A program made the position numbers and the translations under genes. A stretch of DNA of 64,000 nucleotides, taken from Gemmatimonadota bacterium. Its GTDB lineage: Bacteria; Gemmatimonadota; Gemmatimonadetes; Palauibacterales; Palauibacteraceae. Location: assembly GCA_022820995.1 (NCBI GenBank), contig JAJEEM010000059.1:1-64000 (forward strand). Reading direction: 5' to 3'. Below the pieces are notes generated by a model that was not told the origin of the DNA, made no database searches, and saw only the letters and a program-made list of their open reading frames with translations. How positions within the stretch are numbered: position 1 is the first letter of the stretch; every line of letters starts with the position of its first letter. Below, piece by piece: positions 1-64,000 of the stretch.

Positions 1-304
1 CCCGCCGGCCCGAAACAGCCCGTCTCGACCCCTCCCCGAGCTACCCTCGCACTCCAAATGGGGACATTATCCGGCCAACTATGCCCGAACCCGCTTCCGC
101 ACACCGCTCCCGGGACGCGTGTGAGAAATCCGGGCTAGCCGCCCCTCACTGTTTCAGCGTCAATGAAACCCGTCGGACATCACGGTGGGAGGAGCAACTT
201 AGGCCGATTCCGGCAGGCTTCTCAAGCCCGACGCTGGAGGAACCGACGGACGGGTAGGCTTCGGGCGATAGCGAACGACAGGTCCCGCGGCCAGGGGTCG
301 CGGA
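1..304. other. intergenic region without recognisable gene
   Basis: No convincing coding sequence is seen here. The only open frame (from about 163) runs antisense into the M56 gene and has no family features. No tRNA, clear terminator or repeat was recognised. A gene ending to the left of the window cannot be excluded. Confidence 0.5.
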
Positions 305-1831
305 TCAGTGCGGCTTGTCGCGCAAGCGCAGACGGGCGTTATGGGCGGCCATGTAGCTCTGGAGTAGTTCTTCCCACTCTTTGTACGTGATCTCGCCGGC
401 TTCGACGGCCGTCTGCAGCCGGCGGGCCTCCATGGCCATCTCGGCGGTCAGCTCCTCCAGCCTGGGAAGCGACTCCGCCATGGACTCCATCGAGGTTTCC
501 AGGTTCATCCACAGATCCCCGGGGATGTTCTCGCTCGTGAATTCACCCGCTCGCAGACGCCCCTTGAGCGCCTCAAGCCTGACTTTGCCCTCTTGCAGGT
601 GCCCCTTGAGCGCCTCGACCGTAGCGGCGCGTTCCTCGAGCGTTCTGCGGATGCGCGCTTCGGCGTCCGGGTCGAGTTCGACCGTCTGGAAGATCCCGTC
701 TTCGTCCACGTACCCGAAGCCCGCTTCCGGATCGACCGCCCATTTCCCGGCGTGGACCCGGTAGGTTCCATCGACATCGACGTACCCGACTCCAGCCTTC
801 TCGCCGACACCGACCTCGGGACCGACTTTCACGCCAACACCGACCTCGGGGCCGGCCACTGTCTCCGGAACGACGACGGCCTGTGAGGGCGAGGCGCGCT
901 CGGGCTCGCCGGGGCTCTGGGGGATCGGAGTGTCGCAGGCCAGGGCGAACAGGCCCACCCCGGCTGCCGCGGTCAGGATGGAAGCCCGAATTGGGGGCTT
1001 CCTCGTCGCGGTCTTGATCATCATGAGTCTCCTTTCGATTGCCGAGTGGCCGCCGCGGATCAGGGCCGGCGCCGGATCCGGCGTCCGCCTGCACCCCGCG
1101 GCGACCGTCAGAAGAAGGCGTGCGTAGCTTCGCGCAGAGGTACCGCGGGCGAGGACGCGACGGTCGCAATCCCCTTCCACGGCCAGCCGGAGCCGTGCGA
1201 GCGACCACCAGACGGCGGGATTCCACGGCGAGATGGAAGCGAGCAGCAGCCCCACCGCCAGGAGCGCCGGATCGCGCGCCCGCACGTGTTCCCGTTCGTG
1301 CAGCACGACCATCTCGAGTTCCCTCTCGCCGAGACCGAAGGTCCACGACGGAAGGACGATGCGGGACCGGATCAGCCCCACCACCGCGGGCCCGAATCCA
1401 TCCGAGCGCAGGACTTCCTCGCCGCAGACGTCGCGGGGCTCGCACCTCGCCCGCAGCCGCCGCAGCCGGAGGCAGAACAGAGCGAAGAGGACGAGGACGA
1501 GAACGGAACCCAGAATCCAGAGGGCTCCGACAGGGTCTTCCAACCCCATCCCGGCGAGAAGGCTCCCGCTCTGTTCGGGGAGCGGAGAGCCCGGCGAGCC
1601 GAGTTCGTACAGCGCGTAGAGGGGAATAGAGAGCGGTCCGGGACCGTCCGCGGTGGCCGCGGCGGGAAGGAATCGCGGAAGGAACGGAGCCGGTCCCCCG
1701 ACCCCGAGCGCGCCGATCCAGACCCACCGGGTCGGCCGTCCGAGGGCCCGCAGCCCCCGATCGAGGAACCACGCGGACCCGCCGACGAGGAGGGCGACGA
1801 TCAATCCGTAAGTCATGATGGCCAGCGTCAT
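305..1831 (-). CDS. M56-family membrane metallopeptidase, BlaR1-like
   Basis: A 508-residue integral-membrane zinc peptidase of the BlaR1/MecR1 type. Hydrophobic segments lie at about 1-25, 35-55 and 103-122, the zinc motif HEREH is at 178-182, and another membrane segment (about 285-305) ends in FALAC. In the family such proteins sense a signal and inactivate their cognate BlaI repressor. The start overlaps the blaI stop (ATGA), so the two are co-translated. The C-terminal half is unusual: it has no penicillin-binding sensor domain. It instead has Val/Gly repeats (two DxDG units near 350-385) followed by a charged helical, probably coiled-coil, stretch to the end. The stimulus is therefore probably not a beta-lactam recognised in the BlaR1 way (inference). 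Confidence 0.85.
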   Translation of the reverse strand: MTLAIMTYGLIVALLVGGSAWFLDRGLRALGRPTRWVWIGALGVGGPAPFLPRFLPAAATADGPGPLSIPLYALYELGSPGSPLPEQSGSLLAGMGLEDPVGALWILGSVLVLVLFALFCLRLRRLRARCEPRDVCGEEVLRSDGFGPAVVGLIRSRIVLPSWTFGLGERELEMVVLHEREHVRARDPALLAVGLLLASISPWNPAVWWSLARLRLAVEGDCDRRVLARGTSARSYARLLLTVAAGCRRTPDPAPALIRGGHSAIERRLMMIKTATRKPPIRASILTAAAGVGLFALACDTPIPQSPGEPERASPSQAVVVPETVAGPEVGVGVKVGPEVGVGEKAGVGYVDVDGTYRVHAGKWAVDPEAGFGYVDEDGIFQTVELDPDAEARIRRTLEERAATVEALKGHLQEGKVRLEALKGRLRAGEFTSENIPGDLWMNLETSMESMAESLPRLEELTAEMAMEARRLQTAVEAGEITYKEWEELLQSYMAAHNARLRLRDKPH

Positions 1832-2202
1832 GGCTCGCTCTCCTCCAGCTCATCGAGGATCCGCCGCATGCGCTCCAACTCGTCCGGCGAGACCTCCCGG
1901 CCCGAGATGAGCTGCGCGAGGACGAGTTCCGCCGACCCGCCGAAGATCTTCTCCCGGATCCGGGCCAGGGCCGTCTCCCCGGCCGCCTCGGAGGCGACGA
2001 GCGGGAAGTAGCGATACGCCCGGCCCTCGGCCTCGTGACGGACGGCGCCCTTCTTCTCCAGGATCTGGAGGATCTTGAGCACCGTCGTGTAGCCGACCTC
2101 GTCCTCGAGCGCGTCCATGACCTCGCTCACGGAGCCGGACCCCCGGCGCCACAGGACGCTCATGATGTCCAGCTCGCGGTCGCTGAATGTCGGATCCTTC
2201 AC
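1828..2202 (-). CDS. BlaI/MecI/CopY-family transcriptional repressor
   Basis: A 124-residue winged-helix repressor. The helix-turn-helix part contains DRELDIMSVLW and the typical YTTVLKILQILEKKG recognition region; the acidic C-terminal part is the dimerisation region usually cut by the partner M56 peptidase. GTG at 2202 is preferred because GGGAGG (2211-2216) sits 8 nt upstream; an in-frame ATG at 2226 adds 8 residues but lacks a ribosome site. It is the first gene of a two-gene operon with the M56 peptidase. Two palindromes flank its promoter, which suggests autoregulation. Confidence 0.9.
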   Translation of the reverse strand: MKDPTFSDRELDIMSVLWRRGSGSVSEVMDALEDEVGYTTVLKILQILEKKGAVRHEAEGRAYRYFPLVASEAAGETALARIREKIFGGSAELVLAQLISGREVSPDELERMRRILDELEESEP

Positions 2203-2242
2203 GGTAGCCACCTCCCTCGTCGACACCCTCGCCCGACCCTTT

Positions 2243-2258
2243 TACGAACATCTTCGTA
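2243..2258. promoter_or_regulatory. BlaI-type operator 1 (inverted repeat)
   Basis: Perfect 6-bp arms TACGAA/TTCGTA separated by CATC. It lies over the expected transcription start. It differs from the classical TACA/TGTA BlaI core but has the same position and architecture. Confidence 0.65.
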
Positions 2259-2262
2259 CAAA

Positions 2263-2291
2263 AGAATACGTGGCGGGGCGCGGCGTGTCAA
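2263..2291 (-). promoter_or_regulatory. sigma70-type promoter of blaI-M56 operon
   Basis: On the minus strand TTGACA (2291-2286) is followed after exactly 17 nt by TATTCT (2268-2263), a near-consensus promoter. The predicted start of transcription falls in the first operator, just upstream of blaI. Confidence 0.75.
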
Positions 2292-2304
2292 CGAAGGTCT
2301 TCGT
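2291..2304. promoter_or_regulatory. BlaI-type operator 2 (inverted repeat)
   Basis: Arms ACGAA/TTCGT with spacer GGTC, the same motif as operator 1, centred 47 bp away and overlapping the -35 element. Two copies around one promoter support cooperative repression. Confidence 0.6.
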
Positions 2305-2331
2305 AAGAGGAGAGGAAGTCCTGCGGCCGAT

Positions 2332-3234
2332 TCAGTCGTCGGGGCCGATCAGCCAGCCTTCCCGCTCGAAGGCGGGAGATGGATACGAGTAGAAGCCCTT
2401 CCCCGACTTCACGCCGAGTTCTCCCCGCTCGATCATCCGCTCGAGGAATTCCGGAGGCCGGTCGGAGGGGTCGCCCGACGCCTCGAGGTAGACGTTCTCG
2501 ATGTCGCGGATGACGTCGAGTCCGACGGCGTCCATCAGACCGCACGGGCCGATAGGGGTTCCCCAGTCGAGCATCCACGCCCGGTCGATCTCCTCCGCGC
2601 TCAGGTAGCCGCCAGCGACCAGGTGCAGGGCTTCCTTTTTGATCGCGCGCCAGATCCGGTTGGTCGGATAGCCCTGGATTTCGCGGCGCGCGACGATCGG
2701 CACGAGCCCCAGCTGACGGAGGAATCGTCTCGCGGCCTCGGTCGTCTCCGGACCCGTGCCGGGGTGTCCCATCACCTCGACCTTGAGGTGCTCCGGGGTG
2801 CCGAAGTTCATGTTCGTGAACCGGGCCGGGCGCCCGGTGGATTCCGCGAGCCACGAACCCGGCAGGGACGACGTGTTCGAGGCGATGAAGGCGCCGGGGG
2901 CCGCCGCCGCACCGATCCGGGCCAGGACGACGCGCTTGAGTTCGAGATTCTCGGACACCGTTTCGATGACCCAGCCGGCGTCCCGCACGCATGCCTCGAG
3001 TTCATCGTGCGCCTCCACCAGCGAGGACGCCTCCGCGAGCGCGGGGCCGGAGCGTTCCGCATGGATTTCAAGCAGGAGATGCACGGCGGGCAGCGCCTCC
3101 GCGAGCGCCGCGCCGGAGACGTCATGGAGTTTCGCGTGCACCCCCCGCGCTGCGCAGGCGTAGGCGATTCGCCGCCCCATGGTGCCCGCCCCGACGATCG
3201 CCACGGTCCGTACCGTCCCCTCCGCTTTGGACAT
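2332..3234 (-). CDS. 3-hydroxyacyl-CoA dehydrogenase family protein (possible carnitine dehydrogenase)
   Basis: A 300-residue NAD-dependent dehydrogenase. The N-terminal Rossmann motif VGAGTMGRRIA is followed by the family signature SNTSSLPGSWLA and a C-terminal helical domain ending in KSGKGFYSY, as in 3-hydroxybutyryl-CoA and L-carnitine dehydrogenases. ATG at 3234 has GGAGG seven nt upstream. It is divergent from a beta-keto acid cleavage enzyme and a permease. In known carnitine breakdown a dehydrogenase of this family makes 3-dehydrocarnitine, which a BKACE enzyme then cleaves, so L-carnitine or a similar beta-hydroxy acid is a reasonable substrate (inference). A plain 3-hydroxybutyryl-CoA dehydrogenase remains possible. 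Confidence 0.85.
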   Translation of the reverse strand: MSKAEGTVRTVAIVGAGTMGRRIAYACAARGVHAKLHDVSGAALAEALPAVHLLLEIHAERSGPALAEASSLVEAHDELEACVRDAGWVIETVSENLELKRVVLARIGAAAAPGAFIASNTSSLPGSWLAESTGRPARFTNMNFGTPEHLKVEVMGHPGTGPETTEAARRFLRQLGLVPIVARREIQGYPTNRIWRAIKKEALHLVAGGYLSAEEIDRAWMLDWGTPIGPCGLMDAVGLDVIRDIENVYLEASGDPSDRPPEFLERMIERGELGVKSGKGFYSYPSPAFEREGWLIGPDD

Positions 3235-3245
3235 CACACCCTCCG

Positions 3246-3271
3246 GCTCTTGTGAATCGCTCTTGTGAATC
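3246..3271. repeat. 13-bp tandem duplication in the divergent intergenic region
   Basis: GCTCTTGTGAATC occurs twice head to tail (3246-3258, 3259-3271) between the dehydrogenase and BKACE genes. It could be a regulator site pair or a replication slip; each copy contains a GTG that might be mistaken for a start. Confidence 0.5.
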
Positions 3272-3384
3272 CGCGTTCGGCGACCAAGGCTCCGGGGACG
3301 ATCATGGCCCTCAGACGAGGCGACAGCCAGCGGTTCATCCCGGAACCCGACGTACCGGATCCAGAGGAGACCCCGAGGAATCGA

Positions 3385-4356
3385 GTGAGCGAAACCAAGA
3401 GCGAAACGTGGAACTACGGCGATCCCTACGCCTACATGGAGCGCGTTGCGGGCGGGATGCCCCCGATCATCATCTGCCTCGCCTCGAACGGCGGCATCCA
3501 GGGCAAGGAGTACAACGACGCCCTGCCCGAGACCGCGGAGGAGATCGCCGACTCCGTGGGCGAGGCGTACGACGCCGGCGCCTCCATGGTGCATATCCAC
3601 GCCCGGAATCCGGAGACGCTGTGGAAGGGCGCGACGACGGCGGAGGTGTGGAGGGACGCGAACCGGCGCCTGCGCGAGCGCTGCCCCGAGATCATCATCA
3701 ACAACACGACGGGCGGCGACCTGTGGATGGACAACGAGCAGCGTCTGGCCTGCCTCGACGCGAACCCCGAAGTCGCCTCGCTGAACCTCGCTCCGGACAT
3801 GGGGAAGTTCAGACTCAAGCCGCGCGGAGACGAGTTCACGCACCCGAGACCGGTCATCGAGTACGACGACTGCGTCCCCTTCTCCTACCGGCAGATCGCG
3901 CACTTCGCGGCGGAGATGAAGGCGCGCGGGATCAAGCCGGAACTCGAGACCTACCATCCCGGCTGCGGGTGGGTGATCCGGGACCTGATCGCGCAGGGAC
4001 TCATCGAGCCGCCGTACTGGGTGCAGACGGTGATGGGCTACCAGACGTCCAGCTGGCCCACGGTGGACAACGTCGTGAACATGGTGCGCGAGTTTCCCGA
4101 GGGGTCGGTGTGGCTCTGCTCCGGCATCGGACCGCACCAACTGCCGATGACGACCCTTGCGACGCTCATGGGCGGACACGTCCGCGTCGGGCTCGAGGAC
4201 AACATCTACTACCGCCGCGGAGAGAAGGTCCAAAGCAATCGACAGCTCGTCGAGCGGGCCGTAAGGATCGCTCACGAACTGAACCGCGAGGTCGCCACGC
4301 CGGCCCAGGCGCGCGAGATGCTCGGCCTCTCCCCCACCCCGTCGCAGTACGACTGA
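3385..4356 (+). CDS. beta-keto acid cleavage enzyme (BKACE, DUF849 family)
   Basis: About 323 residues. The family TIM-barrel features are visible: CLASNGG near the start, the metal-ligand segment VHIHARNPET, INNTTGG, and WVQTVMGYQ followed by the HQLPM strand. BKACE enzymes condense a beta-keto acid with acetyl-CoA, giving acetoacetate and a CoA ester; 3-keto-5-aminohexanoate and dehydrocarnitine are known substrates. GTG at 3385 is chosen because GAGGA lies just upstream; in-frame GTG 3265 and ATG 3304 would add up to 40 residues that the family does not need. It is followed four nt later by an amino-acid-type permease, so uptake and cleavage are probably coupled. Confidence 0.85.
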   Translation: MSETKSETWNYGDPYAYMERVAGGMPPIIICLASNGGIQGKEYNDALPETAEEIADSVGEAYDAGASMVHIHARNPETLWKGATTAEVWRDANRRLRERCPEIIINNTTGGDLWMDNEQRLACLDANPEVASLNLAPDMGKFRLKPRGDEFTHPRPVIEYDDCVPFSYRQIAHFAAEMKARGIKPELETYHPGCGWVIRDLIAQGLIEPPYWVQTVMGYQTSSWPTVDNVVNMVREFPEGSVWLCSGIGPHQLPMTTLATLMGGHVRVGLEDNIYYRRGEKVQSNRQLVERAVRIAHELNREVATPAQAREMLGLSPTPSQYD

Positions 4357-4360
4357 GGCG

Positions 4361-5839
4361 ATGACCAAGCCCCGAATCGAGTCGGCGACCCCGGACTCCG
4401 GGGGCGAGCGGGAGGTCCTCGGGAGGGGCATCCGGCTCCGGTCCCTCTTCTCGCTCGCCTTCGGGACGATCATCGGGGTGGGCTGGATCACGGTGATGGG
4501 GGCGTGGCTGAGCGGGGCCGGCGTGATGGGGGCGATCATCGCGTTCGTGATCGGCGGCCTCGGGATTCTCGCCATCGGCCTCTGCTACGCGGAGATGGCG
4601 GCCGCGTACCCGGTCACGGGGGGCGAGGTCGCGTACGTGTTCGAGGCGTGGGGCGCGCGCTGGAGCTTCGCCTGCGCGTGGTTCCTCGGCTTCATCTACA
4701 TCTTCACGACCTCCTTCGAGGCGATCTCCGTCGAGTGGGTCGTGTCCGCGCTCATCCCGGGGTTCGGCGGGCCGGTGATCTACACTCTGCTGGGGCAGGA
4801 GGTGAGGCTGTGGAGCCTCGCGCTCGGCCTCGCCGTGATGGCCGTCATCGCGGTCATCAACTACCGGGGCGGGAAGACGGCCGCCTGGTTCCAGGACCTG
4901 ATGACGGGCGGACTCGTCCTCCTCACGCTGATCTTCGTCGTCGCGGGGATCGCGGGAGGGAGCGCCGCCAATCTCGATCCCATGTTCACCGGGACGACGC
5001 CGGGCGCCGCGCTGGCCGGCGTGGCCGTCGTGCTGGCGACCGCCGGATTCTGGTTCGCGGGGTTCGACACGATCCCGCAGGCGATGGAAGAGGTGGAGGC
5101 GGGCACCCGGCTGCGGCTCCTTCCCCGCGTGATCGGCGCCTCGATCGTCTTCGCCCTGCTCTTCTACTGCCTGGTGATCCTGGCGACGGCGATGAGTCTT
5201 CCGCGCCCGCAGCTTCTCGAATCGGAACTCCCGGCCGCCGCGGCCATCGAAGCAGCCTTCGCGTCTCCGATGCTCGGACGCGTCGTCCTCATCGCGGGGT
5301 TGTGCGGACTCATCACGACGTGGAATGCGCTCTTCTTCGCCGCCACGCGGATCGTGTTCGCGATGGCGCGGGCGCACATGATCCCGCACCGCCTCGCCGC
5401 GGTGCATGAGCGGTACGGGTCGCCTTCCGCTGCCGTCATCTTCGTCGCGGTCCTGGGGGCCGTGGGCGCGCTGTTCGGGCGGAACGCGATCCTGGTGATC
5501 GTCGGCGCCGCGTCGATCTCGGCGGGCGTCGTCTTTCTCGTCGTCGTGCTCGGCGTGCTGCGGCTGCGGCGGACGCGACCGGATCACGGGCGCCCCTACA
5601 CCGTGCCCGGAGGCCGGGGGTTCCTGTACCTGAGCGCCCTTCTCGCGCTGCTTCTGGCCGGAATCGCCGCGTGGGAGCCCTTCCGCGCCGCCGGGGGCCG
5701 CGTCCCCGCCGAGTGGATGGTGCTCGGGGCGTGGTCCGCGCTGGGCTTCGTCTTCTACCGCGCCGCAGCCCCCCTGCGCAGAACCGTGAGCGAGGAGAGA
5801 TTGCGCTGGCTGATCCTGAGCGACCGGGATTCTGGGTAA
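4361..5839 (+). CDS. APC-superfamily permease
   Basis: A 492-residue inner-membrane transporter with about 12 hydrophobic segments. The first contains the APC hallmark (FSLAFGTIIGVGW, about 30-42), followed by the conserved AAYPVTGGE region and the later GFDTIPQAMEE segment. Starts 4 nt after the BKACE stop with GAGG upstream, so it is in one operon. The substrate cannot be read from sequence; context suggests an amino acid or a betaine/carnitine-like zwitterion. The C-terminal tail is short and cytoplasmic. Confidence 0.85.
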   Translation: MTKPRIESATPDSGGEREVLGRGIRLRSLFSLAFGTIIGVGWITVMGAWLSGAGVMGAIIAFVIGGLGILAIGLCYAEMAAAYPVTGGEVAYVFEAWGARWSFACAWFLGFIYIFTTSFEAISVEWVVSALIPGFGGPVIYTLLGQEVRLWSLALGLAVMAVIAVINYRGGKTAAWFQDLMTGGLVLLTLIFVVAGIAGGSAANLDPMFTGTTPGAALAGVAVVLATAGFWFAGFDTIPQAMEEVEAGTRLRLLPRVIGASIVFALLFYCLVILATAMSLPRPQLLESELPAAAAIEAAFASPMLGRVVLIAGLCGLITTWNALFFAATRIVFAMARAHMIPHRLAAVHERYGSPSAAVIFVAVLGAVGALFGRNAILVIVGAASISAGVVFLVVVLGVLRLRRTRPDHGRPYTVPGGRGFLYLSALLALLLAGIAAWEPFRAAGGRVPAEWMVLGAWSALGFVFYRAAAPLRRTVSEERLRWLILSDRDSG

Positions 5840-5899
5840 TCTTGAGGTGTAACGCCGGGTTGCGAATAGTGCGGCATTGCCGCCGGGGACCGGAGGGCT

Positions 5900-5995
5900 T
5901 AGAAAGCTGCGATGGGAGAAGACCTGAGTCCATCTGACAGAAAGGTGCTGTCGCGGCTCGTAGCCGAGATCAAGAAGGAAGAGCGAAACCGATGA
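5900..5995 (+). pseudogene. remnant of HigB/RelE-type toxin (C-terminus only)
   Basis: From the TAG at 5900 the frame reads KAAMGEDLSPSDRKVLSRL and on to EERNR, ending in a TGA that overlaps the antitoxin ATG (ATGA). This looks like the last ~30 residues of a HigB2/NadT-like toxin, where a K-x-DL-x(2-4)-R-x-x-L tail precedes the antitoxin gene. Nothing upstream of the in-frame stop restores the toxin fold. A tiny start at 5912 could give a 27-residue peptide. I read it as a decayed toxin gene. Confidence 0.55.
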
Positions 5996-6300
5996 CCACC
6001 CGTCGAACCGATTTGGGCCGCGAGGTGGAGGCGGCTCTTGGTGAAGTGCTGGCCCATGTACGAGGCGAAACGCCGCTTCCTGGCCGCATCGTCGACGACC
6101 CCGCCGCAGAGCGTATCCTTGCACTGCGCAAGCGCCTGAAGCTCAGCCGGCGGAAGTTCGCGGACAGTTTCGGGCTCGATGTCCGCGCGGTCCAGGAGTG
6201 GGAACAGGGGCGGCGTGTGCCGGACCGGGCTGCCCGTGTCTTGCTGACGGTTATCGACAACGACCCTCAAGCGGTCGTGCGCGCGCTCGCTCAGGAGTGA
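5992..6300 (+). CDS. HigA/NadS-like helix-turn-helix antitoxin
   Basis: A 102-residue DNA-binding protein. Residues about 40-90 form a Cro/CI-type helix-turn-helix with SRRKFADSFGLDVRAVQEWE followed by EQGRRVPDRAARVLL, the usual antitoxin pattern. The start overlaps the stop of the truncated toxin frame, keeping the toxin-first order of HigBA modules. With the toxin apparently lost it would be an orphan repressor. It could also regulate an unlinked toxin. Confidence 0.75.
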   Translation: MTTRRTDLGREVEAALGEVLAHVRGETPLPGRIVDDPAAERILALRKRLKLSRRKFADSFGLDVRAVQEWEQGRRVPDRAARVLLTVIDNDPQAVVRALAQE

Positions 6301-6369
6301 GTCTCGACACCCCCCCGAAGATCTTTGAGGTCGGCCAACGGTAGAGCTGACTTCCACTGGAGCGGACCC

Positions 6370-7689
6370 ATGAACACCAGTCGACGCAGCTTCCTCCGCC
6401 GATCCGCGGGCGCGCTGGCGCTCGCTCCGCTAGTGCCCGTGGGACGGCTCGCCCTGCACGGGGGGCGGGACGGGGCGCTTCCCGAGCCGGCGGTCCGCCC
6501 GATCGCCGGTTCGCGCGGTCCGCAGGAGGCGTGGGTGGCGCGGGCGCGCGCCGCGATCCCCGCCTCGACGGAGAGCCTGTACTTCCAGACGGGAGGGATC
6601 GGTCCCGCGCCGAACGCCGTCATCGATCATGTGAGTGAACGGCTCGAGTTCCAGAACCGGAGTCCGGCCGAGCCCCGCATCTCGGAGGAGATGGCCCGGA
6701 TCGAGCCCGACCTGAGGGCGCAACTCGGGCGTGTATTCGGAGCCGGGACCGAGGAGGTCGCGCTCACCCACAGCACCTCCGAGGGCATCGCCATCGCCGC
6801 CTGGGGCCTGAACTGGGAGCCGGGCGACGAGGTCGTGATCTCCAACCAGGAACACCCCGCCAACGTCGTCCCATGGTACGTGCTGCGGGACCGGTTGCGG
6901 CTCGTGATCCGCGAGATCGACCTCGGCACGGGTACCGATCTCATCGACGAGGTCCGCGGCCAACTGACGGACCGCACGCGCATGGTCAGCATCAGCCATG
7001 TGTCGCGGAACAACGGGCGGACGCTGCGGGCCGACGAATCAGCGGAACTCGGCGCGCTCCTGCGCTCCCGCGGCGTGGTCTATCGCCTCGATGGCGCGCA
7101 GGGCCCCGGCTGCGTCGTCACGAACTTCCGCGCCCTCGGCTGCGACGCCTACTCGACGTGCGGTCACAAGTGGCTCCTCGGCCCCAAGGGCACGGGCGCG
7201 CTCTTCGTCCGGCGGGAGATGCTCGACGAGGTGCAACTCAGCTGGGCCGGCTCGCACAGCCACGCGACGATGGACTACGAGGGGGCCTACACGCTGCTCC
7301 CGAGCGCCGCGCGGTACGAATTCGGCACCCGCGCCCTCGCGGATTTCGCCGGCTTCGCCCGCGCCGTGGACTGGATGGAGGACGTCGGGCTGGAGAAGAT
7401 CGAGGAGCGGGTCCAGTCGCTCGTCGACCACGCGATCGAAGTCGTCGACCGCACGGACGGGCTGGGCGTGTCATCCCCCCGGACGCGCCCGGACCGCTCA
7501 GGCGTGTTCGTGGTTCAGCTCCCGGAGGGGTGCGACGCCACGCAACTCTACAACGATCTGCGCGAAGACGAGGGTATCCTCGGCTCGCCGGTCCGACAGG
7601 AGCGCGACTTCCGCCTCTCGATCCATTTCTTCAACACCCGCGACGAGATCGACGCCGCGATCGCGGCGATTGCGGAGCGCTGCAGCTGA
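6370..7689 (+). CDS. Tat-exported class V aminotransferase-fold PLP enzyme
   Basis: A 439-residue protein with a Tat-type leader (SRRSFLRRSAGALALAPLV) and a class V (NifS/isopenicillin-N-epimerase-like) PLP domain. Visible features: HSTSEGIAIAAWGL (cofactor phosphate region), SNQEHPANVVPW, ISHVSRNNGR, RLDGAQGPG (the Asp that contacts the PLP nitrogen) and TCGHKWLLGPKGTGAL, containing the Schiff-base lysine. ATG 6370 follows GGAG by 8 nt. Substrate unknown; desulfurase, epimerase or lyase reactions are all seen in the family. Export by Tat fits a protein folded around its cofactor. Convergent with another exported PLP enzyme. Confidence 0.8.
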   Translation: MNTSRRSFLRRSAGALALAPLVPVGRLALHGGRDGALPEPAVRPIAGSRGPQEAWVARARAAIPASTESLYFQTGGIGPAPNAVIDHVSERLEFQNRSPAEPRISEEMARIEPDLRAQLGRVFGAGTEEVALTHSTSEGIAIAAWGLNWEPGDEVVISNQEHPANVVPWYVLRDRLRLVIREIDLGTGTDLIDEVRGQLTDRTRMVSISHVSRNNGRTLRADESAELGALLRSRGVVYRLDGAQGPGCVVTNFRALGCDAYSTCGHKWLLGPKGTGALFVRREMLDEVQLSWAGSHSHATMDYEGAYTLLPSAARYEFGTRALADFAGFARAVDWMEDVGLEKIEERVQSLVDHAIEVVDRTDGLGVSSPRTRPDRSGVFVVQLPEGCDATQLYNDLREDEGILGSPVRQERDFRLSIHFFNTRDEIDAAIAAIAERCS

Positions 7690-7727
7690 TCGGGAAGTCG
7701 GCCTGTGGCTCGCCGCGATCGCCTGTC

Positions 7728-8993
7728 CTATACGACCCGTCTCGGGAGGCGCGGATTCATGGCCTGGATGATGCCGAGGAAGCCGCGCTTCGTCCGCTCG
7801 GCGACCGTGTGGGGGAGCACGGAGGGATGGTCGGGGCCGATGAGCGTGGCGACATCGCCGACCTCCACCGACTTGTCCGGGCCGATGTCGAGAATGGTGT
7901 GCGCGGAGTTCACCCCTCCGGCGACGGGGTACGGGCGACCGTTGATCAGCACCTCGCAGGTGCCGTTCGCTTCGGAGGGATAGCCGTCGGTGCGGCCGAC
8001 CGGCAGCAGCGCCACCCAGGTGGCCCGGTCGGGCATGAAGGTGCGGTTGAAGCCCGCGCTTTCGCCCGGTTCGAGGCGTTCGACACGCACGACGCGCGTG
8101 TTGAAGCGGAACACGGGCTTGAGGTCGGCCATTTCCCGGGCGCCCTCGCCGCCGGGGTGGTTCCCGAACAGCGCGTTACCGGGCCGCACCATGGCGTAGT
8201 GCGCCTCGGGCAGGTGGAACAGCTCGAACGACGGTGACGCGTGGAGCGTGCCGAGCGGAAGGTTCCTCCCGCGCGCCCATGCGAGGAGTTCCTCGAAGCG
8301 GGCGAGCTGCTCCCGGTCGTGGTCCAGATCGTGCGTGAACATGGTATAGGTGCCGTTCACGTCGACGTATTCGCTCTGCACGAGCTCCTCGATCCAGCGG
8401 CGCGCGCGCGTGTACGGCATCCCCTCCCGGTTCATCCCCGTGTCGATGAAGAGCTGGACGGGTACGGGACGGCCGATTCGCCCGGATACGCTCCGCAGCC
8501 GGCGGGGCGCATCGTCCAGCCAGACGGACGGGAGCACGTCGTGTCTCGCCAGCTCCTCGATCTCGTCCTCGGATCCTTCGGCCATGACCACGATAGGCTT
8601 GGTCACCCCTTCCTCGCGCATGGCAAGCGCTTCCTCGACGCGCACGGCGGCGATGCCGCCCACCTGGGGCATGTCGGCGAGGAGGGGCCCGACCGCACGG
8701 TCGCCCAGGCCGTACGCGTTGTTCTTCACGACCGCGAGGATGGGGCGGCCGCCGGCGAGCCGCGCGGCCTCGCGGACGTTGTGGGTCCAGGCGGCGCGGT
8801 CGAGTTCGATCCACGGGTCGAAGCGCTGGGGAGTGTAGGAGCGGTCGGTCGTGGTGCCGACGGACGACGGTCCGATGCCCGGGCTCCGCGTCGTCGCAGC
8901 TCTCGCGCAGGCGGAGGTTGCGGCGAGGCCCAGAGCGGCGCCGGCCAGGTTGAGGAAGCGGCGGCGCGGGAGAGGGGCTGACGAGCGATCCAT
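7728..8993 (-). CDS. exported alanine racemase-like enzyme
   Basis: A 421-residue PLP fold-type III enzyme. An RRRFLNLAGAALGLAAT leader with TSACA shortly after suggests Tat export and perhaps lipid attachment. The PLP lysine is in AVVKNNAYG and the barrel region has FIDTGMNREG, as in alanine and broad-spectrum amino acid racemases. The C-terminal beta domain includes GGVNSAHTILDIG around the expected second catalytic residue, but the usual tyrosine there is not obvious. The likely role is periplasmic racemisation of an amino acid for wall or D-amino acid metabolism. The leader distinguishes it from a housekeeping cytoplasmic Alr. Confidence 0.8.
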   Translation of the reverse strand: MDRSSAPLPRRRFLNLAGAALGLAATSACARAATTRSPGIGPSSVGTTTDRSYTPQRFDPWIELDRAAWTHNVREAARLAGGRPILAVVKNNAYGLGDRAVGPLLADMPQVGGIAAVRVEEALAMREEGVTKPIVVMAEGSEDEIEELARHDVLPSVWLDDAPRRLRSVSGRIGRPVPVQLFIDTGMNREGMPYTRARRWIEELVQSEYVDVNGTYTMFTHDLDHDREQLARFEELLAWARGRNLPLGTLHASPSFELFHLPEAHYAMVRPGNALFGNHPGGEGAREMADLKPVFRFNTRVVRVERLEPGESAGFNRTFMPDRATWVALLPVGRTDGYPSEANGTCEVLINGRPYPVAGGVNSAHTILDIGPDKSVEVGDVATLIGPDHPSVLPHTVAERTKRGFLGIIQAMNPRLPRRVV

Positions 8994-9038
8994 GGGCCCT
9001 CCGGACCTGGCGGTGGACTGAACGGAGCGAATCTACGC

Positions 9039-9416
9039 TTAAGCCCGCAGCGTGGGCACGTCGTAGAGCGGGATGCGCGAATCGCGTGTGACCATGATGA
9101 GCCCTTCGGCCAGCGCCTGAGCGATGAGCATTCTGTCGAACGGATCGCTGTGGTGCGGCGGCAGAGTCGCGGCTCGCTCGGCATGATCGAATGTCAGGGG
9201 CAGGTGCGCGAGCCGCTTTTCCTCCACCACGGCCGCCAGATTGTCCGGTGCGGCAAGTCGGCCCTTGGCCTTCTTGATTGCGATCTCCCAACCGGAAACC
9301 GCGCTCACGAACACCTCGCTGTCCGGATTCGCGATCGCCTGTCGTGCCGATTCGGCGATCTGACGAAAATCGGATACCCACCAGAGAAACGCGTGTGTGT
9401 CGAGCAGCAGCCGCAT
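9039..9416 (-). CDS. PIN-domain ribonuclease toxin (VapC-like)
   Basis: A 125-residue PIN domain. The first acidic site is in LLLDTHAFLWW, the central SAVSGWEIAIKKAKGRL block is typical of this VapC subgroup, and DPFDRMLIAQA then VTRDSRI supply the remaining acidic residues. VapC toxins cut tRNA or rRNA. The gene lies 2 nt after the Phd-type antitoxin, so the two form one operon. Confidence 0.85.
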   Translation of the reverse strand: MRLLLDTHAFLWWVSDFRQIAESARQAIANPDSEVFVSAVSGWEIAIKKAKGRLAAPDNLAAVVEEKRLAHLPLTFDHAERAATLPPHHSDPFDRMLIAQALAEGLIMVTRDSRIPLYDVPTLRA

Positions 9417-9418
9417 TG

Positions 9419-9670
9419 TCAGTCAGCGCCCGGGAAGACCGTGGAGTTTTCGAACGCGGCAGTGATCTCGTCGTCCTCGTCATCGAAGTCCGGAGCGATC
9501 ACGATCCGGCCCTCGAGACCTCCCGGCTGTCGAGGTTCAACGGGTTCGTGGTACGGCGTCAGACGCACCCACGGTTGTCCCGAGTTGCAGATCACGACCT
9601 CTTCCCCTTCTCGAGCCAGCTTGGCCAGGCGGGAAAGCTGTGACTTCGCTTCGTGCATGTTGACCTTCAT
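9419..9670 (-). CDS. Phd/YefM-type antitoxin
   Basis: An 83-residue protein beginning MKVNMHEAKSQLSRLAKLA, the Phd/YefM DNA-binding fold, with an acidic C-terminal tail (PDFDDEDDE) that should wrap the PIN toxin. ATG 9670 has AGGAAAGG upstream. An AT-rich palindrome sits in its promoter. It is divergent from the symporter gene. Confidence 0.85.
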   Translation of the reverse strand: MKVNMHEAKSQLSRLAKLAREGEEVVICNSGQPWVRLTPYHEPVEPRQPGGLEGRIVIAPDFDDEDDEITAAFENSTVFPGAD

Positions 9671-9698
9671 GGGATTGGCCTTTCCTGATTTCGGCAGA

Positions 9699-9721
9699 TT
9701 AGCTAGACTAAGCCTAGCTAA
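9699..9721. promoter_or_regulatory. operator of phd-vapC pair (inverted repeat)
   Basis: Perfect 8-bp arms TTAGCTAG/CTAGCTAA with a 7-nt spacer. On the minus strand it lies over a plausible promoter (TTGCCG, 17 nt, TAGGCT), as expected for antitoxin autoregulation. Confidence 0.6.
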
Positions 9722-9790
9722 CCTGCCCCGGATCGGCAATTCAAGAGCGTGCATCGACCGAGAATCGACAGGGAGCGGCGCCGGGTTCCG

Positions 9791-10978
9791 ATGAGCGGGA
9801 TTCCCTCGTACGTATGGACGCTTCTGGCGCTGGCCGCGGGTCTGGCTGCGGGCGGGTTCTTCCCGGGGCCGCTCGCGCCGGTCGCCGACGCCACCGCCAC
9901 GCTCATCGCTTGGGTGGTCGCCGTCGTACCGCTGCTCATTCTGGCGGCCCTCAGCCCGGCCATCGCCACGCTGGTGCGGCGCGGGCTCGCCGGACGCTTC
10001 GCGGGCGCGGTCGTCCTCTGGTACGTCTTCACGTCCACCGTCGCCGGGCTCATCGCCGTCGTGACCTCCGCCACCATCTTCCGCATCCCGCTGGCCACGG
10101 GGGATCGGGGCGTGTGGACCGAGGCCGCGGCCATGCTGCGGAGCCTCGGAGAGGGCGGGGCTTCCCGGCCTCTGCTCGCAATTCTCGCCGGAGTCCTGCT
10201 GGGAGCCTTCGGCGCCCGGCACGATCCGACGTACCGCGTGCTCCGACGAATCGCCGACTCGATCGAGAGGGCGGGCGGCAAGCTGGCGTACGTCATGCTC
10301 CCGCTCATCCTCGCCTTCGGCATCACCCTGGGCGTGCGCTTCGGCGCGAGCCTGGGGCTCTCGCACTATCTGACGATGGCCGCCTACACCGGCGCGCTCG
10401 TCCTCGTCTGGTGGGCGTTCTACACGTTCGTGCTCGTGCGGAGGGTCGGACGCCGGTCCGTGGGCCCCGTGTTGAGCGGGTACTACGTGCCGACCGCGGT
10501 CTTCGCCGCCGGGACGTGTTCATCGCTCGCGACGCTTCCCGTCAACCTCGCGAACGCGAAGCGGGTCGGGGTCCGCGACGAGGTGGCCGACTTCGTGCTC
10601 CCGTTCGGCGCGGTCGCGAACCTGGACGCCAGCGCGCTGGCCTACGTGGCGTACGGGCCCTTCGTCGTGAGCCATGTCTTCGGCCTGGAACTCAGCTGGA
10701 TGATGATGCTCGCCGCCTGGCCGGCCGTCGTCCTGTTCACGATCGCCGCCCCGGGGCTTCCGGCCGGGATGGGGACGGCGCTGTGGAGCGCGACGCTGTT
10801 CGCGAGCATGCTGGGGCTCGAGGGACAGGCGCAGGGCGAGTTCATCGCGAGCTGGATCGCGCTCTCCGGCGGCATCCCCGACATGCTGCGCACGGCGACG
10901 AACACGACCGGAGACGGCTACACCGCGATCATCTTCGACGGCCGCTTCGACGAGTTCTTCGCGAGAGACCGTGGCTGA
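9791..10978 (+). CDS. dicarboxylate/amino acid:cation symporter (DAACS family)
   Basis: A 395-residue membrane protein related to glutamate/aspartate sodium symporters. It has about eight transmembrane helices; family features are the serine-rich re-entrant loop (AAGTCSSLATLPVNL), DFVLPFGAVANLDASA (normally NMDG-like) and ASMLGLEG. ATG 9791 is used; ribosome site weak. The end overlaps the next gene by 8 nt, so it is in an operon with two M29-like enzymes, suggesting import of the compound they process. Confidence 0.8.
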   Translation: MSGIPSYVWTLLALAAGLAAGGFFPGPLAPVADATATLIAWVVAVVPLLILAALSPAIATLVRRGLAGRFAGAVVLWYVFTSTVAGLIAVVTSATIFRIPLATGDRGVWTEAAAMLRSLGEGGASRPLLAILAGVLLGAFGARHDPTYRVLRRIADSIERAGGKLAYVMLPLILAFGITLGVRFGASLGLSHYLTMAAYTGALVLVWWAFYTFVLVRRVGRRSVGPVLSGYYVPTAVFAAGTCSSLATLPVNLANAKRVGVRDEVADFVLPFGAVANLDASALAYVAYGPFVVSHVFGLELSWMMMLAAWPAVVLFTIAAPGLPAGMGTALWSATLFASMLGLEGQAQGEFIASWIALSGGIPDMLRTATNTTGDGYTAIIFDGRFDEFFARDRG

Positions 10979-11993
10979 CGGGGCGGCGAGCGATTCGAGC
11001 GCGGCCGGGTCGCCGATGGCCGAGGCGGGCGTGGACCTGACCCCGGGAGCGCGGCGGCTCGTGCATGTAAACGGACGCGTCCGGCCGGGCGAGGTCGTCG
11101 TGATCGTGACGGACCCCACCATGGGACGCTACGCGGACGCCGTCGCCGGGGCCGCCCGCGAGGCCGAAGCCGCCGTGACCGTCTGCATAATTCCCATGCG
11201 TGACCAGGACGGGCAGGAACCGCCTCCACCCGTCGCACGCGCGATGGCCGAAGCCGCCGTGATCTTCTCTCCCGTGCGCATCTCGATCACGCACACGCGC
11301 GCCATGCGGACCGCCCTCGAGGCGGGGGCGCGCGTCTGCATGATGACGGCCTACACCGACGCGGTCATGACCAGCCCCGCCCTGCTCGAGACCGATTTCG
11401 CGGCGCAGGCCGACGTCTGCCGCCGCCTGGGCGCGGCATTCACCGAGGGCGGACACGTACGGCTCACGTCCCCGCGCGGCACGGATCTCCGCTTCGGGAT
11501 CGAGGGTCGCGTCGCCAACGTCCTGACGAACGTCCCGGAACCTGGAGAACTCGCCCCGGTGCCCGACATCGAGGTCAACGTCGTGCCGGTGACCGGTTCG
11601 GCCGAGGGCACGCTCATCTTCGACGCCTCCGTCCCCTACCTCGGGATCGGCATCCTGGAGGAACCCATCACCTGCACGGTGCGCGGCGGCGTCATCGTCG
11701 AGATGATCGGCGGGGCGCAGGCCGTCTTCCTCCGCGAACACCTCGAGTCCTTCGGGGACCCGAACTGTTTCAACGTCGCCGAGTTGGGCGTCGGCCTGAA
11801 CCCGAACGCCCGCCTCACCGGAGAGATGCTCGAGGACGAGGGCGTCATGGGTACGATCCACATCGGCATCGGCACCAGCCACACGCTCGGAGGGGAGATC
11901 GTGGCGCCGACGCACTACGACCTCCTCATGTGGGAGCCGACCATCGCCGTCGACGGCCGCGTCGTGCAGCGAGACAGGCAGGTGCTGGCGTGA
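10971..11993 (+). CDS. M29 aminopeptidase/NicX-like metalloenzyme (copy 1)
   Basis: A 340-residue member of the AmpS/M29 superfamily, which also contains 2,5-dihydroxypyridine dioxygenase NicX. Conserved blocks are the N-terminal RPGEVVVIVTDP fold, the GSAEGTLIFDASVPYLG strand, and near the C-terminus GLNPNARLTGEMLEDEG, HIGIG and THYD. The last two give the His...His-x-Asp metal set of NicX-type enzymes. GTG at 10971 overlaps the symporter stop. Peptidase and ring-cleaving dioxygenase functions cannot be separated by reading alone. Confidence 0.65.
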   Translation: MADGAASDSSAAGSPMAEAGVDLTPGARRLVHVNGRVRPGEVVVIVTDPTMGRYADAVAGAAREAEAAVTVCIIPMRDQDGQEPPPPVARAMAEAAVIFSPVRISITHTRAMRTALEAGARVCMMTAYTDAVMTSPALLETDFAAQADVCRRLGAAFTEGGHVRLTSPRGTDLRFGIEGRVANVLTNVPEPGELAPVPDIEVNVVPVTGSAEGTLIFDASVPYLGIGILEEPITCTVRGGVIVEMIGGAQAVFLREHLESFGDPNCFNVAELGVGLNPNARLTGEMLEDEGVMGTIHIGIGTSHTLGGEIVAPTHYDLLMWEPTIAVDGRVVQRDRQVLA

Positions 11994-12036
11994 AGGTGGA
12001 CAGGAAGCCGGGCATGGGGCCGGGTACGGGACGGCC

Positions 12037-12999
12037 ATGAGAGACGGAGCCAGGATCCTAGTGCGGACGTGCGCCGACGTTCAGCCGGGCGAGGACGTCG
12101 TCGTCGTCACGGACCCCGAGCGGATGGCCATCGCCCGGGCCGTTGCCGACGCCGCGCTCGAAGCCGGGGCCGTCGCGAGCGTCCTGATCCCGCCCGAGCG
12201 GTCGATCGACAACGAGGAACCGGGACCCGCCGTGGCCGCCGCTCTCCAGGCCGCCGACGTCGCCTTCCTCCCCGTGACACTGGCGCTGGCCCACACCCGC
12301 GCGGTCCGCGAGGCCATCGGCGCGGGAGCCCGGGTTCTCTCCATGACCGCGTTCACCGAACGGATGATGCGCGAAGGCGGGCTGTTCGCGGACTTCCGCG
12401 CGCGCAAGCCACTATGCGACGCCCTCTCGGCGAAGCTCACCGCCGGCGAACGGCTGCGGGTGACGAATCCCGCCGGCACGGACCTCACCATGAGCCTCGC
12501 GGGAGTGACCGGGAACAGCCACGCCTGCCTCCTGGACGGCCCCGGCTTCTCGGCCGTCCCCAACATCGAAGCCAACTGCGCCCCCGCACAGGGCGCCGCC
12601 GAAGGCGTGTTCGTCTGCGACGGGAGCATCCCCTACTACGGCGTGGGCCCGATCCGTGACGCCGTGACCTTCCGCATCTCGAAGGGCTTCGTCACCGACA
12701 TCGAGGGCGGCGACCAGGCCGATTTCCTCGCGGACCTGCTGGCCCGCCAGGATGACCCCTGGGTCTACAACCTCGCCCAGTTCGCCTTCGGCCTGAACCC
12801 CGCCTGCACCGAGTTCACCGGCGAAATGCTCAACGACGAAGGCGTGAACGGCACCGTCCACATCGGCATCGGCACCTCCGCCAACCTCGGCGGCACCGTA
12901 TCCGCCAAAACCCACTTCGACGCCATCAACCGCGCCCCCACCGTGTGGATCGACGACGAAGCGCTACTCCGTCACGGAGAGATCGTCGTCGACGGCTGA
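12037..12999 (+). CDS. M29 aminopeptidase/NicX-like metalloenzyme (copy 2)
   Basis: A 320-residue paralogue of the preceding gene with the same blocks: QPGEDVVVVTDP, GAAEGVFVCDGSIPYYG, GLNPACTEFTGEMLNDEG, HIGIG and THFD. It lies 43 nt downstream in the same orientation. The two copies have diverged well beyond a recent duplication, so they may form a heteromer or act on successive substrates. The AHTRAVREAIGAGARVLSMT region matches copy 1 closely. Confidence 0.65.
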   Translation: MRDGARILVRTCADVQPGEDVVVVTDPERMAIARAVADAALEAGAVASVLIPPERSIDNEEPGPAVAAALQAADVAFLPVTLALAHTRAVREAIGAGARVLSMTAFTERMMREGGLFADFRARKPLCDALSAKLTAGERLRVTNPAGTDLTMSLAGVTGNSHACLLDGPGFSAVPNIEANCAPAQGAAEGVFVCDGSIPYYGVGPIRDAVTFRISKGFVTDIEGGDQADFLADLLARQDDPWVYNLAQFAFGLNPACTEFTGEMLNDEGVNGTVHIGIGTSANLGGTVSAKTHFDAINRAPTVWIDDEALLRHGEIVVDG

Positions 13000-13014
13000 A
13001 CGGGAACCCTTTCT

Positions 13015-13953
13015 TCAGAAATCCTGGACGAGCTCGCGCATGCGGCGCTTCGTGGCCTCGCCCGGGAGGCGGCCGAAGGCGGTCCCGATGTTCTCCGCCA
13101 TGTGGTCGGGGTTCGTCGTCTCGGTGAGGGCGCACGTCACGGCGGGGTGCGCGAGGATGTACTTGAGTGAGAACTGCGCCCAGCTCGTGCAGTCGAACTC
13201 GGCGGCCCATTCGGGCAGATCACGCCCGCTCACGCGTCCGAAGTAGGTGCCGTTCATGAACGGACGGTTGATGAGGACGGCGAGCCCCAAGTCCTGCGCG
13301 AGCGGCAGAAGTCTATCCTCCGCGTTCGGCTCCATCACCGAGTAGTTGACCTGGACGAAGTCGAGCGGCTGCGTCCTCATGAACGACTCGAACGCCTCGT
13401 GCTGGGGGATGCTGGAGGTGGTAACGCCGATGTAGCGCGCCTCGCCCGAGTCCTTCCACCGGAGGACGTTGGGCCAGTGCACGTCCAGGTCGCGCATGCT
13501 CTCGACCTCGAGCAGATCCACGGTGCGGCTTCCGACCAGACGCTGGTTCTGCCGCATCTGCTCGATGCCGGCCGCTTCCCCGTCGGTGTTGATCTTCGTC
13601 GCGACGAAGAGACGGCCGCTGAACTCCGGCGCCGCCAGGACCTCGCCGAACTCCGCGTCGATGTCCGGCGTGCGCGGCGACGTGTCGACGACCCGCCCGC
13701 CGTGCTCCAGGAGCATTCGGATCACGCCGAACAGAGGCTCCGTCCCCTCGGTCGGGATCTCGAGCACGGGCTTCGAGGAGCCGAAGCCCACGATGGGCAG
13801 CGTCTCCTCGGTTCCCGGAATCGGGCGCGTGGGGAGCGCCTCCTGGAGGGGCACCGCGCTCCCGAACACGGCGCGCGGGGCGGCCAGCACGGCTCCGAGA
13901 CCCGCGAGACCGGTCAGAAAGTCGCGGCGCGTCGTATCGCTCGGGGTCGTCAT
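13015..13953 (-). CDS. Tat-exported aldo/keto reductase-like protein, catalytic residues altered
   Basis: A 312-residue protein with a Tat leader (TTRRDFLTGLAGLGAVLAAP) followed by an aldo/keto reductase barrel. VVDTSPRTPDID stands where the family has D-T-A-x-x-Y-G, so the catalytic tyrosine is absent. VATKIN keeps the lysine, but the catalytic histidine position reads DLLEVESM. The C-terminal NADP region (WAQFSLKYILAHPAVTCAL) is intact. It probably binds a nucleotide but may not be a normal reductase. It is divergent from the sterol methyltransferase. Confidence 0.8.
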   Translation of the reverse strand: MTTPSDTTRRDFLTGLAGLGAVLAAPRAVFGSAVPLQEALPTRPIPGTEETLPIVGFGSSKPVLEIPTEGTEPLFGVIRMLLEHGGRVVDTSPRTPDIDAEFGEVLAAPEFSGRLFVATKINTDGEAAGIEQMRQNQRLVGSRTVDLLEVESMRDLDVHWPNVLRWKDSGEARYIGVTTSSIPQHEAFESFMRTQPLDFVQVNYSVMEPNAEDRLLPLAQDLGLAVLINRPFMNGTYFGRVSGRDLPEWAAEFDCTSWAQFSLKYILAHPAVTCALTETTNPDHMAENIGTAFGRLPGEATKRRMRELVQDF

Positions 13954-14132
13954 CAGCCCTCCTTCAGTCGGTCCCGCGGCAGGTTCGGCATCAATCTAAC
14001 GGCAGGAACGGCAACGATGCAGCGGCAGGTTTGGCTCCGGGGCTCAGCGAATTGAGCTTGCGGATTTCGGCCAATCGGTGTTCCTTCCCGCCCGACCTCG
14101 GAGAACGCCAGCGAACCCCCTATCACGAACCT

Positions 14133-15194
14133 ATGACCCGTCCATCTGCCAAGCGGTCAGACGCTCGATCCCTCGCCGGTCTCGCGCCGGATGAGGTGAA
14201 ATCCGTCGTCGAACGATACAGCGGCATCCACGACGGCGGCGTGGAGCGCAGGAAGGAACGTTATCGGTCGTTCGTCAATCACTACTACGACCTGGTGACG
14301 GATTTCTACGAGTTCGGCTGGGGGCAGTCCTTTCACTTTGCTCCCCGGCGACGGGGTGAGAGCTTCAAGGCGTCGCTGCTACGGCACCAGCGTTTTCTCG
14401 CCGATCGGCTGTCCCTTGAACCGGGGATGCAGGTGCTCGATGTGGGGTGCGGGGTAGGAGGACCGATGGGCGCCCTGGCCCGCTACACGGGAGCCAGCTT
14501 CGTCGGGCTCAACAACAACGCCTACCAGATCGAGCGCGCGAAGGCGCACACCCGGGATGTCCGGTCTCTGTGCCGCTTCATCCACGGCGACTACATGCAG
14601 ATCCCCCATGGCGATGACCACTACGACGCCGCCTTTGCCATCGAGTCCATGCCGCACGCACCGGACAAGACGGCGGCGTTCCGGGAGATCTTCCGGGTCC
14701 TGCGTCCGGGGGCCTGTTTCGCGGGCTACGACTGGTGTCTCACCGAGGATTTCGATCCGCGGGACACCGAACACGTGCGGATCAAGGACGACATCGTGGA
14801 GGGGGATGCGCTTCCGGATATCGCCCGTACGACGGAGATAGGCATCGCTCTGCGCGCGGCTGGATTCGAACTCGTCGAACACGGCGACCGCGCCCTCGCA
14901 TCGGACCCGACGACGCCCTGGTACCGTGCCCTGCAGGGCCGCGACCTCAACCTCAGGAGCATTCCGCGTACACCCGTCGGTCGCGCCCTGACGAATCTCG
15001 TGTTGAGAGTTGGTGAGAAGTGGAGGGCGTTCCCGGAGGGCACTACCGCCGTAAGCTCGTTGTTGAACAGGACGGCGGACGCCCTGGTCGAGGGCGGCAG
15101 GACCGGAATCTTCACACCGATGTTCTACTTCCTGGCCCGCAAACCCCCGCGCCAGGAGGAACGTCTTGACGGCGCCGGAGCTTCTGTAACCTGA
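14133..15194 (+). CDS. sterol C-24 methyltransferase homologue (SMT/ERG6 type)
   Basis: A 353-residue SAM-dependent methyltransferase that resembles plant and fungal sterol 24-C-methyltransferases over its full length. YYDLVTDFYEFGWGQSFHF (51-69) is the sterol-binding region I; LDVGCGVGGP (102-111) is the SAM motif; GLNNNAYQI, the HGDYMQIP segment, IESMPHAP and the C-terminal SMT domain ending FTPMFYFLARKP are all in the expected order. The family moves a methyl group from SAM to C-24 of a sterol side chain. Such genes are rare in bacteria but have been reported from uncultured ones. The start ATG 14133 matches the length of the family. No other early sterol gene (oxidase, cyclase) is in the window, so the substrate could be host or environmental sterol. 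Confidence 0.85.
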   Translation: MTRPSAKRSDARSLAGLAPDEVKSVVERYSGIHDGGVERRKERYRSFVNHYYDLVTDFYEFGWGQSFHFAPRRRGESFKASLLRHQRFLADRLSLEPGMQVLDVGCGVGGPMGALARYTGASFVGLNNNAYQIERAKAHTRDVRSLCRFIHGDYMQIPHGDDHYDAAFAIESMPHAPDKTAAFREIFRVLRPGACFAGYDWCLTEDFDPRDTEHVRIKDDIVEGDALPDIARTTEIGIALRAAGFELVEHGDRALASDPTTPWYRALQGRDLNLRSIPRTPVGRALTNLVLRVGEKWRAFPEGTTAVSSLLNRTADALVEGGRTGIFTPMFYFLARKPPRQEERLDGAGASVT

Positions 15195-15221
15195 CAAATC
15201 TTACATTGTATATTAGATTTG
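15195..15221. promoter_or_regulatory. AT-rich inverted repeat before the DUF4143 ATPase
   Basis: Arms CAAATCT (15195-15201) and AGATTTG (15215-15221) enclose TACATTGTATATT, which contains a possible -10 element. It stands out against the GC-rich background and lies directly before the ATG at 15223, so it probably contains the promoter and operator of the ATPase gene. Confidence 0.5.
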
Positions 15222-15222
15222 C

Positions 15223-16395
15223 ATGGTTATGATGCGAATGATCCGACGCGAGAGCAAGTTGCGGGTAGAGCGCCAACTGGCGCGGGCCCCGGCTGTTGTG
15301 CTTACCGGACCGCGGCAGGTGGGCAAGACGACCCTGGCCCTCGAGATCGCGCGTGAGCGCGGAGGCGCCTACCTCGACCTGGAGCGCCCCCCGGATCGGG
15401 CCAGGCTGTCGGATGTCGACGCGTACTGCCGCCGCAACGCCGAGCGCCTGGTCGTGTTCGACGAGATTCAGCGGGTCCCCGGTCTCTTCGAACCACTCCG
15501 GGGCGTCATCGACCGGCGCCGCCGGGACGGCCGTCGCACGGGCCACTTTCTCTTCCTCGGCTCGGCCTCCATCGACCTGCTCCGACAGTCCGGCGAGACG
15601 CTGGCGGGACGCGTGGCGTTCTGCGAAATGCCGCCCCTGAATGTGCGAGAGGTCGGCGCGGAACGTCTCGATGATCTCTGGTCGCGCGGCGGATTTCCGG
15701 AGAGTCTTCAGGCAGGCGACGACGCGGACAGCTTCGAGTGGCGGCTCGATTTCATCCGGACCTATCTCGAACGCGACATTCCGGCCCTGGGCCCGCGCAT
15801 CCCGAGCGAGACGTTGCGGCGTTTCTGGACGATGCTCGCCCACAACCAGGGTCAGAGCTTCAATGCCGCGGGTCTGGCAAAGTCGCTGGGCCTCAGCGGC
15901 GTAACCGTGGCCCGCTATCTCGACCTCCTGGTCGACCTGTTGCTGGTGCGGCGCCTCGTCTCATGGCGCGGGAACCTGGGGCGACGACTCGTGAAAGCGC
16001 CCAAGACGTACCTGCGGGACAGCGGCACATGTCACGCGCTTCTGGGAATCGAATCGCTGGATTCTCTCCTGGGACACCCCGTGGCCGGGAGCAGCTGGGA
16101 AGGGCTCGTGATCGAGAACATCGTGAGCGCCCTGCCGGCGCACGCCTCGATCGGCTATTACCGGACCGCGGGAGGGGCCGAGGTCGATCTCGCCATCGAG
16201 CTTGGCGGCGGCGAGACCTGGGCGGTGGCGATCAAGCGGAGCACCGCCCCCAGGGTTTCGCGCGGCTTCCACAGCGCCTGCGAGGACCTGCGGCCCGCCC
16301 GCAAACTCGTCATCTATCCGGGTCAGGAGACGTATTCGCTCGGTCGGGACATCGAGGCGGTATCCCTGAACGACATCTGCGATGACCTGACCTGA
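15223..16395 (+). CDS. AAA+ ATP-binding protein with DUF4143 domain
   Basis: A 390-residue protein of the AAA_14/DUF4143 family. Walker A is TGPRQVGKTTLALE (about 27-40), Walker B is LVVFDEIQRVP, and FLFLGSASIDLL is the sensor region. The C-terminal DUF4143 part has YLRDSGTCHALLGI, SWEGLVIENI and a nuclease-like YYRTAGGAEVDLAIE segment. The family is widespread, often strain-variable, and its role is not settled; defence or toxin-antitoxin-like functions have been proposed. AT-rich upstream DNA hints at acquisition as a unit. Confidence 0.8.
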   Translation: MVMMRMIRRESKLRVERQLARAPAVVLTGPRQVGKTTLALEIARERGGAYLDLERPPDRARLSDVDAYCRRNAERLVVFDEIQRVPGLFEPLRGVIDRRRRDGRRTGHFLFLGSASIDLLRQSGETLAGRVAFCEMPPLNVREVGAERLDDLWSRGGFPESLQAGDDADSFEWRLDFIRTYLERDIPALGPRIPSETLRRFWTMLAHNQGQSFNAAGLAKSLGLSGVTVARYLDLLVDLLLVRRLVSWRGNLGRRLVKAPKTYLRDSGTCHALLGIESLDSLLGHPVAGSSWEGLVIENIVSALPAHASIGYYRTAGGAEVDLAIELGGGETWAVAIKRSTAPRVSRGFHSACEDLRPARKLVIYPGQETYSLGRDIEAVSLNDICDDLT

Positions 16396-16405
16396 CCCCG
16401 GCCGT

Positions 16406-17521
16406 TCAGATTCGGCCGGTGCGGCGGAGGAGCCTCAGGTGGGTGCGGACGTTGTCGTGCTCGAAGTAGGCGTCCTGCAGGTGGCGCGCCCCGGACGAGA
16501 CCATCTCGGTGCGGCCGTGCAGGACCCGGTGGCCGGCGCACAGCAGGATCATCCCGCCCTCCAGCCGGAACTCGACCCGGGCGGCGGGGTCGTTGACGCG
16601 GCTCGACAGCTCGTGGTAGGCGGCGTAGAACTCGCCCAGGCGGGGTTCCGACAGGGGAACGGCCTGCATCTGCGCCGTGTTGAAGCGGATCATTCGGATC
16701 GCGCCGCCGCTGTCCACATCGACCATCGGGTTGGCCGCGTAGCACTCGTATTCGTCGCTGAAGATCCGGAACGGGACGGGCACCGAGCACAGCGCGTCGA
16801 ACTTGTCCGGGTGCTCGCTGCGCAGCGCCTCGAGCACGCCGAAGCCGTCCACGACGGTTGATGCGCCGCCTTCACACTCGTTCACCAGCATGTGCAGCGC
16901 CTGCACGCTCGGGGGCCACGTGTAGCTGGTGAAGTCGTTGTGCACGCCCACGGCCAGAGCCGTGTGCGCGATGTTGTATCCCTTCGGATCGAGCTTGACG
17001 TTGTGGATGCGCTCGAACAGCACCTCGCGGACCGGGCCCAGGCGGGGCGCAAGGTGCTCCAGCGAATCCGGTTCGGTGGGCGCGTCGACCAGGACGCAGA
17101 CCCCGGTGCGCAGAAACTCCTCGATCACGTCCGCCGCCGCGCTGTCGCTCGCCAGGAACCGCCCGTAGTCGAACCTCCGCGGCTGGAACTGCCCGTCCCA
17201 GTACTGCAACTCGAGACGGGGCCGGCTCAGGAGACTGCGGATGGCGCTTGACCGGTGTCGGGTGCGGTGACCGTCCGGCCAGGCGATGGAGATCGCCTCA
17301 TCCTCGGATCCGGCACCCTCGATGTCGACCGTCCGCGGCTTCAGATCGCTGGGGACGCGGAAGACGTGGAACCGCTTCTCCGTGGTCTGCTCGACGCAGC
17401 ACTCGCCGCAACCGCAGTTGTCGCGGAGCCAGAGGTAGGGGAGGTCCGTCCGTTCGCCATCGCTCCAGACCGCAGTCATGGCGTCGGCGTTCTGCGCGAG
17501 GCTGCTGATCGTGTGAGGCAT
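16406..17521 (-). CDS. TmpA/gamma-butyrobetaine hydroxylase-like Fe(II)/2-oxoglutarate oxygenase
   Basis: A 371-residue oxygenase with the two-domain layout of gamma-butyrobetaine dioxygenase. The N-terminal zinc site is C36, C38, C41 and H85; the C-terminal TauD-type domain has the iron triad H194-x-D196 and H335. TmpA, which hydroxylates 2-(trimethylammonio)ethylphosphonate at C1, was long misannotated as gamma-butyrobetaine hydroxylase. The divergent neighbour is a PhnZ/TmpB-like HD oxygenase, the expected partner, so TmpA is the better guess; carnitine synthesis from gamma-butyrobetaine is the alternative. ATG 17521 has GGAGGGG 7 nt upstream. Confidence 0.8.
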   Translation of the reverse strand: MPHTISSLAQNADAMTAVWSDGERTDLPYLWLRDNCGCGECCVEQTTEKRFHVFRVPSDLKPRTVDIEGAGSEDEAISIAWPDGHRTRHRSSAIRSLLSRPRLELQYWDGQFQPRRFDYGRFLASDSAAADVIEEFLRTGVCVLVDAPTEPDSLEHLAPRLGPVREVLFERIHNVKLDPKGYNIAHTALAVGVHNDFTSYTWPPSVQALHMLVNECEGGASTVVDGFGVLEALRSEHPDKFDALCSVPVPFRIFSDEYECYAANPMVDVDSGGAIRMIRFNTAQMQAVPLSEPRLGEFYAAYHELSSRVNDPAARVEFRLEGGMILLCAGHRVLHGRTEMVSSGARHLQDAYFEHDNVRTHLRLLRRTGRI

Positions 17522-17665
17522 CGTCGATCCCCTCCATCCGCTGTGACCTGCCCGCAGCATGCCGGACATCGCGCGCGCTTGACAAGGCCCTTCGCGCGCG
17601 CCGACGCTGCGGGGGGAGGAGTCCCGAGGATCCCTCGTTCCAGCCTCCGCAGGAGAGTGACAGGC

Positions 17666-18289
17666 ATGCCCCCAGAGGCGACGCCGAACCCAGTACCGAG
17701 CCCGACGACGAGCCCGGCACCCGGCGGTCCCGTCGTCAGCTTCACCCGCATGGCGGACGGCACTCGCGAGGACTACGAGTTGCTGGCGGGCCTCGAGGAG
17801 GAGTTCGACGCCGGCACCGCCGATCGGGTCCTTGAGCACCTCCGCGGGCTGTCCGGCTCGGTCGCCGGCTACCAGGTGGACCGGCTGGAACATTCGCTGC
17901 AGAGCGCGACGCGCGCGCACCGCGACGGCGCGGAAGAGGAGATGGTCGTCGCCGCGCTACTGCACGACATCGACGACCTCCTCGCCCCGCACAGCCACGG
18001 CGAACTGGCCGCCCTCCTGCTCCGGCCGTTCGTTACGGAGCGCACGCACTGGATCGTCCGGCACCACGGCCTCTTCCAGCGCGTTTACTACGCCCACCAC
18101 GTGGGCGGAGACCCCGACGCGCGCGACAGGTACCGCGACCACCCGTGGTATCAGGACGCCGTGGACTTCTGCCACCGCTGGGATCAGTGCGCATTCGATC
18201 CGGACTACGATTCGCTCCCGCTGGAGTTCTTCGAGCCGCTGGTCCGCCGCGTGTTCGCACGCGAACCCTTCAGCCTCTGGCCGCGGTAG
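17666..18289 (+). CDS. HD-domain mixed-valent diiron oxygenase, PhnZ/TmpB-like
   Basis: A 207-residue HD-domain protein. Candidate ligands are H76 (RLEHSLQ), H100-D101 (ALLHDID), H111, H133 or H134 and D173 (HRWDQ). The 24-residue gap from H76 to H100 equals that of PhnZ, and all six PhnZ/MIOX ligand positions can be filled. TmpB cuts the C-P bond of the TmpA product, giving glycine betaine and phosphate. A low-complexity Pro/Thr stretch precedes the domain. The gene is divergent from the TmpA-like gene; AGGAG precedes ATG 17666. Many relatives are annotated only as HD-domain proteins. Confidence 0.7.
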   Translation: MPPEATPNPVPSPTTSPAPGGPVVSFTRMADGTREDYELLAGLEEEFDAGTADRVLEHLRGLSGSVAGYQVDRLEHSLQSATRAHRDGAEEEMVVAALLHDIDDLLAPHSHGELAALLLRPFVTERTHWIVRHHGLFQRVYYAHHVGGDPDARDRYRDHPWYQDAVDFCHRWDQCAFDPDYDSLPLEFFEPLVRRVFAREPFSLWPR

Positions 18290-18364
18290 CAGCTTCTCTT
18301 CAGCCGATGGCATCCGCCGCGAGCAGGGTGGGTGTCATGAGATCCATCCGCGCCGCGGCGGTCC

Positions 18365-19471
18365 TCAATAGATGAACGGCAGCATCGCGAACCTGGCATG
18401 CTGCGTGTAGCGATCCCACAACTCTCCGTACTTCGCGCGGCAGCGGCGGTCATCGCGTCTCGCGCGATGCCCCAGCAGACCCGCAAGCCACATCGGCAGG
18501 AGGTAGGGCAGCCAGGAGGCGAACCCGGTCGTGAGTGTGAACGCCAGGTAAACGCAGATCTCGCCGGTGTAGTTCAGGTGCCTTCCGATCCCCCAGAAAC
18601 CGGAAACCAGCAGGCGCCCATCCAGCGTTCGTGCGGGTTTCCCCCAGATCCGCACGTCCGGGTCGCGCTTGAAGCGGTGCTTCTGCTGGTTCGCTCCGCG
18701 GAAGACCCAGAAGCCGAGGGTGAAGAGGAGGACGATCGCGGCGGCCGCGGGCGGAGGCAGCGGCTCCGCCGCATGGACGAGCCACCATCCGGGGAAGCAG
18801 TAGAAGAACGGGACCAGCACGTAGTCGCCCCAGACCAGCATCCATCCGAAGCGCTCGCTGACGAGATCCCACGTGTGGGTCATCCCGCCCTCGAACTGGA
18901 AGTAGTTGAGCACGTACACGAAGGTGAAGATCTGGTACAGCGTCATCGCCAGCGTCAGGCGGCCGTAGGTCTCGTACTGCACGACCGCGAACGATGCGTT
19001 GAACAGCGCCAGGCCGATGAGGGAGGGGCGGTAGCTGAAGAACTTCAGGTCCACGCCGAGCGCCGCGGGATTGAGTTCCGACCCGAAGAAGTAGTTCCGC
19101 AGGAATCCGGGCGACGCGTCCGGGTTCCGGGTTCCCCGGAGATACAGCCAGCCGGCCGCGACAAAGGCGAAGACGTTCGCTGTCACGAACAGCGCCGCAA
19201 AGTGGGTATGCAGCACCGAGAGCGAGAACCAGCCGAAGACCTGGGCGAGGCATGCGACGGTCATCACGATCAGGAACGCGGCGAGCCCGTTCAGCTTGTA
19301 GGTGCGTGATTCCCCCGCCAGGCCGGGCCCCGTGACCCGGCGTCCGGGCAGCACGATCGACCCCAGAAAGAGGAGGGCGACGAACAGCAGCAACATTCCC
19401 GTTGCTTCGAGCACCGCACGGCCGGAGAGCCCGGCCCACAGCGCCGCCAGCGACAAATTCGGCTCAGCCAC
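18365..19471 (-). CDS. ERG4/ERG24-family sterol reductase
   Basis: A 368-residue polytopic membrane protein with about eight to nine hydrophobic segments. The C-terminus carries the family signatures: LLVSGFWGIGRHLNYTGEI (second ERG4/ERG24 pattern) and RRDDRRCRAKYGELWDRY, ending FAMLPFIY. The internal LNPAALGVDLKFFSYRPSLI corresponds to the LNPRxGxxDLKxFxxxRPGL block. The family reduces sterol double bonds at C-14, C-7 or C-24(28) with NADPH. Which one cannot be told from sequence; ERG4 activity would act directly on the product of a sterol C-24 methyltransferase such as the one at 14.1 kb. The start is GTG 19471. Confidence 0.85.
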   Translation of the reverse strand: MAEPNLSLAALWAGLSGRAVLEATGMLLLFVALLFLGSIVLPGRRVTGPGLAGESRTYKLNGLAAFLIVMTVACLAQVFGWFSLSVLHTHFAALFVTANVFAFVAAGWLYLRGTRNPDASPGFLRNYFFGSELNPAALGVDLKFFSYRPSLIGLALFNASFAVVQYETYGRLTLAMTLYQIFTFVYVLNYFQFEGGMTHTWDLVSERFGWMLVWGDYVLVPFFYCFPGWWLVHAAEPLPPPAAAAIVLLFTLGFWVFRGANQQKHRFKRDPDVRIWGKPARTLDGRLLVSGFWGIGRHLNYTGEICVYLAFTLTTGFASWLPYLLPMWLAGLLGHRARRDDRRCRAKYGELWDRYTQHARFAMLPFIY

Positions 19472-19717
19472 TCGCAGCGCCGTTCTGCGCCGCGCGCTCC
19501 AGGTGCTCCCGCCACTTTCGCACCGTCACCTGCCACTCCGCGCCAAATGAACTCTTTTGACGGATTTCGTCGGCGACGGTATCGGCCATGTGCGCTTGGT
19601 GCAACCACCTTTTCCTGGGGGCATCGGCCCTGGCTCGGCGATCGGCCGGCATTCGGATGCGGCCGCAGGTCGATGAAGGTTTGCCAGCCGATGGCGCCGG
19701 TCGTCACTTTTTGTTGG

Positions 19718-20146
19718 ATGATCGCAAGGCGTGAGGCGGCGGAACCGACACTGCTCTCGGGCGGCAATCCCCAGATTCCCAAGGGTGACGGGGACAGGCC
19801 CGTGCAGGCCTACATTGCGGCCATGCCGGGCTGGAAGCGCGCCGTCGGCCGGGGCCTCGACGCATGCGTCGAGCGGGGCGCACCCGATGCCCGGAAGGCT
19901 GTCAGATGGAACTCGCCCTTCTACGGCATCGAGGGCAGGGGCTGGTTCCTCTCCTTCCACTGTTTCGCGAAGTACGTCAAGGTCACGTTCCTCAACGGGG
20001 CCGCGCTGCGACCCGTTCCGCCGGTGGCGTCAAAGCACGAGCACGTGCGCTACTTTCACATCCACGAGCATGACGAACTCGAAGAAGACCTCCTCGTACG
20101 CTGGATCGAGCAGGCAGCGACGCTGCCGGGGGAGGACCTCTTTTGA
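19718..20146 (+). CDS. DUF1801 domain-containing protein
   Basis: A 142-residue protein matching the DUF1801 (YdhG-like) pattern: TLLSGGNPQIPKGDGDRPVQ, YIAAMPGWKR, RKAVRWNSPFYGIEGRGW and FHCFAKYVKVTF. The fold is small alpha/beta and cytoplasmic; its biochemical function is unknown. ATG 19718 fits the usual start a few residues before TLLSGG; an ATG at 19691 is possible. Its TGA overlaps the TTG start of the flavin-reductase-like gene. Confidence 0.75.
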   Translation: MIARREAAEPTLLSGGNPQIPKGDGDRPVQAYIAAMPGWKRAVGRGLDACVERGAPDARKAVRWNSPFYGIEGRGWFLSFHCFAKYVKVTFLNGAALRPVPPVASKHEHVRYFHIHEHDELEEDLLVRWIEQAATLPGEDLF

Positions 20147-20904
20147 TACGGATGACAGCAATGACCGACTGGTCTCGGAGACGGTTCCTGGAGAGGGGGT
20201 CGGCGGTCGCGGCGGTCGCCGCCGTCTGGGGCTGCGCGCCGGAGGAGGGGACGCGGATGGGCGGAGGTAGGCCGGTCGCGGGCGAGAGCCCGCCCAACCC
20301 GCCGACACCGCTCACAGGTCCTCGCCGCTCGCTGGCGGAGCCCGGCCCGATGCTTCCGCCCGTCCCGGCGATCCTGCTCACGGTGAACGGCCGACCCGGC
20401 GACCCCGACGAGATCTCCGTGCTATGGACGTTCGTCGTGAGCGGCGACCCGCCTCAGATCGGGGTGAGCGCGGCTTTCGAGCACCAGGCGAGGGAACTCC
20501 TCGAGATCCACGACGAGTTCGTCCTCAACGTCCTGCTCGCGTCGATGGTCGAGGCGTTCGACACCGTCGACATGAACTCCGGACGCGTCGCCGACAAGTT
20601 CGAACTCTCGGGTCTCACGCGGGGCGCGGCGAGCGTCGTCGACGCGCCCACTGTGGAGGAGTCTCCCATCCACTGCGAGTGCCGGATCATCGACTCGATC
20701 GAGATGCCGCCCGAGCGGAAGCTCTTCTTCGCGGAGGTCGTGGCGACGACCGTCCTCGAGGGCGCGGTCGACGACGCCGGTCGCCTGATCGTGCCCGCCG
20801 TGGACTTCTTCGGGATGACCGCCTGGAGCGGCGAGCACTACACGATGGGCCGCCGGGTCGGCAACATCGGCATGACCGTCGGCCGAACCGACATCAAGTA
20901 CTGA
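20143..20904 (+). CDS. exported flavin reductase-like FMN-binding protein
   Basis: About 253 residues. An RRRFLERGSAVAAVAAVWGC leader indicates Tat export and possibly a lipoprotein. The rest is a split-barrel flavin reductase domain with FVVSGDPPQIGVSAA, EFVLNVL, KFELSG and HCECRIIDS, the order seen in FMN-binding flavin reductases. TTG 20143 is preferred: GGAGG lies 7 nt upstream and the codon overlaps the preceding stop; ATG 20152 or 20161 are alternatives. Redox partner unknown. Confidence 0.75.
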   Translation: MIRMTAMTDWSRRRFLERGSAVAAVAAVWGCAPEEGTRMGGGRPVAGESPPNPPTPLTGPRRSLAEPGPMLPPVPAILLTVNGRPGDPDEISVLWTFVVSGDPPQIGVSAAFEHQARELLEIHDEFVLNVLLASMVEAFDTVDMNSGRVADKFELSGLTRGAASVVDAPTVEESPIHCECRIIDSIEMPPERKLFFAEVVATTVLEGAVDDAGRLIVPAVDFFGMTAWSGEHYTMGRRVGNIGMTVGRTDIKY

Positions 20905-20913
20905 CGGATCGAC

Positions 20914-21459
20914 TCAGCCTTCGTCCCTCATCCACTCTTCCTTCAGGACTCCGTAGTACACGTCGTCGACGCGCTCTCCCCGCAGCACTCGGTGGCTGCG
21001 CAGGGTCCCCTCGCGGGTCATGCCCAGCTTCTCCATCACCCTCAGGGACTGCACGTTTCGTGCATCGGCGTATGCGTATACCTTCGCGAGCCCGCGTTCG
21101 CGGAATCCGCAGTCGACGACGGCGCGGGCCGCCTCCACGGCCAGGCCTCTGCCCCAGTGCTTCCTCGCGAGCGAGTAGCCCAGGGCTCCCGTCTCATCCT
21201 GTGCGTCGATCTCGATTCCGATGCCGCCCACGACCCTCCCCTCAAGGACCATCGCCCACACCGGCCACAGCTCCCGTGATGTGTGGATCCGATCTTCCAC
21301 GAACTCGACCGCGTGTTCCCTGAAGTACGGCTTCGGCACCGTCAGGTACCGGCCCCACTCCGGGTCGCGGGCGAACTCGAAGATGTCGTCCACGTCTTCC
21401 AGGCGGTGCGGCCGGAGCAGCAGCCGATCGGTTCTGATCTCGAACTGGCGTGTTTCCAT
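20914..21459 (-). CDS. GNAT acetyltransferase, RimJ/RimL type
   Basis: A 181-residue GNAT domain. RTDRLLLRPHRLEDVDDIF opens the fold, GYSLARKHWGRGLAVEAARA is the acetyl-CoA loop, and NVQSLRVMEKLGM is the late motif. The usual targets are N-terminal amines of ribosomal or other proteins, or small amines. ATG 21459 is chosen as the one closest to the conserved start; an upstream in-frame start at 21486 exists. Monocistronic. Confidence 0.8.
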   Translation of the reverse strand: METRQFEIRTDRLLLRPHRLEDVDDIFEFARDPEWGRYLTVPKPYFREHAVEFVEDRIHTSRELWPVWAMVLEGRVVGGIGIEIDAQDETGALGYSLARKHWGRGLAVEAARAVVDCGFRERGLAKVYAYADARNVQSLRVMEKLGMTREGTLRSHRVLRGERVDDVYYGVLKEEWMRDEG

Positions 21460-21510
21460 CGTGCAGCCCCGGGTCATGTCATTCACGAAACGATGCGTGG
21501 CTCAGACCCT

Positions 21511-22785
21511 TCAGTATCCGAGCAGTTCCGGCAGGAACAGTACGACGCCCGGCAGGAACGCGATGACCACCGTGAGTGCCAGCATCAGCGCCAGGTAGGG
21601 CCAGAGCGGGCGCGCGACCTCCGCCGGTTCGACCCCTCCCACCGAGCAGGCCACGAGCAGGCTCACGCCCACGGGCGGCAGGAACACGGAGATTCCCTGC
21701 GTCGCCACGATGACGGCGCCGAAGTGCACGGGGTCGATCCCGAGTTGCGTCGCCAGCGGCAGGAGGATCGGCGTCAGCAGGACGACCGCGGGCACTCCCT
21801 CGAGGATGGCGCCGAGCGGAAGGAAGACGAGGATCGTGAGGAGCAGGAAGCCGATCCGGCCGCCACCCATCCCCACCACCGCGGACGCCAGCGCCTGAGG
21901 CAGCTGCAGGACGGCGAGCACCCAGCCCAGGAGGTGTGCGGCGCCGACCACGAACAGCACCATCCCGGACACCATGGCGGTCTGGACGACCTTCCTCCAC
22001 AACTCCGCGAGGGTGAGGGACCGGTACACGAGTCCCGCCAGGAGCAGCGCATAGGCGACGGCCACCGCGGCAGCCTCCGTCGGCGTGAAGAGTCCGAAGC
22101 GGATCCCGCCCAGGATGACGACGATCATGAAGAGCGGGAGGACCGCATCGAGCGCGGCGCGGCGGAGTTCCGCGAACGAGGCGCGCTCTCCGCGAGGCCA
22201 CCCTTCCCTCCGCGCCTGCCACCCGATCTGCGTCATCAGGCCTGCGGCGATGAGGACCGCCGGCACGATCGAGGCGACGAACAGGGCGCCGATGGAGACG
22301 TTCCCGATGACGCCGTAGACGACCATCACGATCGCCGGAGGGATGAGAATCCCCATCCCGCAGGCGGCGGAAACGATCGCGGTGGAGCGCGCGGGGCTGT
22401 ATCCGTTCGCGGTCAGCTGGGGCCCCATGATGCCCCCGATGGCGGCCGCGTCCGCGGAGGTCGATCCCGACACTCCCGAGAAGAAGATCTCCGCCATGAT
22501 GACCACCTGACCGAGCCCTCCCGGGAGATGGCCCACGAGCGCCCGCGCCAGGGTCACGAGGCGGCGGCTGATCCCTCCCACGTCCATGAGAAAGCCTGCC
22601 AGGACGAAGAGAGGGACGGCGAGCATGGGGAAGGAGTCCATCCCGGCGACGATCTGCTGCGGGATGACGACGAGCGGGAGGTCCGCGACCACGATGGCAA
22701 CCACGGCGGCGATCGCGAGCGCGAAGCCGATGGGCACGGCGATCAACACGAGGAGGCCGAAGGCCCCGAGAAGGAGGCCTCCCAT
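21511..22785 (-). CDS. dctM: TRAP transporter large permease (DctM)
   Basis: A 424-residue protein with about 12 membrane helices. It begins MGGLLLGAFGLLVLIAVPIGF, with VPLFVLAGFLMDVGG and SGVSGSTSADAAAIGGIMGP as typical DctM blocks, and EGVPAVVLLTPILLPLA towards the end. It is the transport channel driven by a sodium gradient. The ATG overlaps the dctQ stop; it is the last gene of the operon. Confidence 0.92.
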   Translation of the reverse strand: MGGLLLGAFGLLVLIAVPIGFALAIAAVVAIVVADLPLVVIPQQIVAGMDSFPMLAVPLFVLAGFLMDVGGISRRLVTLARALVGHLPGGLGQVVIMAEIFFSGVSGSTSADAAAIGGIMGPQLTANGYSPARSTAIVSAACGMGILIPPAIVMVVYGVIGNVSIGALFVASIVPAVLIAAGLMTQIGWQARREGWPRGERASFAELRRAALDAVLPLFMIVVILGGIRFGLFTPTEAAAVAVAYALLLAGLVYRSLTLAELWRKVVQTAMVSGMVLFVVGAAHLLGWVLAVLQLPQALASAVVGMGGGRIGFLLLTILVFLPLGAILEGVPAVVLLTPILLPLATQLGIDPVHFGAVIVATQGISVFLPPVGVSLLVACSVGGVEPAEVARPLWPYLALMLALTVVIAFLPGVVLFLPELLGY

Positions 22786-23357
22786 CAGCCGCTGTCCGCC
22801 GCCGGGCGATCCCCGACGCCTGCCGCGAGCCGCTGGCCTGAATCGCCGGCCGACGGCCCCGCTTCCGGGAGCGGGCCGGAATCGCTCACCGCCGGCCCCG
22901 CGAGCATGTGGATCGCCATCAGCACGCCGGACACCGGCGCCGCCGCGTAGACGAGCGCGACGGGCAGGTTCAGCGCCGCGGAGCGCTCTCCCACGGTGAG
23001 ATCCATGAGGGCGATGCCCGTCCCGATCAGGAGGAGCGCGAACAGCAGCACGACCGCTCCGGCAAGCGTCTCCACCGCCTTCTTCGCACGCGGAGCCAAC
23101 CGCTCGGTCACCTGATCGAACTGGAAGTGAGACCGATGCGCCACCGCCAGCGAGGCCCCGAGCATCGACATCCAGATGAAGCAGAAGCGCGACACCTCCT
23201 CGCTCCAGGGATTCGGATAGGAGAAGAGGTAGCGCATCAACACCTGCAGCAGGACGACGTCGCACACCGCAATCACGAGAACGCCGACGGCACAGGTCTC
23301 GAGCGCAATCAGCACCCGGTTGAGCGCCCGCAGTCGCTGAATCATGCGCCTGCTCAT
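22785..23357 (-). CDS. dctQ: TRAP transporter small permease (DctQ)
   Basis: A 190-residue four-helix membrane protein with RYLFSYPNPWSEEVSRFCFIWMSMLGAS, the conserved DctQ block, and HRSHFQFDQVTERL. The tail after residue 160 is a Ser/Gly/Pro-rich extension. ATG 23357 chosen; 23345 and 23396 are alternatives. It is translationally coupled to dctM. Confidence 0.88.
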   Translation of the reverse strand: MSRRMIQRLRALNRVLIALETCAVGVLVIAVCDVVLLQVLMRYLFSYPNPWSEEVSRFCFIWMSMLGASLAVAHRSHFQFDQVTERLAPRAKKAVETLAGAVVLLFALLLIGTGIALMDLTVGERSAALNLPVALVYAAAPVSGVLMAIHMLAGPAVSDSGPLPEAGPSAGDSGQRLAAGVGDRPAADSG

Positions 23358-23378
23358 GACCCGCCAGTCCCTGACGAA

Positions 23379-23408
23379 TTTGCAGTACGGCTGCAAAATA
23401 TCATGATA
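23379..23408. promoter_or_regulatory. inverted repeats between dctP and dctQ
   Basis: TTTGCAG/CTGCAAA (23379-23397, 5-nt loop) is followed at once by the palindrome TATCATGATA (23399-23408). The ~100-nt gap between dctP and dctQ is the only long one in this operon, so this may be a binding site for a regulator or an mRNA hairpin that sets subunit ratios. Confidence 0.45.
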
Positions 23409-23460
23409 ATCTGCAAGTACAGGTTCGAACTATCACGGTTTCGACGGCGCACGGATCGTG

Positions 23461-24534
23461 CTACCTGCGCTCGGACGCCGTACGCTCGGTTTCGGCCACC
23501 AGCCTCGCGATCAGGGCCTCGCCGCCCGGCAGCCGATCCGCCAGTTCGTCCCGGATTCGCGGCCTGACGGCCGGGGCAAACGGCGCCAAATCCGGCCGCG
23601 AGATCTCCACGCCGCCCGCGCGCATTTCCTCGATGGCATCGGCCTCCATTCGGCGCGCGACTTCGCTCTGGTAGGCGAGCGCCTCCGCTGCGGAACGGTC
23701 GACGGTTGCCTGGATATCGGCGGGAAGCTCCCGGTAGAAAGCCTCGTTCACGAGGAGCGTGATCGGGTTGTAGGTGATGGACGTGAAGCTGTAGAACTTC
23801 GCGACCTCATGCAGCCGGCTGCTCACGAAGCCGATCGCGTTCGCCTCCCCGCCGTCGATCACGCCCTGCTGGAGCGCGGAATAGACCTCGCCGTAGTTCA
23901 TCGGCGTCGCCTGCACGCCGAGCGCGGAATAGGCCGCCAGGTACGTCGCGTTCTGAAGCACCCGGAGCTTGAGCCCGTCGAGATCACCGGGCGTCTCGAC
24001 GGACCGGCGCGCGTTGTACACGTGGCGGAACCCGTAGTCGAGGAAGCCCAGCGAGCGGACGCCGGTGCGCTCCAGGAGCAGGTCGCGCCACCAGTCTCCA
24101 ACCGGGCCGTTCATCACCGAGAGCCCGTGGTCCCGGGTCTCGAACAGGAAGGGGAGATCGAATACCTGCGTCTCTGGCAACCAGCCCGAGAGCACCGGCG
24201 TGCCCGTGATGGCCATGTGCACGGCGCCGACCTGGATCTGCTCGAAGGCCACCCGTTCGCCGCCAAGCTGTCCCGACGGGTAGATGACGACCCGGAACCG
24301 CCCGTCCGTGCGCTCCAGCATGAGCTCCCGGAATCGTTCCGCCATGAGGTGGAACTCCGAGTTGGTCGAGAGCACGTGGGAGAAGCGAACCTCCCAGGTG
24401 CGCGCGTCGGCGGGAGATCCGGCGTCGGCGCCCCCGGGGCCGCGGCACCCCGCCAGCAGGAACGCCGCCACAACCGCCAGCGCGACACCGGGCCGGAGCC
24501 GCGCTGCGGACGCCGTCACGAGCCGGTCAGGCAC
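23461..24534 (-). CDS. dctP: TRAP transporter substrate-binding lipoprotein (DctP)
   Basis: A 357-residue periplasmic binding protein with a lipoprotein leader (AAFLLAGC). DctP features include RFSHVLSTNSEFHLMAERF, VVIYPSGQLGGER, DLPFLFETRDHGL, GFRHVYNARRSVETPGDLDGLKLRV and VIDGGEANAIGFV. The arginine in KLRVLQN usually binds the carboxylate of the substrate. GTG 24534 overlaps the SDR stop. Ligand likely an organic acid; identity unknown. Confidence 0.9.
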   Translation of the reverse strand: MPDRLVTASAARLRPGVALAVVAAFLLAGCRGPGGADAGSPADARTWEVRFSHVLSTNSEFHLMAERFRELMLERTDGRFRVVIYPSGQLGGERVAFEQIQVGAVHMAITGTPVLSGWLPETQVFDLPFLFETRDHGLSVMNGPVGDWWRDLLLERTGVRSLGFLDYGFRHVYNARRSVETPGDLDGLKLRVLQNATYLAAYSALGVQATPMNYGEVYSALQQGVIDGGEANAIGFVSSRLHEVAKFYSFTSITYNPITLLVNEAFYRELPADIQATVDRSAAEALAYQSEVARRMEADAIEEMRAGGVEISRPDLAPFAPAVRPRIRDELADRLPGGEALIARLVAETERTASERR

Positions 24535-25291
24535 CCCAGATCGTCTGGCCGGCGTCGATGAACAGGCTGGCGCCCGTCACGAGGCGCGCCTCGTCGTTCG
24601 AGGCGAGGTAGACGACCGCCCCGACCACGTCGTCCGGGACGCCGATCCTGCCGAGCGGGATGCGGGCGAGGCGCCGCTCGCGGAACTCGTCCCGCGCGAT
24701 GTCCGCCCGGTTCAGGTCCGTCTCGATCAGGCCCGGCGCGACCGCGTTCACCCGGATCCCGTGCGGCGCGAGTTCGAGCGCCATCTGCTTCGTGAGCATC
24801 TCCACCCCCGCCTTCGACACGCAGTAGTGGGTGAGGTCCGGGGCGGCCACCGCCTGCCCGGCGGACGACACGTTGACGATCGCTCCCGCCGTCCCGGCCT
24901 CGACCATGCGGCGGCCGGCCGCCTGCCCGACGAGGAAGTACCCCTTCAGGTTGACGCTCTGAATCGCGTCCCACTCTTCCTCGTCGATCTCGAGGAAGGG
25001 CGTCCGCTTCAGGATCCCCGCGTTGTTCACGACGATGTCGAGGCCGCCCAGGAAGTCGTCCGCCTCGCCGACGAAGCGCTCGACGTCCGAACGGGAATCC
25101 GTGGAGCCCCGCACCGCGGTCGCGCGACGCCCCATCGCCTCGATCTCGCGGACGGCGCTCTCCGCATCCTCACGACTCCGCCGGTAGTTGACGGCCACGT
25201 CCGCCCCCTCGCGAGCCAGCCCCAGGGCGATGCCCCGACCGATGCTCCGCGAGCCGCCCGTAACCAGAGCACGCTTACCTTCTAGACGCAT
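24527..25291 (-). CDS. SDR-family oxidoreductase (FabG-like)
   Basis: A 254-residue short-chain dehydrogenase. The cofactor motif TGGSRSIGRGIA, NNAGI, the catalytic serine in NVSSAG, and YCVSKAG (Tyr-x-x-x-Lys) are all present. The C-terminal half has VNAVAPGLIETDL and a GQTIWGA end. It leads the TRAP operon, so it probably oxidises or reduces the imported acid or sugar acid. Confidence 0.88.
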   Translation of the reverse strand: MRLEGKRALVTGGSRSIGRGIALGLAREGADVAVNYRRSREDAESAVREIEAMGRRATAVRGSTDSRSDVERFVGEADDFLGGLDIVVNNAGILKRTPFLEIDEEEWDAIQSVNLKGYFLVGQAAGRRMVEAGTAGAIVNVSSAGQAVAAPDLTHYCVSKAGVEMLTKQMALELAPHGIRVNAVAPGLIETDLNRADIARDEFRERRLARIPLGRIGVPDDVVGAVVYLASNDEARLVTGASLFIDAGQTIWGA

Positions 25292-25415
25292 GGGGACATC
25301 GGGGTTCGAGGCCAGTGACGTGCCGAACTCACATAGTCCGCGCGCCGACGGGGATTCGCAACGCACCTGGGCTCCCCTACCTTCGAGCAGGTTCCATCTT
25401 CTCGGGGAGCGATCC

Positions 25416-27031
25416 ATGAAGCTCACGGTTCGTCTCGAACTCGCCTGCTCGCTGGCATTCCTTTTCAGCCTCACCGCTGCCGTGACACCCGGAGCGACCC
25501 AGGGCGCGGCCGCCCAGTCCTTCCCGTCCGACGATCCCGTCATCCGGGCGATCTGGGAGGAGGGGGTCGAGCGCTCCCAGGTGTACGAACTCGGCCAGGT
25601 GATGATGGACTCCATCGGGCCGCGTCTCACCGGCTCGCCCGCCATGGCCGGGGCCAACGACTGGGCGCTGGCCAAGTACGCGGAGTGGGGCATCGAGGCG
25701 TACAAGGAGCAGTACGGCACGTGGCGCGGCTGGGAGCGGGGGATCAACCACATCGATCTCGTCCAGCCGCGGGTGCGGTCGCTGGAGGGCATGGCCGCCG
25801 CGTGGAGTCCGGCCACGGACGGGCCTGTCGAGGCGGAGGTGGTGATTCTGGCGGACGCGGACAGCCCCGGAGCCTTCCAGGCGTCGCTGTCGGAGGTGCG
25901 CGGCAAGTTCGTGCTCATCTCGCGCCCGGAGCCGAGTTGCCGCCCGCAGGAGAACCTGGAGCAGTTCGCCCGCCCCGAGACGACGGCCCGCATGACGGCG
26001 GAGCGCGAGCGCTCCATCGCGGAGTGGGACGAACGCGTGGGGAACACGGGGTTCGATGCGCGCTCGCTGCCGGAAGTACTGCACGTAGCCGAACCCGCCG
26101 GGATCATCCGCTCGCAGTGGTCCGAGGGCTGGGCGTCACCAAGATCTTCGGCACCCGCGCCCTGCGGGCACCGGTTCTGGACCTGAGCTGCGAGGCGTAC
26201 GGGCTCCTGTACCGGCTGGCCGAGAACGATCAGGGGCCCGTGCTGCGCGTCGACGCACAGGCCCGTTTCCTGGGAGAGGTGCCGGTCTCCAACGCCTTCG
26301 CCGTGATCCCCGGCACCGCCGAACCCGAGGAGTACGTGATCCTCGGAGGCCACTACGACTCGTGGGACGGCTCCGACGGCGCGCTCGACAACGGCACCGG
26401 GGCCGTCGCGATCATGGAGGCGATGCGCATCCTGAAACACGCGGCGCCGAACCCCCGCCGCACAATCATCGGCGCCCTCTGGAACGGCGAGGAGCAGGGC
26501 CTGAACGGGTCACGCGCCTTCGTCGAAGACCATCCCGAGATCCTCGAGCGCACCCACACCGTGTTCAACGTCGATCACGGGAACGGGCCGGTCACCTTCA
26601 TTCCCATGCAGGGGTTCGCCGGAGCCGGAGGGCGCTTCGGCGAGTGGCTCGCGAAGATCCCGAGCGAACTCGCCGACCTCGTGACGCTCGAGGTCCCGGG
26701 GATGCCCGAGTCCGGCGGGACGGACCACGCATCCTTCCTCTGCGCGGGGATACCGGCATTCAGCTTCCACGTCGGCGCCGGCCGCCGCGAGATGAACATC
26801 GCCGACAACCGCTGGGACACGAGCACCTACACCTGGCACACCAACCGCGACAGCTTCGACAAGATCGTCTTCGAGGATCTGCGGGACGACGCCGTGATGA
26901 CCGCGATGTTCGCCTACCTGGCCTCGGAGGACCCCGACCGCATGCCCCGCGACCGGCGGGCCATGCCGCCCGGCGAGCAATGGCCCGACTGCCGCCCCCC
27001 GGCGCGCAGTTCAGGTCAGAGCACGCGATGA
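25416..27031 (+). pseudogene. M28-family aminopeptidase, interrupted by a -1 frameshift
   Basis: The reading frame starts at ATG 25416 with a secretion signal and runs through an intact M28 N-terminal region to SEGW. One base is missing at about 26131-26134 (TGGGC where TGGNGC is expected), after which the protein continues in another frame with VTKIFGTRALRAPVL. The joined product is about 538 residues. Zinc and catalytic motifs lie after the break: GGHYDSWDGSDGALDNGTGA, NGEEQGLNGSRAF and GGTDHASF. The G-run suggests either a sequencing indel or a recent mutation; otherwise the gene looks undamaged. Confidence 0.75.
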
Positions 27032-27071
27032 CGGATCCGCCCCCCGCTGCGATGAAGTACTAAATCTTGTT

Positions 27072-27161
27072 GAATTAGTACATCATTAGTAGGTTACGCA
27101 CTTCAGGGGTGGCTCGATCCACCTAAATGCTAATCTGACGCGAATTAGTACATCGTTAGTA
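27072..27161. repeat. pair of direct repeats upstream of the Fic gene
   Basis: GAATTAGTACATCRTTAGTA occurs at 27072-27091 and 27142-27161, with one difference, 70 bp apart. Each copy holds two TTAGTA units 11 nt apart. The AT-rich pair directly before the Fic start is a likely autoregulatory site for its C-terminal winged-helix domain. Confidence 0.6.
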
Positions 27162-27174
27162 CCTGGAGCATGCT

Positions 27175-28512
27175 TTGGTGAAGATACCTACGTCCGGGCC
27201 GACCCTTGGCGAGCTTCTGAGCGACAAGGATCTCATGCCCGAGGCGGCACGCATCCTCACGACTGGAACCGGGCCCGAGGTGAAGGGCCGCTACTACCAC
27301 TGGGACAAACTCCGACACCTCGATCCACCAGCCGGTCTCACCACCCGCGAATGGTGGATGGCGCTCAAGTTCGCCCGCGCGCAACTCGCCAAGCCGATCA
27401 CCCTGCTGGACACGACCCACACACCGTTCACGTTCTCGATGACGGATACCGTGCTCCAGGCCATCCACAGGATCGACCGGGACGCGAGCGGGAAGATGGA
27501 GATCAGCGAGGAGGTCACGAGTCCCGAAACGCGAGACCGGTACATCATCAACTCCCTGATGCAGGAGGCCATCACCTCCAGTCAGCTCGAGGGCGCGGTC
27601 ACGACGATCGAGAGAGCCAAGGACATGATCCGGACCGGCCGGAAGCCGTCCGATCAGAGCGAGCAGATGGTCCTCAACAACTACCGGGCCATGCGCAGCG
27701 TGCGGCAGTTCACGCGCGAACCGCTAACGCCCGAGAGGGTTCTCGAACTCCAGAGAATCGTCACCGCCGATACGCTCGATGACCCGGGCGCCGCCGGCAG
27801 GTTGCGGCGACAGGAAGACGACATCGTCGTGAGCGACTTCGATGGCAAGATTCTCCACCGCCCACCGGACGCCAACGAACTTGGGGAACGTCTGGATCGG
27901 ATGTGCGCGTTCGCCAACGGAGAGGATCGAGACGCCTTCGTCCATCCGGTTATCCGCGCCATCATCCTTCACTTCTGGGTCGGGTACGACCACCCGTTCG
28001 TCGATGGCAACGGTCGAACGGCCAGGGCGCTCTTTTACTGGTCCATGCTCTCGCGGGGCTATTGGCTCTGCGAGTACATCTCGATCTCGGCGCTTCTCCG
28101 CTCACAACCGGCCAAGTACGCTCGCGCTTACCTGTATGCTGAAACAGATGAGAGCGACGTGACTTATTTTGTGCTCCACCAGCTGGGGATAATCCGGCGG
28201 GCAATCGACGAATTGCATGCCCATCTTGAAAGGAAGATGGAAGAAGTTCGACGTGTCGAGGCCCTCTTGCGACAAGCGGTGGTTCTCAACCATCGACAGC
28301 TCGCGCTCCTGAGCCACTCCTTGAAGCACCCCAACAGTCGCTACTCGATCCGGTCTCATCAGAGCAGTCACAACGTGGTCTACCAGACCGCTCGCGCAGA
28401 CCTGTTGGACCTCGCCGATCGAGGGCTCCTGATCAGACGAAAGGTGGGCCGGACGTTCTACTTCCATCCGAAGCCGGATCTCGCCGATCGCCTGAAACGC
28501 CTCGAAGCTTGA
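27175..28512 (+). CDS. Fic-family protein with C-terminal winged-helix region
   Basis: A 445-residue Fic protein. The catalytic loop HPFVDGNGRTARALF is intact, so AMP transfer to a target hydroxyl is expected. The inhibitory helix SSQLEGAV (SxxxEG) lies before the core, making it a class II self-inhibited Fic. The last 80 residues look like a winged helix (HQSSHNVVYQTARADLLDLA then RGLLIRRKVGRTFYF), common in Fic regulators. The start is TTG 27175 or GTG 27178, both after GGAG. The gene is flanked by upstream direct repeats. Confidence 0.88.
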   Translation: MVKIPTSGPTLGELLSDKDLMPEAARILTTGTGPEVKGRYYHWDKLRHLDPPAGLTTREWWMALKFARAQLAKPITLLDTTHTPFTFSMTDTVLQAIHRIDRDASGKMEISEEVTSPETRDRYIINSLMQEAITSSQLEGAVTTIERAKDMIRTGRKPSDQSEQMVLNNYRAMRSVRQFTREPLTPERVLELQRIVTADTLDDPGAAGRLRRQEDDIVVSDFDGKILHRPPDANELGERLDRMCAFANGEDRDAFVHPVIRAIILHFWVGYDHPFVDGNGRTARALFYWSMLSRGYWLCEYISISALLRSQPAKYARAYLYAETDESDVTYFVLHQLGIIRRAIDELHAHLERKMEEVRRVEALLRQAVVLNHRQLALLSHSLKHPNSRYSIRSHQSSHNVVYQTARADLLDLADRGLLIRRKVGRTFYFHPKPDLADRLKRLEA

Positions 28513-28573
28513 ATCACTCGGCGGGTGGCCAATCCGCGATATCGAGAGCGCGGATCCGGGTCTCCTTCCCGGC

Positions 28574-29026
28574 TCAGTCGTCGAGGTTCAGGGACCAGTT
28601 GTTCCATTTGTGATCCGGAGAAGCGCCCAGGGACCGGTAGAACCCCTCCGCTTCGCGGTTCCCCTCCATGACCGTCCAGATCAGCTCGGCCGCATCGATC
28701 GACCTGGCGTGCGAAACCACGGCCGCCATCAGAGCCTTCCCCGCCCCCAGGTTTCGCGCCGCCTCAACAACGAACAGCTCCTTGAGCACGACCTTCGGCC
28801 GCAGCGTGTAGGTCCACGGAATCGTGTAGACCACCGCCATCCCGACAAGATCGGCGTCCTGCTCGGCCACAAACGCCGTGAACAGCCGCCCGTCGCCGAA
28901 GCCATGATCGAGCACGCTCTCCCGCGTCACAGCGAAGTCGTCGATGTACTCCTCGAACCGCGCCAGCCCCCGCATAAGTTCCAGCAACCGATCCACATCC
29001 GTCCGCTCAGCCAGCCTCACACGCAT
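28574..29026 (-). CDS. GNAT acetyltransferase
   Basis: A 150-residue N-acetyltransferase. ERTDVDRLLELMRGLARFEEY opens the domain, VVLKELFVVEAARNLGAGKALM is the acetyl-CoA region and NREAEGFYRSLGA the late motif. It resembles diamine or thialysine acetyltransferases (SSAT-like), but the substrate is not certain. ATG 29026 gives MRVRLAERTD; upstream extension is not supported. Confidence 0.82.
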   Translation of the reverse strand: MRVRLAERTDVDRLLELMRGLARFEEYIDDFAVTRESVLDHGFGDGRLFTAFVAEQDADLVGMAVVYTIPWTYTLRPKVVLKELFVVEAARNLGAGKALMAAVVSHARSIDAAELIWTVMEGNREAEGFYRSLGASPDHKWNNWSLNLDD

Positions 29027-29104
29027 GCATGGCACTCCGTTTTTGGGAAAGCATCGAGACCGGTCGAGAGCCCGCAACTTGATCGCCCGGCAAGCTCCGC
29101 GGCG

Positions 29105-29277
29105 GCGAAGGGGCGGAGCCCGAAGCGCGCGAATTCTCGCCCGCACGTTTCCTTCCAGGGAAAGCAGTGCGCCTGGGAGGATTTGGCCAGCGAAGGGGAG
29201 CGAAGCTCCACGCACGCGCGAATTCTCGCGGGCACTTTTCCCTTCCGAAGGAAGAGAAATGCGCCCGGGAGAATTCG
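29105..29277. repeat. imperfect ~90-bp tandem duplication ending in tRNA 3' sequence
   Basis: Two similar units lie in tandem at an offset of 89 bp. Each has a GCGAAGGGG-like start, GCGCGAATTCTCGC (29127-29140 and 29216-29229), a TTCC hairpin and a TGCGCC-GGGA-GATT end. The second end is the true 3' end of the adjacent tRNA-Arg; the first (from about 29168) is a degraded copy. Confidence 0.55.
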
Positions 29278-29333
29278 AATCCCCAACCTCCTGATCCGTA
29301 GTCAGGTGCTCTATCCAGTTGAGCTACGGGCGC
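29260..29333 (-). tRNA. tRNA-Arg (ACG)
   Basis: 74 nt. The acceptor stem GCGCCCG/CGGGCGC closes with discriminator A; anticodon loop CTACGGA within CCTGA/TCAGG; T-loop GATTCGAAT. CCA is not encoded. The 3' end is partly duplicated further downstream. Confidence 0.95.
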
Positions 29334-29393
29334 TCGGAGCCGGCCGTCCCGCGACCGGCGATGTCGTCGACAGGGCCGGAGCCCGTGCCGTCA

Positions 29394-29479
29394 TGCCCAG
29401 GAGAGGATTCGAACCTCCACGTCCGTAAAAGGACACTAGCCCCTCAAGCTAGCGCGTCTGCCAGTTCCGCCACCTGGGC
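29394..29479 (-). tRNA. tRNA-Leu (GAG)
   Basis: 86 nt with a long variable arm. Anticodon loop TTGAGGG lies between CTAGC and GCTAG; acceptor GCCCAGG pairs with CCTGGGC. Confidence 0.95.
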
Positions 29480-29485
29480 CGGTGA

Positions 29486-29571
29486 TGCTCGGGGGGGGAG
29501 TCGAACCCCCACGGGAGTTTAATCCCACAGGATCCTGAATCCTGCGCGTCTGCCAGTTCCGCCACCCGAGC
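29486..29571 (-). tRNA. tRNA-Leu (CAG)
   Basis: 86 nt, class II. Anticodon loop TTCAGGA lies between CAGGA and TCCTG. It is six nt from tRNA-Leu (GAG), so they are probably one transcript. Confidence 0.95.
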
Positions 29572-29644
29572 CTGCGCCCCTGAACCCTCGGATTCGGGGA
29601 GTCGCCCCCCACGAACCGGTGCTGCCGGGCCCGGCCGGGACGAG

Positions 29645-29719
29645 TGCGCCCGACAGGATTCGAACCTGTGACCTCTTGCTCCGGAGGCAAGCGCTCTATC
29701 CAGGCTGAGCTACGGGCGC
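29645..29719 (-). tRNA. tRNA-Arg (CCG)
   Basis: 75 nt. Anticodon loop CTCCGGA lies between CTTGC and GCAAG; acceptor GCGCCCG/CGGGCGC is identical to that of tRNA-Arg (ACG). First gene of the four-tRNA cluster. Confidence 0.95.
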
Positions 29720-29729
29720 AGACACGAAA

Positions 29730-29753
29730 CGCGTCGCCGAAAGGGGCGACGCG
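29730..29753 (-). terminator. hairpin downstream of yafQ, upstream of tRNA cluster
   Basis: A perfect 9-bp stem CGCGTCGCC/GGCGACGCG with a 6-nt loop is followed on the minus strand by GTTTCGTG. It is probably the terminator of the dinJ-yafQ transcript or an insulator before the tRNAs; its T-run is weak. Confidence 0.45.
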
Positions 29754-29844
29754 CCGTGGAGGCAACCTAACGGGAAGAGGGAGCGGCGTCCACCTTGCCG
29801 CATGTCCCCCATCCTCCGTTCGCCGACGGTTCCGCGGAGGAAAT

Positions 29845-29868
29845 CGCAGACAGTGCCTGCGTTTTTTT
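29845..29868 (+). terminator. rho-independent terminator on the plus strand with no obvious gene
   Basis: The stem CGCAG/CTGCG (7-nt loop) is followed by seven T residues on the plus strand. No plus-strand gene precedes it within 800 bp, so it may end a small RNA or block read-through into the toxin genes. Confidence 0.5.
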
Positions 29869-29958
29869 GGTTTGCGCCAAGGTCTCCTCGAAGTGCAGGT
29901 CGACACCCCGTCCGCTCCGTTCCTTCAGAGCCGTCGACCAGCGCGACGACAACGAACC

Positions 29959-30231
29959 TTATTCCTTGAAGAGGTCGGAGTGCGTCCCGGTACGGACGAG
30001 CCGCAGTTCTTCACCCTCGACGCGGTAGATCACAAGCCAGTCCGCTTCGACGTGCGCCTCCCGGTAGCCCTTCCAAATGCCGCGCAACGGATGATCGCGA
30101 TGGCGCGCGGCCAACGGCTGCTGCATGACCAGCGAAGCCAGAAGTCGCCGCAACTTGCTCAGATCCTTGCCACGCCTGTTGGCCCTTCGGACGTCACGCT
30201 TGAACTGAGAGGAGCGAACCGGCGTCAGCAC
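29959..30231 (-). CDS. yafQ: YafQ/RelE-type mRNA interferase toxin
   Basis: A 90-residue toxin of the YafQ family: RSSQFKRDVRRANRRGKDLSKL, LAARHRDHPLRGIWKGYREAHVE, DWLVIYRVEGEELRLVRTGTHSDLF. The HPL-G, W and GTHSDLF residues are those of the ribosome-dependent mRNA cutting site. GTG 30231 follows the antitoxin stop by one nt. Antitoxin-first order, as in dinJ-yafQ. Confidence 0.92.
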   Translation of the reverse strand: MLTPVRSSQFKRDVRRANRRGKDLSKLRRLLASLVMQQPLAARHRDHPLRGIWKGYREAHVEADWLVIYRVEGEELRLVRTGTHSDLFKE

Positions 30232-30232
30232 C

Positions 30233-30490
30233 TCAGAGATCGAGGTCGCGGAACAGTTCCTCGACGCTGCCGAAACGTCTACCCTTGCCCTCGTCCAATT
30301 CCTTCATGGCAGCGAGAGTGGTTGCGTTCGGCACCTGGACGGCGAAGGGAAGGCGCTTTTCGTCCGCTACCCGCAGGAGGAGCAGTCGGATCGCGTCGGA
30401 CACCGTGAGGCCCATGTCCTTGAGCGCCTCGGTGGCGCGGGCTTTGGTGTCGCTGTCGATCCGGGCGCGAACAACGCTGTCGGCACTCAT
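30233..30490 (-). CDS. dinJ: DinJ/RelB-type antitoxin
   Basis: An 85-residue ribbon-helix-helix protein: SVVRARIDSDTKARATEALKDMGL then TVSDAIRLLLLRVADEKRLPF, the DinJ signature. The C-terminal part should wrap the YafQ toxin. ATG 30490 has AGGAGG upstream, within its own operator. Confidence 0.92.
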   Translation of the reverse strand: MSADSVVRARIDSDTKARATEALKDMGLTVSDAIRLLLLRVADEKRLPFAVQVPNATTLAAMKELDEGKGRRFGSVEELFRDLDL

Positions 30491-30496
30491 GAGCTT

Positions 30497-30533
30497 CCTC
30501 CTAGTGTAGACCTATTGTAGCTACACTAGGAGG
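30497..30533. promoter_or_regulatory. dinJ-yafQ operator (13-bp inverted repeat)
   Basis: A perfect inverted repeat CCTCCTAGTGTAG/CTACACTAGGAGG with an 11-nt spacer. One arm contains the ribosome-binding site of dinJ, so the DinJ complex could block both transcription and access to the mRNA start. Confidence 0.7.
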
Positions 30534-30574
30534 CCTTGGCAAAGTACGACGACGGAACTCGGGTCACCGGGACC

Positions 30575-31861
30575 TCAGCGGGATCCGGGTGAGGTCGCGG
30601 CCGCGTCTTCGATCGAGCCGATGACGAGGTCGAGCAGGCCGTCGATCGCGCCGCCGGGGATCCAGCGCGCCACCACGACGAGATCGTTCACCGGGTCGCA
30701 GTAGATCATGTTCGTGCCGTTTCCGAGGTGGGCCCACGCTTCGGCGGGCGCGCTCGGATAGCGCTTGTCCCCCTCCTCGTCCGCGACGTTGAGCATAAAA
30801 TTCATGAATCCGTAGGAGCCGTTCGCCGGGCCGGGCGTCGTCGCGAGGTCGAACCACTCCTCGGAGAGCAGTTGCCGGTCCCCCCACGTTCCGCGCCGCA
30901 GCGTGAAGAGGCCGAAGCGCGCCTGATCGCGGGCGCTGATGAACATGCCGCCGCCCCAGTGGCCGCCGCCGCTCACCGACTGCACGCGACGCCCGTCGAT
31001 CGTGACCCAGGAGTTCTCGTAGCCGTTCCAGCGCCAGGTCGGGGAGGCCCCGATCGGTCCCATCACGCGCTCATGCAAAACCTCGGGGAGCGGGCGCCTG
31101 AAGACGCTCATCGCCGCGAGCGCGAGGAGGTTCACGCGCGTGTCGTTGTACTCGTAGACGGTGCCGGAGGGATGGCGGTCGCGCGTCATCCAGGTGTCGG
31201 GGTCGCCGCTCGGACGGTCCGCCCAGTCCGGCTTGCCCCACAGCGTGCCCTCCCAGTCGGACGTCTGCCGCAGGAGGTCGTCCCACGTGATCGTGCGGTT
31301 GTGCTCGGACTCGAACATCGTCGTCGGGTCGGGCTTGCCGAAGCCGATGCGGTCGACGCCGGGCTCGCCGTCGCCCGGGGGCACGTCGATCGGGGCCATG
31401 TACTCGCGCACCGTGTCATCGAGCGAGCCGATGAGCCCCTCGTCCCACGCGAGTCCCACCGACGTCGAGAGGAAGGACTTCGTCACGCTGTACGTCATGT
31501 CGACGCGCTTCGTGTCCCCCCACTCCGCGACGATGTAGCCGTGGCGCACGATCATCCCGGCCGGCCCGCCCCGCACGTTGAAGGGGCCGATCCCCTCCCC
31601 GAGCGGTTCGCGCCCGAAGCTCCGGCTGTGCTGGAACTCCCGGTCGCGCGCCTGGCTCGTCTCATGCTCGAGAGCGTATTCGATGGCCGCCTGGACCCCC
31701 TCGGCGTTCATCCCCACCTGCTCCGGCGTGCGCGTCTCCCACGCGTCCCCCCGCGCCGGCAGGTACTGCCCGGCCAGGGCCGCCGGAACGGCCACCGCCG
31801 CGCAAACCGCGAAGAGCCCAGCCCAAAGGACGCCACGACGCGCCTGAATCATGCCCCGCAT
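30575..31861 (-). CDS. exported serine hydrolase of the beta-lactamase (class C-like) family
   Basis: A 428-residue secreted protein (signal about 1-30, cut near ALA-GQ). S125-V-T-K128 is the SxxK nucleophile motif in TYSVTKSFLS; the second motif is around YEYNDTR (236-242); GGHWGGGMFIS and HLGNGTN come late, as in esterase/DD-peptidase-like members. ATG 31861 has GGGAGG upstream. The actual substrate (ester, amide or beta-lactam) is not readable. Monocistronic. Confidence 0.85.
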   Translation of the reverse strand: MRGMIQARRGVLWAGLFAVCAAVAVPAALAGQYLPARGDAWETRTPEQVGMNAEGVQAAIEYALEHETSQARDREFQHSRSFGREPLGEGIGPFNVRGGPAGMIVRHGYIVAEWGDTKRVDMTYSVTKSFLSTSVGLAWDEGLIGSLDDTVREYMAPIDVPPGDGEPGVDRIGFGKPDPTTMFESEHNRTITWDDLLRQTSDWEGTLWGKPDWADRPSGDPDTWMTRDRHPSGTVYEYNDTRVNLLALAAMSVFRRPLPEVLHERVMGPIGASPTWRWNGYENSWVTIDGRRVQSVSGGGHWGGGMFISARDQARFGLFTLRRGTWGDRQLLSEEWFDLATTPGPANGSYGFMNFMLNVADEEGDKRYPSAPAEAWAHLGNGTNMIYCDPVNDLVVVARWIPGGAIDGLLDLVIGSIEDAAATSPGSR

Positions 31862-32025
31862 GAGAACCTCCCGATTCGGATCGATCTGAGGTGGGATCGT
31901 AACCGCTGACGCCGTCCGGGTACACGGGGGCTGCGCCCATTGAGAGTCCGTTGCGATCGCCCCCGATACGTATGGGACGGCGCCTTGGAAGACACCCCGG
32001 CGCCCATTTCGCCCGCGGTGAAGGT

Positions 32026-32048
32026 TATGTACAATATTTATGTACATA
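32026..32048. promoter_or_regulatory. TATGTACA direct repeat before the phd-vapC pair
   Basis: TATGTACA occurs at 32026-32033 and 32039-32046; each contains the palindrome TGTACA. A TACAAT -10-like element overlaps. It is a likely operator and promoter for the antitoxin gene. Confidence 0.5.
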
Positions 32049-32069
32049 CTAACGGAGATTGATGAGGGG

Positions 32070-32315
32070 ATGAGTAGAACCGTTGGCGTAGCGGCGTTCC
32101 GCAGGACGTGCGCACGACTGATTGCGCAGGTCACGGAGCAACGTGAACCGATCACGATCACCAGACATGGCCGGCCCGTTGCGCTGCTGACGCCCGTGCC
32201 CCCGCCCGACGACGTGCGAGAGCAGATCATCGGAGCGCTGAGGGGATCCGTGCTGGGCTACGATGATCCTTACGCGCCAGCCGGCGATCCGGCGGAATGG
32301 GATGCCGTGCGGTGA
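32070..32315 (+). CDS. Phd/YefM-type antitoxin
   Basis: An 81-residue antitoxin: MSRTVGVAAFRRTCARLIAQ then PITITRHGRPVALLTPV, the Phd/YefM fold. ATG 32070 fits the family; ATG 32040 would add ten residues but falls within the predicted promoter repeats. Its TGA overlaps the GTG of the PIN toxin. Confidence 0.82.
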   Translation: MSRTVGVAAFRRTCARLIAQVTEQREPITITRHGRPVALLTPVPPPDDVREQIIGALRGSVLGYDDPYAPAGDPAEWDAVR

Positions 32316-32725
32316 TCGTCGTCGATACTCATGTACTGATCTGGGCCATCCAGGGAGATCGGAGACTGGGTTCGGCCGCGACCCGCGCCCTCGAAGCGAA
32401 CGGGCGGGAGGGTCGTGTCGGGGTGTCCGCCATCACTCCGTGGGAGATCGCCCTCCTGACCGAGAGGGGACGGCTGCTTCTCGATCGCGATGTCGCCGAG
32501 TGGATCGACGCCGTCCTCGAGCTGCCCGCCTTCCGGCTCCTCCCCATTGAACCCGCGATCGCCGTGGGGAGCGTACGTCTGCCGGGCGCCTTCACGTCCG
32601 ATCCCGCCGACCGGCTGATCGTCGCCACCGCTCGCCACCACGGGGCTCGACTAATGACCGCCGACCGGGCGATTCTGGACTACGGAGCCGCCGGACGCAT
32701 CCGCACCGTGGACGCGCAACTCTAG
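32312..32725 (+). CDS. PIN-domain toxin (VapC-like)
   Basis: A 137-residue PIN protein: VIVVDTHVLIWAI (first Asp), SAITPWEIALL, DPADRLIVATARHHGARLMTADRAI (late acidic residues). GTG 32312 overlaps the antitoxin stop by four nt. It belongs to the same subgroup as the PIN toxin at 9.0 kb but is clearly diverged. Confidence 0.85.
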   Translation: MIVVDTHVLIWAIQGDRRLGSAATRALEANGREGRVGVSAITPWEIALLTERGRLLLDRDVAEWIDAVLELPAFRLLPIEPAIAVGSVRLPGAFTSDPADRLIVATARHHGARLMTADRAILDYGAAGRIRTVDAQL

Positions 32726-32743
32726 GTACAGACGGGCGCGCGT

Positions 32744-34489
32744 CTAGGGACAGACGGGCCCGCTGCTGGTGGGGATACCGCCGAGCCAGGCGCGGAACGC
32801 GGCGGTGTCGGGGACGCAGAGCCCTTCGTTGTTTCCGAACGAGAAGTACGACAGAGCTCCCATCTGCAGGAAGCTCTCCGGCAGGGATCCGGTGAGGTCG
32901 TTTCGGTTGAGGAAGAGCGTCTCGATCATGCCGAGATTGCCCAAGGTGCCGGGCACGTCCCCCGACAGGAGGTTCCTCGACAGCCCGAGGAAGGTGAGGC
33001 TGGAGAGACTGCCCAACTCGGGCGGAATCGGGCCCGAAAGACTGTTGGTCGAAAGGTACAGGGTCTCGAGAGCCACGAGGTCCCCCAGTTCCGGCGGGAT
33101 CTGACCGCTGAGGCTGTTCGTATGCAACGACAGCTCCTGCAGATTCCCGAGGCGTCCGAGTTCCGGGGGAATCGAGCCCGTCAACCCGTTCCGGTTCAGG
33201 TACAGCACCTCCAGGTTCGTGAGGTTGCCCAATTCGGCGGGAATCGGACCCGCAAGCTCGTTGGAGGGAAGCGCCAGCAACCTCAGTCTCCGTAGCCTGC
33301 CCAGGTCCGGCGGGATGGACCCGGTCAGGGCGTTCGTCGACAGGTAGAGCGCTTCAAGAGCAGCAAGATCCCCCAGTTCCGGCGGAATCGGACCCGTCAG
33401 ACGATTGGTGTGCAGCGACAGTTCCCGGAGTTCCCCCAAACGACCCAACTCCGGCGGGATGGACCCGGTGAGCATGTTCCGATTGAGCCACAGAATCTCC
33501 AGGCTGTTGAGAAGTCCCAGATCCGGCGGGATGTCCCCCGCGAGTTCATTCGTGTGCAGGGACAGCGACACGAGCCGCGCGAGTCGCCCGAACTCGGGCG
33601 GAATCGATCCCGTCAGTTCGTTCGTCGAGAGCCACAAGCCTCTCAGGGCGGAGAGGTGCCCGAGTTCGAGAGGGATGGATCCCGTCAGCTCGTTCGAGTG
33701 AAGCGACAGCGATGTCAGTCCGGTCAGCGCCCCCAATTCGGGCGGGATCGGCCCCGTCAGTTTGTTGAGGGCGAGCCACAGGTGCTCCAGGTTGGCGAGA
33801 CCGGCCAGTTCACCGGGGATGAGGCCGGTGAGGTTGTTCGAGGACAGGTACAGCCCCCGGAGGGCCGCGAGGTCGCCGAGCTCCGGCGGGATCGAGCCCG
33901 ACAGCTTGTTCGCCATGAGCGACAGCTCCGTCACCCGACCGAGGCTGTCAACGCGTACGCCGTGCCAACTCCCGAGCGGCGCGTCCGTGAGCCAGTTCTC
34001 GCTATCGGTCCAGCCGGGACCGCCGGTGGCCTCGTAGATCGCCGTCAACGTGGCGCGATCCGGGCTGGGGACCGTCTCGGCCTCGACCGTCACCGTGAAG
34101 CTCTGCACCGCCGTGAGCCCGCCGGGATCCCGGGCGGTCGCGGTGATCGAGGCGGTGCCCCGCCCCGCCGCCGCGAGGGTTGCCCCGCTTCCCGACAGCG
34201 AGGCGGAGGTCACGCCCGAGTCGGAAGTCTCGACACCGAACGTCAGAGGATCCCCGTCCGGATCGCTGAAGTGCGAAATGAGGTCGATCGTCGTGACCTC
34301 GCCCACGACCATGGTCTGCACCGGAATCGCCACGGTTACGGTGGGAGAGCGGTTGGCGGGAGGAGTGGGAGGGGGGGGCGCGGGTTCAGCGGGACTGCCA
34401 CCGCACCCTGCTGCCCAAATCGAAAACAGCGTTGATGCGGCGGCGAACGAAAGCAGCCTTTCGGCGGCGCCCACCTGACGCTCGACCAT
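32744..34489 (-). CDS. leucine-rich repeat lipoprotein (plant-type LRRs)
   Basis: A 581-residue surface lipoprotein. The leader ends in AAGC, followed by a Pro-rich linker, a cadherin/Ig-like domain (about 45-140; DPDGDPLTFGV), an LRR cap (TDSENWL) and 15 repeats of 24 residues with the L-x-G-x-IPPELGxLxxL pattern typical of plant receptor LRRs. It ends with a Cys-bounded cap (CVPDTAAFRAWLG). Such proteins in bacteria mediate binding to other cells or polymers; in symbionts they count as eukaryote-like proteins. ATG 34489 has GGAG upstream. The regular repeats also show as DNA repeats. Confidence 0.85.
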   Translation of the reverse strand: MVERQVGAAERLLSFAAASTLFSIWAAGCGGSPAEPAPPPPTPPANRSPTVTVAIPVQTMVVGEVTTIDLISHFSDPDGDPLTFGVETSDSGVTSASLSGSGATLAAAGRGTASITATARDPGGLTAVQSFTVTVEAETVPSPDRATLTAIYEATGGPGWTDSENWLTDAPLGSWHGVRVDSLGRVTELSLMANKLSGSIPPELGDLAALRGLYLSSNNLTGLIPGELAGLANLEHLWLALNKLTGPIPPELGALTGLTSLSLHSNELTGSIPLELGHLSALRGLWLSTNELTGSIPPEFGRLARLVSLSLHTNELAGDIPPDLGLLNSLEILWLNRNMLTGSIPPELGRLGELRELSLHTNRLTGPIPPELGDLAALEALYLSTNALTGSIPPDLGRLRRLRLLALPSNELAGPIPAELGNLTNLEVLYLNRNGLTGSIPPELGRLGNLQELSLHTNSLSGQIPPELGDLVALETLYLSTNSLSGPIPPELGSLSSLTFLGLSRNLLSGDVPGTLGNLGMIETLFLNRNDLTGSLPESFLQMGALSYFSFGNNEGLCVPDTAAFRAWLGGIPTSSGPVCP

Positions 34490-34552
34490 TCCCACTCCGA
34501 AGCTCTTTCCGGGAAGCGATGCAACCACTATAGCGTCGGCTGCGACACGGCT

Positions 34553-35140
34553 TCAAGGCGGCCCCGGTGCCCCTGGGCGAAACCTGGAAATCCAGCGGCG
34601 CACCCAGCGGATCGACACGCTCGAGCCGACCGCGAGCACGCTCGCCAGCAGGTCGAACCCGATGTCGAACCAGTCGAACGTGCGGCTGGGCAGGAAGAAC
34701 TGGATGCACTCGTCCACCACGCCGACCGCCGTCGTGACCGCGATGGCGAGCACGGCCGGCACCGGGACGCGCCATCCCCGGGCCTTCCGTTCCACCAGGG
34801 CCTCGTGGATGATGAGCGCCAGCACCGCGTACTCGATGAGATGGGAACGCTCCGCCGCGTCGATCCCGCGGGCCAAGCCGAGGACGGCAATCGCCGCGAC
34901 GCCCAGCGCGAAACCGACTTCCACGCCGCGCGACCCCTCCCTCAGCCCCTGGACCAGGATCATCACGCCTATGAGAAACATGCCGATGCTGAACAGGGTG
35001 GGCGTGAGTTCGAGCAACCCGCTTTCGCGCAGCGCGTCGGCCACCGTTCGCGCGAGATCGGCCGTCGTGTAGATCGCCACGACTACGGCCAGCGCCCACA
35101 GCCACAGGCGCCTCTCCCGGTTGGACGAGAAGTCCGGCAT
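34553..35140 (-). CDS. VanZ-like membrane protein
   Basis: A 195-residue protein with five to six hydrophobic segments. The DAAERSHLIEYAVLALIIHEAL and VDECIQFFLPSRTFDWFDIGFDLLASVLA stretches match VanZ-like proteins (E-Y and DE-x-Q...R-x-x-D-x-x-D pattern). ATG 35140 has GGAG 6 nt upstream. Function unknown; the VanZ family is linked to envelope stress or glycopeptide resistance only in a few cases. Confidence 0.75.
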   Translation of the reverse strand: MPDFSSNRERRLWLWALAVVVAIYTTADLARTVADALRESGLLELTPTLFSIGMFLIGVMILVQGLREGSRGVEVGFALGVAAIAVLGLARGIDAAERSHLIEYAVLALIIHEALVERKARGWRVPVPAVLAIAVTTAVGVVDECIQFFLPSRTFDWFDIGFDLLASVLAVGSSVSIRWVRRWISRFRPGAPGPP

Positions 35141-35260
35141 CCGCATCTCCATCCCGGCCAGCGTGGATGGCCACCCCGTGAACCATCGCGCAACGAGCCG
35201 TATGATTAGAAAATCACGCCCTTTTTGTCGCTGAGACGCTGAACCGCAGGGGAAGTTCCG

Positions 35261-36358
35261 ATGAAGGTAACCATGATTCGAGCTACGGTCGCGGTGGCGC
35301 TGGTCGCCGCGGTGTCGATTCCGGTCGCGCTGGCGCAGGATGGCGGGGCGGTGCCGCGCACGCCGGACGGGCGACCGGACCTGCAGGGGAACTGGACGAA
35401 CGGGACGATCACGCCCATCGAGCGGCCCCGGGGGTTCGAGGCCGTGCTCACGCCCGAGCAGGTCGCCGAGATCGAGGGCGGCAGGCAGGAGTGCATCGAG
35501 GCCAATTCCCAGCTCAGCGATCCCGACCGCGGCGCGCCGGCGGCGGGCGGTGTCTCGATCGGCTGCGACTTCATCCTTGAGGCGGCGGCCGGCGGCACCG
35601 GCGGCTACAACGTCTTCTACCTCGACCGGGGGGATCAGGTCGCGGTCGTGAACGGCGAGCCGCGCAGTTCCCTCATCATGACTCCCGAAGACGGCCGCAT
35701 CCCCGAGCGCACGCCCGAAGCCCGGCAGCGCCTCGGCCAGCTCATGGCCGCCCGCGGCCGGCACGGCGAGTTCGACAACCCCGAGAACCGACCCCTCTCC
35801 GAGCGCTGCATCGTCTCCTTCGGGTCCAACGCCGGCCCTCCGATGCTCCCCAACTACTTCTACAACAACAACTACACGATCGTGCAGACCTCCGACCACG
35901 TCGCGATCATGACGGAGATGGTCCACGACACCCGCATCATCCCGATCGGCGTCGCTCCCGAGGGCAGGGAGACAGGCACGGCGGACGAGGCCGACGGTCC
36001 GCGACCCTTCCCCGACGCGATCCAGCCGTGGTTCGGGGACTCCCGCGGCTGGTGGGAGGACGACACCCTCGTCATCGAGACGACGAAGCTCAACCCGCAG
36101 CAGTTCACCGCCTACCGCGAGTTCTTCGGCGCGAGTCCGAACATGAAGATCACGGAACGGCTCACGCGCGCCGACGCGAACACGATCACCTACGAGTTCC
36201 TGATCGACGATCCCGACACTTGGGAGAGCCCGTGGGGCGGCGAGGTCCCGTTCGTGAAGATGGACGACCTGCTCTACGAGTACGCCTGCCACGAGGCGAA
36301 CTATGCGCTGGAGAACGTCCTTCGCGGCGCGCGGGCGCAGGAACGGGACAACCCGTAG
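35261..36358 (+). CDS. exported protein of unknown function
   Basis: A 365-residue secreted protein with a signal peptide cleaved near ALA-QD. It starts with PRTPDGRPDLQGNWTNGTITP, a motif seen in a large family of exported proteins from Gemmatimonadota and Acidobacteria that has no known function. Later marks are RCIVSFGSNAGPPML, NNNYTIVQTSDHVAIMTEM, RGWWEDDTLVIETTKLN and a YEYACHEANY end. Beta-rich, likely periplasmic. Ends 12 nt before the first tRNA of the second cluster, which is on the opposite strand. Confidence 0.75.
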   Translation: MKVTMIRATVAVALVAAVSIPVALAQDGGAVPRTPDGRPDLQGNWTNGTITPIERPRGFEAVLTPEQVAEIEGGRQECIEANSQLSDPDRGAPAAGGVSIGCDFILEAAAGGTGGYNVFYLDRGDQVAVVNGEPRSSLIMTPEDGRIPERTPEARQRLGQLMAARGRHGEFDNPENRPLSERCIVSFGSNAGPPMLPNYFYNNNYTIVQTSDHVAIMTEMVHDTRIIPIGVAPEGRETGTADEADGPRPFPDAIQPWFGDSRGWWEDDTLVIETTKLNPQQFTAYREFFGASPNMKITERLTRADANTITYEFLIDDPDTWESPWGGEVPFVKMDDLLYEYACHEANYALENVLRGARAQERDNP

Positions 36359-36369
36359 GGCGGAGGGAA

Positions 36370-36442
<73 letters not shown>

Positions 36443-36502
36443 GTACGACATCACAACTTCGTGCGCGGAATCGCCACCGCAAGCCGCCCCGGGTCGCGAC
36501 GA

Positions 36503-36575
36503 TGGAGCCGAGGGGATTCGAACCCCTGACCTCTGCAATGCCATTGCAGCGCTCTCCCAGCTGAGCTACGGCCCC
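36503..36575 (-). tRNA. tRNA-Ala (GGC)
   Basis: 73 nt. Anticodon loop ATGGCAT lies between CTGCA and TGCAG; acceptor GGGGCCG/CGGCTCC with one G-U pair. Confidence 0.95.
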
Positions 36576-36639
36576 GCGCTTCAACTTCCACCTTCCGCGG
36601 ACGGGCTGTCGCCTTTCCCGTCCACCCTGCTTCCGTCCA

Positions 36640-36711
36640 TACCCCCAAGGGGAATCGAACCCCTATCTCCACCTTGAAAGAGTGGTGTCCTAGCCGTTGG
36701 ACGATGGGGGC
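36640..36711 (-). tRNA. tRNA-Glu (TTC)
   Basis: 72 nt. Anticodon loop CTTTCAA; acceptor GCCCCCA/TGGGGGT, with the G1-U72 pair often seen in tRNA-Glu, and discriminator A. Confidence 0.95.
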
Positions 36712-36739
36712 TCGTGCCGCTGTCGTCCCCTGTTTGCCA

Positions 36740-36814
36740 CGCGCCCGCCAGGACTCGAACCTGGGACCCCCGGCTTAGAAGGCCGGTGCTCTGATCCAAC
36801 TGAGCTACGGGCGC
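36740..36814 (-). tRNA. tRNA-Arg (TCT)
   Basis: 75 nt. Anticodon loop CTTCTAA lies between CCGGC and GCCGG; discriminator G. Confidence 0.95.
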
Positions 36815-36840
36815 CCGCCATCCCGTTCCAAGCTGCTCCA

Positions 36841-36912
<72 letters not shown>

Positions 36913-36914
36913 GA

Positions 36915-36987
36915 CAGGGGCGGAGGGACTCGAACCCCCAACCGCCGGTTTTGGAGACCGGTGCTCTACCAATTGAGCTACGCCCCT
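36915..36987 (-). tRNA. tRNA-Trp (CCA)
   Basis: 73 nt. Anticodon loop CTCCAAA lies between CCGGT and ACCGG; discriminator G, as usual for tRNA-Trp. Confidence 0.95.
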
Positions 36988-37028
36988 CTGCCGCTTCCCG
37001 CGAACCGGCCGATGGCGGCCCGTGGCAA

Positions 37029-37101
37029 TGGCTGGGGGCGGAGTCGAACCGCCGACACCGGCGTTTTCAGCGCCGTGCTCTACCGCCTGAGCTACCCAGC
37101 C
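37029..37101 (-). tRNA. tRNA-Phe (GAA)
   Basis: 73 nt. Anticodon loop CTGAAAA lies between CGGCG and CGCCG; acceptor GGCTGGG/CCCAGCC, discriminator A. Confidence 0.95.
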
Positions 37102-37136
37102 CTTTGGCAGCCTGTGGCAAGAGCCCTGCTGCCCTA

Positions 37137-37209
37137 CTCCGGGGGTGGGATTCGAACCCACGACCTAGTGGTTAACAGCCACCCGCTCTGGCCACTGAGC
37201 TACCCCGGA
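37137..37209 (-). tRNA. tRNA-Asn (GTT)
   Basis: 73 nt. Anticodon loop CTGTTAA; acceptor TCCGGGG/CCCCGGA, discriminator G. Anticodon GTT belongs to the Asn/Asp/His/Tyr set that receives queuosine, which is relevant to queG in this window. Confidence 0.95.
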
Positions 37210-37247
37210 TCGTACCCCCGTCCCGCAAAAGGGATCGGAGAGCAAAA

Positions 37248-37279
37248 CGCCTCGCCCCGCAGCTTTGCGAGGCGAGGCG
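37248..37279 (-). terminator. rho-independent terminator after initiator tRNA
   Basis: On the minus strand a 9-bp GC stem (CGCCTCGCC/GGCGAGGCG, with an inner CGCA/TGCG hairpin) is followed directly by TTTTGCTCT, just after the 3' end of tRNA-fMet. Confidence 0.65.
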
Positions 37280-37284
37280 AGAGA

Positions 37285-37358
<74 letters not shown>

Positions 37359-37432
37359 GCGCGACCCGCAGGATACAAACGCACGGGGGAGGTGTCAACC
37401 TCGAAACCGCCACCCGAGCGCCCGTCGCCAGG

Positions 37433-39211
37433 CTAGGCCGTGGCCGACCCTCCGCCCCACCCGCGCGGGTCCGGTCCTCCCGTCAGTCGCCCGGTATCCG
37501 GGTCGATTCCGACCGCGTGAAGTTGCGCGACGAACGCGTCGTTCGCGACGTCCAGACCGCGTCCCTCCAACTCCTCCTTCAGGTGATGGTACAGCTGCGG
37601 CTCCAGCTCGAGGAGGTGGTCCTCCCAGTGCCAGCGGGGGACGGATACCGCCTCCAGCGCCGACATGCCGAAGTCCACCGCATTGCTGATCGTGTGCTGG
37701 ACGGCGCCGAGGATGCGGGTGCCGCCGGCCGCGCCCGTCACCAGGATCGGCTGTCCGTCCCGGAGCACGATGGCGGGTGAGATCCCCGTGATGCGTGCCT
37801 TCCCGGGCGCGATGCTGTTCGGTCGGCCCGCCACCGGGTTGAACTGGAACATGCAGTTGTTCCAGGTAAAGCCGAGCCCCTCGGTGACGACCCCGGAAGC
37901 GGAGCCCAACGTGTGCGTGAGCGCAACACAGTTCCCGGCCCGGTCCGCCGTCGAAAGGTGCGTCGTGTCGGGTCCCTCCGGCGGCTCCTCCACGACATCG
38001 GGGGGGAGCTCGCGCCGGTCGATGTAGCCTCTCAGTTCGGCGGCGCGGTCCTTCGACACCAGGACGTCCGTCGGGTCGTCGATGAACTTCGGGTCGCCGT
38101 GGTAGCGGCGCCGGTCGATGAAGGAGAGGATCTGGGCGCGGCCGAGCAGTTCGACGTGCTCCGCCTTCCCGTGTTCGAGACCGGGCACGTCGTAGCCCTC
38201 GAGGAGGTTCAGGATCTCGATGACCTGCGCGCCGCTGCCCGGCAGGGCGTTGGAGAACACGTCGTGGCCGCGGTACGTGCCGTGCACCGGGTCGTAGACA
38301 TCGGGCGTGTACGCCTCGAGGTCGGCCATCGTAATGAGGCCCCCGTTGCGCTCGAAGTCCGCCGCGATGCGCTCGGCGATCTCGCCCCGGTAGACCGCGT
38401 CCGCGCCGCCCTCGGCGATGAGTTCGAGCGTGCGGCCGTAGTCGGGCTGCACGAGTCGTTCCCCGGCCCGCCACGGCACACCGTTGTTGAGAAATATGCG
38501 GGCGGAGGCGTCGGTCGTCTGGACCTTCGTGAAGAACGGAACGACGCCCGAGGACGACTCCGTCCGGGTCGTGAAGCCGCGCGCGAGGGCGCCGGGAATC
38601 TCGAAGCCATCGTAGGCGAGCCGGATCGCCGGCTCCACGAGTTCGGCCCACGGCCGGGTCCCGAACCGGCTCCACGCCTCCCACAGCCCGGCGACCGTCC
38701 CGGGAGTCACGACGGATTGATAGCCGATCTGGTTGATGTCGCCGCGCACCTTCCACCGGTCCGCGTGTCCGTAGATCCGCCCCTCGAGCGCGCTCCGGTA
38801 GATGTCCGGCGTGGCCCGGCTCCCCGCCCGCCCGTGGAAATCGATGGACGTGGCGCGCCCGGTCCCCGCGTCGTACACGACCATGCACCCGAAGCCGCCG
38901 ACCCCGGCCGAGAACGGCGTCGTGATGAACTGCGCGAAGGCCGTCGCGATGGCCGCGTCGATCGCGTTGCCGCCGCGCCTGAGAGCGCCGACCCCGGCCT
39001 CCACGGCGATCGGCCCGCGCGCGACGACGATCCCGCCGCCCGGGTCCGTGGCCCCCGCATCCGAGGCGTCCACCGAACTCTCCCCGCCGTCCGCTCCGCA
39101 CGCGGCGAGCGAGCCGGAGGCCACAGCGCCCATCCCGGCCGCCGCCGTCGCGATGAAGGCCCTTCGTGACTGAACATCCGCGGGTCGGAGGCCGGTTCCG
39201 TCGGTCTTCAC
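37433..39211 (-). CDS. ggt: Tat-exported gamma-glutamyltransferase
   Basis: A 592-residue Ntn-hydrolase precursor with a Tat leader (SRRAFIATAAAGMGAVASG) and AACG just after it. The autocleavage and nucleophile threonine is in PDTTHLSTAD (about 395); other family blocks are GGNAIDAAIATAF near the N-terminus, NNCMFQFN, and GAAGGTRILGAVQHTISN in the small subunit. It cleaves gamma-glutamyl bonds such as those of glutathione, in the periplasm. Monocistronic and divergent from the cobalamin gene. Confidence 0.9.
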   Translation of the reverse strand: MKTDGTGLRPADVQSRRAFIATAAAGMGAVASGSLAACGADGGESSVDASDAGATDPGGGIVVARGPIAVEAGVGALRRGGNAIDAAIATAFAQFITTPFSAGVGGFGCMVVYDAGTGRATSIDFHGRAGSRATPDIYRSALEGRIYGHADRWKVRGDINQIGYQSVVTPGTVAGLWEAWSRFGTRPWAELVEPAIRLAYDGFEIPGALARGFTTRTESSSGVVPFFTKVQTTDASARIFLNNGVPWRAGERLVQPDYGRTLELIAEGGADAVYRGEIAERIAADFERNGGLITMADLEAYTPDVYDPVHGTYRGHDVFSNALPGSGAQVIEILNLLEGYDVPGLEHGKAEHVELLGRAQILSFIDRRRYHGDPKFIDDPTDVLVSKDRAAELRGYIDRRELPPDVVEEPPEGPDTTHLSTADRAGNCVALTHTLGSASGVVTEGLGFTWNNCMFQFNPVAGRPNSIAPGKARITGISPAIVLRDGQPILVTGAAGGTRILGAVQHTISNAVDFGMSALEAVSVPRWHWEDHLLELEPQLYHHLKEELEGRGLDVANDAFVAQLHAVGIDPDTGRLTGGPDPRGWGGGSATA

Positions 39212-39332
39212 GTCACGACTCCTTTTGGGCGGTGCCCGGTGGCGGCGTTTCGCCGCGGGCTGTTAAGGTTCGCCCCTCAGCCTGGCGCACGACGCGCGGC
39301 ATGCGGCCAAACCCCATTACGGCCAATCTCGA

Positions 39333-39911
39333 GTGAAAATCTACACGAAAGGCGGGGACGGAGGGGAGACGGGTCTCCTCGGCGGGGCGCGGGTCTCGAA
39401 GGACGATGCGCGGGTCGCGGCGTACGGCACGGTCGACGAACTCAACGCCGTGATCGGGGTGGCGCTCGCGCTCGACCCGGAGGGCGCGACGCTCGGCGAG
39501 TCCGGCCCGGCGCTCGGGGCCGTCCAGGAGGACCTGTTCACGATCGGGGCGCGCCTCGCCTCCGCGAACCCCGAGCGGTTGCTGCGAAAGGGCACGATTC
39601 CCGCCCTCTCCGCCGACCGGATCGACGCGCTCGAGGCCTGGATCGACACGCTGGACGCCGAGCTTCCCGAACTCGATGCCTTCGTTCTGCCCGGCGGGTC
39701 GCCCCTCGCCGCGCAGCTGCACATCGCGCGCACCGTCTGTCGGCGGGCCGAACGGGGCGTCACGGCTCTCCTCGATGCCCAGCCGGATCTCGCCGAAGAC
39801 GTCATCCCCTACATCAACCGTCTCTCCGACCTGCTGTTCACCCTCGCCAGGGCCGCGAACCGGCGCGCCGGCCGCGAGGACGCGATGTGGCTGCCGCAGC
39901 GGCGTCGGTGA
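39333..39911 (+). CDS. ATP:cob(I)alamin adenosyltransferase, PduO type
   Basis: A 192-residue trimeric-type adenosyltransferase. KIYTKGGDGGETGLLGGARV is the ATP-binding N-terminus, followed by YGTVDELNAVIGVA, LPGGSPLAAQLHIARTVCRRAER and a C-terminal YINRLSDLLFTLAR. It makes adenosylcobalamin from cob(I)alamin and ATP. GTG 39333; the stop overlaps the next ATG (TGATG). No cobalamin riboswitch was recognised in the 120-nt leader. Confidence 0.93.
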   Translation: MKIYTKGGDGGETGLLGGARVSKDDARVAAYGTVDELNAVIGVALALDPEGATLGESGPALGAVQEDLFTIGARLASANPERLLRKGTIPALSADRIDALEAWIDTLDAELPELDAFVLPGGSPLAAQLHIARTVCRRAERGVTALLDAQPDLAEDVIPYINRLSDLLFTLARAANRRAGREDAMWLPQRRR

Positions 39912-40788
39912 TGCGAACTCCGTTCCGGCTCTCGCCCCCGGGCGCGGACCTCCGCGGTGACTACTGGTCGGAAGCGGCTCCCGGCGAGTCTGCGGCTCCC
40001 GCCGAAGCCGCCGCCCCCGCCGAGGCCGCCAGCGAGGGCGCCGACGCCGCGATCGTCGTGTGCCACGGCTTCAAGGGGTTCAAGGACTGGGGCTTCTTCC
40101 CCCATCTCTGCGAACGACTCGCGGAGCAAACCGGGATCCCCGTCGTCTCCTTCAACTTCGATGGCTCCGGCGTGCGCGACTCGGATTTCGACGACCTGGA
40201 AGCCTTCAGTCACAACACCTTCTCCCGCGAACTCTGGGACCTGGAAGCGATCCTCGATGGACTCGCGACCGGCCGGCTCGGCGACGTGACGGTCGCCCCG
40301 GCCGCGCGCTTCGGCCTGCTCGGACACAGCCGGGGCGGCGCCACCTGCATCCTGAAGGCGGGTCTCCGGTCCCAGGTGCGGGGGCTCGTCACGTGGGCCT
40401 CGATCTCCTCGGTCACCCGCTACGAGAGCTTCGCCGACCGGTGGGAGGCGGGGGAGACCGTGATCATCCCGAACGCGCGCACGAAGCAGGACATGCCGCT
40501 CGAGCGGAACGTGCTCGACGACATGCGCGCGAACCGGGAGCGCCTCGACGTGCTCGCCAGCGCCGCGAGCCTGCGGATTCCGGTCACCGTGGTGCACGGG
40601 ACGGCCGACGAGTCCGTGCCCTTCAGCGACGCCTGGCGGATCGCCGACGCGGTGGGCGACCTTGCGCGGCTCGTCGGGGTAGATGGAGGGACGCACACGT
40701 TCCAGGCCGGACACCCCTTCGCGGGGACGACGCCGGAACTCGAAGAGGCGATCGACGCCTCGGTCGAACTGTTCACGCGCGCACTGAA

Positions 40789-40792
<4 letters not shown>
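39911..40792 (+). CDS. alpha/beta hydrolase
   Basis: A 293-residue alpha/beta hydrolase. The oxyanion region is VVCHGFKGFKDWGF, the nucleophile elbow GLLGHSRGGATC, the acid in VHGTADESVPF and the histidine in GGTHTFQAGHPF. An Ala/Glu-rich repeat (EAAAPAEAA) interrupts the N-terminus. Cytoplasmic; it is overlapped by the genes on both sides. Peptide or ester substrate unknown. Confidence 0.85.
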
Positions 40793-41322
<530 letters not shown>

Positions 41323-41329
41323 CCTGCGG

Positions 41330-42565
41330 ATGAAGAGCTTCGACTACGTCATCGTGGGCGGAGGCCTCGCCGCGGTCTCGGCGGTGGACGGGATCCGGGA
41401 CATCGACGGCGAGGGCTCGATCGCCATCTTCGCGGAGGAGCCGGACCCTCCCTATCACCGGCCTCCCCTGTCGAAGGAGTTCCTGCAGGCGGAGGGAGCG
41501 CCGCGCGACCTGCTGCACGTGAAGCCCGCGCGCTGGTTCGATGACCGGGCGGACGAACTCACGCTGTTCACGGACGCGGCGGTGAAGCGTCTGGACGCTC
41601 GCGCCATGACCATCCACACCGCGGCGGGAGACGCGTTCCGGGGCCGTCGCATTCTGATCGCCACGGGCGGGCGGGCGAAGCGGCTCGAGGTGCCGGGAAG
41701 CGATCTCCCCGGCGTGTCGACCCTCCGCACGGCCGCCGACTCCGAGCAACTGCGCGAGATCGCCCGCGGCGCGTCGCGCGTCGTGCTCGTCGGCGCCGGC
41801 TTCATCGGGATGGAACTGGCCTCATCGCTGTCGAAGTTCGACGTCGATGCCGTCGTCCTGGAGGTGGAGCCGCGCGTCTGGGCGCGCGTCTTTCCGGAGA
41901 CGATCGCGAGCTTCCTCCGCCGCTACTTCGAGGAGCGCGGCGTGCGATTCATGATGGGTTCGGGCGTGGCCGCCTTCGAAGGCGAGGGACGCCTTGCGCG
42001 GGTCCTGCTCGACAGCGGCGAGGAGGTCCCCGCCGACCTCGCGGTCGTGGGCGTCGGGATGTCGCCGAACGATGAGCTCGGCGCCCAGGCCGGCCTTGCG
42101 ATCCAGGATGGGATCGTCGTGGACGGGTTCGCCGAGACGACGGCCGCCCACATCTACGCGGCGGGCGACGTGGCCCGCTTCCCGGACCCCATGGGGGGCG
42201 GACTCTCGCGCCTCGAGCACTGGGACCACGCCCGCGCTCACGGGCGCCACGCGGGGCGCAACATGGCCGGCGCGAGGGAGGCGTTCGACCACCTCTCCTA
42301 CTTTTTCACGCACGTGTTCGACCTCAGCATCAACGTGTTCGGAGAGACGGCCGGAGTGGACCGCACGATCGTCTCCGGCGAACTCGGCTCCGGCCGCTCG
42401 ATCGTCTACTGCGTGGCGGACAATCGGCTCACGGGCACGATCCTCATCAATGCGACCGGCGCCATGGAGGACTGCCGGGCGCTGGTGCGCGCGCGCCCCA
42501 CGGTAGAGGATCTGTTGAAGGAGTTCGAGAAGCCGGGCGTGCGCCCCGGCGAGTTGGTGGGATAG
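41330..42565 (+). CDS. FAD-dependent NAD(P)H oxidoreductase (ferredoxin/rubredoxin-reductase type)
   Basis: A 411-residue two-dinucleotide-domain flavoprotein: YVIVGGGLAAVSAVDG (FAD), PPYHRPPLSKEFL, LIATGGRAKRL, VVLVGAGFIGMELASSL (NAD(P)) and IYAAGDVARFPDP. The C-terminal domain has HWDHARAHGRHAGRNMAG, as in ferredoxin reductases of oxygenase systems. Starts 8 nt after the preceding gene. Partner protein unknown. Confidence 0.88.
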   Translation: MKSFDYVIVGGGLAAVSAVDGIRDIDGEGSIAIFAEEPDPPYHRPPLSKEFLQAEGAPRDLLHVKPARWFDDRADELTLFTDAAVKRLDARAMTIHTAAGDAFRGRRILIATGGRAKRLEVPGSDLPGVSTLRTAADSEQLREIARGASRVVLVGAGFIGMELASSLSKFDVDAVVLEVEPRVWARVFPETIASFLRRYFEERGVRFMMGSGVAAFEGEGRLARVLLDSGEEVPADLAVVGVGMSPNDELGAQAGLAIQDGIVVDGFAETTAAHIYAAGDVARFPDPMGGGLSRLEHWDHARAHGRHAGRNMAGAREAFDHLSYFFTHVFDLSINVFGETAGVDRTIVSGELGSGRSIVYCVADNRLTGTILINATGAMEDCRALVRARPTVEDLLKEFEKPGVRPGELVG

Positions 42566-42589
42566 AGGAGTTGGCGGGATAGAGGGCTG

Positions 42590-43009
42590 GTGTCGGATAA
42601 CGATCGAAAGGTGACGGATACGATGGAAGCGAAGGATACGAGGGATCCGATGGATGGCATGGGTTCGGCGGACGAGGCGCCGGCGGACGAGACCCCATCG
42701 GAAGCGGAGTCGCCCGAGATCGCGGAGAAGGTGCGGACGGCGCTTCGCTCGGTGACGGACCCCGAACTCGGCATCAACATCGTGGATCTCGGTCTCGTGT
42801 ACGATGTCGAGGTCGAGGAGGGCGAGGCGAAGGTCACGATGACGCTGACGAGTCCCGGCTGCCCGGCGGGCGGTCAGATTCTCGGGGGCGCCAAGGACGC
42901 GGCGGAGACGGTGGACGGAGTGGAGGAGGCGGTCGTCAGCCTCGTGTGGAAGCCGTTCTGGACGCCCGAGAGGATCGACCCGGCGGTGCGGGCGATGATG
43001 GGCTTCTGA
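42590..43009 (+). CDS. MIP18/SufT-type (DUF59) metal-sulfur cluster assembly protein
   Basis: About 139 residues. After an acidic N-terminal tail the DUF59 domain has SVTDPELGINIVDLGLVYDV and MTLTSPGCPAG with the conserved cysteine, ending in VWKPFWTPERI. It helps maturation of iron-sulfur proteins or serves in PaaD-type assembly. GTG 42590; ATG 42623 is an alternative. Confidence 0.88.
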   Translation: MSDNDRKVTDTMEAKDTRDPMDGMGSADEAPADETPSEAESPEIAEKVRTALRSVTDPELGINIVDLGLVYDVEVEEGEAKVTMTLTSPGCPAGGQILGGAKDAAETVDGVEEAVVSLVWKPFWTPERIDPAVRAMMGF

Positions 43010-43015
43010 CGGACC

Positions 43016-43534
43016 ATGCTCCTCCGGCTGTTCCTGTTGTTCACGATCGTTCCCGTCGTCGAACTCGCGCTCCTCATTCGCATCGGCGGCCTGCTGGGGT
43101 TCGGCCCCACCGTCCTCCTCGTCATCGGAACGGGTGCTGCCGGAGCGTGGCTCGCCCGGCGCGAGGGATTGAGGGCCTGGCTCGCGGTCCGCGACGAACT
43201 GCAGGGGGGCGGGCTTCCCGGTGAATCGCTCGTCCACGCGCTCCTGATCCTCGCCGCGGGGGTCGTCCTCATCACGCCCGGCGTCCTCACGGACATCGCC
43301 GGCATCCTGCTCCTGGTCCCGCCCGTGCGGGGGCGGCTCATCGCCCGCGTCCGGAACTGGCTCGGCCGGCAGGTCGAGGGCGGCACGATCCGCGTCGTGG
43401 GCGGGCCTGCGGGATTCTCGGGACTCCACGGAGATTTCGTGAGGCGTCCGGGGACTCGTCGGCCGGGCCGCGCCGGCAAACGGCCGTCCGGACGGGAGAT
43501 CGTCATCGAGGAGGATGAGCCGAAGCCCGACTGA
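43016..43534 (+). CDS. fxsA: FxsA-family membrane protein
   Basis: A 172-residue protein. LFLLFTIVPVVELALLIRIGG, PTVLLVIGTGAAGAWLARREG and ILAAGVVLITPGVLTDIAGILLLVPPVR are the three hydrophobic blocks of FxsA, followed by a basic tail. In E. coli FxsA affects phage T7 exclusion by F. The last two codons are part of a 14-bp tandem repeat. Confidence 0.88.
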   Translation: MLLRLFLLFTIVPVVELALLIRIGGLLGFGPTVLLVIGTGAAGAWLARREGLRAWLAVRDELQGGGLPGESLVHALLILAAGVVLITPGVLTDIAGILLLVPPVRGRLIARVRNWLGRQVEGGTIRVVGGPAGFSGLHGDFVRRPGTRRPGRAGKRPSGREIVIEEDEPKPD

Positions 43535-43595
43535 TGTAGCCCGACTGATGTAGCCCGGCTGATGTAGCCCGGCTGATGTAGCCCGACCGACGTAC
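43526..43595 (+). repeat. five 14-bp tandem repeats across the fxsA stop
   Basis: CCCGACTGATGTAG is repeated head to tail five times (43526-43595) with few changes. Each unit contains TGA and TAG, so read-through is stopped in more than one frame. It looks like slippage-type repeat expansion. Confidence 0.75.
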
Positions 43596-43608
43596 GAGGA
43601 GGTACGAC

Positions 43609-44433
43609 ATGACGCACGATCACGAGGAACGGGGACGGGTACTCACGCGGCGCGAAGCTCTCGCCGCCCTCGGCGTGGGTGGCGGGGCGCTGGCCGCCGG
43701 CCGGTGGATTCTCGGGACGGGCCCGGACGTGGCTCTCGCCGCCCAGGCGGAGGGGATCGCTCGCGCGCTGCCGGCCTGCGTGGCGAAGCCCGAGCAGACG
43801 GAAGGACCCTTCTTCGTGGACGCGGGACTCGAACGGTCGGACATCCGGTCCGATCCGTCCACCGGAGCGGCGAGCGAGGGCATCCCGCTGACGCTGAGGT
43901 TCAACGTCTCCCGGATCTCCCGGGGCGACTGTTCCCCGCTCCCCGGCGCGCTGGTCGACCTGTGGCAGTGCGACGCCGACGGCGTGTACTCGGGGGTCGA
44001 AGACGAGGGAGCCCCCGCGGCGGCAAGGGAACAGCAGTTCCTGCGCGGCTACCAGCACACGGACGATGACGGCGTGGCCCGGTTCACCACGATCTTTCCG
44101 GGCTGGTACCGCGCGCGCGCGGTCCACGTGCACTTCAAGGTGCGCACCGAGGTCGCCGGACAGCCGTATGAGTTCACTTCGCAGCTCTACTTCGACGAGG
44201 CGCTCACGGACAAGGTGCACGCGGAGGCGCCTTACGCCGCGCGCGGGCGCCGCACGAGGATGAACGCCGACGACCGCATCTTCCGGGACGGCGGCGAGAG
44301 CCTCATGGCCCGGGTGAGCGAGGCGGACGATGGATACGCCGCCACCTTCGACCTGGGCCTCGATCTCACTGACGCCGAGACCGGCCGGCCCGACGGCGGA
44401 GACGGGAGACGCGGGAGGCCCCGGCGGGCGTAA
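43609..44433 (+). CDS. Tat-exported intradiol ring-cleavage dioxygenase
   Basis: A 274-residue non-heme Fe(III) dioxygenase related to protocatechuate 3,4- and catechol 1,2-dioxygenases. The leader is LTRREALAALGVGGGALAAG. EGPFFVD opens the domain; iron ligands are the Tyr of DGVYSG, the Tyr of GWYRARAVHVHFKV and its two His. Secreted members are often attached to the envelope and act on aromatic polymer fragments. The neighbouring multicopper oxidases fit aromatic chemistry. Confidence 0.85.
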   Translation: MTHDHEERGRVLTRREALAALGVGGGALAAGRWILGTGPDVALAAQAEGIARALPACVAKPEQTEGPFFVDAGLERSDIRSDPSTGAASEGIPLTLRFNVSRISRGDCSPLPGALVDLWQCDADGVYSGVEDEGAPAAAREQQFLRGYQHTDDDGVARFTTIFPGWYRARAVHVHFKVRTEVAGQPYEFTSQLYFDEALTDKVHAEAPYAARGRRTRMNADDRIFRDGGESLMARVSEADDGYAATFDLGLDLTDAETGRPDGGDGRRGRPRRA

Positions 44434-44550
44434 CGAGCTGAACGACAGTCGTCCGTAACGCGGGCCGCGCCGCCGCCGCGGGCAACCCGGGCGGCGCGCC
44501 GCTTGCAGGGCGGCTTGCAAGGCGAGACGCGGGAATCGACCTTTCGAGGC

Positions 44551-45144
44551 ATGAAGAGCGCGAGTCAGTCCAGCAGCGTGATGGGCGCCACCGCCGTCTT
44601 CGCGGTCGCCCTCGGCATTCTCGCCGCCCTCGGCAGCCTCGCTGCGGGCGAGGCGAGGGCCGCCGGTCCGGCCGGCGTGCGGCCGTGGGTGGATCCGACG
44701 CCCCCGGTCGGCGCCTGCCTCCTTACGCCCGAAGTCGTCCGGCTCTCCGGCACCCAGAGCGCGCCCGGGAGCCGCGGCTCGATGACGCTCACGCAGCCCG
44801 GCTCGCCGTTCGAGATCACCGTCGATGAGGGCGGCTTCCAGACGTTCGACATCGAGATCCAGGTCGAGCAGATGCGCAAGCGGCGCGGCGCGGTCTACGT
44901 CGCGTGGGCCGCGAAGCCCGAACTCGACGAGTGGGTGCAGCTCGGCACGCTCGGCGAGGACAACCGGCTCACGGGGCAGGTCGCCTGGAACCAGTTCCTC
45001 ATCTTCGTGAGCGAGGAAGCCTCGGCGGACGTCGAGCGCTGGCAGGGACCGATCATGCTCACCGGCCTCTCGCCCTCCGGCCGGCTCCACACGATGGCCG
45101 GGCACGGTCCCTTCGAGGCCATGAACTGCCAGCTCTACTTCTGA
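44551..45144 (+). CDS. exported protein of unknown function
   Basis: A 197-residue secreted protein with signal peptide to about residue 38 (ARA-AG). Not recognised. It contains two cysteines (about 55 and 193), a beta-rich middle (FEITVDEGGFQTFDIEIQV) and IFVSEEASADVERWQGPIML. It lies directly ahead of a multicopper oxidase, so it could be part of the same exported oxidation system. Confidence 0.65.
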   Translation: MKSASQSSSVMGATAVFAVALGILAALGSLAAGEARAAGPAGVRPWVDPTPPVGACLLTPEVVRLSGTQSAPGSRGSMTLTQPGSPFEITVDEGGFQTFDIEIQVEQMRKRRGAVYVAWAAKPELDEWVQLGTLGEDNRLTGQVAWNQFLIFVSEEASADVERWQGPIMLTGLSPSGRLHTMAGHGPFEAMNCQLYF

Positions 45145-45170
45145 GCCCACCCGGACGGCGGTCGAAGACA

Positions 45171-46862
45171 GTGCGCACCCTCGCCGTCGCAGCCACCCTC
45201 ACCGCGCTCGTCGGAACGGCGGGCGCGCCGGCATCGGGTCAGCAGCACGCGGGCCACATGATGGCGACGGACAGCATGGGGGCCGTGTGGCGCATGCCGC
45301 CGCAGCCGATCCCGATGCCGATGATGCTGCCGGGCCTGATGGGCGCCGTCCCCGGCGTGACCCCGTACCTGCCCGACCCCGGCCACGATCCCGCGATGCT
45401 CCCGGAGGCCGTCTTCCGCGAGATCGTGGAGATGGCCCACGGCGACACGCTCCGCCTCGAGGCCGGGTTCGTCCGGCGCACGATCGGCACGCGGACCTTC
45501 ACCATGTACGGCTTCAACGGGCAGTATCCCGGGCCCCTCATCCGAGTCCCGCAGGGCGCGGAGATCATCGTCCTGTTCACGAACCACATCGACCTGCCGA
45601 CGGCCGTCCACTGGCACGGCATCCGGCTCGAGAACGAGTTCGACGGCGTCCCCGGCGTCACCCAGGACCCGGTCCAACCCGGCGAGTCGTTCATGTACCG
45701 GGTCCATTTCCGGGACGCCGGCCTCTATTGGTACCACCCCCACCACCGCGAGGACATCCAGCAGGACCTCGGTCTGTACGGGAACATGCTCGTCGACGCC
45801 CCCGCCGCGGATTACTACGGCCCCGCGAACGGGGAGGACTTCCTCATGCTCGACGACCTGCTCGTCGACGACGGCGGACTCTTCCCCTGGGGACGCGAAG
45901 CCGCCGTGCAGACGCTCATGGGCCGCTTCGGGAACCAGTTGCTCGTGAACGGCGAGCCGCGCTGGGAGGCGACCGTCCGCCGCGGCGAGGTTCGCCGGCT
46001 CTACCTCACGAACGTCGCGAACACGCGCACCTTCAACCTGGTCCTGGAGGGGGCGGAGATGAAGCTCGTGGGCGCCGACGTGAGCAAGTTCGAGCGCGAG
46101 AGCTTCGTCTCGAACGTCGTCCTCGCCCCGGCACAGCGGTACATCGTCGACGCCCGTTTCGACAAGCCGGGGACGTGGGCGCTCCTCAACCCGATCCAGG
46201 CCATCGACCACTTCAACGGCCGCTTCTATCCCCAAACCGACACGCTCGGGATCGTCACCGTCCTCGACGAACCGGTGGCGGAGGACCACGGAGACGCGTT
46301 CTCCGCCCTGCGCGACCACGCGGACGTCATCGAGGACATCGACCGCTACCGCGCCGAGTTCGGCCGGCCCGTCGACCACGAACTCGAACTCACGGTCCGG
46401 GTCGGGGACCTCCCCAGCGACATCGTCGCGGTGATGGCGATCGACACCCTCTATTTCCCGCCCGTCGAGTGGACCGACGCGATGCCGATGATGAACTTCC
46501 TCGCGACATCGGAGAACCTGACGTGGATCCTGCGCGACACCCGGACGGGGAAGGAGAACGGGGACATCGACTGGCGCTTCACGGTCGGCGACGTGCGGAA
46601 GATCCGCATCCACAACCAGCGCCGTTCGTTCCACCCGATGCAGCACCCGATCCACATCCACGGCCAGCGCTTCCTCGTGCTCTCGAAGGACGGGATACCG
46701 TCGGACAATCTCGCGTGGAAGGACACGGTCGTGATCCCGGTCGGATCGACGTTCGACATCCTGCTCGAGGCCTCCAACTCTGGCCGATGGATGGCTCACT
46801 GCCATATTGCGGAGCACCTGGAGGCCGGCATGTCCATGGTGTTCACGGTGGACCCCGGCTAG
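45171..46862 (+). CDS. exported multicopper oxidase (three-domain)
   Basis: A 563-residue secreted laccase/CopA-like enzyme. The four copper motifs are HWHGIRLENEFDG, WYHPHHREDIQ, HPMQHPIHIHGQRF and HCHIAEHLEAGM (type 1 Cys with axial Met). A His/Met-rich stretch (HAGHMM, then PMPMMLPG) follows the signal and may bind Cu(I). It oxidises phenols or metals with reduction of oxygen to water. Start GTG 45171. Upstream gene 26 nt away. Confidence 0.88.
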   Translation: MRTLAVAATLTALVGTAGAPASGQQHAGHMMATDSMGAVWRMPPQPIPMPMMLPGLMGAVPGVTPYLPDPGHDPAMLPEAVFREIVEMAHGDTLRLEAGFVRRTIGTRTFTMYGFNGQYPGPLIRVPQGAEIIVLFTNHIDLPTAVHWHGIRLENEFDGVPGVTQDPVQPGESFMYRVHFRDAGLYWYHPHHREDIQQDLGLYGNMLVDAPAADYYGPANGEDFLMLDDLLVDDGGLFPWGREAAVQTLMGRFGNQLLVNGEPRWEATVRRGEVRRLYLTNVANTRTFNLVLEGAEMKLVGADVSKFERESFVSNVVLAPAQRYIVDARFDKPGTWALLNPIQAIDHFNGRFYPQTDTLGIVTVLDEPVAEDHGDAFSALRDHADVIEDIDRYRAEFGRPVDHELELTVRVGDLPSDIVAVMAIDTLYFPPVEWTDAMPMMNFLATSENLTWILRDTRTGKENGDIDWRFTVGDVRKIRIHNQRRSFHPMQHPIHIHGQRFLVLSKDGIPSDNLAWKDTVVIPVGSTFDILLEASNSGRWMAHCHIAEHLEAGMSMVFTVDPG

Positions 46863-46895
46863 CCCGCGGGCCGCCAGCTCTAACTGGAGGAAGGC

Positions 46896-48269
46896 ATGAA
46901 GGTTGGAAATCAGACTCTGACACTCTCCGCGCTCGCCGTGCTCGGCGCGGTCTTCGTCGCCCCGGCGGCCCTCGGCGCGCAGGCGATCGACGTCGTGGAG
47001 CGCGGCAGCCGGAACATGGAAGTGCTCGGACACGTCCCGCTCGGCCCGCGGCTCAGCATCGCGGACATGGACATCGAGCAGGAGATGCACCGGCCGTACG
47101 CGTACGTCGCGCGGATGCAGTACGGGCCGGTCGGTCCCAAGGGGCTGGACATCGTCTCGATCGAGGACCCGGAGCACCCCGAGGTGCTCTACGAGTGGCG
47201 GATCGAGGACCAGGATCTCCACCTGCGCACCGGCGGGATGGACGTGAAGCACTTCAAGTGGGGCGACCGCTACTACGTCGTGCAGTCGCTCCAGTTCGGG
47301 CAGGGCGGCCCTGACTCCGACATGGGGGCCGTCGTCCTCGACGTCACGGGACTGCCGGACGGCTCGACGGTGCGTGAGGTGGCCCGCATCAAGGAGCCCG
47401 ATCTGCCGGGCGGCTTCCACAACATCTTCATCTACAAGCACTCGAACATGAACGTGTATCTCGTCGCCACGGTCTCGGGACCGTACGCGGCCGTCTACGA
47501 CCTCGGCGCCCTCGTCGACGGGCGCGGCGACGCGATGGTCGCGCAGATCCCCGTCCCGGATCAGGGGATGGAGGGGAACCGTCGGCGTGGATACCACGAC
47601 TTCTATCTCGGCTACCATCCGGAAACGGGGACGGACCGCTTCTACGGCGGCGGCACCGGCGGCTACTACGTCTACGACGTGACCGACCTCCAGAATCCCG
47701 AGCTTCTGACGCAGATCGTCGGCGTCTCCGGGATCCGCAGCGGCCACACCTTCACGCCGACGCCGGACGGGAACTTCGCGATCGCGGAGACGGAGTATCA
47801 GTACGCGCCGCTCCGGATCTTCGACCTCAGGCCCGGACTGAACGGCGAGGTCGCGGCGATCAACCGCCCGATCGCGGCGTGGACGGCGAACTGGAAGAAC
47901 CTCGTCCACAACCACGAGGTGCGGTGGCCGCTCGTGTTCGTGTCCGGCTACCTGGACGGACTCGTCGTGTTCAACATGATGGACCCGGAGAACCCGATCA
48001 CGGTGGGCCACTACGACACCTATCTGGGGCCGCCGAACGCCGACCGGACCGCCGTCTTCAACGGCACGTTCGGGGTCGATGTGCGGAACGAGGACGGGCT
48101 CATCGTCGTGAGCGACATGACGACGGGTCTGTGGACCTTCCGGATGGAGGGCTTCCAGGGGTGGAACGGCGACGACTGGGGCGTGCCGAACATCTCCAGC
48201 GCCCAGGACTGGGACAACGGCCCGGCCGGCGCGGCCGGACGCATCACGACGGACGAACAGGGCGGCTGA
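46896..48269 (+). CDS. exported LVIVD-type beta-propeller protein
   Basis: A 457-residue secreted protein (signal cut near GAQA). It has repeats like GLDIVSIEDPEHPEVLYEW, AVYDLGALVDG, YVYDVTDLQNPELLTQI and LVVFNMMDPENPITVGHYD, which are LVIVD/WD40-like blades. HNHEVRWPLVFVSGYLDG is conserved among these proteins. The family often neighbours multicopper oxidases; function unknown. GGAGG precedes the ATG. Confidence 0.78.
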   Translation: MKVGNQTLTLSALAVLGAVFVAPAALGAQAIDVVERGSRNMEVLGHVPLGPRLSIADMDIEQEMHRPYAYVARMQYGPVGPKGLDIVSIEDPEHPEVLYEWRIEDQDLHLRTGGMDVKHFKWGDRYYVVQSLQFGQGGPDSDMGAVVLDVTGLPDGSTVREVARIKEPDLPGGFHNIFIYKHSNMNVYLVATVSGPYAAVYDLGALVDGRGDAMVAQIPVPDQGMEGNRRRGYHDFYLGYHPETGTDRFYGGGTGGYYVYDVTDLQNPELLTQIVGVSGIRSGHTFTPTPDGNFAIAETEYQYAPLRIFDLRPGLNGEVAAINRPIAAWTANWKNLVHNHEVRWPLVFVSGYLDGLVVFNMMDPENPITVGHYDTYLGPPNADRTAVFNGTFGVDVRNEDGLIVVSDMTTGLWTFRMEGFQGWNGDDWGVPNISSAQDWDNGPAGAAGRITTDEQGG

Positions 48270-48279
48270 CGCCGGCAGC

Positions 48280-50070
48280 ATGAGCACCCGGCCACGGCTC
48301 CTCGTGGTCGGGAGCCCCTCCCTGGACCTCCTGCACTTCGGCGGCCGCTCCGTGCGGTCCGCCGGAGGCGCGGGACTCTACACCGCGCTCGCGGCGCAGC
48401 GGGCCGGGGCCGACGTCACGGTCGTCGCGCCGCGTCCCGACCCCATGCCGGCGGAACTCGAACCCGCGGACCGCCTCCTGGACTGGCGGGGGCCGCCGGT
48501 GCCTCCCTCGGCGCTCCCCCACTTCGAGATCGAGTACTTCCCCGATGGCCGGACCGTCTATCGCCAGGCGGTGCGCGGTTCCGAGGGGGACATCCGCTAC
48601 GGCGACATCCCCGACGCGGGACCGGGGGCCTTCGCCTACGTCGTCCCTCTCCTCGACCCCGAGCTGCAGCTGGGGTTCGCGCGGCGGCTGTCCGCGGCGG
48701 GCGTGCGCGTGGGGTGCGGGACGTACGCACCCGGGATCCGTGCGCACCGGGAGGTCGTCGCGCGGGTCGTGGAGGCATCCGACTACTTCTTCTGCAATGC
48801 GGAGGAGGCCGGCCTCCTCTTCGGGTCTCTCGACGACGTGGCGGTCGCGCCGGGGCGCGCGGTCTTCGTCACCCGGGGATCGCGCGGGGCCCGCGTCGTC
48901 CTGGGCGAACACCCGATCGACGTCCCCGCCCCGGAGGTCGAGGAGGTGGACCCGACGGGCGCCGGCGACACCTTCTGCGGGACCGCGCTGGCCCGGCTCG
49001 CGGCCGGAGACCACCCCGCCGTGGCCGCGCGGGTTGCGGCGGCCCATGCCGCCCGGACGGTGACGGGCATCGGTCCGACGCCCCTCCTCTCGGACGGCCC
49101 TCCGCCAGCGGCGCCGCGAGGTCCCAGGGTCCGCCTCGACGGGGAACGCGTCCGGCGCGTGGCCGAGGTCATCGCCACGGCCCCCGAGGCGGCGGCCTTC
49201 GACTTCACCGGCCCGGATCTTCCCGAGCCCGGCGATCCGGTGGCGCTCGATTTCTTCTTCACCGGGACCGTGCAGCAGTTCGGTTTCTGGCGCGAGCGCG
49301 CGGGCCGCTACGAGGAACCGATGATCGCCTCGCTGGGGGGCCGGGGCCGCAAGGGGAGCGACTACCTGTGGGCCGGATACCTGCGCTGGGCCCGCGAGGC
49401 GCCGGACGAACTCACGCCCTCCGGGCAGGCCGCCCTCGACGACGCGGACTTCGATCATCGCCTGCGGGACGACCGAGGACGCAACCCGCTCCCCGCGGGC
49501 GCCCTCCATCCGGCGTGCGCGCGCGCCTACGGACACGGCATGCTGGGTCTCGGCCTGACCCCTGCGTCGCTCCTGGCGGAAGCCAACGCCACGGAGCGGC
49601 CCCTCGCCCACTTTCTCGCGCGCCTCGATGCGGTCGGCGGATACCGGGAGGACCCGTGGAGGAAGAAGTCCGCCCTCCTCGCGGCGATCCTCAGCCAGCG
49701 CCCGGAGCGATTCCTCCGGTTCGGGGAGGGAGAGGACGTGCCGCCGATCGTCGACTACCACTGCCAGCGCAGTTGCCTCCGGCTCGGCGTCGTCGCGGTA
49801 ACCGACGAGACGCTGGCCTCGAAGCTCGCGAAGCGGGAGGTTGTGAGCGCGGAAGAGGAGGAGGCCGTGCGCGCCGCCTGTTACGAGGCGGTCGGGGAGA
49901 TCCGGCGCCTGAGCGGGCGCTCCATGGGAGCCGTGGACTGGTTCTTCTTTCAGAACCGGACGCGTTGCCCGGAGATGACGGAGCCCGACTGCGCCGCGTG
50001 CCCCGCCGACCCGGCGTGCGCGCACCGCACCCGCCTCTTCCAGCCGGTGTATCGCACGACCGCGTATTGA
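48280..50070 (+). CDS. PfkB kinase fused to a Qng1/DUF2419-like queuosine-salvage domain
   Basis: A 596-residue fusion. Residues 1-275 form a PfkB ribokinase-type domain with the anion-hole/base motif D224-P-T-G-A-G-D230. Residues 283-596 match queuosine 5'-phosphate N-glycosylase (Qng1/DUF2419): LDGERVRRVAEVIA, DFFFTGTVQQFGFW, VDYHCQRSCLRLGVV (D492) and GAVDWFFF (D553), ending AHRTRL. Inserted near the end is C563-x7-C571-x2-C574-x5-C580, which could hold zinc or a 4Fe-4S cluster and is absent from eukaryotic Qng1. Qng1 releases queuine from queuosine 5'-phosphate, which a kinase can provide; both on one chain would be a salvage enzyme. Substrate is inference. Confidence 0.7.
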   Translation: MSTRPRLLVVGSPSLDLLHFGGRSVRSAGGAGLYTALAAQRAGADVTVVAPRPDPMPAELEPADRLLDWRGPPVPPSALPHFEIEYFPDGRTVYRQAVRGSEGDIRYGDIPDAGPGAFAYVVPLLDPELQLGFARRLSAAGVRVGCGTYAPGIRAHREVVARVVEASDYFFCNAEEAGLLFGSLDDVAVAPGRAVFVTRGSRGARVVLGEHPIDVPAPEVEEVDPTGAGDTFCGTALARLAAGDHPAVAARVAAAHAARTVTGIGPTPLLSDGPPPAAPRGPRVRLDGERVRRVAEVIATAPEAAAFDFTGPDLPEPGDPVALDFFFTGTVQQFGFWRERAGRYEEPMIASLGGRGRKGSDYLWAGYLRWAREAPDELTPSGQAALDDADFDHRLRDDRGRNPLPAGALHPACARAYGHGMLGLGLTPASLLAEANATERPLAHFLARLDAVGGYREDPWRKKSALLAAILSQRPERFLRFGEGEDVPPIVDYHCQRSCLRLGVVAVTDETLASKLAKREVVSAEEEEAVRAACYEAVGEIRRLSGRSMGAVDWFFFQNRTRCPEMTEPDCAACPADPACAHRTRLFQPVYRTTAY

Positions 50071-50117
50071 GACCGGGACGGTTTACGAAGACAGACCACG
50101 GGAATCGGGAGAATCTC

Positions 50118-50606
50118 ATGAGAAAGTTCGGAGCCACGTTGCTTCTCGCCGCGGCGATCCTCGTCACGCCCGCCGTCGCCGCTGCGCAGGATGACGCCGA
50201 AGCGGGGGCGGTCGCCGCGGTACAGGCGCTCTTCGACGCCATGGCCGCGCGCGACGGCGACGCAATCCGCGGCCTGTTGACCGAGGGCGCCATGTTCGTC
50301 GCCACGGCGGAGACCGAGGATGGCGTCCAGGTGCGCGAGAGCACGGGCGCCGAGTTCGCCGCGTCCATCGGCCAGCCGGGGCCCGCCCTGCTCGAACGCC
50401 TGTGGGACCCCCACGTGATGATCCAGGGCCCGATCGCCGTCGTGTGGACTCCCTACGACTTCCACGTGGACGGCGAGTTCAGCCACTGCGGCATCGACGC
50501 GGTGAGCCTCGTGCAAACGAGCGACGGCTGGAAGATCTCCAGCATCGCCTACACCCGCGAAACCGAAGGCTGCGAGCCGAGCCCCCTGGGTCCCCCCGGC
50601 GGCTGA
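50118..50606 (+). CDS. exported SnoaL/NTF2-like protein
   Basis: A 162-residue secreted protein (signal cut near AAAQ). AVAAVQALFDAMAARDGDAIRGLLTEGAMFV and VWTPYDFHVDGEFSHCGIDAVSLVQTSDGWKISSIAYTRE match the NTF2-like DUF4440 fold. Role unknown. It starts 47 nt after the kinase fusion. Confidence 0.75.
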   Translation: MRKFGATLLLAAAILVTPAVAAAQDDAEAGAVAAVQALFDAMAARDGDAIRGLLTEGAMFVATAETEDGVQVRESTGAEFAASIGQPGPALLERLWDPHVMIQGPIAVVWTPYDFHVDGEFSHCGIDAVSLVQTSDGWKISSIAYTRETEGCEPSPLGPPGG

Positions 50607-50637
50607 CCCCAGCGGTCGGGCGTACCGGGACGGTCTG

Positions 50638-51879
50638 CTAGGCGGTCACCATGAGGGCGGTTCCGTACATGACGAGCAGGCCGAGGAGGAGACCCGTGGC
50701 GTTGAGGGGGGTGAACACGCCCTGCGGCCAGCTCTTCCGGATCAGGCGGGTGACCTCGACGATGACCTGTACGATGGCTCCGGCGCCGAGGGCGAGGAAG
50801 AAGGTCGCCAGCGTCGGCGAATAGGAGAATCCGCCCGCCCACGCCCCCAGGACGGTCGGCAGTCCGGCGATTCCGCCCATGAACGCGAAGTGCCGGAGCG
50901 CGGGCCGCCGGTCCGCGACGGGCGCGACGATCGCCAGCCCCTCCGTCGTGTTGTGGAGCGCGAAGCCGATGACGAGGAAGCTCCCGAGCGCGATCTCTCC
51001 CAACGAGAAGGCCGCCCCGATCGCGAGTCCCTCACCGAGGTTGTGCAGCCCGATGCTGATGGCGATCAGGTACGCCACCGTGAGCCCGCGGCTCGCCCCA
51101 CCCCCGCCCGCGCTGCCGGAGCCCTCACCGCCGGAGCCTGCGCCGCCCATGCCGCGCCCGAGGTTCCCGAGTGCCCTGAGACCGACGATGGCGCCGATGA
51201 AGCCGACGGCGATCAGCCCCGCTGCCTGGAATCCCTCCGCCACGAGCGCCGAGGTCTCGAGCGTGTCCTCGAGCGCATCGACGACGAGGAAGGCCAGGAG
51301 GCCCACGGTGAGGCTGAGGTAGAAGTGGATCCACTTGCGGTCGATCCGGCGCAGGAAGGGATACCACAGCAGGCCGATGAGGACGGGGAGCACGCCCGCG
51401 TAGAGGCCGAGGAGGCCGAAAGTCGTCAGGTAAAGCGCGTTCGGGCGCGGCGAGAGCGTCGCCACCGCCACCTCGTGGTCGAACGTGAGGCCGGTGGAGG
51501 TCACCAGCCGGATGACGTGGAGTTCTCCCTCCACCCAGGGGTAGTCCAGTTCCAGCGTCGCGCTCGCGAGACGCGGCAGGGTTGGATCCCGGTCGATCTC
51601 GAACTGCCAGTAGGCATCGTCGACGATCACCTGCGCGATCGTGGCCGCCTCGGGGCCCCCGTTCACCACGTGCACGCGCATGACCCCGCTCTCGGGGAAG
51701 CTCACGCGCTCGATGGTGAGATCCTCGACGGGCGGGAACGCGTCCCGGAAGGGGGCCGTGGGGTCGGCGCCGAAGAAGAACGCGACGAGTCCCGCCAGGA
51801 GCGCGAGCGGGAGGAGACCCAGGACCCAGCGCCCCGGTCCCTGCCCCCGGGGCCCGGCGTCGGACCGCGAGTCAGGCAT
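50638..51879 (-). CDS. ZIP-family metal transporter with N-terminal periplasmic domain
   Basis: A 413-residue protein. After one membrane segment a periplasmic domain of about 110 residues (VHVVNGGPEAATIAQVIVDD) precedes a ZIP transporter. Helix four has ISIGLHNLGEGLAIG and helix five GFALHNTTEGLAIVAP, the two metal sites (HNxxEG). A Gly/Ser-rich loop lies before them. ATG 51879 overlaps the upstream oxidase stop (8 nt), forming an oxidase-transporter operon. Zinc, iron or manganese. Confidence 0.85.
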   Translation of the reverse strand: MPDSRSDAGPRGQGPGRWVLGLLPLALLAGLVAFFFGADPTAPFRDAFPPVEDLTIERVSFPESGVMRVHVVNGGPEAATIAQVIVDDAYWQFEIDRDPTLPRLASATLELDYPWVEGELHVIRLVTSTGLTFDHEVAVATLSPRPNALYLTTFGLLGLYAGVLPVLIGLLWYPFLRRIDRKWIHFYLSLTVGLLAFLVVDALEDTLETSALVAEGFQAAGLIAVGFIGAIVGLRALGNLGRGMGGAGSGGEGSGSAGGGGASRGLTVAYLIAISIGLHNLGEGLAIGAAFSLGEIALGSFLVIGFALHNTTEGLAIVAPVADRRPALRHFAFMGGIAGLPTVLGAWAGGFSYSPTLATFFLALGAGAIVQVIVEVTRLIRKSWPQGVFTPLNATGLLLGLLVMYGTALMVTA

Positions 51880-52987
51880 GGTTGCGACGGCCGCCATGGC
51901 CGCGCACGGGCACGCCGTCGCCGGCGGCGAGCCGCTCGACCGCCTCGAAGAACCCCATCCACCCCAGTTCCGCGAATTCGCTCTGGTGCGCATGGAACAT
52001 ATGCATGCCGGGATTCTCGAGACGGAACTCGAGGACGTGCCGTTCGCCCTGGCACATCATGATCGTGTCCGTGAGTTCGTACTGGTCCGGCCGGGTGCCG
52101 GTCCGGAAGACCTTGAACATGCCCGCGTGCAGGTGGAACGAGTTGATGAGGTCGAACTCGGTCGTGTTCACGAGATAGATGCGGCACAGGTCGCCCACGC
52201 CCACGCGCACCGGATGGTGCTGGTAGTAGAACGCGGACGTGTTCACCGCGTACACCTCGTTGTCCCCGTCCAGGTTGCTGTCGAACGCGTTCATCACCAT
52301 TACCATCTCCCGGGCCGGCTCCCGTCCCTCCGGCGGATCCACGATGAACGTCCCGTACAGACCCTTATGGATGTGCCGCTTGAGCGGCATCGTGTGGCAG
52401 TGATAGAGGTGGAGACCGAACGGCTTCGCCTCGAACTCGTAGGTGAAGCGCTGTCCCGGCTCGACGATGGGTTCGAAACCGTCCATCTCCGGCGGGTGCG
52501 TGCCATGGAAGTGGATGGTGTGAGGGTGCGAGCCCGCGTTGACGAAGGCGACCTGGAGGATGTCCCCCTCCGTGCAGCGCAGCGTCGGGCCCGGCACCTG
52601 CCCGTTGTAGGTCCACGCCGGGAAGAAGACGCCGGGCGCGATTTCGATATCGCGGTCGAGCGCCACGAACTCCCAGCGCCGCACGACGCGCCCGTCGGCG
52701 CGAGTCGTGACATCTCCGTAGTCGAAATCGGTGAGGAAGGCGGCAGGGTCGAATACGCCGTCGGGCCCGGGCATGCCGACGATCCCCATCGCCTCCTGGT
52801 GCCCCCCGTGCGGGCCCGCGGGGGCCCCGGCCGTTCCCGGCTCGCGCGGCAAGGCGCCGCTGGCCGCCAGCGCGTCGCGCGCACCGCCCCGGGAAGCCAG
52901 ATCCAGCACCGTCGCGCCCGATACGCCGGCAACCCCCGCCGCACCGAGTTTCAGCCAGTCGCGCCGACTCAACCTCTCCGGCTTCAC
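51872..52987 (-). CDS. Tat-exported two-domain multicopper oxidase (NirK/laccase-like)
   Basis: A 371-residue protein with a Tat leader (SRRDWLKLGAAGVAGVSGA). Copper motifs: HTIHFHGTHPPEMDGF, HLYHCHTMPLKRHIHKGLYG, FHLHAGMFKVF and HMFHAHQSEFAELGWMG. The layout is that of two-domain oxidases related to copper nitrite reductase; with the ZIP gene it may oxidise a metal ahead of uptake or storage (inference). A metal-repressor-like palindrome lies upstream. Confidence 0.85.
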   Translation of the reverse strand: MKPERLSRRDWLKLGAAGVAGVSGATVLDLASRGGARDALAASGALPREPGTAGAPAGPHGGHQEAMGIVGMPGPDGVFDPAAFLTDFDYGDVTTRADGRVVRRWEFVALDRDIEIAPGVFFPAWTYNGQVPGPTLRCTEGDILQVAFVNAGSHPHTIHFHGTHPPEMDGFEPIVEPGQRFTYEFEAKPFGLHLYHCHTMPLKRHIHKGLYGTFIVDPPEGREPAREMVMVMNAFDSNLDGDNEVYAVNTSAFYYQHHPVRVGVGDLCRIYLVNTTEFDLINSFHLHAGMFKVFRTGTRPDQYELTDTIMMCQGERHVLEFRLENPGMHMFHAHQSEFAELGWMGFFEAVERLAAGDGVPVRGHGGRRNHA

Positions 52988-53050
52988 TCGTCCTCCGAAT
53001 TTCCCGCAAAACCGGCCCGGGCCGACGCTCGCAGCCGACGCCCGCAGCCG

Positions 53051-53072
53051 ATTTTTAGTCTAGGCTAAAAAT
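53051..53072. promoter_or_regulatory. DtxR/IdeR-like box upstream of the oxidase-ZIP operon
   Basis: ATTTTTAG/CTAAAAAT arms with a 6-nt spacer TCTAGG; the core TTAGTCTAGGCTAA resembles the DtxR-family consensus TTAGGNTAGNCTAA. It sits 64-85 nt ahead of the oxidase start, downstream of a possible promoter (TTGACG 53111-53106, 17 nt, CATCTT). Confidence 0.55.
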
Positions 53073-53142
53073 GATGATTCGGAAGATGCACGGAACGTTG
53101 AGCGGCGTCAACAAGCGCCTGGTCAGTGCGGGGCGGGGCGGG

Positions 53143-54225
53143 TCAGTCCGTGGCGGGCTGGCTCTCGAGGGTCATCGCTTCCACGGCGCGGAGGATGCGG
53201 GTGCGCGCGGCCTCCCGGGCCCGGTCGAGTTCGGCGCCGGCCTCCGCCTTCGCCCGGGCGACGCGCGGGAACTTGCCGGTCCGGACCCGATCCAGCCGTG
53301 CCCGGGCCTTTGCGGCGGCGCGGTCGAGGCGCACGAGGCACTGCTCCTCGCGGGCGCGCTCGATTCTCAGAAGCCCGGCCTCCCGGGTCCGCTGGATGCG
53401 TGACAGCGCCCGGTCAAACCGCCGGTTCACGCGGTTCGCCGAATCGCGGTAGAACTTCGCCGCGAACTCCCGCGGAGTCGCCGTGCGCGCGTAGAGCACG
53501 TTGGCGAGTCGCAGGAGGCTCAGGATCCGGATGTAGAACCAGCCGATGTCGAACTCCCACCAGTGCGCCTTGAACTTGGCCGAGCGCGGGTCCGCGTGAT
53601 GGTTGTTGTGGAGCTCCTCGCCGAGGATCCAGATCCCCCAGGGATAGAGATTGTGGCTGTCGTCGCGCGTCCCGAAGGTCCGGTAGCCGAGCGCGTGTCC
53701 GAGACCGTTGATGATGTTCCCCGTCAGCGGCATCCAGAACACCATGCACGTCCAGACGATGAGCCCGGGGATGAGCCCGAACAGGAACAGGTCGAGGACG
53801 AGCATGAACCGGAGCCCCAGACCGCGGCGCTTCGTGTAGATGTTGCGCTCGATCCAGTCTTCCGGAGTCCCTTTCCCGTACTTTTCAAGCAGCGTGTGGT
53901 CTTTCGAAGCCTTCCTGTAGAAGAAGAGCCCGCCGAAGGCGATGTTCGCGAGACCCTCGAGCGTGGGCGAGTGGGGATCGCCCTCCCGGTCGGCGTAGGC
54001 ATGGTGCTTGCGGTGGATCGCAACCCATTCCTTCGTCACGATCCCGGTCGTGAGCCAGCACCAGAAACGCATGGCGTGCTCGACGACGGGATGGAACACG
54101 ACGCCGCCGTGCGTCGCCGAGCGGTGCAGGTAGAGGGTGTTGACCATGTTCGTGAGGTGGCCGGCGACGAGGATCCACACGAGGGCGATCCACCACGGTT
54201 CTCCCAGGACCGCATAACCTGGCAT
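53143..54225 (-). CDS. membrane fatty acid (acyl-CoA) desaturase with Arg-rich C-terminal extension
   Basis: A 360-residue desaturase. The histidine boxes are HRSATH, HRKHH and HNNHH, as in delta-9 acyl-CoA/acyl-lipid desaturases, with membrane segments near 10-30, 45-65 and 135-170. After about residue 262 comes a ~95-residue Arg/Ala-rich helical extension (RARLDRVRTGKF region) that is not part of the desaturase fold. It introduces a double bond into membrane acyl chains. Confidence 0.88.
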   Translation of the reverse strand: MPGYAVLGEPWWIALVWILVAGHLTNMVNTLYLHRSATHGGVVFHPVVEHAMRFWCWLTTGIVTKEWVAIHRKHHAYADREGDPHSPTLEGLANIAFGGLFFYRKASKDHTLLEKYGKGTPEDWIERNIYTKRRGLGLRFMLVLDLFLFGLIPGLIVWTCMVFWMPLTGNIINGLGHALGYRTFGTRDDSHNLYPWGIWILGEELHNNHHADPRSAKFKAHWWEFDIGWFYIRILSLLRLANVLYARTATPREFAAKFYRDSANRVNRRFDRALSRIQRTREAGLLRIERAREEQCLVRLDRAAAKARARLDRVRTGKFPRVARAKAEAGAELDRAREAARTRILRAVEAMTLESQPATD

Positions 54226-54237
54226 GCGTTTTTCTCC

Positions 54238-55416
54238 TCAGCTCTCGGCATTTTGCTCCGACGGTCCAACGTAACCCTGGAGCACCCCGAGTGCCCACCG
54301 GGCGTGTTCCCGGACGAGCGGTGACGGGTCCGCCCTCAACCGCTCGAGGATCGGGCGCGCGCCGGCTCCGCCGGCATTCCCGAGGCCGATGGCCAGATTC
54401 CGGAGGAGCCCGTCGCGGCCGGGGCGGCTGAACGCGGTCCCCCGGTAGCGCGCGCGGAACTCGTCGGCGTCGAGGGGGGCGAGTTCCTCCGCCCACGCGA
54501 CCATGTTCTCCGGCGGCACCGGCTGGCCGGATCGAGGCGCGAACGGCGCCTCCGCGGGCACGGGCGCGTCCGAGTTCCACGGGCACACCTCCTGGCAGAT
54601 GTCGCAGCCGAAGACCCGGTTTCCGATCGCGGGGCGCAGCGCCTCCGGGATGGAGCCCCGGAGTTCGATCGTGAGATAGGAGATGCAGAGCCGGGCATCG
54701 AGCACGCGGCCGTCGAGGATCGCGTCCGTCGGACACGCGTCGATGCAGCGGCGGCAGGTCCCGCAGCGGTCGTGGACGAAGGGCGGATCGGGCTCGATCT
54801 CGAGGTCCGTGAGCAGTTCTCCCAGCATGAAATAGGATCCGAGGTCGGGGTGGAGGAGCATCGTGTTCCTGCCGATCCAGCCCAGACCCGCGCGCTGCGC
54901 ATGGTCCCGCTCCAGGACGGGGCCGTAGTCCACGTAGCGCTTCGTGCGGGCGCCGGGAGCGAGGTTCTCGATGGCGGCGGAGAGCGCGTCGAGCCGCTCC
55001 TCAAACACGTCGTGGTAGTCCCGGCCGAGCGCGTAGCGGGCAACGACCGGTAGCCGGCGGTGCGGAGCGGAGTCTCCGCCGTCAACGGACCGTCGGTCCA
55101 ATGCGGTCGCGCCGGCGGGCGTCGGGCCGTACAGCAGGCTGACAACGACGAGCGTCCGGCAGCCGGGGAGGGCCTCCCGCGGGTCGAGGCGGCGGCGCAC
55201 CGCGTCCTCGCGCGCCATGTAGGCCATCTCGCCGTGGTAGCCGTTCGCGAGCCAGGCCTCGTACACGTCCGCGTGCGTCGGGGGCGCCGCCGGGGCGAAC
55301 CCGACCTGGTCGAACCCGGCCGCACGGGCGGCCGCCCGGATCCGCTCCTTCAGCGCGCGGGCGTCGGCCATGAAGGCGTCGGCCGCGGAGGCGTCGGCCG
55401 CGGAGGGGTCGGCCAT
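54238..55416 (-). CDS. queG: epoxyqueuosine reductase
   Basis: A 392-residue cobalamin- and iron-sulfur-dependent enzyme of the last step of tRNA queuosine synthesis. Motifs: GYHGEMAYMAR, YALGRDYHDV, GWIGRNTMLLHPDLGSYFMLG, CGTCRRCIDACPTDAI and CDICQEVCPWN. The C-terminal HEAT-like part (HARWALGVL) binds tRNA. The N-terminal SAADASAADA stretch is coded by a short DNA repeat. ATG 55416 lies one nt from the nth stop; ATG 55371 would remove the repeat. Confidence 0.93.
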   Translation of the reverse strand: MADPSAADASAADAFMADARALKERIRAAARAAGFDQVGFAPAAPPTHADVYEAWLANGYHGEMAYMAREDAVRRRLDPREALPGCRTLVVVSLLYGPTPAGATALDRRSVDGGDSAPHRRLPVVARYALGRDYHDVFEERLDALSAAIENLAPGARTKRYVDYGPVLERDHAQRAGLGWIGRNTMLLHPDLGSYFMLGELLTDLEIEPDPPFVHDRCGTCRRCIDACPTDAILDGRVLDARLCISYLTIELRGSIPEALRPAIGNRVFGCDICQEVCPWNSDAPVPAEAPFAPRSGQPVPPENMVAWAEELAPLDADEFRARYRGTAFSRPGRDGLLRNLAIGLGNAGGAGARPILERLRADPSPLVREHARWALGVLQGYVGPSEQNAES

Positions 55417-55417
55417 G

Positions 55418-56077
55418 TCACCCGAACTTCCCGGCGCTCGCGCACAGATCGGCCAACGGGCACTCGGCGCAACGCGGCTTCCGGGCATGGCAGACCGTGC
55501 GGCCGTGGAGGATCGACCGCCACGCGAAGGGGTGCCATTCCTCGCGCGGCAGCACCCTCATGAGGTCCTTCTCCACCTTCGGCGGATCGACCTCGTTCGT
55601 GAGGCCGAACCGGTGCGTGACCCGCTTCACGTGCGTGTCCACGACCACGCCCTCGTGACGCCCGAACGCGTTGGAGAGCACGACGTTCGCGGTCTTCCGC
55701 GCCACGCCCGGGAGCGTGAGCAGGTCTTCCATCGTCCCCGGCACCTCCCCGGCGTACACGTCGACGAGACGGCGGCCCAGTCCCTTCAGGTGGCGCGCCT
55801 TGTTGTTGAAGAATCCCGTCGGGCGCACGGCTTCCTGAAGCTCCTCCAGCGGCGCGTCCGCGTACGCGCGGGCGTCGGGATAAGCCGGGAAGAGGGTGCG
55901 CGTGACCCGGTTCACCCGCTCGTCCGTGCACTGGGCCGAGAGCACCGTCGCGACGATCAGTTCGAGCGGCGTCTCCCAGTCCAGCGAGACGGTGAGGTCC
56001 GGATAGAGGGCCGCAAGCCGCGGGGACAGCGCCGCCGCCAACTCGGAACGGGCCTTCCACGAACGAGGCCGGGGCAC
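55418..56077 (-). CDS. nth: endonuclease III
   Basis: A 219-residue DNA glycosylase/AP lyase. LSAQCTDERVN, the helix-hairpin-helix LPGVARKTANVVLSNAF with its catalytic lysine, the aspartate in VDTHVKR and the 4Fe-4S loop C-x6-C-x2-C-x5-C at the end are intact. It removes oxidised pyrimidines. GTG 56077. Confidence 0.95.
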   Translation of the reverse strand: MPRPRSWKARSELAAALSPRLAALYPDLTVSLDWETPLELIVATVLSAQCTDERVNRVTRTLFPAYPDARAYADAPLEELQEAVRPTGFFNNKARHLKGLGRRLVDVYAGEVPGTMEDLLTLPGVARKTANVVLSNAFGRHEGVVVDTHVKRVTHRFGLTNEVDPPKVEKDLMRVLPREEWHPFAWRSILHGRTVCHARKPRCAECPLADLCASAGKFG

Positions 56078-56081
56078 GGGT

Positions 56082-57242
56082 TCAGGCGCTCTTCGCCGGC
56101 GGCGGCCCGAGCGACACGAGCCCCATCCGCTGCAGCCGCTGCACGCGCGCGCTGACCTCGCGCGGGTTGAGCGCGCCGACCACGAACCCGTTCTCGATCA
56201 CGAGCAGGTACGACACCTGGATCCGGATCCGGAACAGGGCCTCCGCCAGGGACTCGTCGGGACGGGCCGAAGGGAACTCTTCGGCGGGTCGCGTGACCGC
56301 CGACACGGGCGTGGTCGCGCGCGCATCCTCCGGCACCGCGGAAACGGCCCGCGTCTCGACGACCCCGATCAGGTCCCCGTCGCGCGACACCGGATACGCC
56401 TCCTCGCCTCCGCGTAAAAAATATTCGGATATCGCCCGCTCGACCGGCATCGTCGCCTCGATCATGCGGGGCCGGGGGTTCATGATCGTCGCGACCGGGA
56501 TCCGGCGCAGGAGCGTGCGGAGTTCGAAGTGCCGCAGGCTCGACGAGGCCGCATTGACCACGAACCAGCCGATGAAGGCCGCCCACACACCGGAGATGAA
56601 CTGCCCGCGGCTCAGGTTGAAGAGCCCGAGGACGATGAGCGCGCCGCCGAACAGTCGCCCCCCCTGCGTCGCCCACCGCGTGGCCTTGACGAGATCTCCG
56701 GTGACGGCCCACACGATGGAGCGGAAGATCCGGCCCCCGTCGAGCGGAAAGCCGGGGATCATGTTGAAGACGGCGAGCACGAAGTTGAGGAGCGCCAGGA
56801 ACCCGAGCACCGTGACCACCGGCGCCGGAGCCGCCCAGGCTTCCGCCGCCACCCGCCCTCCGTGAAACGCGCCGGCCAGGGCCACGCTCGCGAGGGGACC
56901 CGCCGCGGTGAGCAGGAACTCGTCCAGCGGCCGCCGCGGCTCGTCGCGCGCCTGTGCGATGCCGCCGAAGATGAAGAGCGTGATGTGCTCGATTTCCACG
57001 CCCCGCGCCCGGCCCGCCAGCGCGTGACCCAGTTCGTGCAGGAGTACGGAGAGGAAGAAGAGGAGCGCCGCCGCCGTTCCCATCGCGAGGTACGTGGAGG
57101 AGGGATAGAAGGGCAGCGTGCGCGGGAACTCGCGGGTCGTGAAGGTCCAGATCACCAGCGCCGCGATCGGGAACCACGAATAGTCGATCCGGATGGGAAA
57201 GCCGAACCAGCGTCCGATCCGGAAGCTGCCGAACAGCGGCAT
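56082..57242 (-). CDS. site-2 protease (M50) with CBS domains
   Basis: A 386-residue intramembrane zinc protease. HELGH is in FLSVLLHELGHALAG (about 65-80), and FNMIPGFPLDGGRI supplies the third ligand. Residues from about 245 onward are a CBS pair (VATIMNPRPRMI and PVSAVTRPAEEF). Family members of this short type cut membrane-bound regulators; target unknown. Confidence 0.9.
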   Translation of the reverse strand: MPLFGSFRIGRWFGFPIRIDYSWFPIAALVIWTFTTREFPRTLPFYPSSTYLAMGTAAALLFFLSVLLHELGHALAGRARGVEIEHITLFIFGGIAQARDEPRRPLDEFLLTAAGPLASVALAGAFHGGRVAAEAWAAPAPVVTVLGFLALLNFVLAVFNMIPGFPLDGGRIFRSIVWAVTGDLVKATRWATQGGRLFGGALIVLGLFNLSRGQFISGVWAAFIGWFVVNAASSSLRHFELRTLLRRIPVATIMNPRPRMIEATMPVERAISEYFLRGGEEAYPVSRDGDLIGVVETRAVSAVPEDARATTPVSAVTRPAEEFPSARPDESLAEALFRIRIQVSYLLVIENGFVVGALNPREVSARVQRLQRMGLVSLGPPPAKSA

Positions 57243-57245
57243 GGC

Positions 57246-57947
57246 CTAGCCGTCCTTCGCGGGCAGGGGGTGGGCCGGGGCGGAGAGCTCCACGGGCCGG
57301 CGGCTCTTGCGTCCGAACCGCCACCACGGACGGCGGCGGCTCACGACGACGCACAGGCGACCCGCCGCCAGATTCGACACCTCCACGAACGCGCGGGCCG
57401 CCGAGGCCGGCGCTTCCACGGCGTAGCGGCGCCCTCGCCATTCGAACACCGCCTCCTCCGCGCGTTCCGCTACGGTCGACTCCACGAACAGCTCCGACTC
57501 CAGCCTCACGACGCCGTCCGGGCCGGACGGCACCGCCCGGAAGAAGTCCGGATCGAAGGGTTTCCCGGCGAGCCTGCGCAGATTCTGTTCGTGCGCCCAG
57601 TCCACGGCATCCAGACCCGCCTCACCGGCGGCCGATTCCCGGTGGTGCAGCAGTTCGTGCAGGATCGTCTCCCACAGCTCGCCCTCCCAGTCGAAGTCGG
57701 GGTCCTCGCCCGCGAGCGCCCGGAAGGAGCCGTGATAGAGGACGAGTTCCGAGCGGACGTCGCCGTCCCCGCCCGCGCCGCTCGGCCACGCCTCCGTGAG
57801 GCACTCCCCCATCGTGTAAACCCAGTCGAAGTCGGGATGGCTCGCGGCCTCCGGTTCGATCGTCAGCCCGTCGACCCCCTCCCGGGCCTCCGCGGGGATT
57901 TCGTGCCACATGCGGCGGGCGGCCGTCTCGAACCGGTTGAAGTTCAT
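57246..57947 (-). CDS. zincin-like putative metallopeptidase
   Basis: A 233-residue protein with an N-terminal FNRFETAARRMWHEIP, an HELLHHRES motif (about 117) and WETILHE before it, like the minimal zincin family (DUF1025). The C-terminal part is beta-rich and basic (RRRPWWRFGRKSRR). Cytoplasmic. Activity not shown. 3 nt from the site-2 protease start. Confidence 0.7.
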   Translation of the reverse strand: MNFNRFETAARRMWHEIPAEAREGVDGLTIEPEAASHPDFDWVYTMGECLTEAWPSGAGGDGDVRSELVLYHGSFRALAGEDPDFDWEGELWETILHELLHHRESAAGEAGLDAVDWAHEQNLRRLAGKPFDPDFFRAVPSGPDGVVRLESELFVESTVAERAEEAVFEWRGRRYAVEAPASAARAFVEVSNLAAGRLCVVVSRRRPWWRFGRKSRRPVELSAPAHPLPAKDG

Positions 57948-57987
57948 CGCTGAAGTTCACCGCGCGATCGGACGGTCGCCGCCCCCG

Positions 57988-59493
57988 TCAGGCTTCGTCC
58001 CCCGAGGCCGCCGAAGCCGCCGAAGCCGCCGAGCCCGCGGCGTTCGCGGCCAGCCAGCGGTTGAGGCCCAGGAAGGCGGCGATCGCGATCGCCCACTGGA
58101 TGAGCACCGTTCCCACGTTGAACTCGGAGAACAGGGTGAACGACCCGGCGAGGTCGTTCAGGTCGACGGACCGCCACAGCCACCAGACCGTGATCACGAC
58201 CGCCTGCACGGCGACGAGCCGGATGACGACGTTCCACCAGCGCCCGACCACGATATCGCTGCCCTCGCTGTTCACGAGCCGCCTGCGGAAGCGGTCGACG
58301 CCGTGGCGCATGACCATGAGCGAGAAGAAGAGGCCGCTGAGCATCAGCCCGACGCCCCACACCCAGTCCTGGTTTCGGAAGACCTCGATCCAGATCGCCG
58401 ACGGGAGTCCGAGGACCAGCCCGAGACCGCCGATCGTCAGCACGGCCCTCTTGCGCGCGATGCCGGCGTCGGTGAGGACGCGGCTGGCCATCTCGATCAT
58501 CGCGATCAGGCTGCTCCATGCGGCGAACACGAGCGCGAGGAAGAAGAGGACCATGAACACGGAACCGCCCGGCATGAGACCGAACAGCTGCGGCACCCAG
58601 ATGAAGGTGAGGCCCTCGTTTCCGGCCCCCACGATCTGGTCCGCAGCGTTGGGCAGGATCGCAAACACCGTGCAGAGCACCATGATCCCTGCGAGCAGCG
58701 ACACGGAGTTGTTCCCGAACCCCAGCATGAAGGCGTTCAGCGTCGTGTCTTCGCGTTTCTTCATGTAGATCGCGTACGCGGTGATCAGACCCCAGCCCGC
58801 GCCGGTGTCCCACGCGTTCTGCGTGAGGGCCTCGAGCCAGATATTGGGATCGCCCAACGCGCCCCAATCGGGCGTGAAGAGGAACGCGAGACCCGCACTC
58901 GCGCCCGGGAGCGTGACCGCCCGGATCGTCAGCGCCAGGACGAGGAGGAGCAGGCTCGGAATGAGGAAACGCGCGGCGCGCTCGATGCCTTTCACGCCGC
59001 GGAGCACCACCATCACCGCGAGTGCGATCGCGAGGGCGTGCGTCAGGATCGGCCAGCCGGAACCGATGAAACCGTCCCAGTACTCCTGCGGTCCCACGCA
59101 GGTCGCGACCCCGGCCTCGCAGGGGGCGGTCGGCACGGTTCGGGTGACGGCTCCGAACAGGTACCGGAGCGTCCACCCCATCACGACCGTGTAGTAGAAC
59201 ATGATCGCGGTCGAGACGAAGGCGATCCACGCGCCCATCCAGCTGTAATTCTTCCCGGCCAGCTTCGTGAACGCGCCGATCGGGCCGGAGCGCGCCGCCT
59301 TGCCGGCGGCGAACTCCGCGAGGATCAGGGGCACGGACCAGAGGAGGAGGAAGACGACCCACGCGACGAGGAAGGAGCCGCCCCCGTTGGAGGCCGCGAT
59401 GCGCGGGAAGCGCCAGATGTTGCCGGTTCCGACGGCCATCCCGAGCATGGCCAGCATCATCGCGGCCCGGGAACTGAAGACGGGATTCGTCAT
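57988..59493 (-). CDS. neurotransmitter:sodium symporter (NSS/SLC6) family transporter
   Basis: A 501-residue protein with about 12 membrane helices. The N-terminus has MLAMLGMAVGTGNIWRFPRIAASNGGGSF (sodium and substrate site), GTGAGWGLITAYAIYM in helix six, and AAWSSLIAMIEMASRVL in helix eight, as in LeuT-type transporters. It takes up amino acids or related compounds with sodium. It overlaps the upstream hydrolase (ATGA). The tail is an Ala/Ser repeat. Confidence 0.9.
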   Translation of the reverse strand: MTNPVFSSRAAMMLAMLGMAVGTGNIWRFPRIAASNGGGSFLVAWVVFLLLWSVPLILAEFAAGKAARSGPIGAFTKLAGKNYSWMGAWIAFVSTAIMFYYTVVMGWTLRYLFGAVTRTVPTAPCEAGVATCVGPQEYWDGFIGSGWPILTHALAIALAVMVVLRGVKGIERAARFLIPSLLLLVLALTIRAVTLPGASAGLAFLFTPDWGALGDPNIWLEALTQNAWDTGAGWGLITAYAIYMKKREDTTLNAFMLGFGNNSVSLLAGIMVLCTVFAILPNAADQIVGAGNEGLTFIWVPQLFGLMPGGSVFMVLFFLALVFAAWSSLIAMIEMASRVLTDAGIARKRAVLTIGGLGLVLGLPSAIWIEVFRNQDWVWGVGLMLSGLFFSLMVMRHGVDRFRRRLVNSEGSDIVVGRWWNVVIRLVAVQAVVITVWWLWRSVDLNDLAGSFTLFSEFNVGTVLIQWAIAIAAFLGLNRWLAANAAGSAASAASAASGDEA

Positions 59494-60485
59494 GCGTCGC
59501 CTCTCTCGACTGACGTTTCTTCCTCTTCCTCGCGCGCCGGGAGCCGCCGGAGCCAGTCGTCCAGCGTCTCGTTGAAGGCGCCGGGGCGCGAGATGTGCGA
59601 GCAGTGCCCGGTGCCCTGAATGGGGACGTACTCGGCGTCGGGCAGCAGTTCGGTGATCTCGCGCGCCCAGTCCACCGGACAATACTCGTCGCGTGGGCCC
59701 TTCACCACGAGCGCGGGTAGCGCGATGCCCGGCAGATCCGCCCGCAGATCCACCCGCCGCAGACCCGAGACGCGGCGGTCGGAGACGGTGGGGCGGACGG
59801 TGCGCGGCCCGGTGAAGAGCGCGTACTCGATCAGGGCGTCCCGACCCGGCGAGTCGTCGAAGATCCAGACGCCGAGACGGCTCCAGACCCGGGCAAGACC
59901 GCGGGAGAGTTCCGTCGGGAGATATCGGGTCGTCACCATGGCGAGAGGGATGAGCGCGGCCCGGTTGAAGCCGACGTGGCGGTAGGAGACGCGCACCAGC
60001 GGGTTGCACAGCACGATCCCCCGCAGGCGCTCGGGAAACCGGCTCGCGAAGCGCATCGTGATCGCGCTCCCGAGGCTCGTCCCGATGAGCACGAAGCGCT
60101 CGACGCCGCGCGCCTCGACGAGTTCGGCCACATCGTCGACCAGGCGGTCGAAGCCGTCCGCCGCGGTAAACTCGCGCCGCAGGTCCGCGCACACGACGCG
60201 GTGGCGCCGGGCGAAGCTCGGCAGCTGATAGCGGAACGTCTCCTTCGGGCCGTCCGCGCCGGGGACCCAGACGAGCGCATCCCCCGACCCGGCGTCGACG
60301 TACTCGACCTTCTCGCCATCGGAGTACTCGATGACCCCGCCGGGGAGCGCCTCGCCGGAGCCGTCCCGAATGGGCGGCCGCACGAGCGCCTCGTTGCGGC
60401 GCGTCATGGCCAGCCACCACGCGGCGCCCGCGAGCCCGGCCGCCGCGCCCAGCGCGAACCTGCCGGGCCGGCGCAGCCCGCTCAC
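59490..60485 (-). CDS. alpha/beta hydrolase with N-terminal membrane anchor
   Basis: A 331-residue hydrolase. An N-terminal helix (RFALGAAAGLAGAAWWLAMT) anchors it. LVWVPGADGPKETF is the oxyanion region, LIGTSLGSAIT the nucleophile elbow, KGPRDEYCPVDWA carries the acid and GTGHCSHISRPG the histidine. Substrate unknown; the family includes esterases and lactonases. Confidence 0.83.
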   Translation of the reverse strand: MSGLRRPGRFALGAAAGLAGAAWWLAMTRRNEALVRPPIRDGSGEALPGGVIEYSDGEKVEYVDAGSGDALVWVPGADGPKETFRYQLPSFARRHRVVCADLRREFTAADGFDRLVDDVAELVEARGVERFVLIGTSLGSAITMRFASRFPERLRGIVLCNPLVRVSYRHVGFNRAALIPLAMVTTRYLPTELSRGLARVWSRLGVWIFDDSPGRDALIEYALFTGPRTVRPTVSDRRVSGLRRVDLRADLPGIALPALVVKGPRDEYCPVDWAREITELLPDAEYVPIQGTGHCSHISRPGAFNETLDDWLRRLPAREEEEETSVERGDA

Positions 60486-60513
60486 CGCCGTCCTCTCACT
60501 GCCAGCGTTCGAC

Positions 60514-62004
60514 TCACTGCCAGCGTTCGACGCGCTTGAGCAGCATCTCGGGCGTCAGCCCCTCCACGCCGAACTGCGGGGCGAGCTGCGCGGCGTCTTC
60601 GCGCCGGCCGGCCGAGAGGACCTCGAGCAGGAACTTCCCCGCCGCGCCCGTGCGGTGCCACTGAGCCCCGAAGCGCTGGTTCAGCCGATCGATGATGATG
60701 GAGCTGAGCATCCAGCCCCGCAGCCGCCGCGCGGCCTGGAAGCCCCGGCGATGATCCGTGAGATAGGTGCCCGGATGGTGCGCGAACCCGGTGGTCTCGC
60801 TCAGCAGCGCGGCGTATCGGTCGGCCTGCTCGCCGGGCCGCCGCGACCGGGCCAGCTCCAGCTCCCACAGGAAGCGCGCGGCGTCCCGGCGCAGGCGGTA
60901 GAGCCTGAGGAAACCCGCGAGTTGCCGATAGTCTTCCAGCGCCTCGCCCTCGAGTCCCGTCGCGGACTCGACCCAGACGCGGTCCAGCGTCAGCGAGTCG
61001 AACACCAGCCCGAAGGACTCGCCGATCGAGTCGTCGCCCAGCACCCGCTCCTCCCACGAGAGCGCGGCGGAGGCGTGCGTGTAGTGGAGCGCGTGTCCCG
61101 TCTCGTGGAGCAGGCGGCGCGCGTCGATCCAGCCGCCCAGCGGACACACGACGAGCCGCACGTCCCCGGGCACGTCGATGACCGCCGTGAACGACCGTTC
61201 GTCCTTGAGCCGCCGCCGGTCGATGTCGATGCGCACGGAGCGGTCGAACACCCGGCCCAGCCCCATGACTTCGATGGCGCGCCGAAGATTCGCGGCGAAC
61301 GGTTCGATCTCGAAGTGCCGCCCGAGCCAGCGCATCCCCATCAGCCACCGCGCGTCGGCCCGCGAAGGCGGCCCCTCGCGCGCATCGAGACGAGCTTCCG
61401 CCTCCGCCGCGAACATCTGCCGGTAGCGCGCCTCCGTCCCCTCGAGGATCGCCGTCGCGTCGCGCTCCAGGCGCTGCAGGTCCAGGCCGGCCAGCCGCTC
61501 CCGCGCCTCGAAGTATCCCCCGAGACCCAGTTGAACCACGGCCTCGCGTCCCCGGTGCACGACGTCGAGCCGCAGCGCCGCGGCCTCCTCGATCCGGCGG
61601 TGGCGCGCCGCCTCCCACTCCAGCCGCTCGCCCCGGTCCTCGGCGCGCACGATCCAGTCCGGGACGCGCCTCAGCGGGATCTCGCGCTCGGCGAGGGCGA
61701 CGGTCGTCCCCGTCTCCCACGACCGCAGTTCGTCTTCCAGCGGGGCGAGTTCCGCTTCGATCTGCTGGTCCGCTACCCAGTTGAAGAGCGTCTTCAGGCG
61801 CCGGCGCTCATCCCCGGACGCCTCGGACAGGTCGCGCTGGATGGCCTGAAGCACCCCGGGGCTGCGGAGAAGCCGGTGCTGCGCGTACAGCGACGCGATC
61901 GAGGGCCCCTCGTCCAGTCCGCTGCGGAGCCGGTACGAGGCGCGCGCCAGGGCGCTCCGCAGGCGCTGGGCCCGGTCGCGGATCTCCGCTACGCGAAACG
62001 GCAA
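60514..62004 (-). CDS. M3-like metallopeptidase (HEXXH)
   Basis: A 496-residue mostly helical protein with HETGHALHYTHAS (zinc motif) and a downstream GESFGLVFDSL glutamate, the third ligand, as in oligopeptidase/carboxypeptidase-like M3 enzymes. It is shorter than typical PepF. Cytoplasmic. It begins 16 nt after the GlyRS stop, so it may be co-transcribed. Confidence 0.78.
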   Translation of the reverse strand: MPFRVAEIRDRAQRLRSALARASYRLRSGLDEGPSIASLYAQHRLLRSPGVLQAIQRDLSEASGDERRRLKTLFNWVADQQIEAELAPLEDELRSWETGTTVALAEREIPLRRVPDWIVRAEDRGERLEWEAARHRRIEEAAALRLDVVHRGREAVVQLGLGGYFEARERLAGLDLQRLERDATAILEGTEARYRQMFAAEAEARLDAREGPPSRADARWLMGMRWLGRHFEIEPFAANLRRAIEVMGLGRVFDRSVRIDIDRRRLKDERSFTAVIDVPGDVRLVVCPLGGWIDARRLLHETGHALHYTHASAALSWEERVLGDDSIGESFGLVFDSLTLDRVWVESATGLEGEALEDYRQLAGFLRLYRLRRDAARFLWELELARSRRPGEQADRYAALLSETTGFAHHPGTYLTDHRRGFQAARRLRGWMLSSIIIDRLNQRFGAQWHRTGAAGKFLLEVLSAGRREDAAQLAPQFGVEGLTPEMLLKRVERWQ

Positions 62005-62019
62005 GCGCGCCCCGCCCGA

Positions 62020-63396
62020 TCAGGCGCCGCCGATCGCGGCGCCAAGCCACGCCGCGACGCCCGACAGCGGCACGCGCGTCTGCTCGAGCGAATCCCGATC
62101 GCGCACCGTGCACGTCTCATCCTCGAGCGTCTGGCCGTCGATGGTCAGGCAGAACGGCGTTCCCGCCTCGTCCTGCCGCCGGTACCGCTTTCCGATCGAC
62201 CCCGCGATGTCGTACATGACGTTGAACTGCCCCCGCAGATCGCCTGCCAGCCTCTCGGCGATCTCCGGCATCCCGTCCTTTTTCACGAGCGGGAAGACCG
62301 CCGCGTGGAAGGGCGCCAGAGCGGGCTTGAGCCGCAGCACGACGCGCTGCTGTCCCCCGACGTCCTCCTCGTCGTAGGCGTCCGCGAGCACGACGAGAAG
62401 GGTACGGCTGAGTCCCGCCGAGGTCTCGATCACGAACGGCACGTACCTCCGGTTCGCCGGCTGGTCGAAGTACTCCAGCTTCTTCCCCGAGTGCTCCTGG
62501 TGGCGCCCGAGGTCGTAGTCCGTCCGGTTGTGGATGCCCTCGAACTCCTGCCACCCGAACGGGAACCGGTACTGGATGTCCGACGCGTCCCTGCAGTAGT
62601 GCGCGAGTTCATCCGGTCCGTGGCGGTGAAAGCGCAGCCGCTGCGGCCGGATGCCCAGCGTCTCGACCCACGCCATGCGCCGTTCCTTCCACGTCTCGAA
62701 CCACTCGTCCTCCGTCCCCGGCGCGCAGAAGAACTGCATCTCCATCTGTTCGAATTCGCGCGTTCGGAAGATGAAGTTCCCGGGCGTGATCTCGTTGCGG
62801 AACGCCTTTCCCACCTGGGCGATCCCGAACGGGACCTTCTGGCGCACCGACTCCTGCACGTTCCGGAAGTTGACGAAGATCCCCTGCGCCGTCTCCGGCC
62901 GCAGGTAGACGGTCGAGGCCTCGTCCTCCACCACCCCCATGAACGTCTTGAACATGAGGTTGAACTGGCGGGGGTCCGTCCACTGTCCCGTGGTCCCGCA
63001 CACGGCGCACTGCTGCGCCTCGGGCTTCCCCGCCTCGATCTGCGGCAGGTCGTCCGCGCGGAAACGCCGGTGGCAGCTTCGGCACTCGACGAGCGGGTCC
63101 GTGAACGCGCCCACGTGTCCGCTCGCGACCCACACCTCCGGGTTCATGAGGATCCCCGCGTCGAGCCCGACGATGTTCGGGTGGCGGTACACCATCTCGC
63201 GCCACCAGAGATCCTGGATGCGGTTCTTGAGTTCGATGCCGAGCGGGCCGTAGTCGTACACGGACCCCACGCCGCCGTAGATCTCGGAGGACTGGAAGAT
63301 GAACCCGCGCCGCTTGGCGAGGGACACGAGCTTGTCCATCAGCCCGGGCGGATGCCCCGAATCGGCGGTGGAATCCGTGTTCGTGTTGTCGGTCAT
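62020..63396 (-). CDS. glyQS: glycyl-tRNA synthetase (dimeric, class II)
   Basis: A 458-residue homodimeric GlyRS. FIFQSSEIYGGVGSVYDYGP opens the enzyme, CRSCHRRFRAD and CAVCGTTG form a zinc-like insert, and class II motif 2 and 3 are in GKAFRNEITPGNFIFRTREF and ETSAGLSRTLLVVLADAY. The anticodon-binding domain is at the end. This alpha2 type, not the bacterial alpha2beta2 type, is normal in several phyla. ATG 63396. Confidence 0.95.
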   Translation of the reverse strand: MTDNTNTDSTADSGHPPGLMDKLVSLAKRRGFIFQSSEIYGGVGSVYDYGPLGIELKNRIQDLWWREMVYRHPNIVGLDAGILMNPEVWVASGHVGAFTDPLVECRSCHRRFRADDLPQIEAGKPEAQQCAVCGTTGQWTDPRQFNLMFKTFMGVVEDEASTVYLRPETAQGIFVNFRNVQESVRQKVPFGIAQVGKAFRNEITPGNFIFRTREFEQMEMQFFCAPGTEDEWFETWKERRMAWVETLGIRPQRLRFHRHGPDELAHYCRDASDIQYRFPFGWQEFEGIHNRTDYDLGRHQEHSGKKLEYFDQPANRRYVPFVIETSAGLSRTLLVVLADAYDEEDVGGQQRVVLRLKPALAPFHAAVFPLVKKDGMPEIAERLAGDLRGQFNVMYDIAGSIGKRYRRQDEAGTPFCLTIDGQTLEDETCTVRDRDSLEQTRVPLSGVAAWLGAAIGGA

Positions 63397-63540
63397 GGGG
63401 TATCTTCGAGGACCGCTCGCGCGGGCGCGGCGGCGGAATTGGCTGGACGAGGCTTCGGACGCGAGCCGCAACGATAGCCGCAGCCCGCACTCGGTGGCAA
63501 AGCGAGACAGGTTCGAGGGACACGAACAGGAGGACTTCCC

Positions 63541-64000
63541 ATGACCACGCGAAAGAAGGCAAGCGATTTCCCCCAGGAGGTGCTGGCCCTCTTCGATGGC
63601 TACGTACACGGCCACATCCATCGGCGGGACTTCCTGGAGGGGGCCGGCAAGGTGCTGGGCAGCAGCGCCGCCGCCGTCGGGGTCCTCCAGGCCCTTCGTC
63701 CCAATTACGCATGGGCGCGGCACGTTGCGCGGGACGATGCCCGGATCCGGCAGGAGTACGTCACCTACCCGTCGCCGAGCGGATCGGGCACCATGCGCGG
63801 CTACCTGGCCGTGCCCGCCGGCGCGACGGAGCCCATGCCCGCAGTCCTCGTCATCCACGAGAATCGCGGCCTGAACCCCTACATCGAAGATGTGGTGCGC
63901 AGGTTCGCCGCTGCGGATTTCGTGGCGCTGGGGCCGGATGCGCTCACTCCCCTGGGCGGCTATCCGGGCAACGACGACGAGGGCCGGGAGATGCAGCGGC
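63541..64000 (+). CDS. dienelactone hydrolase family protein (truncated by window end)
   Basis: The first 153 residues of a Tat-exported hydrolase. [21 protein letters not shown] is the leader; a dienelactone-hydrolase fold follows with [35 protein letters not shown] and [17 protein letters not shown]. The nucleophile lies past the edge. The start ATG 63541 is well supported, with GGAGG upstream. Confidence 0.85.

Follow-up and report, generated by a model that had tools for sequence, protein, structure and literature searches.

Two intact genes from a horizontally spread sterol cluster at a Gemmatimonadota locus

Described sterol clusters and the present locus

Bacterial sterol clusters have been published as msb in 2020 (PMC7074536) and as CSG in 2022 (PMC9531527). 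The msb locus, described from a gammaproteobacterial symbiont of Melophlus, contains genes for an NAD(P)-oxidoreductase, a Rieske oxygenase, a CYP51-like demethylase, a squalene epoxidase (SE)-cyclase fusion and a sterol C-24 methyltransferase (SMT), and we take its gene described as acting on an unsaturation to be a reductase of the type studied here (PMC7074536). CSG, which Kelly et al. describe in Ircinia symbionts, has a core of ERG24, CYP51 and LSS with a flanking SMT, occurs in 10 phyla including Gemmatimonadota, and is reported to be horizontally transferred and under purifying selection (PMC9531527). SMTs in bacteria are already on record (PMC10070321, PMC9531527): Brown et al. (2023) describe SMTs active in vitro, SMTs from sponge symbionts, some of them inside sterol clusters, and an SMT in a Chlamydiae MAG without other sterol genes, which to them suggests use of host sterols (PMC10070321). 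The main text of that paper contains no word beginning 'Gemmatimonad'. Sterol reductases of sponge-associated Chlamydiae are described as typically eukaryotic genes, possibly horizontally acquired (PMC9666466); they resemble our reductase by description, belong to another phylum and are not presented in that description as a cluster remnant.

Here we analyzed a 64,000-nucleotide stretch (the window) of a Gemmatimonadota MAG (G000; 94.7% complete, 78 contigs, 3.72 Mb), which has an Ircinia sponge symbiont as a close relative and for which a sponge is the probable habitat. The window holds an SMT (SMT1) and, ~3.2 kb away on the opposite strand as a first-pass annotation had noted, an ERG4/ERG24-family reductase (RED1). 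We compared it with 74 related loci (L numbers) and with other genomes (G numbers), including a 17-genome survey of the genus and G013, a relative from the same genus. The nearest named relatives of SMT1 carry the jk18x bin names of the CSG study (PMC9531527). In contrast to CSG, the window has no genes for a cyclase, CYP51 or C-4 demethylation, and its SMT1 and RED1 flank resident genes; in contrast to msb, a multi-gene locus in another phylum, it holds a remnant. The locus is derived from a cluster of the CSG/msb kind and is not a working member of it; we infer that a known cluster type has here been stripped of most of its genes. That the pair are remnants of this horizontally spread cluster had escaped the first-pass annotation.

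Table 1 Features of the locus, in window coordinates
Feature	Position	Strand	Evidence
Insert with SMT1 and AAA/DUF4143 gene, flanked by aldo-keto reductase and TauD	13966..16412		blastn, tblastn
SMT1, sterol C-24 methyltransferase, 353 aa, intact	14133..15194	+	Pfam, motifs, tree, omega
AAA_14/DUF4143 ATPase	15223..16395	+	PF13635 3e-42, PF13173 7.2e-26
Resident TauD/GBBH-type dioxygenase (TmpA-like)	16406..17521	-	PF02668 1.9e-35; NF049936 below cut-off
Resident HD-domain gene (TmpB/PhnZ-like)	17669..18289	+	Weak NCBIfam matches below cut-off
RED1, ERG4/ERG24-family sterol reductase, 368 aa, intact	18365..19471	-	PF01222, 4QUV, full-cluster orthologues
SdmA (Rieske C-4 demethylase) 3' end relic	19467..19550	-	SdmA profile; overlaps RED1 start
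Junction without the RED2 of three genus relatives	20143..20151		Comparison with L122, L123, L120

The methyltransferase and its cluster of origin

The reading frame of SMT1 runs from the ATG at 14133 to the stop at 15194, and the open reading frame list gives a longer frame from an upstream TTG. Its product matched Sterol_MT_C (PF08498; 5.4e-20, 71.7 bits, cut-off 21.7), preceded by a class I methyltransferase domain (Methyltransf_11, PF08241; 1.5e-18). All motifs quoted in the first-pass annotation were present. Among the four conserved SMT regions, YExGWGxSFHF, LDxGCGxGGP, xATCHAP and FTPM...ARKP, three were as expected; the third, which had not been quoted, reads ESMPHAP, against EATCHAP in the eukaryotic SMTs compared. 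Of the 48 rows in the SMT1 clade, 36, among them the window, have ESMPHAP, and the Cys of EATCHAP is replaced by Pro in 47 rows and by Val in one. SMT1 shares 48% identity with Arabidopsis SMT1, 39% with yeast ERG6, 66–79% with the SMTs of full sterol clusters and 90% with the G013 copy.

In the trees, for which bootstrap was not fully settled, 17 eukaryotic and bacterial SMT rows (two of them eukaryotic) split at 100/100 from the MitM/RebM methyltransferases, in a tree without tocopherol or hopanoid methylases. SMT1 fell in a five-row Gemmatimonadota clade (99/95) nested in the 48-row clade (100/100), mostly SMTs from sponge MAGs. Merging of rows with similar C-terminal 250 residues reduced the SMT set from 91 to 82 and the reductase set from 64 to 60, and L002 and L009, which duplicate the window, were excluded from the trees. 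One candidate, L100_SMT1_4564, was rejected as an SMT at 27% identity and removed from the motif alignment; it is still in the 48-row-clade tree. SMT1 breaks none of the columns otherwise invariant across 48 rows, and its omega against G013 is 0.206, showing that it is under purifying selection. Its GC3 is 0.785, compared with 0.89–0.92 in five resident genes. Judged by its sequence, SMT1 is thus a true member of the SMT family and not, as the first-pass annotation had also argued, a generic methyltransferase, and the gene is real and intact.

A full cluster is present in 31 of the 74 related loci, counted as an SMT plus six others, each at ≥50% identity within the fetched stretch; its genes encode SMT, an SE-cyclase fusion, CYP51, a RED1-type reductase 67–79% identical to RED1, SdmA and SdmB. 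At the window locus, SMT1, RED1 and an SdmA relic are all that is left, and the side-by-side arrangement of cyclase, CYP51 and ERG24 is absent. The relic was detected with a profile of 32 cluster SdmA proteins (E = 4.7e-4, profile positions 346–371 of 373) as the sole match under E 0.5 among the 1,296 stop-to-stop fragments of the window. It lies at the place, on the strand and in the frame predicted from the full cluster; by coordinates, its frame stands to that of RED1 as it does in L083, which has the full cluster. No SdmB remains in the window, to which the search for that gene was confined. A second trace lies in G013, whose homology to the window stops at 18360; shortly past this point the window has RED1 and G013, after ~100 bases, has a cyclase without its N-terminal part, its epoxidase half or a steady frame. 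SMT1 and RED1 therefore originate from a sterol cluster whose neighboring genes were lost at this locus. A 73-aa apparent cyclase fragment in G018 that resembles a fossil was not counted as one, as the contig ends there, and a seeming CYP51 relic near 18312–18419 is not claimed, as it is at least partly the CYP51 frame that overlaps the end of RED1.

Three genus relatives (L120, L122 and L123) have the same neighborhood without SMT1 or RED1, and blastn and tblastn found no SMT at their counterpart of the insert. The aldo-keto reductase and TauD genes are separated by <60 bases in L122 and L123 and by ~1.5 kb of other sequence in L120. In G013, SMT1 sits beside TauD at the same site as in the window and the AAA gene is absent; the ATPase is probably an unrelated insertion. 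The TauD dioxygenase and the HD-domain gene are kept in all three relatives and stand outside the sterol set. L122 and L123 carry ~1.5 kb of sequence at the position of RED1, so that the history proposed for this gap is provisional. All three also have RED2, a reductase ~30% identical to RED1, between a DUF1801 gene and a flavin-reductase gene.

The missing pathway

The first-pass annotation had noted that the window has no oxidosqualene cyclase or squalene epoxidase, and the same holds for the whole genome as assembled. We found no match to either cyclase profile used (0 for PF13243, 0 for PF13249), no squalene epoxidase, no CYP51 orthologue (best, 28% and partial) and no SdmA orthologue (best, 28%, the KshA-like gene discussed below) in G000. 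Across the genus, 13 of 17 genomes have a member of the SMT family and one has a strong cyclase match, leaving 12 of the 13 SMT genomes without one; these are raw counts, uncorrected for descent. The 13 include a weak match over the cut-off in G011 (23.4 bits), and two SMT matches in G008 look like one gene split across two contigs. Any PF13243 match was seen in 10 of 17 genomes, strong in G013 alone, which has a weak one too; weak matches (~26–36 bits, partial; 9 of 17 genomes) were not counted as cyclases. An SE match in G015 (22.5 bits) was likewise weak and over the cut-off.

We favor, with moderate confidence, a reading in which an msb/CSG-type cluster acquired by horizontal transfer has left SMT1 and RED1 as its last two intact genes, and these now tailor sterols made by others, an option that the first-pass annotation had already taken seriously. 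The cluster would have inserted around the resident TauD-HD pair in the ancestor of the window species and G013, after which the cyclase, epoxidase, CYP51, SdmA and SdmB genes would have been lost at this locus. SMT1 would transfer methyl groups from S-adenosylmethionine to C-24 of desmosterol-like Delta24 sterols, and RED1 would use NADPH to reduce a double bond in the rings. Because the search of G000 revealed no gene that forms the sterol rings, the sponge or co-symbionts that make sterols would supply the sterols or intermediates on which both enzymes act. We infer sterol tailoring without sterol synthesis in the window organism, from which the missing genes would be truly absent. One point against this reading is that the host is not an obvious source of Delta14 sterols.

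A gap in the MAG may account for the missing cyclase and is the main caveat. The organism would then make sterols de novo with a complete cluster located elsewhere in its genome, and SMT1 and RED1 would be spare copies or dispersed members of a working pathway. A second copy could be lost in assembly or binning because cluster genes of kin lie on tiny contigs (C13 of G013, 3.7 kb; C8 of G022, 5.5 kb), and such clusters assemble badly. G013 itself combines the truncated cyclase at the locus with a cyclase-epoxidase piece on C13 that is unbroken as far as the end of the contig, which cuts it. A piece with 95% identity to it occurs in G017, a Gemmatimonadota MAG that is not among the 17 genomes of the genus survey and has its cluster in small pieces (C91, 4.3 kb; C130, 3.6 kb; C239, 6.6 kb). 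In addition, G000 has two SQS_PSY genes, and sterol genes of symbionts are described as often scattered over chromosomes (PMC9531527). We nonetheless consider de novo synthesis unlikely: 3.72 Mb at 94.7% completeness contain none of the four genes sought, the cluster copy that once held RED1 is broken, and genomes of the genus that have an SMT generally show no strong cyclase match. The search for cluster genes genome-wide covered 20 genomes, taken from 20 of the 43 loci without the full set of six genes.

It is also improbable that SMT1 and RED1 linger without a present function and will soon decay as SdmA did. The remaining cluster is indeed gone or a relic, and no RED1 was found at the G013 locus. 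However, both frames are intact, with one of 113 otherwise-invariant columns (40 rows) changed in RED1 to set beside the unbroken columns of SMT1, the omega of SMT1 is low (0.21 when rounded) and the genus retains SMT in most of its genomes.

The reductase and the genus pattern

RED1 matched PF01222 (2.5e-72, 244 bits, profile positions 72–432 of 432), and its best solved match was MaSR1, a Delta14-sterol reductase (PDB 4QUV; 1.6e-70, ~40% identity). Scores against references were 239 bits for MaSR1, 186 for DHCR7, 151 for ERG24 and 104, the weakest, for ERG4. Of the two ERG4/ERG24 signatures that the first-pass annotation had reported, the C-terminal one is essentially present and the first is degenerate (GSELNPA versus reference rows ending NPR; PROSITE patterns). 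Despite its likeness to MaSR1, RED1 formed its own clade, within none of the ERG24, DHCR7, MaSR1 and ERG4 groups, and a firm Delta14 assignment by tree thus failed. The AU test rejected its union with MaSR1 and kin (p-AU = 0.011) and with ERG24 and 9L5R (p = 0.025). For this tree, the program warned of long branches and of an odd letter make-up of the yeast and human rows. Orthologues of RED1 adjoin CYP51 in full clusters, and the CYP51 step calls for a Delta14 reductase. Because of this context and the best solved match, the tree giving no such support, RED1 is probably of the Delta14 (ERG24-like) type, and this would be its most likely reaction on acquired sterols.

The proposal of the first-pass annotation that SMT1 is followed by an ERG4-type reduction of the C-24(28) bond, giving saturated C-24-alkylated side chains, is the least supported reading of the RED1 sequence and very improbable: RED1 is in the ERG4 superfamily, SMT products include 24-methylenecholesterol (PMC10070321) and one of two ERG4 groupings survives the AU test (with ERG4 and the ERG4-like Rokubacterial protein L095_6648, p-AU = 0.07), but the test rejects the other, in which yeast ERG4 is the sole partner of RED1 (p-AU = 0.008), the ERG4 score is the lowest, RED1 reads WGD where ERG4 reads FWN and lacks the NACxKGEE stretch common to ERG4 and L095, and its orthologues stand beside CYP51.

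Most sister species carry a different SMT (SMT2) beside a KshA-like Rieske oxygenase. SMT2 is absent from G000 and G013, the two genus genomes with the cluster-type SMT1, both at its locus and genome-wide, and its Rieske neighbor is kept in both (on contig C26 in G000). We tentatively suggest a broader form of the tailoring reading, in which the genus uses an SMT, a KshA-like Rieske oxygenase and an ERG4/24-family reductase without sterol synthesis, and SMT2 and RED2 were displaced in the window lineage by SMT1 and RED1, the sole genes kept from an acquired de novo cluster. If so, side-chain alkylation in sponges would be a community trait, carried out partly by bacteria unable to make sterols, and neither a cyclase nor the host would mark the maker of a given sterane precursor.

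Steranes alkylated at C-24 are used for dating eukaryotes and sponges. What is new here is evidence that an alkylating gene can outlive the rest of its pathway, with SMT1 and RED1 intact, SMT1 under purifying selection and the neighboring synthesis genes lost, and the finding that SMTs of this genus occur mostly where no cyclase was found. If sterol tailoring holds, searches for cyclases would undercount bacterial contributors to alkylated sterols, and third parties may modify sponge sterols. The locus also offers a testable swap, in which one genus has two distantly related SMTs and one common Rieske oxygenase.

Identity and condition of the two window genes

The window sterol C-24 methyltransferase (SMT) gene lies where the first-pass annotation had placed it, and its identification as a true SMT was confirmed. 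The SMT-specific C-terminal domain (PF08498, 5.4e-20) follows a class I methyltransferase domain in the domain search, and every SMT motif quoted for the protein was found in the alignment. Its identity to Arabidopsis SMT1 was 48% and to yeast ERG6 39%, compared with 33–34%, over a shorter aligned stretch, to the MitM and RebM methyltransferases. A 19-row tree, in which the bootstrap had not fully settled, separated the 17 SMTs from MitM and RebM at 100/100. Beyond the quoted motifs, one region was unusual, reading ESMPHAP as compared to EATCHAP in two eukaryotic rows. Of the 48 rows that make up the window's SMT clade, 36 (window counted) read ESMPHAP; 47 have Pro in place of the Cys and one has Val. 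No Pro stands at this position in the remaining 35 rows of the SMT alignment.

For the reductase, RED1, the frame position and ERG4/ERG24-family membership also held (244 bits; best solved match 4QUV, a Delta14-sterol reductase), but the first of the two family signatures attributed to it is degenerate. Otherwise-invariant columns were broken once in 113 by RED1 (40 reductase rows) and never by the window SMT (48 SMT rows). Between the window genome and its same-genus relative G013, the SMT had dN 0.050, dS 0.243 and omega 0.21, and two resident genes lying between the SMT and RED1 had omega of 0.12 (TauD) and 0.06 (HD). GC3 was 0.785 for the SMT, 0.878 for RED1 and 0.89–0.92 for five resident genes. 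Both the SMT and RED1 look functional.

A stripped sterol gene cluster

A scan for SMT relatives, using one genome per species, yielded 74 distinct loci (45–90% identity), nearly all from metagenome-assembled genomes (MAGs) of many phyla. In 31, the fetched stretch contained the SMT and all six other cluster genes at ≥50% identity: cyclase, squalene epoxidase, CYP51, reductase, an SdmA-type Rieske gene and an SdmB-type dehydrogenase. Their SMTs and reductases were 66–79% and 67–79% identical to those of the window. The most frequent order was SMT (+), then cyclase–epoxidase, CYP51, reductase, SdmA and SdmB (−), with cyclase and squalene epoxidase fused in one frame in the full cluster L083. 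The cluster reductase was present at ≥50% identity in 37 of the 74 loci; 28 had none of the six other genes in the fetched stretch, some of these stretches being ended by contig ends. At L053 (three genes, one cluster-type and two divergent) and L074 (two genes), tandem SMT genes lie inside or beside the sterol cluster.

This cluster is the published CSG, reported from 115 of 537 MAGs and 10 phyla including Gemmatimonadota, with horizontal transfer, purifying selection and sterol genes often scattered or in doublets (PMC9531527); it also agrees with the msb locus as described in PMC7074536. Bacterial SMTs are reported to be active in vitro, and three of them, from symbiotic bacteria, to make 24-isopropyl side chains; one of the three is from a Chlamydiae MAG and is described as unaccompanied there by further sterol genes (PMC10070321). 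Publications already cover bacterial SMTs, including those of sponge symbionts, as well as this cluster and its spread by horizontal transfer; the open-licence literature searched yielded no account of a cluster stripped down to its SMT and reductase.

Three genus relatives (L120, L122 and L123) share the order racemase, two M29 peptidases, aldo-keto reductase, TauD, HD, DUF1801, RED2 (the other reductase of the genus) and flavin reductase, with no SMT at the site matching that of the window. Compared with these, the window carries an insert holding the SMT and an AAA/DUF4143 gene, has RED1 between HD and DUF1801, and lacks RED2 at its junction. The gap from aldo-keto reductase to TauD is <60 bases in L122 and L123 and ~1.5 kb in L120; that from HD to DUF1801 is ~1.5 kb in L122 and L123 and ~20 bases in L120, and neither an SMT nor a cluster-type reductase was found in these ~1.5-kb fillers. 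G013 has the SMT at the same site, adjoining TauD, but without the AAA gene. Its homology to the window stops at 18360, ~5 bases short of the RED1 stop, and ~100 bases further on it has a cyclase whose recognisable part changes frame once and is missing both the N-terminal stretch and the epoxidase half.

Directly upstream of RED1, on the same strand, is the 3' end of an SdmA gene. When a profile built from 32 SdmA proteins of the cluster was searched against 1296 stop-to-stop fragments from the whole window, this relic was the only match under E 0.5 (E 4.7e-4, profile positions 346–371 of 373). The coordinates place its stop across the beginning of RED1, and the frame offset between the two matches that in L083. 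The relic fits in place, strand and frame, which strongly indicates that RED1 was brought in with the cluster.

In G013, a fused TauD/aldo-keto reductase fragment upstream of the SMT, next to a complete second TauD, is possibly a cluster-insertion scar or a tandem duplication. The window's TauD/GBBH-type dioxygenase and HD genes are back-to-back, conserved in the examined genus relatives and TmpA/TmpB-like below NCBIfam cut-offs; TmpA and TmpB break down 2-trimethylaminoethylphosphonate. The window also has a tandem pair of M29-like aminopeptidase genes, of which the first falls short of the Pfam cut-off; their order is kept in three genus relatives.

Coordinates of sterol-related genes and neighbouring features
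Feature	Location	Strand	Remarks
Window SMT	window 14133-15194	+	
RED1	window 18365-19471	−	
Insert with SMT and AAA/DUF4143 gene	window 13966-16412		relative to three genus relatives
TauD/HD pair	window 16406-18289	TauD −, HD +	
M29-like aminopeptidase pair	window 10971-12999	same strand	
Fused TauD/aldo-keto reductase fragment	L108:6893-7961		G013
SMT2 + Rieske pair	L113:8886-11165		G010; also G002-G007, G009; by position, contig pieces, G001, G008
Rieske gene without SMT2	C26:14512-15546		window genome (G000)
Two ERG4/24-family reductases	L095:6648-7691 and 5521-6552		Rokubacterial cluster
Tandem SMT genes	L053:1162-4336		
Tandem SMT genes	L074:2-3218		
SQHop_cyclase_C-like match	C68:40659-41673	same as Rieske-like gene	G013
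SQHop_cyclase_C-like match	C3:53573-54648	same as Rieske-like gene	G014

Regiochemistry of the reductase

RED1 scored 239 bits to MaSR1, 186 to human DHCR7, 151 to yeast ERG24 and 104 to yeast ERG4, and the cluster reductases formed a separate clade of their own. AU tests rejected single clades joining them with yeast ERG4 (p-AU 0.008), with MaSR1 and kin (0.011) or with ERG24 and 9L5R (0.025), and did not reject those with DHCR7 (0.064) or with ERG4 plus an ERG4-like Rokubacterial protein (0.074). Owing to this pattern and the separate clade, the regiochemistry of RED1 is not fixed by sequence alone.

The Delta14 bond is created by CYP51. Mostly from the cluster context, namely the CYP51 product, the single ERG4/ERG24-family reductase per cluster and its annotation as a Delta14-sterol reductase in PMC9531527, we consider RED1 likely to be a Delta14 reductase. 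The ERG4-type C-24(28) role that the first-pass annotation had proposed is very improbable, with ERG4 giving the lowest of the four scores and a clade with ERG4 alone rejected.

The Rokubacterial sterol cluster L095 has two reductases of the family, only one of cluster type. The other has an ERG4-like NACxKGEE motif, scores best to MaSR1 and joins yeast ERG4 in trees, with a long-branch warning; it appears to be a better candidate bacterial C-24(28) reductase than RED1.

A second SMT and the source of sterols

SMT2, the other SMT of the genus, was found in at least nine of 16 genus relatives (ten with G001, by position). It is 43–46% identical to the window SMT and has the Sterol_MT_C domain, but MVYGWGESLHF for YEFGWGQSFHF. 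Its neighbour, in tail-to-tail orientation, is a KshA-type Rieske oxygenase (PF19298, 1.6e-21) whose best solved matches are 3-ketosteroid 9-alpha-hydroxylases and which occurs in 14 of the 17 genus genomes, among them the window genome (81%) and G013 (82%). These two lack ~3.1 kb at the SMT2 locus, SMT2 included; in G014, little beyond the SMT2 gene is absent. Uncorrected for descent, the oxygenase accompanies all 13 genus genomes with an SMT match and one of four without, and each of the 11 that gave an ERG4/24-family match also has an SMT. The cluster SMT is the sole SMT match in each of the two genomes that carry it, and a swap between SMT2 and the cluster SMT, in either direction, is probable. 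SMT2 and the oxygenase may be a cyclase-free pair for sterol tailoring; no description of an SMT adjoining a KshA-like Rieske gene was found in the open-licence literature searched. In two Nitrospira-type MAGs (L036, L042), an SMT2-type gene and a Rieske gene lie ~250 bases apart on the same strand.

The lack of cyclase and squalene epoxidase first noted in the window extended to the genome assembly (3.72 Mb, 78 contigs, 94.7% complete; 16 same-genus genomes compared). Whole-genome searches found no SQHop_cyclase_C or SQHop_cyclase_N domain, squalene epoxidase, CYP51 orthologue (best 28% over half of the query) or SdmA (best a 28% partial match, the KshA-like Rieske gene), and a window-only search found no SdmB. 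Two SQS_PSY genes could serve carotenoid as well as squalene supply. PF13243 was matched at E 0.001 in 10 of 17 genus genomes, strongly only twice, both in G013 (173 and 126 bits), the others being weak and partial.

Among 20 further genomes of unstated completeness, drawn from the 43 loci short of some of the six genes in the fetched stretch, 12 had cluster-type cyclase pieces, in one of them (G018) no more than a fragment truncated by a contig end; none were found in the other eight, two of which have only a 29–31% match. Eight of the 20 had a window-type reductase and four a distant one (34%). Cluster genes in kin were on contigs of 3.6–6.6 kb, one of which in G013 holds an unbroken epoxidase–cyclase piece. 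Poor assembly of these clusters is the chief weakness of the case that the organism probably lacks a cyclase.

The source of the window is very probably a Gemmatimonadota bacterium living in symbiosis with a sponge. Its SMT would methylate Delta24 sterols at C-24, and RED1 would use NADPH to reduce a double bond in the ring system; both would draw their substrates from the host sponge or from neighbouring organisms that make sterols, an outside source already raised as an option. Identity, intactness and origin of the two genes are shown, whereas the chemistry, the supply of sterols and the real absence of a cyclase are inferred.

Cyclase pieces on small contigs of two Gemmatimonadota MAGs, G013 (C13, L121) and G017 (C239, L169), are 95% identical, through recent transfer, shared descent or cross-binning. 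G013 and G014 each have another Rieske-like gene with a weak SQHop_cyclase_C-like match no more than ~140 bases away.
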